Part shown: positions 1-33,805 of the stretch, in pieces | Position numbering within the stretch: the first letter of the stretch is position 1 | How the letters are laid out: every line of letters starts with the position of its first letter | Assembly (NCBI GenBank): GCA_020201435.1 | Contig: JAIVGS010000030.1 | Coordinates: 1 to 33,805 of the forward strand | Direction of reading: 5' to 3' | Origin: Myxococcales bacterium | GTDB lineage: Bacteria; Myxococcota; Myxococcia; Myxococcales; 40CM-4-68-19 | Length of the DNA stretch: 33,805 nt | Position numbers and translations under genes: made by a program | Notes under the pieces: generated by a model | Seen by the model: only the letters and a program-made list of their open reading frames with translations | Databases searched by the model: none | Told to the model about the DNA's origin: nothing

Positions 1-447
1 TACTGTCCGCTGCGCTGCGGCCTTGAGCTCGGCCGGATTGGCGCGGCCGAGGAAGCTGCGGACGAGCTTGCCCGAGGCGTCGTAGACGAACGTCGATGGA
101 AGCGTTCCGTCCCATTTCGGCTCGCCCACGGCCTTCGCCACCGGGTCCGGGTCCGGCGCATCGAGGAGCAGCGACCGCAGCGACGTCAGCTTGTACCGCT
201 TCAGCATTTCTTCAGCTTTTTGAATATCTTCCGGTCGATCGATGGTGACCAGCACGACCTCCGCCGGCCCCTTCAGGTCGAGCAGCACCTGCCGGATGTG
301 GGGGAATTCCACGCGACATGCCCCACACCAGCTGGCGAAGAAATGAAGGACCAGCGGCTTGCCGTGGCCGAGCTCGGCGACGAGACCGGGTGCATCGGCC
401 AGCGGCCGTACCGGCATCAACAGCAGCGCTGCGAGGAGGGCGCTCAT
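1..447 (-). CDS. TlpA-like thioredoxin-fold protein (C-terminus cut by window edge)
   Basis: My reading of the minus strand from the ATG at 447 stays open for 149 codons to the window edge. Residues 1-18 are hydrophobic (MSALLAALLLMPVRPLADA) and look like a signal peptide. The thioredoxin fold follows, with active site WCGAC (Cys41, Cys44) in the context HFFASWCGACRVEFP, which is typical of TlpA/ResA periplasmic thiol-disulfide reductases. Later segments VTIDRPEDI and GTLPSTFVYDASGKLVRSFLG fit the end of that fold, including the cis-Pro region (LPST). The start lies 6 bp after the stop of the upstream gene, so the two are probably co-transcribed. The likely role is reduction of periplasmic disulfides or cytochrome c maturation; the substrate cannot be told. 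Confidence 0.87.
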   Translation of the reverse strand, partial: MSALLAALLLMPVRPLADAPGLVAELGHGKPLVLHFFASWCGACRVEFPHIRQVLLDLKGPAEVVLVTIDRPEDIQKAEEMLKRYKLTSLRSLLLDAPDPDPVAKAVGEPKWDGTLPSTFVYDASGKLVRSFLGRANPAELKAAAQRTV

Positions 448-453
448 GTCATC

Positions 454-1095
454 TCATTCGATCTCGATCAGCTCGAAGCGATCGCGCTTGGGCGACTCGT
501 CGCGCCGGGTCCCGGTGCAGGCGAGGAGCGTCGACCGCCCCTGCCCGCAGTACGTGCAGATCCCTTGCGGCGTGAAATCGTGCTCGCCCGGCTTCAGCAC
601 CCGCGGCGGCGGCGGCGGCGGCGGCGGCAGCCGGACGAGCAGATCCTCGAGCTGCCGCACGACGTGATCCTCGCGCGCCCGGATCTCGTCGCCTCGCGGA
701 TCGGGCCGCCCGTCCAGCGTCGTGAACCCGCGCTCCTCGAAGAACAGCTCGATCAACGCCACCGGCTGCTTCTGCCGCAGCACGACGCCGGTCCGTCCTT
801 TTCCCTCGTCGTGGAGCACGCGATGCCGCGCCGCCGGCGCGAGGCCGAGCTGCCGGAACAGGACCTCCCCGTCCCGCTCGCGGTCCTCCTGTTCCCACTC
901 GGCGGCGAGGATCACGTGCAGCCGATCGCCGAATCGCTCGGCCACCGGCGCAAAAGGCCTGACGTGCGCCTCCTGTGTGTATTTGTCCGACACGACCGCC
1001 AGCAGCGTGGGCTTATCGGTCAGCGCCCGCGCCACCCACTCGTGGAGCTGCCGCCGCGACCTGCGCGCGGCGTACCAGGAGATGACGGTCAGCAC
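454..1095 (-). CDS. Unknown protein with poly-proline linker and C-terminal Cys cluster
   Basis: About 213 aa from a GTG at 1095; a GTG at 1125 in the same frame is also possible. I do not recognise the family. The N-terminal half (LTVISWYAARRSRRQLHEWVA onward) is charged and looks globular. A run of eight prolines, encoded by a (CCG)8 tract, forms a linker. The C-terminal part reads HDFTPQGICTYCGQG and then LLACTG, a possible small metal-binding knuckle with one His and three Cys. The gene lies 6 bp upstream of the TlpA-like gene and probably forms an operon with it. The RimK-like gene starts on the other strand only about 25 bp away. The function is unknown; cytoplasmic location is inferred because no signal peptide is seen. 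Confidence 0.7.
   Translation of the reverse strand: MLTVISWYAARRSRRQLHEWVARALTDKPTLLAVVSDKYTQEAHVRPFAPVAERFGDRLHVILAAEWEQEDRERDGEVLFRQLGLAPAARHRVLHDEGKGRTGVVLRQKQPVALIELFFEERGFTTLDGRPDPRGDEIRAREDHVVRQLEDLLVRLPPPPPPPPRVLKPGEHDFTPQGICTYCGQGRSTLLACTGTRRDESPKRDRFELIEIE
604..627. repeat. Trinucleotide microsatellite, eight CGG units
   Basis: Eight perfect CGG units on the plus strand encode eight consecutive CCG proline codons in the minus-strand gene. Such tracts can change length by slippage in whole codons, and poly-proline runs generally need EF-P for efficient translation. Confidence 0.9.
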
Positions 1096-1110
1096 GTGGC
1101 ACAGGATAAT
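1082..1110 (+). promoter_or_regulatory. Candidate sigma70-type promoter for the RimK-like gene
   Basis: ATGACG (1082-1087), a 17-bp spacer, and GATAAT (1105-1110). Transcription would start near 1117, only about 3 nt before the ATG at 1120, giving an almost leaderless mRNA. The bases before the ATG (GGTCCTCC) are not a Shine-Dalgarno sequence. The promoter lies in and beside the start of the divergent minus-strand gene. Confidence 0.4.
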
Positions 1111-1119
1111 CGGTCCTCC

Positions 1120-2025
1120 ATGCACCTGACCATCCTGTCGCGGAAAGCCGCCATCTATACGACGCGGCGGCTGGCGCAGTCCGCGCGGCTGCGCGGCGCG
1201 AGAGTGCGGGTGCTGGATCCGGTGCAGGTCGAGATGCACCTCGGCGACGACGCGCCGGGACTCTATTACCAGCGCCGCAAGCTGGTCCGCACCGACGTCG
1301 TGATCCCGCGGGTCGCGCCCTCGGTCCAGGCGTACGGGCTCGCGGTCGTCAACCACTTCGCGATGCTGGGCGTGCCGACGCTGAACGACGCCAACGGCAT
1401 CGCCGTGAGCCGCAACAAGATGCGCGCGCTGCAGCTCCTCGCCGCGCACGGCGTGCCGGTGCCTCCGACGGTGATGGCGGCGAGCGCGGGAGATCTTCGC
1501 GAGCTGGTCGACCTGGTCGGCGGCGTACCGGTCCTGATCAAGCTGCTCACGCCCAGCGAAAAGCCGGGTGTGATGGTGTGCGAGACGCTGCAGTCGATGG
1601 AGGCCGCGCTCGAGGCGGTCCTCTCGATGGGCCACAACCTGCTCGTCCAGCGCTACGTGCGCCGCAAGCGGGAGCGCGACCTGCGGGCGCTGGTCGTCGG
1701 CGACGAGGTGATCGCCTGGGTCGAGCGCCGTCCGCGCCCGGGTCGCCTGCTCCATACGCTGGCGCGCGGCGCGAAGCTGAAAGCGGTCCGGGTGCCGGCA
1801 GCGCTCGACGCCCTCGCGGTCAAGGCCGCGCGGGTCGTCGGTCTCGACGTGGCGGCCGTCGATCTGCTCGAGGCCGGCACCGCGCCGATGGTGTTCGACG
1901 TCAATTCGAGCCCTGGTCTCAAAGGGTTGGAAGCGGCGACCGGCAAGGACCTGGCGCTGCCGATCATCGGGCGGGCGGAGGAGCTCGTTCGTCTCGCGAC
2001 CGGGGGCCGCAAGGCAAAGCCATGA
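1120..2025 (+). CDS. RimK-like ATP-grasp ligase
   Basis: A 301-aa protein similar along its length to RimK, which ligates glutamate to ribosomal protein S6 (or makes related alpha-glutamyl bonds). The N-terminal pre-ATP-grasp domain reads MHLTILSRKAAIYTTRRL and continues to DVVIPRVAPSVQAYG and LNDANGIAVSRNKMRALQLLA. The C-terminal metal-binding strand FDVNSSPGLKGLE, near residue 265, is conserved. Two RimK core segments differ: the loop usually TQGIGV is SEKPGV, and the usual N-L-H-R-G-G motif reads LHTLARGA. Substrate choice, or activity itself, may therefore differ. The ATG at 1120 is chosen because RimK homology begins there; upstream codons in this frame are antisense to the minus-strand genes. 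A true RimK is possible but not shown. Confidence 0.83.
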   Translation: MHLTILSRKAAIYTTRRLAQSARLRGARVRVLDPVQVEMHLGDDAPGLYYQRRKLVRTDVVIPRVAPSVQAYGLAVVNHFAMLGVPTLNDANGIAVSRNKMRALQLLAAHGVPVPPTVMAASAGDLRELVDLVGGVPVLIKLLTPSEKPGVMVCETLQSMEAALEAVLSMGHNLLVQRYVRRKRERDLRALVVGDEVIAWVERRPRPGRLLHTLARGAKLKAVRVPAALDALAVKAARVVGLDVAAVDLLEAGTAPMVFDVNSSPGLKGLEAATGKDLALPIIGRAEELVRLATGGRKAKP

Positions 2026-2087
2026 GGTGCTGATCGCAACCTGACGAAGCAGTCCCAAGGCCGATCGACCGTTATATTTGGACGACC

Positions 2088-2471
2088 ATGCTCACCCTCC
2101 TCCTCGCGCTGCTGGTCGGTTCGCCTGATGTTTCGAATACTTACCGGATCGAGACGCCGAAGGTCGTGAAGGTGAAGAAGGGCGAGACGGCGTCCGCGAA
2201 GGTCGAGGTCGTGCCGCGGTCGGACGCGCACGTCTCGCCGGATGCGCCGATCTCGCTGACGGTCAGCGCGGGTCCGGCGGTCTCGCTGGCGAAGACGAAG
2301 CTCGGGCGGGCCGAAGCGCGCGAGACCAAGGCTCACGGGGTCGAGTTCGACGTGCCGTTCACGGCGTCGGCGCGCGACGAGGTGAAAGGAACGCTCAGCT
2401 TCTTCATCTGCACCGAGAAGCTCTGCGAGAAGCAGAAGCGCGAGATCGCGCTGGCGGTCGAGGTTGAGTAG
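2088..2471 (+). CDS. Small secreted protein, DsbD-alpha-like
   Basis: A 127-aa protein. Residues 1-12 (MLTLLLALLVGS) are a short hydrophobic export signal; the rest is beta-rich with no membrane segment. The end contains LSFFICTEKLCEKQKREI, with two cysteines five residues apart. It resembles the cysteine region of the periplasmic N-terminal domain of DsbD, but this is a weak, motif-level likeness. A TATATT box at 2073-2078 lies 9 nt before the ATG with no Shine-Dalgarno between, so the mRNA may be leaderless. The gene overlaps rlmB by 8 bp, which suggests coupled translation. The function is not established. Confidence 0.72.
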   Translation: MLTLLLALLVGSPDVSNTYRIETPKVVKVKKGETASAKVEVVPRSDAHVSPDAPISLTVSAGPAVSLAKTKLGRAEARETKAHGVEFDVPFTASARDEVKGTLSFFICTEKLCEKQKREIALAVEVE

Positions 2472-3180
2472 GTTCGTCTACGGCGTCAACCCGGTGCTCG
2501 AGGCGCTTCGCGCGCATCCATCAGACGTAGTGCGGGTCCTGGTCGAGAAATCGCGCGGAGCCGACCGCGTCGCTGCGGCGGCTTCCGAGGCCGGCGTCCG
2601 GGTCGAATCGGTTCCGCCAGGGCAGCTCGCGCGCCGGGCGCGGGGCGGCGTGCACCAGGGCGTCGGCGCCGAGCTGGCCGAGTTCAAATACGCCGAGCTC
2701 GAGGATCTGCTCACCGCGACCGGGCCGGCATTTCTGCTCGTCCTCGACGGCGTGACCGATCCGCAGAATCTCGGGGCGCTCGTCCGCAGCGCGCATGCGC
2801 TCGGCGCGGGAGGCGTCGTGCTCCCGAAGGATCGCGCGGCGGGTGTGACGCCGGCCGTGTTCAAGGCGGCAGCGGGCGCCCTCGAGCACTGCCCGATCGC
2901 GCGGGTGACGAACCTCGCGCGGACCATCGATCAGATGAAGGAAGCCGGCGTCTGGACGGTCGCTCTCGCCGCCGACGGAGATAAAGACTTGGAATCGCTG
3001 GATCTTTCCGGCCCGATCGCGCTCGTTCTCGGGAGCGAAGGGTCGGGGGTGCGACCGCTGGTGCGAAAGACCTGCGATCACGTCGCGCGCATCTGGATGT
3101 CGGGCAAGGTCGGATCGCTCAACGTCGCCGCCGCCGGCGCGATCGCGCTTTACGAAGTCGCTCGCCAACGAAAAGAATGA
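2464..3180 (+). CDS. rlmB: 23S rRNA 2'-O-methyltransferase RlmB (SpoU/TrmH family)
   Basis: A 238-aa SPOUT methyltransferase. RlmB methylates the 2'-O of G2251 in the 23S rRNA P-loop using S-adenosylmethionine. The N-terminal substrate-binding domain (FVYGVNPVLEALRAHP) is followed by the three SPOUT motifs: LDGVTDPQNLGALVRSA (about residues 93-110), LVLGSEGSGVRPLV (about 187-200) and GSLNVAAAGAIALYE (about 217-231), which form the trefoil-knot SAM site. The start is a TTG at 2464 that overlaps the end of the preceding gene; it is placed by the family N-terminus. The assignment to RlmB over other TrmH-family members rests on length and the N-terminal domain. Confidence 0.95.
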   Translation: MSRFVYGVNPVLEALRAHPSDVVRVLVEKSRGADRVAAAASEAGVRVESVPPGQLARRARGGVHQGVGAELAEFKYAELEDLLTATGPAFLLVLDGVTDPQNLGALVRSAHALGAGGVVLPKDRAAGVTPAVFKAAAGALEHCPIARVTNLARTIDQMKEAGVWTVALAADGDKDLESLDLSGPIALVLGSEGSGVRPLVRKTCDHVARIWMSGKVGSLNVAAAGAIALYEVARQRKE

Positions 3181-3199
3181 TTTTCTCGGGACCGGGCCG

Positions 3200-3225
3200 T
3201 GACCGACGCGATGCGTCATCGGTCA
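3200..3225. other. Hairpin between rlmB and the next gene
   Basis: TGACCG pairs with CGGTCA, with an inner ACGC/GCGT stem, a GAT loop and a 3-nt bulge. There is no T-tract on the plus strand, so it is not a classical terminator. It lies 8 nt before the ATG at 3233 and could affect stability or translation. Confidence 0.45.
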
Positions 3226-3232
3226 GGCGGAC

Positions 3233-3718
3233 ATGAAGCGACTGCTGGTTGCGATCTTCCTTTGTTCCGCCGGCGTCAGCGCCGAGGATACGCTCAGCGG
3301 CCACGTCGGGCTGTTCGGAATCGGCGCGCTCGCCGGCAACGGCGCGGGCTTCCAGATCACCCCGATCGAGGTCGAGTTCGAAAAAGGCGAGTGGATGTTC
3401 GGCGGCGGAGGCGTCGTCGGCGCGATCGGCAACGGCGTCCTGATCGGCTCGATCGGGCTGCGCGGCGACCGCTTCCTGCACGACGGCTGGTACGGCGGTG
3501 CACGCGCGGGCTGGCTGATCGCGGAGGATACCGAGAGCTACGGCGGGCAGGGCGCATTCATCGGCGCACAGGCGGGTTACCTGTTTGGCCGCACCGCGAC
3601 CTGGGGGCGCGTCGGCATCGAAGTGCAGGGCGCGCTGCCGCTATTCAAGCCGCGCGCCGACAAGCCCGGCAGCGTCGTCTTTCCACTCGGCGGCCTGGCG
3701 GTGCGCTTCCTCCTCTGA
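3233..3718 (+). CDS. Secreted beta-barrel-like protein, unknown function
   Basis: A 161-aa protein. Residues 1-17 (MKRLLVAIFLCSAGVSA) are a clear signal peptide with an Ala-x-Ala-type cleavage site. The mature part is rich in Gly and alternating hydrophobic residues, and ends in a hydrophobic strand (GGLAVRFLL). That pattern fits a small outer-membrane barrel or a secreted beta protein. I recognise no family. The start is chosen for the signal peptide. The gene is 52 bp after rlmB and 18 bp before amrB on the same strand, so co-transcription is possible. Confidence 0.75.
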   Translation: MKRLLVAIFLCSAGVSAEDTLSGHVGLFGIGALAGNGAGFQITPIEVEFEKGEWMFGGGGVVGAIGNGVLIGSIGLRGDRFLHDGWYGGARAGWLIAEDTESYGGQGAFIGAQAGYLFGRTATWGRVGIEVQGALPLFKPRADKPGSVVFPLGGLAVRFLL

Positions 3719-3736
3719 GCGCGTTATCCTCCAGCC

Positions 3737-4471
3737 ATGCAGCGCGCGCGGCCGCCGGCAGTCGCGGGAACCTTTTATCCCGGCGATCCTGCCGACCTTC
3801 GGGAGGAAGTCTCGCGGCTTCTTGCCGCCGCAAAGCCGGGCCGCGCGCCGAAAGCGCTGATCGCGCCACACGCCGGCTACATCTATTCCGGGCCGATCGC
3901 CGCCTCCGCGTTCCGGCGGGCGCCGAAGGTCGACCGCGTCGTGCTGCTCGGCCCGTCGCACTACGCGTGGCTCGACGGGGTCGCGCTGCCCGAGGCGCAG
4001 GCGTTCGCGACGCCGCTCGGGGAAGTGCCGATCGACGCGCCCGCCGACCTGCCGCGCAACCGCGCCGCGCACGAGCGGGAGCACTCGCTCGAGGTCGAAG
4101 TGCCGTTCCTGCAGGTCGCGATCGGACCCGGGTTCCGCCTGGTGCCACTCGCGGTCGGCTCCGGCGGCGCGGACGTCCTGGACCGGCTGTGGGGCGGTCC
4201 CGAAACGCTGATCGTCGTCAGCTCGGACCTCTCGCACTATCTATCGTACGCGGCGGCAAAGCGGGCCGACGCCGCGACGGCGGAAGAGATCGTCGCCCTG
4301 AGAGCGGTCGAATCGGATTCGGCATGCGGCGCCGCGCCGGTCAACGCCTTGCTCGCGGTCGCCCGCAAGCGCAAGCTGACCGCCGAGTTGCTCGACCTGC
4401 GCAATTCCGGCGATACCGCCGGAGACAAATCACGCGTCGTCGGATACGGCGCTTTCGCTTTCTACGAATGA
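3737..4471 (+). CDS. amrB: AmmeMemoRadiSam system protein B (MEMO1 family)
   Basis: A 244-aa protein of the MEMO1 family, related to extradiol dioxygenases. Visible family motifs are PAVAGTFYPGDP at the N-terminus, APHAGYIYSGPIAASAF (about 43-59), VVLLGPSHYAWLDGVALP, HSLEVEVPFLQ and SSDLSHYLSY; their His and Asp residues correspond to the metal-site region. AmrB co-occurs with a radical SAM partner (AmrS) and usually an AMMECR1-domain protein (AmrA). The biochemical role of the set is not settled. The gene overlaps amrS by 4 bp (ATGA), so the two are translated together. TATCCT lies 6 nt before the ATG and no Shine-Dalgarno is visible, so the mRNA may be leaderless. Confidence 0.94.
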   Translation: MQRARPPAVAGTFYPGDPADLREEVSRLLAAAKPGRAPKALIAPHAGYIYSGPIAASAFRRAPKVDRVVLLGPSHYAWLDGVALPEAQAFATPLGEVPIDAPADLPRNRAAHEREHSLEVEVPFLQVAIGPGFRLVPLAVGSGGADVLDRLWGGPETLIVVSSDLSHYLSYAAAKRADAATAEEIVALRAVESDSACGAAPVNALLAVARKRKLTAELLDLRNSGDTAGDKSRVVGYGAFAFYE

Positions 4472-5538
4472 CGCATCCCGGCCGCTACTGGCACGCTCTC
4501 GACGACGGACGCATCCAGTGCGACGTCTGCCCGCGCTACTGCGCGCTCCACGAGGGGCAGCGCGGGTTCTGCTTCGTGCGCGCGAGAGAGAACGATCAAA
4601 TCGTCCTGACGACGTACGGCCGGTCGAGCGGGTTCTGCGTCGATCCGATCGAGAAGAAGCCGCTCAACCATTTCCTGCCGGGGACGTCGGTCCTCAGCTT
4701 CGGCACCGCCGGCTGCAATCTCGGCTGCCGGTTCTGCCAGAACTGGGACATGTCGAAGTCGCGCGAGATGGACACCCTGGCCGACGCCGCCGGCCCCGAC
4801 AGGATCGCGGCGGAAGCCGAACGGCTCGGCTGCCGCAGCGTCGCCTTCACGTACAACGACCCGGTCATCTTCCTCGAGTACGCGGTCGACGTCGCCGACG
4901 CCTGCCGCGCGCGAGGCATCAAGACGGTGGCGGTCACCGCCGGCTACATCTGCGACGAGCCGCGGCGCGAGATGTACCGGCACATGGACGCGGCGAACGT
5001 CGATCTGAAGGGCTTCACCGAGGACTTCTACCGGAAGATCTGCTTCGGCCACCTCCAGCCGGTGCTGGATACCCTCGTGTACTTGAAGAACACCGGGGTG
5101 TGGTTCGAGATCACCACGCTGCTGATCCCGGGTGAAAACGACTCGGACGCCGAGATCGACGCGATGACGCGCTGGATCCGCGCCAACCTGGGCCCCGACC
5201 GCCCGCTGCACTTCACGGCATTCCACCCTGATTTCAAGATGTTGGACAAGCCGCCCACGCCGCCTTCGACGCTGACGCGGGCGCGGGAGATCGGCCTGGG
5301 CAACGGCCTCCACTACATCTATACCGGCAACGTCCACGACGAATCGGGCGGCACGACGTACTGCCCGACGTGCGGCGAGCCCTTGATCGGCCGCGACTGG
5401 TATCGACTTACGAAGTGGTCGATCACGAGCGGCGGCTGCCGCAAATGCGGGACGAAAATCCCCGGTGTGTTCGAGTCGCACCCGGGCTCGTGGGGCCCCC
5501 GCCGGCTCCCGGTCCGGATGCGCCCGCCGTCGGCTTGA
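4468..5538 (+). CDS. amrS: AmmeMemoRadiSam system radical SAM enzyme
   Basis: A 356-aa radical SAM protein related to pyruvate formate-lyase activating enzymes. The 4Fe-4S motif is CNLGCRFC (Cys83, Cys87, Cys90; CxxxCxxC). An N-terminal Cys group (Cys18, Cys21, Cys25, Cys35) and a C-terminal ribbon (YCPTCGEPL, then CRKCGTKIPGVF) suggest further metal sites. The ATG at 4468 overlaps the amrB stop. No amrA (AMMECR1) gene is in the window, and the next features are tRNAs. The final TGA stop lies inside the -35 box of the tRNA-operon promoter. Family assignment is firm; the reaction is unknown. Confidence 0.95.
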   Translation: MTHPGRYWHALDDGRIQCDVCPRYCALHEGQRGFCFVRARENDQIVLTTYGRSSGFCVDPIEKKPLNHFLPGTSVLSFGTAGCNLGCRFCQNWDMSKSREMDTLADAAGPDRIAAEAERLGCRSVAFTYNDPVIFLEYAVDVADACRARGIKTVAVTAGYICDEPRREMYRHMDAANVDLKGFTEDFYRKICFGHLQPVLDTLVYLKNTGVWFEITTLLIPGENDSDAEIDAMTRWIRANLGPDRPLHFTAFHPDFKMLDKPPTPPSTLTRAREIGLGNGLHYIYTGNVHDESGGTTYCPTCGEPLIGRDWYRLTKWSITSGGCRKCGTKIPGVFESHPGSWGPRRLPVRMRPPSA

Positions 5539-5563
5539 CAAGTCGCGGCAGATGCCCTAGAAC
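5535..5563 (+). promoter_or_regulatory. Promoter of the tRNA / secE-nusG / rpl-rpoBC unit
   Basis: Perfect -35 TTGACA (5535-5540), a 17-bp spacer, and -10 TAGAAC (5558-5563). The bases after the -10 (GCTGCC) are GC-rich, a discriminator type associated in E. coli with stringent control of stable RNA genes. The -35 box contains the TGA stop of amrS. A CCTCCC/GGGAGG hairpin (5568-5586) lies at about the transcript start. Confidence 0.82.
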
Positions 5564-5628
5564 GCTGCCTCCCTGCGGCGGGGAGGTGTCGGTTCACGCT
5601 CGAGAAATCAACGAAATCAAGAGGTTAG

Positions 5629-5704
5629 GCTGGCGTAGCTCAGCCGGCAGAGCAACGGTTTTGTAAACCGTAGGTCGTGGGTTCGATCCCCACCGCCAGC
5701 TCCA
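5629..5704 (+). tRNA. tRNA-Thr (anticodon TGT)
   Basis: 76 nt with encoded CCA. Acceptor GCTGGCG pairs with CGCCAGC, the D-stem is GCTC/GAGC, and the anticodon stem ACGGT/ACCGT encloses TTTGTAA with anticodon TGT. The T-arm contains GTTCGATC. It reads ACA and wobble codons and is the first gene after the promoter. Confidence 0.97.
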
Positions 5705-5731
5705 CCGGCCGGGCCCGGGTTCGGCCGCCGC

Positions 5732-5770
5732 AGTTGGGGGGTCCAGGGGGGAGCGAGTTCCACCCTGGTG
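5732..5770 (+). repeat. Dispersed palindromic repeat, family 1, copy 1
   Basis: 39 bp that match 8554-8592 at all but two positions. It folds as CCAGGG/CCCTGG, then a G-A mismatch, then GGAG paired with TTCC (one G-U) around a CGAG tetraloop. It lies between tRNA-Thr and tRNA-Tyr. The inner C-to-T difference from copy 2 keeps pairing through a wobble pair. Confidence 0.85.
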
Positions 5771-5833
5771 TGATCAGAAAGCTTCGCATCACGGAGGCGA
5801 GGGTTCGGCGGTTGGAGTGACCGAGCAGACTAC

Positions 5834-5919
5834 GGAGGGATGCCCGAGCGGCCAAAGGGAGCAGACTGTAAATCTGCCGGCTCACGCCTTCGAAGGTTCG
5901 AATCCTTCTCCCTCCACCA
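5834..5919 (+). tRNA. tRNA-Tyr (anticodon GTA)
   Basis: 86 nt with encoded CCA and the long variable arm of bacterial tRNA-Tyr. Acceptor GGAGGGA pairs with TCCCTCC. Anticodon stem GCAGA/TCTGC encloses CTGTAAA, anticodon GTA. The T-arm contains GGTTCGAATCC. Confidence 0.97.
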
Positions 5920-5930
5920 TAAGGAACCGC

Positions 5931-6006
5931 GCGGGAATAGCTCAGCTGGTAGAGCGTCAGCCTTCCAAGCTGAATGTCACGGGTTCGAATCCCGTTTCCC
6001 GCTCCA
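5931..6006 (+). tRNA. tRNA-Gly (anticodon TCC)
   Basis: 76 nt with encoded CCA. Acceptor GCGGGAA pairs with TTCCCGC. Anticodon stem TCAGC/GCTGA encloses CTTCCAA, anticodon TCC. The T-arm is CGGGTTCGAATCCCG. It lies 11 bp after tRNA-Tyr. Confidence 0.97.
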
Positions 6007-6033
6007 AGAGCTCGAACGCAGTGAAAACGAAAG

Positions 6034-6109
6034 GCCCACATAGCTCAGTCGGCAGAGCACTTCCTTGGTAAGGAAGAGGTCACCAGTTCGATTCTGGTTG
6101 TGGGCTCCA
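6034..6109 (+). tRNA. tRNA-Thr (anticodon GGT)
   Basis: 76 nt with encoded CCA. Acceptor GCCCACA pairs with TGTGGGC. Anticodon stem CTTCC/GGAAG encloses TTGGTAA, anticodon GGT, for ACC/ACU. In many bacteria this tRNA directly precedes a tuf gene; here rpmG follows instead. Confidence 0.97.
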
Positions 6110-6122
6110 AGAGGAGCAGCAA

Positions 6123-6275
6123 ATGAACCGCACGATCATCACGCTCGAGTGCCCGGTGTGCAAGAACCGGAATTACACGACGACGAAGAACAAGCGGACG
6201 ATGACCGACAAGCTCGTCCTCCCGAAGTTCTGCCCGACGTGCCGCAAGCACACCGAACACAAGGAGACGAAGTAG
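6123..6275 (+). CDS. rpmG: 50S ribosomal protein L33
   Basis: A 50-aa zinc-ribbon ribosomal protein of the large subunit. It contains [10 protein letters not shown] and FCPTCRKH, two Cys-x2-Cys pairs, so this is the zinc-binding (C+) form. NYTTTKNKR is the usual L33 core. A GAGGAG Shine-Dalgarno lies about 7 nt before the ATG. It is embedded in the tRNA cluster between tRNA-Thr(GGT) and tRNA-Trp, the normal rpmG-trnW-secE-nusG order of many proteobacteria. No zinc-free paralogue is in the window. Confidence 0.97.
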
Positions 6276-6288
6276 GCCGACAGGCCTT

Positions 6289-6364
6289 AGGCCAGTAGCT
6301 CCAATGGTAGAGCGGCGGTCTCCAAAACCGCATGTTCCAGGTTCGAGTCCTGGCTGGCCTGCCA
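6289..6364 (+). tRNA. tRNA-Trp (anticodon CCA)
   Basis: 76 nt with encoded CCA end. Acceptor AGGCCAG pairs with CTGGCCT, discriminator G. Anticodon stem GCGGT/ACCGC encloses CTCCAAA, anticodon CCA. It lies between rpmG and secE, a widely conserved position. Confidence 0.97.
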
Positions 6365-6383
6365 ATCGCTACGCGGAAAGACA

Positions 6384-6776
6384 ATGACGAATACCCGTCT
6401 CGTCGCCATCGGTTACGTCCTCCTCGCCCTCGCGGCCGGGCTGTTCCTCGAGCACGTCCTGTTCCTGGCCTTCGGCGCGTTCGGCGCGACGCAGCCGCTC
6501 ACCCGCGAGCTCGCCGGCGCCTGGACGTGGTGCACGTTCATCGGCCTCGGCCTCGCCGCCGCCGCCGCGCTGTGGCTCTGGCTGACGCCGAAGACGCACG
6601 ACGTCTCGCTCGAGATCGCCGCGGAGCTGCGCAAGGTCTCGTGGCCGAGCTTCCCTGAAACGCGCGCCGCCACCATCGCCGTCATCGTCGCCAGCGTCAT
6701 CGCCGCGGTCCTGCTCGGGCTCTTCGACGTGCTCTGGCAGTTCGTCACCGACAAAATCCAGAACCCGACCCTGTGA
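6384..6776 (+). CDS. secE: Preprotein translocase subunit SecE
   Basis: A 130-aa inner-membrane subunit that stabilises SecY in the SecYEG channel. It has three predicted membrane segments (about residues 5-27, 46-68 and 95-119), the long E. coli-like form rather than the short single-helix form. The conserved amphipathic segment ELRKVSWPSFPETRAAT (about 81-97) precedes the last helix and marks the family. The gene overlaps nusG at GTGA, so the two are translationally coupled. Confidence 0.96.
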   Translation: MTNTRLVAIGYVLLALAAGLFLEHVLFLAFGAFGATQPLTRELAGAWTWCTFIGLGLAAAAALWLWLTPKTHDVSLEIAAELRKVSWPSFPETRAATIAVIVASVIAAVLLGLFDVLWQFVTDKIQNPTL

Positions 6777-7333
6777 ACACGCAAATGGCAGACGAGAAGA
6801 AGATCGACAAGAAGTGGTACGTGGTCCACACGTACTCGGGCTTCGAGAACAAGGCGAAGAAGTCGCTCGAGGAGAAGATCAAGCAGAACCAGCTCGAGGA
6901 GTACTTCGGCGACATCCTGATCCCGATGGAGAACGTCGTCGAGATGGTGAAGGGCGAGAAGCGCGCGTCGAAGCGCAAGTTCTTCCCCGGCTACATCCTG
7001 GTGCAGATGGAGCTCAACGACCGCACCTGGCACCTGGTGAAGAACACGCCGAAGATCACCGGCTTCGTCGGCAACGCCACCAAGCCCCCGGCGGTCAGCG
7101 AGCACGAGATCGCCCGGCTGACGACGCAGCTTTCCGAAGGTGCGCTCAAGCCGAAGCCGAAGGTCGAGTTCGAAGAAGGCGACAACGTCAGGGTCGTCGA
7201 CGGGCCGTTCAGCAATTTCAACGGGACCGTCGAGGAAGTGAATCCGGACAAGGGCCGCGTCCGCGTGCTGGTCTCGATCTTCGGCCGCGCGACTCCGGTC
7301 GAGCTCGACTTCATGCAGGTGGAGAAAACTTAG
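6773..7333 (+). CDS. nusG: Transcription termination/antitermination factor NusG
   Basis: 186 aa from the GTG at 6773, which overlaps the secE stop, or 182 aa from the ATG at 6785 ([19 protein letters not shown]). The ATG product is closer to the usual NusG N-terminus and neither start has a good Shine-Dalgarno, so the start is open. The NGN domain ([20 protein letters not shown], and [20 protein letters not shown]) binds RNA polymerase. The C-terminal KOW domain ([23 protein letters not shown]) is the site that, in other bacteria, contacts Rho or ribosomal protein S10. The length is normal. Confidence 0.96.
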
Positions 7334-7339
7334 GATTCC

Positions 7340-7372
7340 GTGGGAGGCCGCTCAAACGGCCGTTTGCACCAC
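7340..7372 (+). promoter_or_regulatory. L1-type leader hairpin before rplK
   Basis: GTGG (7340-7343) pairs with CCAC (7369-7372), and GGCCG (7346-7350) pairs with CGGCC (7357-7361). A GA and a GTTTGCA internal loop lie between. The GTGGGAGG...CCAC form is the known L1-binding site type that mimics the 23S rRNA site and lets L1 repress rplK-rplA. The AAGGAG Shine-Dalgarno follows within a few bases. Confidence 0.7.
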
Positions 7373-7387
7373 TGAAGGAGCAGTTCA

Positions 7388-7849
7388 ATGGCGAAGAAAA
7401 TCACAGGAATGGTGAAGCTCCAGCTTCCCGCCGGAAAGGCGAACCCCTCGCCGCCGGTCGGGCCGGCGCTGGGTCAGCACGGCGTCAACATCATGGGCTT
7501 CTGCAAGGAGTTCAACGCGCAGACCCAGGCGCAGGCCAAGGAGGGCCTGATCGTCCCGGTGCTGATCACCATCTACTCCGACCGCTCGTTCACCTTCATC
7601 GTCAAGACGCCGCCCGCGGCGATTTTGATCAAGAAGGCGCTCGGCCTGCACACCGAGAAGAAGAAGGGCTCCGGCGCGCACAAGCCGGGCAAGGAAAAGG
7701 TCGGGACGCTCAAGAAGAAGCAGCTCGAGCAGATCGCGAAGACCAAGATGCAGGACATGACCGCCGGAACGCTCGAGGCGGCGATGAACTCGATCGCCGG
7801 GACCGCGCGCTCGATGGGCGTCGACGTGGAGGGCCGCGACAATGCCTAG
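7388..7849 (+). CDS. rplK: 50S ribosomal protein L11
   Basis: A 153-aa protein, slightly longer than the usual 141-145 because of a C-terminal extension ending in [11 protein letters not shown]11 binds the GTPase-associated region of 23S rRNA and takes part in factor binding and the stringent response. The N-terminal proline-rich segment [24 protein letters not shown] is the thiopeptide/helix-58 contact region, with the usual prolines present. The C-terminal rRNA-binding domain is [17 protein letters not shown] onward. The gene overlaps rplA by 8 bp. An L1-type leader and a strong AAGGAG precede it. Confidence 0.97.
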
Positions 7850-8555
7850 GCATGGGAAGAAGTTCCTCGCGGCCTCCAAGCTGATCGACGTCAACAAGCG
7901 CTATTCGGTCGACGAGGCCTGCGCGCTGGTGGGCCAGACTGCCGCGATGACCAAGCGGAAGTTCGATGAGACCGTCGACGTCGCGATCAAGCTCGGCGTC
8001 GATCCCAAGCACGCCGACCAGATGGTCCGCGGCGCGGTCGTGCTGCCCCACGGAATCGGCAAGACCGTGAAGGTCGCCGTCTTCGCCAAGGGCGACAAGG
8101 CCCGCGACGCGCAGGACGCCGGGGCGGACATCGTCGGCGCCGAGGACCTCGCCGCCAAGGTCCAGGAAGGATTCATGGATTTCGACGTCGCCATCGCGAC
8201 GCCGGACATGATGGGCGTGGTCGGCCGGCTCGGCAAGGTGCTCGGTCCCCGCGGCCTGATGCCGAACCCGAAGGTCGGAACCGTCACCGCCGACGTGGCC
8301 AAAGCGGTCCGCGAGTCGAAGGCCGGCAAGGTCGAATTCCGGGTCGAGAAGGCCGGAATCGTCCACGTGCCGGTGGGCAAGGCCTCGTTCGAGGCCAAGA
8401 AGCTGCAAGACAACGTCAACGCGATCCTCGACACCATCATGCGGGCCAAGCCGGCGACGGCGAAGGGCACCTATCTCAAGGGAGTTTCGGTGAGCACCAC
8501 GATGGGCCCGGGCATCAAGCTGGATACAGGGGTCATTACCGCTGCTCACAAGTAG
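7842..8555 (+). CDS. rplA: 50S ribosomal protein L1
   Basis: A 237-aa protein of normal length. L1 forms the mobile stalk near the ribosomal E site and represses its own operon through the leader before rplK. The family signature [22 protein letters not shown] lies at about residues 127-147. The start ATG at 7842 overlaps the rplK end by 8 bp. A family 1 palindromic repeat begins inside its TAG stop codon. Confidence 0.97.
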
Positions 8556-8592
8556 TCGGGGGGTCCAGGGGGGAGCGAGCTCCACCCTGGTG
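8554..8592 (+). repeat. Dispersed palindromic repeat, family 1, copy 2
   Basis: Matches 5732-5770 except for two positions and is in the same orientation. The stem is CCAGGG/CCCTGG plus GGAG/CTCC around a CGAG loop, with one G-A mismatch. It starts in the rplA stop codon and lies before the L10-type leader. A further small GGCCC/GGGCC hairpin follows at about 8595-8607. Confidence 0.85.
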
Positions 8593-8673
8593 GAGGCCCG
8601 GAGGGCCGGATCGAAGAGGGTTTCTTCAGCGGCAGAGCGGGAATGGCTGGGAGACTGAACTGACACTTTCGCA

Positions 8674-8755
8674 AGTCCTGGTCGCAGACAGCGGGTGGAG
8701 TGCGATTCCTTAATCTCCCGCCGAGACCTGAGCTGGGCCAGGGACGACACAGCGC
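8674..8755 (+). promoter_or_regulatory. L10-type ribosomal leader before rplJ
   Basis: The leader contains CAGACAGCGGG, then CTTAATCTCCCGCCGAGACC. GCGGG pairs with CCCGC, and the segment shows the AGACAGC...TTAAT...GCCGAG pattern of the L10(L12)4-binding leader known from many bacteria. An outer stem GTCCTGG / CCAGGGAC (about 8675-8681 with 8739-8746) closes it. L10-L12 binding is expected to repress rplJ-rplL. The rest of 8593-8673 shows small hairpins only. Confidence 0.75.
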
Positions 8756-8773
8756 AGAAAAGGAGGTGAAGGC

Positions 8774-9292
8774 ATGCAGCGCAACGAGAAGCAGGATCTG
8801 ATCGGCGCACTCCGCGCCAAGATGGAGAAGTCCGTCATCGCCATCGCGGTGGGGTACAAGAACATCAACGCCGAAGCCACCGTGAAGCTCCGGAAGACCT
8901 TCCGGGAAAACAAGGTGGACTACAAGGTCGTCAAGAACACCCTGGCGCGGCTCGCGGCGAAGGGAACACCGCTCGAGAAATTCACTGAAAGTCTCGACGG
9001 CCCCAACGCCATCATCCTTGGTTACGACGACGTCGTGGCACCCGCCAAGGTGCTGCGCGACGTTCTCAGGGAGCAGGGCGAGAAGATGACCGTCAAGGCC
9101 GGCGTCGTCCAGGGCAACCTGGTGGACGCCAAGGGCCTCGCAGCGCTCGCGAACATGCCCGGTCTGCCGGAGCTTCGCGGGATGCTCGTCGGCATGATCG
9201 CCGCTCCTGCATCGCGGCTGGTTCGCCTGCTCAACACGCCGGGCGGACAGCTCGCTCGAGTGCTGAAGGCGAAGTCCGAGAAGGCGGCCTAG
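8774..9292 (+). CDS. rplJ: 50S ribosomal protein L10
   Basis: A 172-aa protein. L10 anchors the L7/L12 stalk to 23S rRNA. The N-terminal rRNA-binding domain reads MQRNEKQDLIGALRAKMEK and continues through YKVVKNTLARLAA, a typical L10 segment. The C-terminal helix (SRLVRLLNTPGGQLARVLKAK) binds L7/L12 dimers. The Shine-Dalgarno is AAGGAGGTGA at 8760-8769, a full 10-base match to the usual 16S 3' end, 4 nt before the ATG. The gene is preceded by an L10-type leader, which suggests autogenous control. Confidence 0.97.
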   Translation: MQRNEKQDLIGALRAKMEKSVIAIAVGYKNINAEATVKLRKTFRENKVDYKVVKNTLARLAAKGTPLEKFTESLDGPNAIILGYDDVVAPAKVLRDVLREQGEKMTVKAGVVQGNLVDAKGLAALANMPGLPELRGMLVGMIAAPASRLVRLLNTPGGQLARVLKAKSEKAA

Positions 9293-9381
9293 CGGCTGTC
9301 ACGTCGTTTCCCGAGGAAGTGTGCGGTTTTCAACAATTTCATGCGCCGTCAACGGCGTCACGTTAGAAGGAAGAACCTTTC

Positions 9382-9768
9382 ATGGCTGACCTGAACGCAA
9401 TCGCTGAATCGCTGTCGTCGCTCACCGTCATGCAGGCGGCTGAGCTGGTGAAGATGCTCGAGGAGAAGTGGGGCGTCTCCGCCGCTGCTCCCGTCGCCGT
9501 GGCCGGACCGGCCGCCGGCGGTGGGGCCGCCGCAGCCGCCAAGCCGGCCGAGGAGAAGACGGAGTTCGCGCTCCATCTCCAGGCGGCAGGCGAGAAGAAG
9601 ATCAACGTCATCAAGGAGGTCCGCACGATCACGGGCCTCGGCCTGAAGGAGGCCAAGGACCTCGTCGAAGGCGCCCCGAAGCTGGTCAAGGAGGGCCTCT
9701 CGAAGGAGGACGCAAACAAATTCGCCGAGATGTTGAAGGCGGCGGGTGCCACGGTCGAAATCAAGTAA
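9382..9768 (+). CDS. rplL: 50S ribosomal protein L7/L12
   Basis: A 128-aa stalk protein. The N-terminal dimerisation helices ([28 protein letters not shown]) are followed by an Ala/Gly/Pro-rich hinge (about 35-54) and the C-terminal factor-binding domain ([24 protein letters not shown] and later). It recruits EF-Tu, EF-G and other GTPases. A GAAGGAAG Shine-Dalgarno precedes the ATG. The 89-bp gap after rplJ contains a CGCCG/CGGCG hairpin; the gap after rplL holds a longer one. Confidence 0.97.
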
Positions 9769-9794
9769 CCGGGCGCCTTTTGAACCAGACCGGC

Positions 9795-9820
9795 CGGCGC
9801 GGAGATGATCCTCCGCGCCG
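9795..9820 (+). other. Hairpin in the rplL-rpoB gap
   Basis: A perfect 10-bp stem, CGGCGCGGAG / CTCCGCGCCG, encloses ATGATC. No T-tract follows. In E. coli this gap holds an attenuator and an RNase III site that set rpoBC dosage relative to rplJL; a similar role here is inference. Confidence 0.7.
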
Positions 9821-9913
9821 CGCCGGAATTGTCGCTTCGCAAGTTGCCTGCGGCCCGGCGAGGGCCGCGTTGTGATGAAGGATGTCCTAGGGCTTTTCAC
9901 GGGGAGCTATCAA

Positions 9914-14107
<4,194 letters not shown>

Positions 14108-14110
<3 letters not shown>

Positions 14111-14149
14111 CCCCGGCCGCCCGAAGGCGGCTTAGGGGCTACGCTTTTT
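14108..14149 (+). terminator. Terminator-like hairpin between rpoB and rpoC
   Basis: TAGCCCC (14108-14114, including the rpoB TAG) pairs with GGGGCTA (14135-14141). CCGCC (14117-14121) pairs with GGCGG (14126-14130) around CGAA. CGC and five Ts (14145-14149) follow. By form it is an intrinsic terminator or attenuator, although rpoC must be transcribed through it. Confidence 0.6.
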
Positions 14150-14167
14150 AGATTGGAGAGAGACAAA

Positions 14168-18370
<4,203 letters not shown>

Positions 18371-18371
18371 A

Positions 18372-18413
18372 AAGGGGGACACGGAGCGCGCCTTCGCGCA
18401 GCACCATGTCCCC
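18372..18413. repeat. Dispersed palindromic repeat, family 2, copy A
   Basis: 42 bp starting one base after the rpoC stop. The ends GGGGACACGG and CCATGTCCCC pair with one C-A mismatch; the centre is GC-rich (GCGC/GCGC). The reverse complement of 24465-24509 matches closely, including the same mismatch, with three extra bases in the centre. Confidence 0.82.
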
Positions 18414-18425
18414 GACTCGGTACGG

Positions 18426-18464
18426 CGGGCGTCGCGGGAAAACCGCGGCGCCCGTCTCGTTTTT
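18426..18464 (+). terminator. Intrinsic terminator of the rpl-rpoBC unit
   Basis: A 12-bp stem, CGGGCGTCGCGG / CCGCGGCGCCCG (one G-U), encloses GAAAA and is followed by TCTCG and TTTTT (18460-18464). It lies 56 bp after rpoC and just before the next plus-strand gene. Confidence 0.9.
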
Positions 18465-18479
18465 CGGTACGATGTTCGG

Positions 18480-18704
18480 ATGAGGCTCCTTCTGCTGTCG
18501 GTGCTGCTCGCCTGTGCTCACATGAAGGACGACAAGACCGTCTGTGCCGAGTCGCGGAACGTGCGCTGCATCACGAGGACGACCTGCGCCATGGACCGGG
18601 ATCGAGGCTGCCAGGTGTGCCGTTGCGAAGCATTCCCGCTGGAATCTCGCGGCGACGGCAGGATGCCGCCTCCGATCCCGCCGGACCCGGACGATCGCCG
18701 CTGA
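18480..18704 (+). CDS. Small Cys-rich lipoprotein, unknown function
   Basis: A 74-aa protein. Residues 1-12 (MRLLLLSVLLAC) form a short lipoprotein signal with Cys12 as the lipidated residue. The mature part has six more cysteines (22, 30, 36, 44, 47, 49), which suggests disulfides or a metal site, then a Pro/Asp-rich tail (PPPIPPDPDD). A TACGAT box (18468-18473) lies 6 nt before the ATG with no Shine-Dalgarno, so transcription could start right at the ATG, immediately after the rpoC terminator. It converges with the broken permease gene 7 bp away. I recognise no family, and the short length limits confidence. Confidence 0.6.
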   Translation: MRLLLLSVLLACAHMKDDKTVCAESRNVRCITRTTCAMDRDRGCQVCRCEAFPLESRGDGRMPPPIPPDPDDRR

Positions 18705-18711
18705 AGGCGCG

Positions 18712-20839
18712 TCACTCCGCTCGAAGTGATACGGCGGGATCGACTCGCGTGGCCCGGCGCGCCGGGAGCCAGCTCGCGAGCAGCGCGGCGACGACGAGCA
18801 CCCCCGCAGTCGCAGCGAACGTCAGCGGATCGGTCGTGCTCACCTGGTACACGAGCGAGGCGAGCAGCCGCGTCCCCGCGAACGCGCCCGCCACGCCCAG
18901 CGCGACGCCGGCCGCCGCGAGCCGCAGGCCGTACCCGACCACCATCCGCACCACCAGCGACGCATCCGCGCCGAGCGCCATCCGAATCCCGATCTCGCGC
19001 GAGCGCTGTACGACCGAGTACGCCATCACCCCATAGATCCCCACCGCTGACAGCGCCAGCGCCAAGGCCGCGAAAAGACTGAGTAAAGTCATCTGGAACC
19101 GCTGCGCTCCGAGCGAATCGTCCACCACCTGCAGGAGCGTCCGCGGGGCCGAGACCGGCACGTCCTTGTCGATCGCCGCGACCTCCGCGTGGATCGGCTG
19201 GAGCAGCGCGAACGGATCGCCGCTCGCGGCCCGCGCGGTGAGCCGCAGCGATTGCACCGGGTACTGCATGAGCGGCACCGCGATCAGCGGTCCGGGCGCA
19301 CGGTCGAGCCCCGCGGTCCGCACGTCGCCGACCACGCCCACGATCGTCCACGGCCAGTCGCTGTTGCCGACCAGGTTCTTGACGCGGCGGCCGATCGGCT
19401 CGCCCTGCGGGATGAACCTCTGGACGAACGCCTCGTTGACCACCACCGAGTGCGGCGACTTGTCGGTGTCGGTCCACGCCACGTCGCGGCCGCGCAAGAG
19501 GGCAACCCCGAGCGTCTCGATCCAGCCCGGCGTGGTGAAGAGGGCGGATCATCAGCCCCGCTCCCGCCGCCAGCACGAACGCGAGCGCCGTCTCGGTGAC
19601 CACCAGCGCGGTCCGCGCCCGCGAGCGTGAGCTGGTCGCGCCGGCGCCGTTCTTGAGCACGTCCATCAGCGCGGGCCGCGTCAGCTGCAGCGCCGGCGCG
19701 AGCCCCGCGAGCACGCCGGCGGCGATGGTCGCGACCGCCGCGAACGCGAGCACCCCCGAGTCGAGTCGCACCTCGTCGAGCCGCGGCAGCCCCGCCGGCG
19801 CGAGCGCAAGCAGCGCGTTCAGCATCCACGGCGCGGTCAGAACGCCGATCCCGCCGCCGATCAGCGCCAGCGCCATCGCCTCGACCAGCAGATGGCGCAC
19901 CAGCTCGGCGCGGCCGGCGCCGAGCGCGGCCCGGATCGCCAGCTCACGCTGCCGCGCCATCCCGCGCGCGAGCAGCAGGCCTGCCACGTTGGCGCAGGCG
20001 ATCAACAGCGCGAGCAGCACCGCCCCGAAGAGCGCGGTCAGCGCCGGCTTGACCGGACCCACCAGGTCGTCGAGCAGCGGCTGGGCTTCCATCTTCCAGC
20101 CGGCGTGCTCTTCGACCCGTTCGTCGATGCGGGGCGTGAGCAGATCGAGGTCCGCCTGCGCCTGCCGGAGGCCCGCGCCGGGCTTGAGGCGCGCGACGGC
20201 CGTCACCCAGCTCATCCCGCGGAAGTCCTTCTCCTTGCCTTCGAGGGCGAAGGGGACCAGCACTTCCGCCTGGCGCAGCAGCGGAAACCGGAAGTCGGGC
20301 GGCATCACGCCGCCGATCTCGTAGGTGCGGCCGTCGAGCTCGAGCGTCTTGCCGATGACGCCCCGGTCGCCGCCGAACTCGCGCCGCCAGAACCCGTCGG
20401 TGAGAACCGCCGTCCGGGGGCCGCCGGCGAAATCCTCGCCGGCCGAGAGGCCGTGTCCGAACGACGGCTGCACCCGCAGCGTGTCGAAAAAGCTGACCGT
20501 CACCCGGGCGACCCGCAGCGGCACCGGCGAGCCGCGTCCGGTCATCGTGTACCGCTCTGCCCGGATGCCTGCGGTGGATACGAACGAGCTGTTCTCGCGC
20601 GCCACGTCGAAGAAGTCCGGCCCGGAAAAGTTCCAGCGCGTGTCGACGCCGGCCGGCCGCTCGTAGATCCGCACCAGCTCGCCGGGATTCGGCAAGCCGA
20701 GTGGCCGCAGCACGACGCTGCGCAGCACGCTGAAGACCGCGGTGCTGCCGCCGACGCCGAGAGCCAGGACGATGACCGCCGCCGCGGTGAAACCGGGAGC
20801 GCGCGAAAGCGAGCGCAACGCGAGACGAAGGTCGTTCAT
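18712..20839 (-). pseudogene. Broken ADOP-type (FtsX/MacB) ABC permease
   Basis: The N-terminal part from the ATG at 20839 (MNDLRLALRSLSRAPGFTAAA) matches acidobacterial-duplicated-orphan-permease proteins: a first membrane helix, a MacB-like periplasmic domain, then an FtsX domain, up to GAGLMIR near 19544. The C-terminal part is in another frame and resumes as [20 protein letters not shown] from about 19542 to the stop at 18712, with the second periplasmic region and final FtsX helices. The segment that normally joins these (roughly 90 residues by comparison with the usual ~800-aa family) is absent, and the frame changes at the join. No ATP-binding subunit is nearby, as is usual for ADOPs. 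One deletion with frameshift explains it; an assembly error is the alternative. Confidence 0.85.
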
Positions 20840-21006
20840 GGAGCCCATGAGAGGCAAGGTGGGTGCCAGTGAGAACGCCAGTTAAATCAGGTCTTGCGCT
20901 GCGCGATGTGCGATTCCGGGATCGCCTGTCCCGCAGCCGCACACACCATTTTTTTGGTGCCTTCGCGAGCGCCCCGGGTGTCTTGGACGGAAGGAGGTTC
21001 CACCGC

Positions 21007-21672
21007 ATGAAAAAGCTCATCCCGCTCGTTCTCATGGCCGCCGCTTGTAGCGGCTCGAACCTGTCGCTCAGCGTCCGAGCCGGGTCCTCGGCCGCCAGCA
21101 GTGCGAGCTCGCTGACGCTCTCCAACGGCATCGCCGTCAGCCGCATCCGCATCGTCGTGCGCGACATCAAGCTCGAGCGCGCCCGGTCGGCCGACGCCGG
21201 CAACGACGAGCTCGAGGAGCACGAGATGCAGGCCGGCCCGTTCCTCGTCGACCTCTCGGGCACCACGCTCGACAGCGGCGCGCCGGCGCAGCTCGCCGCC
21301 GCCTCGCTCCCGGCGGGCACCTACCGGGAGATCAAGTTCAAGATCCACCGGCCCGAAAGCAGCGAGAGCAGCGACGCCGGCATCCAGGCGATGGCGACCG
21401 CGGGGGCATCGATCGTCGCCGACGGGACCATCGACGGCGCGGCGTTCAGCTTCTCGACGCCGATGGACGTCGAGCAGGAAGTCGAGGGCAGCTTCGACCT
21501 CGCCTCGGGGAGCAACCTGACGCTCAACGTCGACCCGAGCGGCTGGTTCGGCGGCAGCGTCCGTCTCGATCCGCGCGACGCCTCGGTCCGCGGCCAGATC
21601 GAGAGCAACATCCAGCACTCGTTCAAGGCCTTCAAGGACGACAACCACGACGGCCACGACGACGGCGACTAG
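21007..21672 (+). CDS. DUF4382-like lipoprotein
   Basis: 221 aa from the ATG at 21007, chosen for AAGGAGGTT at 20990-20998 and for the lipoprotein signal MKKLIPLVLMAAAC. The frame is open further upstream without homology. The mature part has SRIRIVVRDIKLERA and GPFLVDLSG...LPAGTYREIKFKI, which resembles the pattern of DUF4382 domains; this is recognition by eye, not a search. The tail DDNHDGHDDGD is acidic and His-rich and could bind Ca2+ or other metal. The 167 bp between this gene and the divergent permease hold a CACCA/TGGTG hairpin with a T-only loop (about 20943-20958), but I see no clear promoter there. The function is unknown; an outer-membrane or periplasmic anchor is likely. Confidence 0.78.
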   Translation: MKKLIPLVLMAAACSGSNLSLSVRAGSSAASSASSLTLSNGIAVSRIRIVVRDIKLERARSADAGNDELEEHEMQAGPFLVDLSGTTLDSGAPAQLAAASLPAGTYREIKFKIHRPESSESSDAGIQAMATAGASIVADGTIDGAAFSFSTPMDVEQEVEGSFDLASGSNLTLNVDPSGWFGGSVRLDPRDASVRGQIESNIQHSFKAFKDDNHDGHDDGD

Positions 21673-21710
21673 TCGCGGCCGGCGTCAGCCGGCTTAGCGA
21701 ATACGTTTTT
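21673..21710 (+). terminator. Terminator-like hairpin between convergent genes
   Basis: GCCGGC (21678-21683) and GCCGGC (21688-21693) pair around GTCA. An outer TCGC/GCGA stem follows, then ATACG and TTTTT (21706-21710). It resembles the rpoB-rpoC hairpin in layout and overlaps the stop codon of the minus-strand OmpA-family gene. Confidence 0.6.
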
Positions 21711-23184
21711 ATTTGATCACGTGGAACTCGACGCGGCGGTTCTTCTCGCGGCCGGCCCGGGTCTTGTTCGGCGCTACGGGCTGCGACGGGCCGTAACCGC
21801 GGGCCTCGAGGCGGTCGGCCTTCACGCCGCGGCGGATGAGCGCGCCGACCACCGCTTCGGCGCGCGCCTGCGAGAGCGCGGTATTGGTGACCGCGCTGCC
21901 TCTGTCGTCGGTGTGGCCCTGCACCTCGACCAGCAGCCCGGGATGCTCGCGCAGCACGCGCGCGACCTGGTCGAGCAGCTTGTCCGATCGCTTCTCGATC
22001 CTGGCGCGTGCCGTCGCGAAGTATACTTTATCTAAAATATCGATGCGGTCCTCGCGCAGCACGACGATCTGCTTCTGCGCCGGCGGGCAGCCGTGGTTCG
22101 ACGCCGGGCCTTTCTCGTGCGGGCAGTTGTCGATCCGGTCGGGGATTCCGTCGCCGTCGCTGTCGCGGGTGTCGTCGTCGGCCCACGCCTTGACCCGGGC
22201 GAGCGCGTCGGCCTCGGACGCCTCCACCAGATCGGCGGCCTCGGCGCGCAGGACCGCGTCGCGCGCGTTCGACTCGGACGGCCCGAGCAGCGCGAGCGTA
22301 TTTTCCAGCGCCTGCGCCGCTTCCCGCGCCGCCCGTTCCTGCGCGATCTTCGCGACCAGCTCCTGCAAGCCGGGCTCGGGTCCTTCACGCTTCGGCGGAT
22401 GGCACATCGAGGGCGTATAGCGGACCGCCGCGACAAGCCGCGCCGACGGCGCGCCCAAGGCCTCATCGAGCCGCGTTCCGAAGGCAGCGTCGAACGCGAG
22501 CACGCCGTTCGCGCAGACCGTCGCGCCGGCGCGCCACTCGATCGGCAGGGTCGCCTGCGAAAGGTCGCGAAAGGACGACTGAATTTCGAGCTCCCCGTAC
22601 GCGCGCGCCCGCGGGCTGTACGAAAACGCCGTCCCGAACCGGAGGCCAAGCTCGTTCCCGAGGCGCGCTCCCGCGAAATCCCGCGGCGGCCGAAAGCGCA
22701 GATACGCGTTCTCGAGAAGCTGCCACTGCCCGCGGCGCTGCTCGGCAGATACCAGCGCCTCGCCCACCAGCCGATCGTCGCCGGTGAGCGAGTCCGGCTG
22801 AGCGGTCGGGATCTCGATCGAGAGCTGTCCGGCGACCTGCGACGAGAAGCCGTGCCGTACGCCGAGCCGGATGTCTCCGACGCCGAACCCGGTCGCCGTC
22901 ACCTGGCCGGCCTCGCGCAGCGTCCCGGGCAACTGCGCGAAGAGCTGGAAGTCGTCGTTCAGGCGCGCCGCGAGCTGGACCCATCCACCGAGCCGCCGAT
23001 CGACCCGCGGCGCCCGCCGCACCGGCAGCCACGCTGCGTCGAAGCCGACCTGCAGCTCGAGGGGAAAATCGGGCGACGTCAACGGATGCGCGCCCTCGAC
23101 GCCCAGGAAACCGTCGCTCCCGCTCGCAGGCCGCAACAGCGACAGGTTCACCTGCGCCAGCAGCGCTGCGACGAGAAACGTCAC
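21709..23184 (-). CDS. OmpA-family protein with barrel-like N-terminus and TSP3 linker
   Basis: 491 aa. A short hydrophobic start (VTFLVAALLAQ) acts as export signal. Residues to about 290 look like outer-membrane beta strands (FGVGDIRLGVRHGFSS, LGLRFGTAFSYSPRARAYGELEI). Next come an Ala/Glu-rich helical stretch, a Ca2+-binding TSP3-type repeat (DSDGDGIPDRIDNCPHEKG, near 345-363), and the C-terminal peptidoglycan-binding OmpA domain (VEVQGHTDDRG, LSQARAEAVVGALIRRGV, GYGPSQPVAPNKTRAGREKNRRVEF). It probably tethers the outer membrane to the wall. The GTG start at 23184 overlaps the permease stop (GTGA). Confidence 0.9.
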   Translation of the reverse strand: MTFLVAALLAQVNLSLLRPASGSDGFLGVEGAHPLTSPDFPLELQVGFDAAWLPVRRAPRVDRRLGGWVQLAARLNDDFQLFAQLPGTLREAGQVTATGFGVGDIRLGVRHGFSSQVAGQLSIEIPTAQPDSLTGDDRLVGEALVSAEQRRGQWQLLENAYLRFRPPRDFAGARLGNELGLRFGTAFSYSPRARAYGELEIQSSFRDLSQATLPIEWRAGATVCANGVLAFDAAFGTRLDEALGAPSARLVAAVRYTPSMCHPPKREGPEPGLQELVAKIAQERAAREAAQALENTLALLGPSESNARDAVLRAEAADLVEASEADALARVKAWADDDTRDSDGDGIPDRIDNCPHEKGPASNHGCPPAQKQIVVLREDRIDILDKVYFATARARIEKRSDKLLDQVARVLREHPGLLVEVQGHTDDRGSAVTNTALSQARAEAVVGALIRRGVKADRLEARGYGPSQPVAPNKTRAGREKNRRVEFHVIK

Positions 23185-24449
23185 CGCGGCTGGAGCACCA
23201 GGCCGCGCAGCCGCCAGAGGCCGTGCAGCGCGAGGCCGGCCGCGAGCGTCCAGAGCGAAAAGATGGCGTCGTCGCGGTTGATGCCGTTCAAGAACAGAAG
23301 GCACCCGACGGTCGCGAGCACCGGGATCACCGGGCCCCCCGGCAGCACGAACCCGCTCGCCGCGCGAGTACGCCGCAGCACGAGGACCGCCACGCAGGTC
23401 GGCACGTACTGCGCGAAGACGGCCGCGTTGTTCAGGTCGGAGAGCCGGTCGAAATCGGCGAACACCGCCAGCCCGACGCAGATCAGCGCGGTCGCGGCGA
23501 TCGCGATCGACGGCGTCTGGAACCGCGGATGCACGCGCGCGAAGACCGGCGGCAGCTCGCCTTCCTCGCCGAGCGCCGACAAGTACCGCGGCGAGACCAG
23601 CGCGACCGCCGAAAGATAGCCGAACGACGAGATCACCGATCCCGCGGCGATGAACCTTCCCGCCCACGGTCCGAGGAACGCGCCGGCCGCCTCCGCGAGC
23701 GGCTTGTCGGCCGCCGCCGGATTCGGGTGCGTGCCCATGAAGACGACCTGCACCAGGACGTAGAGCATGATCGAACCGAACAGCGCGCCGAACAGCGCGA
23801 GCGGCACGTTTCTGCGAGGGTTGTCGGTCTCGCCCGCGGGTACGGGAACGTATTCGAATCCCGTACACGCAAAAAGCGCTGCAAGTCCGCCCACTTTCAA
23901 CGCGCCGAAGGTCGAAACGCCCGCCGGCGGCGGCGTCGCCAGGCGGCCCCAGTCGACGAAGAAGAGCCCGGCCGCGACGAAGAGCGCGATCGGGATCAGC
24001 TTTGCGCCGCTGAAAAAATCGCTCACCAGCGCGCCGGGCTTGATCCCGCGATAGTTCAGCGCAGCCAGCCCGAGGATGACCACGATCGCCAGCGCGATCT
24101 GCGGCCCCGGCTGCGACAAGGGCGGGACCAGATACGAGAGGTTGCGCCCGAATCCGCGCGCGACAGCGCCGTAGGCGAAGAGGTTGGCCGCGAGCGCCAT
24201 CCAGCCGACGCCGACGCCGACCCATCGGCCGAACGCGTCGCGCGCGTAGAGGTACGGGCCGCCGTTCTTGTCGGCGCGGCCCGCCGCCTCGCAGAAACAG
24301 AGGCCGACCAGCAGGCAGACGACGCCGATCGCGACCCACGCCGCCCACGACAGCCCGCCCGCCGCGGAGAACACCTTGGCGGGCAGGAGGAAGATGCCGG
24401 TGCCGATGATGCCGTTGATCCCCAGCCCGACGCAGTCGAGCAGGGTCAT
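23181..24449 (-). CDS. APC-family amino acid permease
   Basis: 422 aa with about 12 membrane segments. The first helix carries GLGINGIIGTGIFLLPA, the unwound substrate-binding motif of amino acid-polyamine-organocation transporters. Further signature pieces are GGPYLYARDAFGRWVGVGVGW and FACTGFEYVPVPAGETDNPRRNVP. It probably imports an amino acid or amine in symport with H+; the substrate cannot be told. The ATG at 24449 is chosen for the family N-terminus. Family 2 repeat copy B lies just upstream. It overlaps the OmpA-family gene by 4 bp, so the two should share an mRNA. Confidence 0.9.
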   Translation of the reverse strand: MTLLDCVGLGINGIIGTGIFLLPAKVFSAAGGLSWAAWVAIGVVCLLVGLCFCEAAGRADKNGGPYLYARDAFGRWVGVGVGWMALAANLFAYGAVARGFGRNLSYLVPPLSQPGPQIALAIVVILGLAALNYRGIKPGALVSDFFSGAKLIPIALFVAAGLFFVDWGRLATPPPAGVSTFGALKVGGLAALFACTGFEYVPVPAGETDNPRRNVPLALFGALFGSIMLYVLVQVVFMGTHPNPAAADKPLAEAAGAFLGPWAGRFIAAGSVISSFGYLSAVALVSPRYLSALGEEGELPPVFARVHPRFQTPSIAIAATALICVGLAVFADFDRLSDLNNAAVFAQYVPTCVAVLVLRRTRAASGFVLPGGPVIPVLATVGCLLFLNGINRDDAIFSLWTLAAGLALHGLWRLRGLVLQPR

Positions 24450-24464
24450 CCGCCGAACAGTGCC

Positions 24465-24509
24465 GGGGACATGGCGCTCGCGCCGGAGGCGCGGCTCCGT
24501 GTCCCCCTT
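24465..24509. repeat. Dispersed palindromic repeat, family 2, copy B
   Basis: 45 bp, inverted relative to 18372-18413. The ends GGGGACATGG and CCGTGTCCCC pair with one mismatch; the centre CGCGCC...GGCGCG forms a second stem. It fills most of the gap between the zinc-ribbon gene stop (24524) and the permease start (24449). Confidence 0.82.
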
Positions 24510-24523
24510 CACATCCGTGTCTG

Positions 24524-25084
24524 TCACTTCCGGCCGAAGAACGCCGAGTACCAGCTCTTCTTGCCGGCGAGGAGCTGCTCGTCGTGGTGCTTCATGACCG
24601 CCTCGAGCTCGCCGTTGTCGAAGAAGATGCCGTGGCACTTCTCGCACCGTTCGGCGCGGACCACGTCGTGCTGGTACTCGATCATCTTCCCGCCGCACTT
24701 CGGGCAGGTCTTCATCGAGATCGGCGGCGGCTTCGACGCGCGCGCGACCGCCTCGCGAAGGTTGTCGCCCTCGGCGCGACTGGCTTCGAGCTCGGCCTGG
24801 CGGGTGGTCAACCGCGCCTGCATCTCGCGAAGCTGGGTCTCCAGCTCGGCAGTCTTGGTGCCGGCGGCCTTCGCTTCGGCGAGCTGCTTCTCGAGCGCCG
24901 CGATATGGTCCCAGGCGGCCGCCAGGTCGCTCTGCGCCTTCTGGTGCTCGGCTTCGAGCGCCAGCCTGGCCGCATCGCTGGCGCCATTGCCGTTCTTCGC
25001 GCCGTTCTTGTGTGGCGTGGTGGACTTCTTGGCCGCGGGCTTTTTCGCGGCGGAGGCTTTTTTGGAAGGGGTCTTGGCGGGCAT
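24524..25084 (-). CDS. Coiled-coil protein with zf-TFIIB-type zinc ribbon
   Basis: 186 aa. Residues 1-34 are Lys/Ala/Pro-rich, like histone H1-type tails, and may bind nucleic acid. Residues 40-115 are a predicted coiled coil (Ala/Glu/Leu-rich). A zinc ribbon follows with Cys127-Pro-Lys-Cys130 and Cys147-Glu-Lys-Cys150, then GIFFDNGELEAV, the pattern of the zf-TFIIB domain (Pfam). No signal peptide is seen, so it is probably cytoplasmic or nucleoid-associated. The gene diverges from rpsL and lies upstream of the permease. The partner and role are unknown. Confidence 0.82.
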   Translation of the reverse strand: MPAKTPSKKASAAKKPAAKKSTTPHKNGAKNGNGASDAARLALEAEHQKAQSDLAAAWDHIAALEKQLAEAKAAGTKTAELETQLREMQARLTTRQAELEASRAEGDNLREAVARASKPPPISMKTCPKCGGKMIEYQHDVVRAERCEKCHGIFFDNGELEAVMKHHDEQLLAGKKSWYSAFFGRK

Positions 25085-25132
25085 GGGCGGATAGAATGCC
25101 CGAAATCCCGGCTTGAAGCCAAATCGGAACGC

Positions 25133-25160
25133 TTGACAGGCCGGACTTCGTCAGTATGAT
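25133..25160 (+). promoter_or_regulatory. Promoter of rpsL-rpsG
   Basis: TTGACA (25133-25138), a 16-bp spacer, and TATGAT (25155-25160), followed by a GC-rich discriminator (GCAGCGCC). The leader contains a hairpin, CGGCCG (25173-25178) with CGGCCG (25188-25193), and only a weak AAAGG before the rpsL start. Confidence 0.85.
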
Positions 25161-25236
25161 GCAGCGCCTTTTCGGCCGGGACTTTTACGGCCGCAGAAGA
25201 CAAGTGATTGATTTTCCTGAATGTCGAAAGGCATCG

Positions 25237-25608
25237 ATGCCGACGATTAGCCAGTTGATCCGAAAAGGGCGCGACAAGGTCATCTACAAGGGCAAGGCCC
25301 CCGCGATGACGCGCTGCCCCCAGAAGCGCGGCGTGTGCACACGCGTCTACACCACCACCCCGAAGAAGCCGAACTCCGCGCTGCGCAAGGTCGCCCGCGT
25401 GCGACTGACCAACGGCATGGAAGTCACCAGCTACATCCCGGGCGTCGGCCACAACCTCCAGGAGCACTCGGTGGTCATGATCCGCGGCGGCCGCGTCAAG
25501 GACCTCCCCGGCGTCCGCTACCACATCATCCGCGGCACCCTCGACAGCGTCGGCGTCGCCGGCCGCAAGCAGGGCCGCAGCAAGTACGGCGCGAAGAGGC
25601 CAAGCTAA
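25237..25608 (+). CDS. rpsL: 30S ribosomal protein S12
   Basis: 123 aa from the ATG at 25237 ([13 protein letters not shown]), the normal S12 start; the frame is open further upstream to 25156, which includes the promoter and is not coding. S12 sits at the decoding centre. Lys43 and Lys88, the residues whose change gives streptomycin resistance, are both the sensitive type ([11 protein letters not shown] and [12 protein letters not shown]). The stop overlaps the rpsG start by one base (TAATG). The start has a weak Shine-Dalgarno and a structured leader, which may matter for control. Confidence 0.97.
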
Positions 25609-26078
25609 TGCCGCGTAGACGAGAAGTCGCCAAGCGCAGGATCCTCCCCGATCCGAAGTTCCAGGACCGGCTGCTGGCCAAGTTCATCAACGACATGATG
25701 CGCAAGGGCGAGAAGTCGGTCGCCGAGCGCGTCTGCTATCGCGCGATGGACCGCGTGCAGCAGGTCACCAACGACGATCCGTTGAAGACCTTCAAGAAGG
25801 CGCTCGACAACGTGAAGCCGGTGCTCGAGGTGAAGAGCCGGCGCGTCGGCGGCGCGACGTACCAGGTGCCGGTCGAAGTGCGGCAGGAGCGCCGGGTGGC
25901 GCTCGCGATGCGCTGGATCATCGACTACGCCAAGGAGCGCGGCGAGAAGACGATGGACCAGAAGCTCGCCGCCGAGCTGATGGACGCGGCGAACAACCGC
26001 GGCAATGCCGTCAAGAAGCGCGAAGACACGCACAAGATGGCCGAGGCCAACAAGGCGTTTGCCCACTACCGCTGGTAG
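25608..26078 (+). CDS. rpsG: 30S ribosomal protein S7
   Basis: A 156-aa protein of standard length. S7 nucleates assembly of the 30S head and binds near the E site. Family segments are [33 protein letters not shown] and [20 protein letters not shown]. Translation is coupled to rpsL by the TAATG overlap. In many genomes fusA and tuf follow directly; here the operon ends at a hairpin and fusA lies 3 kb further on after three minus-strand genes with its own promoter, so the classical str operon is split. Confidence 0.97.
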
Positions 26079-26112
26079 CGGCCCGAAGGGGCGCTACCAC
26101 GCTCTTGCTTTT
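26074..26112 (+). terminator. Terminator after rpsG
   Basis: GGTAGC (26074-26079) pairs with GCTACC (26093-26098), and GCCC with GGGC around GAAG, with one bulged G. The downstream stretch is moderately T-rich and ends in TTTT (26109-26112). It lies between convergent genes and includes the rpsG stop. Confidence 0.65.
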
Positions 26113-26116
26113 GCAG

Positions 26117-27916
26117 TCAGCGGGCCGTCCATCCTGCGGGCCACAGCGCGGGCCGCAGCGGTTCGCGAAATCGCGCCTGATATCGGACACTTAGATCGCG
26201 CGCCGCATTCGAATGGCCAAGCCGCAACTCGACCGCGGCGAGGCTCATCCAGACTTGCGGCGTACCACCGTCGATCTCGATCGCGCGCCGCATGGCTGCG
26301 CCCGCGTCCGTCCAGCGCGACTCCGCGCTCGCGACCAGGCCGAGGATGTACTGCGGATAGAATGCCAGCGGCGCGGCCTGCGCTGCGGCGGTGCACGCCG
26401 ACCGAGTCAGCGACAGCGCGCGGCCGCGGCTTCGAGCCCGACACTCGATCACCGCCGCGGCGGGAGTTCCCGGATACGCCGCGGCCATCTCCTGCGCGCG
26501 CGCGAGGGCGCGATCGTACCGGCGCTCGTCGATGTCCTCGTGCGCGGCGAGCGCGGCCTTCACGTACTCGGCCTCGCGCGCGGGCGGCAGCGGGGTCGCC
26601 GGGAAGCCGACGAAGCTCTTCATCCGCGCGCACTCGGCCGCGACCTGATCGGCGGCGCCGTGCGCTTTTGCGGCGGCGCGCTCGGCTTCGGACCAGAGAC
26701 CGGCTTCGAAATCGAGCTGCGCGAGCGCGGCCCACGCTTCCCGCGCGTTCGCCTTTTCTTCGGCGCGGACGAGCAGCGCGATGGCTGCCGTCCGATCTCC
26801 GCCGGCGAGCAGTCGGCGCGCGACGTAGAGGATCAACTGCGCCGGCGCCCCCGGCAGCGCCGCCGCCCGCCGGCAAGTTGCCGAAACTTCAGCGGATTCC
26901 GGCGCGATCGAGCACGCGAGGCTCTGCACACCGTCGGAGCGCGGGTACTTTTCGACCAGCGGCGCGAGCAGGGCGGCGGCCCTGGTCGGGTCCTTTTCAC
27001 GGACCGCGAGGGCGTCGTTGAACCGCTTCACGTCGTCCGGCGCGAGCGCGTCGGCGGGGTCGTCGCCCCCGCTGAAGAACCGGTCGGCGAGGGCGCGGCT
27101 CTGCTCGCGCGTCTCGGCATCCCACGCCACCGCGGCCGACTTCTCCAACTCGGCCCGGTAGGCCTTTCCCCACGTCTCGCGGCTGGCCGGCGACTTCCGG
27201 TACTCGAGCCCGAGCCCGACGATCCGCGCCGACTCGGGCGAGAACGCCGACTGCGACTTGTCGTAGATCGGCGACATCAGCCACTGCGGCGACCGCTCGT
27301 GGAATGCGCCCATCGTGTGCGCCCACTCGTGCAGCAGCACCGCCGTCTGCTTGTGCTGCCGCCGCTCGCGGGCGAGCTCGGTGCGCTCCTTTTCGGAGAG
27401 CAGGTAGAGGGCGCGGTTGATCTCGTCCGTCTCGGCGGCCGAGAACATCCCGCGCAGGACGAAGTGGCGCCCGAAGTACGGCCCCATCCCGAGCTGTTCC
27501 TGGGCGGCGGAGAAGACGTCGAGCGAGGAGACGAACCCGATCACCCAGTCGACGTCGTCGCCCTTGTCGAGCGCGATCAGCTGATCCAGCGGCCCCGTCA
27601 GGCTCGCCGAAGATCCCGTGCGATTCCAAGATCTTACCGCATCGAGCTCGAACCGCACCCCGAACTGCGCGGTGAGGATCTGGTTGGCCCGGTCGATCTG
27701 CTCGGCGACCGACTGCTCCCACCGCGGCGTCTGCGCCTGGTAATCGCGGTCAGCCCAGGCTCGAACCTTGAAGATGCGGATGTGCGCCGGCGGCGGCGTT
27801 TCCGCTGAAGGCTTCACCTCGGCAGGCTTGAGCGACTCGGCATACGAGTGCTGCGCCTGCCACGGGTTGGGGATCGAGCAGCCGGCGAGCAGCAAGATGA
27901 GAAACACACGCGGCAC
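26117..27916 (-). CDS. Metzincin-like zinc protease lipoprotein with TPR-like C-terminus
   Basis: About 599 aa from the GTG at 27916; an ATG at 27955 is possible but would overlap the transposase gene. The signal VPRVFLILLLAGC carries a lipobox (LAGC), so the protein should be lipid-anchored. Residues 196-206 are HEWAHTMGAFH, the HExxHxxGxxH zinc motif of metzincins, followed by Met214 in WLMSPIY, which fits the Met-turn. A YGR-type N-terminal region precedes it. The C-terminal half (about 320-599) is Ala-rich helical and resembles degenerate tetratricopeptide repeats. No near family is recognised. The likely role is proteolysis in the periplasm or at the membrane surface. Confidence 0.8.
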   Translation of the reverse strand: MPRVFLILLLAGCSIPNPWQAQHSYAESLKPAEVKPSAETPPPAHIRIFKVRAWADRDYQAQTPRWEQSVAEQIDRANQILTAQFGVRFELDAVRSWNRTGSSASLTGPLDQLIALDKGDDVDWVIGFVSSLDVFSAAQEQLGMGPYFGRHFVLRGMFSAAETDEINRALYLLSEKERTELARERRQHKQTAVLLHEWAHTMGAFHERSPQWLMSPIYDKSQSAFSPESARIVGLGLEYRKSPASRETWGKAYRAELEKSAAVAWDAETREQSRALADRFFSGGDDPADALAPDDVKRFNDALAVREKDPTRAAALLAPLVEKYPRSDGVQSLACSIAPESAEVSATCRRAAALPGAPAQLILYVARRLLAGGDRTAAIALLVRAEEKANAREAWAALAQLDFEAGLWSEAERAAAKAHGAADQVAAECARMKSFVGFPATPLPPAREAEYVKAALAAHEDIDERRYDRALARAQEMAAAYPGTPAAAVIECRARSRGRALSLTRSACTAAAQAAPLAFYPQYILGLVASAESRWTDAGAAMRRAIEIDGGTPQVWMSLAAVELRLGHSNAARDLSVRYQARFREPLRPALWPAGWTAR

Positions 27917-27929
27917 GGAGCCGCGAGCA

Positions 27930-28541
27930 TCAGCCCGCGGGGCCGCTCGGATCAAGCGCTGGCTTCGCCCGCCACCGACCGACGCGGAGAAGCCACGACA
28001 CCGGCGTCGCGAGCAGGGCCTCCCGGTCGCATCGCGCAGACGAGTACGGGTCTCTCGCGCCCTTTCCGAAGTGGTGCGCGAAATTCTCGAGGACGTAACG
28101 AATCGCGTTGACGAGCTCCGTCGGCGTCCTGAGCAGCCGCGAATGGTAATGGTCGGCGAACACGCGTCCTGACAAATTCATCAGTGTATTCAACGTCTTA
28201 GCAATGCGGATGCAGAGCCCCTGCATGCCGCGCGACAGCGCCTCGTTCGAGTCCGCTTCGACGATCAGATGCAGGTGGTTCCCGAGCACGCTGAACTCGA
28301 TCACGCGCAGACCCAGACGGCCTCGGGCCTTTTCGAAGCAGCGCGTGATCCGCTTGAAGCTCCGGCCGCTCCGCAGGTTCCAGACGTGCTGCCCAACCCG
28401 CAGCGTCACGTGGATCGGCGTCGGCTTCTCGAATCGCGGCCGCGGCGCGTGAGAAACGAGCGGTCTCCGGCCGTTGGGCTTGCGGCCAGCGCCGCGCCGC
28501 TTTCCACCCCGCTGTGGCAACGCGAACGCGAGCTGTTCCAT
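27930..28541 (-). CDS. REP-associated tyrosine transposase (RAYT, Y1/IS200-like)
   Basis: 203 aa. The HUH motif is His89-Leu-His91 in SVLGNHLHLIVE, and the likely catalytic tyrosine is Tyr149 in NAIRYVLENF. These, and the fold order, match the Y1 transposase domain that nicks and joins single-stranded DNA at hairpins. The N-terminus is Arg/Gly-rich (RGGKRRGAGRKPNGRR), likely DNA-binding. RAYTs are domesticated single-copy relatives that process REP palindromes. No inverted-repeat or target-site-duplication ends are visible, so it is not an obvious IS copy. It has its own promoter and ends 13 bp before the metzincin gene. Confidence 0.88.
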   Translation of the reverse strand: MEQLAFALPQRGGKRRGAGRKPNGRRPLVSHAPRPRFEKPTPIHVTLRVGQHVWNLRSGRSFKRITRCFEKARGRLGLRVIEFSVLGNHLHLIVEADSNEALSRGMQGLCIRIAKTLNTLMNLSGRVFADHYHSRLLRTPTELVNAIRYVLENFAHHFGKGARDPYSSARCDREALLATPVSWLLRVGRWRAKPALDPSGPAG

Positions 28542-28549
28542 TGATTCGG

Positions 28550-28578
28550 GATATAACGTATCGAGCGAGGCTCGTCAA
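28550..28578 (-). promoter_or_regulatory. Promoter of the RAYT gene
   Basis: On the minus strand: TTGACG (28578-28573), a 17-bp spacer, and TATATC (28555-28550). Only 8 nt separate the -10 from the ATG at 28541, so the mRNA should be leaderless or nearly so. The -35 contains the TGA stop of the broken gene upstream. Confidence 0.7.
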
Positions 28579-29001
28579 CGCCGTTTCGCAAAAATATTCC
28601 ACGTCCCTTTTCGCCCCAGCGCGGCGGCCGCCCATGAAACCAACTCCGTTTCAGGGCCGTTGAACGTCTTGCCGGCTCGTGCGATCCCGGCTTTGAGCAC
28701 AGCGCGGAGTTCTTCCGGGTGCGCCACCGGTGGTACTAGCGGGCGGAGAGTGACCGCCGTTAACTCAATCGCTTGCCACCACCCGCGGCCACTCCGCCTG
28801 GTCGGAACCGCAACGTGGAGTTCGAGGCGCAAACCGTCGGCATCGTAGGCGGCGGCGTACTCGCCGTCCTCCACATCGATCGACTCGACCGCGGTTTCCA
28901 TCGATCGACTCGACCGCGGTTTCGCCGGCACGAACCGACGAGTACGCGGTTACGTCGCCGTTTCGCTCGACGATGAAGATGGGGGGCCGCATGATCGTCA
29001 T
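28575..29001 (-). pseudogene. Small unknown gene frameshifted by a 25-bp duplication
   Basis: Two minus-strand frames join if one unit of the 25-bp tandem repeat (28874-28923) is removed. The first part is MTIMRPPIFIVERNGDVTAYS and continues to GETAVESID (from 29001, or MRPP from 28992). The second runs on as VEDGEYAAAYDADGLRLELHV and ends WNIFAKRR at 28575. The repaired protein would be about 133 aa, mixed alpha/beta and without signal or membrane segments. I do not recognise the family. The stop TGA serves as part of the RAYT -35 box. Since the duplicated units are identical, inactivation looks recent, or the duplication is a sequencing or assembly artefact. Confidence 0.8.
28874..28923. 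repeat. Perfect 25-bp tandem duplication
   Basis: 28874-28898 and 28899-28923 are identical; each unit starts CATCGATCGACTCGACCG. The unit length is not a multiple of three, so it shifts the reading frame of the gene that contains it. Confidence 0.97.
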
Positions 29002-29052
29002 GAGGCAGTAGCCAAGCGGTTGGACACCTTCCCGTCGGTCGCGCACTCGATC

Positions 29053-29081
29053 TTGACGCGGAGCATCCACGAGTGTAAAAC
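29053..29081 (+). promoter_or_regulatory. Promoter of fusA-tuf
   Basis: TTGACG (29053-29058), a 17-bp spacer, and TAAAAC (29076-29081), followed by a GC-rich discriminator (CCCGCG). The leader to the fusA GTG at 29166 is about 78 nt. Confidence 0.75.
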
Positions 29082-29165
29082 CCCGCGTTCCCTGGTCTTT
29101 GGCAGGTACTCCTTCATCCAGTCGCGCCGCCGTAAGGTGGCGCTTTTTCAGAGGTTTCTGAAGCC

Positions 29166-31244
<2,079 letters not shown>

Positions 31245-31307
31245 ACACCCGCGCCCCACTCTGAAGAAGGACAACTTTCAAAGCAGGACCCAGCGAGGAG
31301 CAGGACC

Positions 31308-32513
<1,206 letters not shown>

Positions 32514-32516
32514 AAG

Positions 32517-32553
32517 CGGCCACCGGTGGCCGGCAGCCGGTAGCCGGTGGCCG
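32517..32553 (+). repeat. Heptamer repeat and hairpin after tuf
   Basis: Four units of the form CCGGYRG (32523-32550): CCGGTGG, CCGGCAG, CCGGTAG, CCGGTGG. CGGCCACCGG (32517-32526) can pair with CCGGTGGCCG (32544-32553), and the centre holds CCGG-CAG-CCGG. A T-rich stretch (AAGTTTCGTTCTTTG) follows. It may attenuate read-through into rpsJ. Confidence 0.7.
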
Positions 32554-32587
32554 AAGTTTCGTTCTTTGAGATTCTCGAGAGGTACTG

Positions 32588-32896
<309 letters not shown>

Positions 32897-32899
32897 GCC

Positions 32900-33520
32900 A
32901 TGGCCACTCTGGACGTCATCAACCTCGAGAAGCAGAAGGTCGGCACCATCGACCTTCCCGACGAGATCGTGAACGCGCCGGTCGACGAGCACCTCTTCTA
33001 CGAGGTGGTCAAGGCGCAGCTTGCGTCGCGCCGCGCCGGAACGGTCGGCGTGAAGAACCGCTCGCTGGTCTCCGGCGGCGGGAAGAAGCCGTACAAGCAG
33101 AAGGGGACCGGCCGCGCCCGGCAGGGATCGATCCGCGCTTCGCAGTGGGTAGGCGGAGGTAAGGCGATGGCGCCAAAGATGCGCGACCACGAGTACCACG
33201 TGCCGAAGAAGGTGCGTAAGGCCGCGATTCGCGCCGCGATTTCGAAGCGGAACGCGGACAAGGCGCTGTTCGTCGTCGACGCCTGGGCGCCGGCGAAGCC
33301 GAGCACCAAAGAGGTGGTCAACACCTTCGGCAAGCTCGGCCTCGAGAGCGCGCTCGTTCTTGGCATCAGGGGCAACGAGAGCCTCTTCAAGTCGATCCGG
33401 AATACCAAAAGCTACAAGTTCCTGCCGGTCGAGGGCGCGAACGTCTACGACATCCTCAAGCACCCGTCTCTGGTGCTGACCAAGGACGCAGCCCAGGCGC
33501 TGCAGGGGGTGCTGGCGTGA
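32900..33520 (+). CDS. rplD: 50S ribosomal protein L4
   Basis: A 206-aa protein. L4 lines the exit tunnel and in E. coli represses the S10 operon. The tunnel loop region [19 protein letters not shown] (about residues 59-77) is present and complete. The start [20 protein letters not shown] is the normal N-terminus, so nothing of L3 is fused here. The ATG lies 3 bp after the rpsJ stop. The gene overlaps rplW by 4 bp (GTGA). Confidence 0.97.
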
Positions 33521-33804
33521 ATCGCTTCGAGATCATCAAGCGCCCGCTCGACACCGAGAAGCTCGACCGGATGCGCGACCGCGAGAACAAGTTCGCCTTC
33601 GAGATCGACATGAAGGCCAACAAGACCGAGGTCAAACAGGCCATCGAAGGGCTCTTCAAGGTCAAGGTCGTGGACGTGAAGACCAGCATCGTGCGCGGCA
33701 AGTTCCGCCGCATCGGCCGCAGCGAGGGGAAGCGGCCCAACTGGAAGAAGGCGATCGTGACGCTCAAAGAGGGCGACGCGATCTCGCTCTTCGAGGGGAA
33801 GTAA
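33517..33804 (+). CDS. rplW: 50S ribosomal protein L23
   Basis: A 95-aa protein at the tunnel exit, the docking site for trigger factor and SRP in other bacteria. Segments include [34 protein letters not shown] and [17 protein letters not shown]. The start is a GTG at 33517 overlapping the rplD stop, so translation is coupled. The TAA stop is one base from the window end; rplB would be expected next. Confidence 0.97.
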
Positions 33805-33805
33805 G

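Follow-up and report, generated by a model that had tools for sequence, protein, structure and literature searches.

A 25-bp segment that stands twice in direct succession inside a small minus-strand gene raises the question of what the duplication represents: a fresh loss of the gene, a reversible switch or an error in the draft sequence. The segment is located in the window, i.e., the whole stretch of DNA that was analysed (33,805 nucleotides), which is one entire contig of a 4.76-Mb, 363-contig draft genome. The two units and the two parts of the gene are placed as follows.

28874..28898, no strand: first of the two identical 25-bp units in tandem (TRF 100% identity; 25-mer unique to this site in the genome)
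28899..28923, no strand: second of the two identical 25-bp units in tandem (TRF 100% identity; 25-mer unique to this site in the genome)
28900..29001, minus strand: N-terminal part of the broken gene, 34 residues (ATG at 29001; frame -_28768_29208 matches the homologue profile; codon usage)
28575..28898, minus strand: C-terminal part of the same gene, in a different frame (frame -_28578_28949 matches the homologue profile; 35% identity to the G004 homologue)

The first-pass annotation proposed an exact tandem duplication at 28874-28923, and its coordinates, unit length and identity are all exact in TRF (period 25, 2.0 copies, 100% matches, score 100). The array has the top score among the 39 TRF rows of the window, the runner-up reaching 60. 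Within the window the 25-mer occurs only twice, allowing up to 3 mismatches, and it does not appear in any of 100 shuffles; the exact repeat is not produced by chance alone. No further copy with up to 3 mismatches exists in the draft genome outside 28874-28923, and the exact 25-mer is not found in the viral contigs. The bases flanking the array do not continue the repeat. The self-match at a shift of 25 covers exactly 25 bases and, consequently, the duplicated segment shares no bases at its ends. A tandem duplication guided by end homology would show a few identical bases where the duplicated segment starts and where it ends; these were looked for at the site and are absent.

The same annotation held that the repeat breaks a small gene and that the removal of one unit restores a frame of about 133 aa. 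The interval 29001-28575 has 427 bases and, after subtraction of 25, the remaining 402 bases form 134 codons (133 residues and a stop), as claimed. This unbroken frame is a matter of arithmetic, and the two pieces were compared with the homologues separately, not joined. In the sequence as it stands, the frame that begins at 29001 runs into a stop at 28765 after 78 aa (by arithmetic), of which the first 34 are native, and the C-terminal part sits in a different frame (28575-28949). Since 25 is indivisible by three, the additional unit throws translation from the normal start out of its native frame once 34 of the roughly 133 residues are made. Adjacent identical copies, a unit length that is not a multiple of three and a position within a gene characterize a frame-disrupting tandem duplication, and the site shows all of them. 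With the frame left after residue 34 and the end reached after 78 residues, the gene is most likely inactive, and inactivation is the simplest expectation predicted for the two-unit allele. The duplication also creates an ATG at 28901-28899, in frame with the C-terminal part and directly before it.

Long open frames are common on both strands of this G+C-rich window (145 ORFs of at least 80 aa, open ends included). Therefore, an open frame alone is no proof of a gene, and homologues were used instead. A homologue is encoded in G004, another genome of the genus (35% identity to the C-terminal part, E 3.1e-4), and is found with 100% identity on contig MNFJ01000180.1 of Deltaproteobacteria bacterium 13_1_40CM_4_68_19. 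The G004 protein, P0003, used as query retrieves two further homologues, in G057 (E 1.9e-6) and G109 (E 2.0e-5). The frames of all three homologues are open, without internal stops. A profile built from these three sequences of other genomes, containing zero window sequence, was run against the 627 frames of the window (stop to stop, at least 20 aa). The C-terminal frame -_28578_28949 ranks first (E 7e-11, profile positions 18-104) and the N-terminal frame -_28768_29208 ranks second (E 0.0022, profile positions 1-48), followed by a third frame at E 2.3. The last portion of the N-terminal match lies outside the native frame. The first and second ranks of the frames on either side of the repeat confirm that a small gene is broken by it.

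The repeated peptide is covered by both gene pieces and is present once in the profile and in the three homologues, which makes one unit the likely older state. The three homologues are remote (24-39% identical to the pieces of the window gene), and it is their spacing, not a near-identical sister, that indicates one ancestral copy. The loci of these homologues contain no exact tandem repeat with a period of 10-150. P0003 alone as query against the genome that contains the window does not find the window gene at E 0.001. The first-pass annotation had pointed to the same gene in relatives as a check on the repeat; three remote homologues carry the peptide once, and the searches gave no close relative with one unit.

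A codon-usage score trained on six other frames of the window was followed in 60-base windows down the minus strand. One minus-strand frame is favoured in the windows starting at 29001 down to 28941 and another in those starting at 28929 down to 28857. The favoured frame switches between the windows at 28941 and 28929, and this switch is thus centred on the repeat. From 28845 down to 28737 the windows favour either no frame or other frames, whereas the C-terminal frame is favoured again from 28725 to 28653, in the last of these by very little, and not at 28641. The N-terminal part scores 0.517, the best of its six frames (the next, a plus-strand frame, scores 0.418). The overall score of the C-terminal part (-0.033) is also the best of six, yet not positive. 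Codon usage weakly backs a frame change at the repeat.

The broken gene is rare. A homologue occurs in 1 of 98 relatives, and 5 of 195 genomes of the phylum match another profile, one that also contains the window pieces (with the own genome counted and one of the five partial). A DNA search of 7 genomes of the genus returns the window itself and two matches only (51 and 45 bp), one in the fusA leader and the other in L057, inside a frame that resembles by eye a DegP-type protease. The L057 match was rejected as a relative of the broken gene, nothing there being better than E 0.12. Pattern-based scans with the C-terminal part find no relative in species genomes or viral contigs, nor does an alignment search of the viral contigs with this part, and tblastn against plasmids at E 0.01 gives no relative; the scanned collections may omit the window's own genome. 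At the E-value limits applied, neither gene piece nor P0003 is assigned to a family by Pfam, NCBIfam, PADLOC or PHROGs. A predicted structure of the intact homologue has a mean pLDDT of 45.1 (three rows), too low to be of use. The product may be an accessory or immunity-type protein, a guess that fits the small size, the rarity and the transposase-like neighbour. The gene is probably a rare accessory gene, and dispensable.

The placement of the gene is defined by two conserved borders and by two further genes of the same insert.

25605..26078, plus strand: ribosomal protein S7 gene rpsG, at the left-hand border (frame 25335-26078 matches Pfam Ribosomal_S7 at E 3.7e-66; start from the relatives' match)
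26117..27955, minus strand: TPR-repeat protein with a weak zinc-metallopeptidase match, in the same insert (Pfam TPR_19 E 3.4e-7)
27930..28541, minus strand: REP-associated tyrosine transposase-like (Y1_Tnp) gene, an open frame that adjoins the broken gene
29166..31244, plus strand: elongation factor G gene fusA, at the right-hand border (GTP_EFTU and EFG domains in Pfam)

The gap between rpsG and fusA is normally short within the str operon. The 11 genomes of the genus and family were searched for fusA, and both borders of the gap were placed in 7, where it measures about 0.24 kb (G004), 0.88 kb (G007), 1.16 kb (G003), 1.65 kb (G001), 1.70 kb (G005), 2.07 kb (G010) and 3.88 kb (G009). In G011, rpsG was not found on the fetched piece. 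The window insert (26079-29165), compared by blastn at E 1 with the pieces of the relatives (L058-L065), matches only at the borders and in stretches of at most 42 aligned bases. The zinc-metallopeptidase matches of the TPR-repeat protein (Reprolysin_5 and Peptidase_M10 in Pfam) are below cut-off. The transposase-like gene matches Pfam Y1_Tnp (E 4.2e-4) and NCBIfam REP_Tyr_transpos (E 6.1e-8), both below the curated cut-off, and related copies are present in 10 of the 11 genomes of the genus and family. The variable gap and the transposase-like neighbour point to an accessory slot.

Short exact duplications are also found at other places in the sampled sequence. The window and 20 further stretches of the own genome, 256,554 bases together, give 16 rows of exact tandem arrays with a period of 10-150, some of which describe one array. 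The 25-bp unit is the longest in this sample, a hexanucleotide run (L076) aside, followed by a unit of 21 bp (L070). The 59 loci of other genomes, which amount to at most 240,667 bases and partly overlap, give 12 array rows, with one array counted twice, and include a 24-bp exact duplication at L062 3568-3618. Evidently, mutation generates short exact duplications from time to time. An exact 17-bp tandem duplication is also observed at L035:2267-2300 (G003); its length is not a multiple of three and it has no end homology.

Two specific origins of the unit were considered and set aside. The neighbour at 27930-28541 resembles the RAYT family (IS200/IS605-like Y1), with relatives in most genomes of the genus and family as given above. 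On the other hand, it falls below the curated cut-offs, the 25-bp unit is no genome repeat family, and a REP/REPIN origin is rejected because the 25-mer is confined to the site at up to 3 mismatches. A search of the genome with the region 28500-29165 gives, at E 0.001 or better, no match beyond the region itself. The own genome does contain GGGGACACTC repeats and their complements in L070, L074 and L078, partly as exact tandem arrays in L070 and L078, which we take to be possibly REP-like; the window has no copy of this sequence, with up to 1 mismatch allowed. A hairpin-driven origin is unsupported, the fold energies being not unusual (z -1.04 for the 101 nt around the site and -1.67 for the array). 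Five inverted-repeat pairs occur in 701 bases, and the 12-nt pair that flanks the site is one of them.

The explanation that we consider likely is a recent illegitimate 25-bp duplication that inactivates a dispensable small gene between rpsG and fusA. The claim of a recent event stands: the units are identical and both frames are otherwise still open, which indicates that the duplication is recent. Rather unlikely, by comparison, is an assembly or sequencing artefact, in which the genome carries one unit and the draft contig two. The fragmentation of the draft into 363 contigs is compatible with an artefact, and an exact duplication unguided by homology could be a join error. However, a single ordinary read can generally cover an array of 50 bp, no other genomic copy of the unit (up to 3 mismatches) is available to confuse the assembler, and the same draft, as assembled, has other short tandem arrays. 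It is also very doubtful that the ATG at 28901-28899 starts a useful shortened protein lacking about the first 25 residues. This start shares the frame of the entire C-terminal part and directly precedes the repeated peptide, but no clear purine-rich ribosome-binding sequence is seen by eye before 28901 (none is clear before the start at 29001 either), and the N-terminal portion that would be missing is common to the homologues.

The first-pass annotation had offered a phase-variation type switch, a fresh inactivation and an artefact, and of these the fresh inactivation fits best. A switch, in which the cells alternate between one and two units and the gene between on and off, is highly improbable here, although 25 is indivisible by three and phase variation of pneumococcal capsule genes is reportedly attributed to spontaneous duplications inside coding frames (Waite et al.; PMC4022640). 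There is no positive evidence for it: the site has only two units and no end homology, the loci of the three homologues are free of exact tandem repeats (period 10-150), so the repeat is not conserved, short exact duplications are not confined to this site in the sampled sequence, and the fold energies are those already given. A looser variant, in which one- and two-unit alleles coexist in the wild and the collapse and re-formation of the 25 bp toggle the accessory gene without a standing array, is quite improbable.

In the inactivation reading, a small accessory gene (about 133 aa when unbroken) in the variable rpsG-fusA gap would have gained a 25-bp tandem duplication. The duplication would be real in the cell and not in the assembly only, and it may have arisen by a copying or end-joining event unguided by end homology. 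The frame would then be lost after residue 34 and stop after 78 residues, the product would be lost, and this loss would be cheap because the gene is accessory. Perfect tandem duplications occasionally collapse back by slippage, as those in pneumococcal capsule genes reportedly do. Reversion may thus be possible, as for any tandem duplication, but it would come with this kind of mutation and would not make the locus an evolved switch.

The nearest known case is that of the pneumococcal capsule genes. Waite et al. (2001, 2003) reportedly link spontaneous sequence duplications to phase variation of the pneumococcal capsule (type 3; cap8E, tts). By analogy, reversion is possible at the present locus, but there is no evidence for its use as a switch. 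In wchA, a tandem duplication accompanies the loss of the pneumococcal capsule, and no feature of wchA predisposing to mutation is reported (PMC4022640). The two cases share a short tandem duplication in a coding frame that disrupts the product; they differ in that phase variation or capsule loss is described there, whereas the present duplication is known from one draft sequence alone. The locus is of little import in itself; it cleanly illustrates a recent duplication, lacking end homology, that breaks the frame of a probably dispensable gene. A gene split in this way is easily missed or divided when a genome is annotated. Should both alleles be present side by side in the source sample, the locus would represent duplication-based on/off variation in an uncultured lineage.

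The same slot has other contents in G007, where a PemK/MazF-like toxin gene (Pfam E 1.2e-21) is placed at about 1908-2223 of L063, minus strand, in frame 1897-2754. Beside it, at L063 2229-2465, lies a 78-aa frame that is antitoxin-like by eye and whose sole weak Pfam match, RsmI_C, is below cut-off. Rfam at gathering thresholds gives five tRNAs and nothing else in the window. A terminator-like hairpin is seen at 29124-29143, the two such sites against 1.0 expected in shuffles being no excess. On the side of fusA, about 130 bp before the gene are common to the window and G003 (82%), and the fusA leader at 29036-29165 resembles the leaders of the relatives. Among nine aligned fusA leaders, TTGAC is present in 7, TGTAAA in 4 and TCTTTC in 7 (position not required), and these motifs are interpreted as a putative promoter and leader of fusA.
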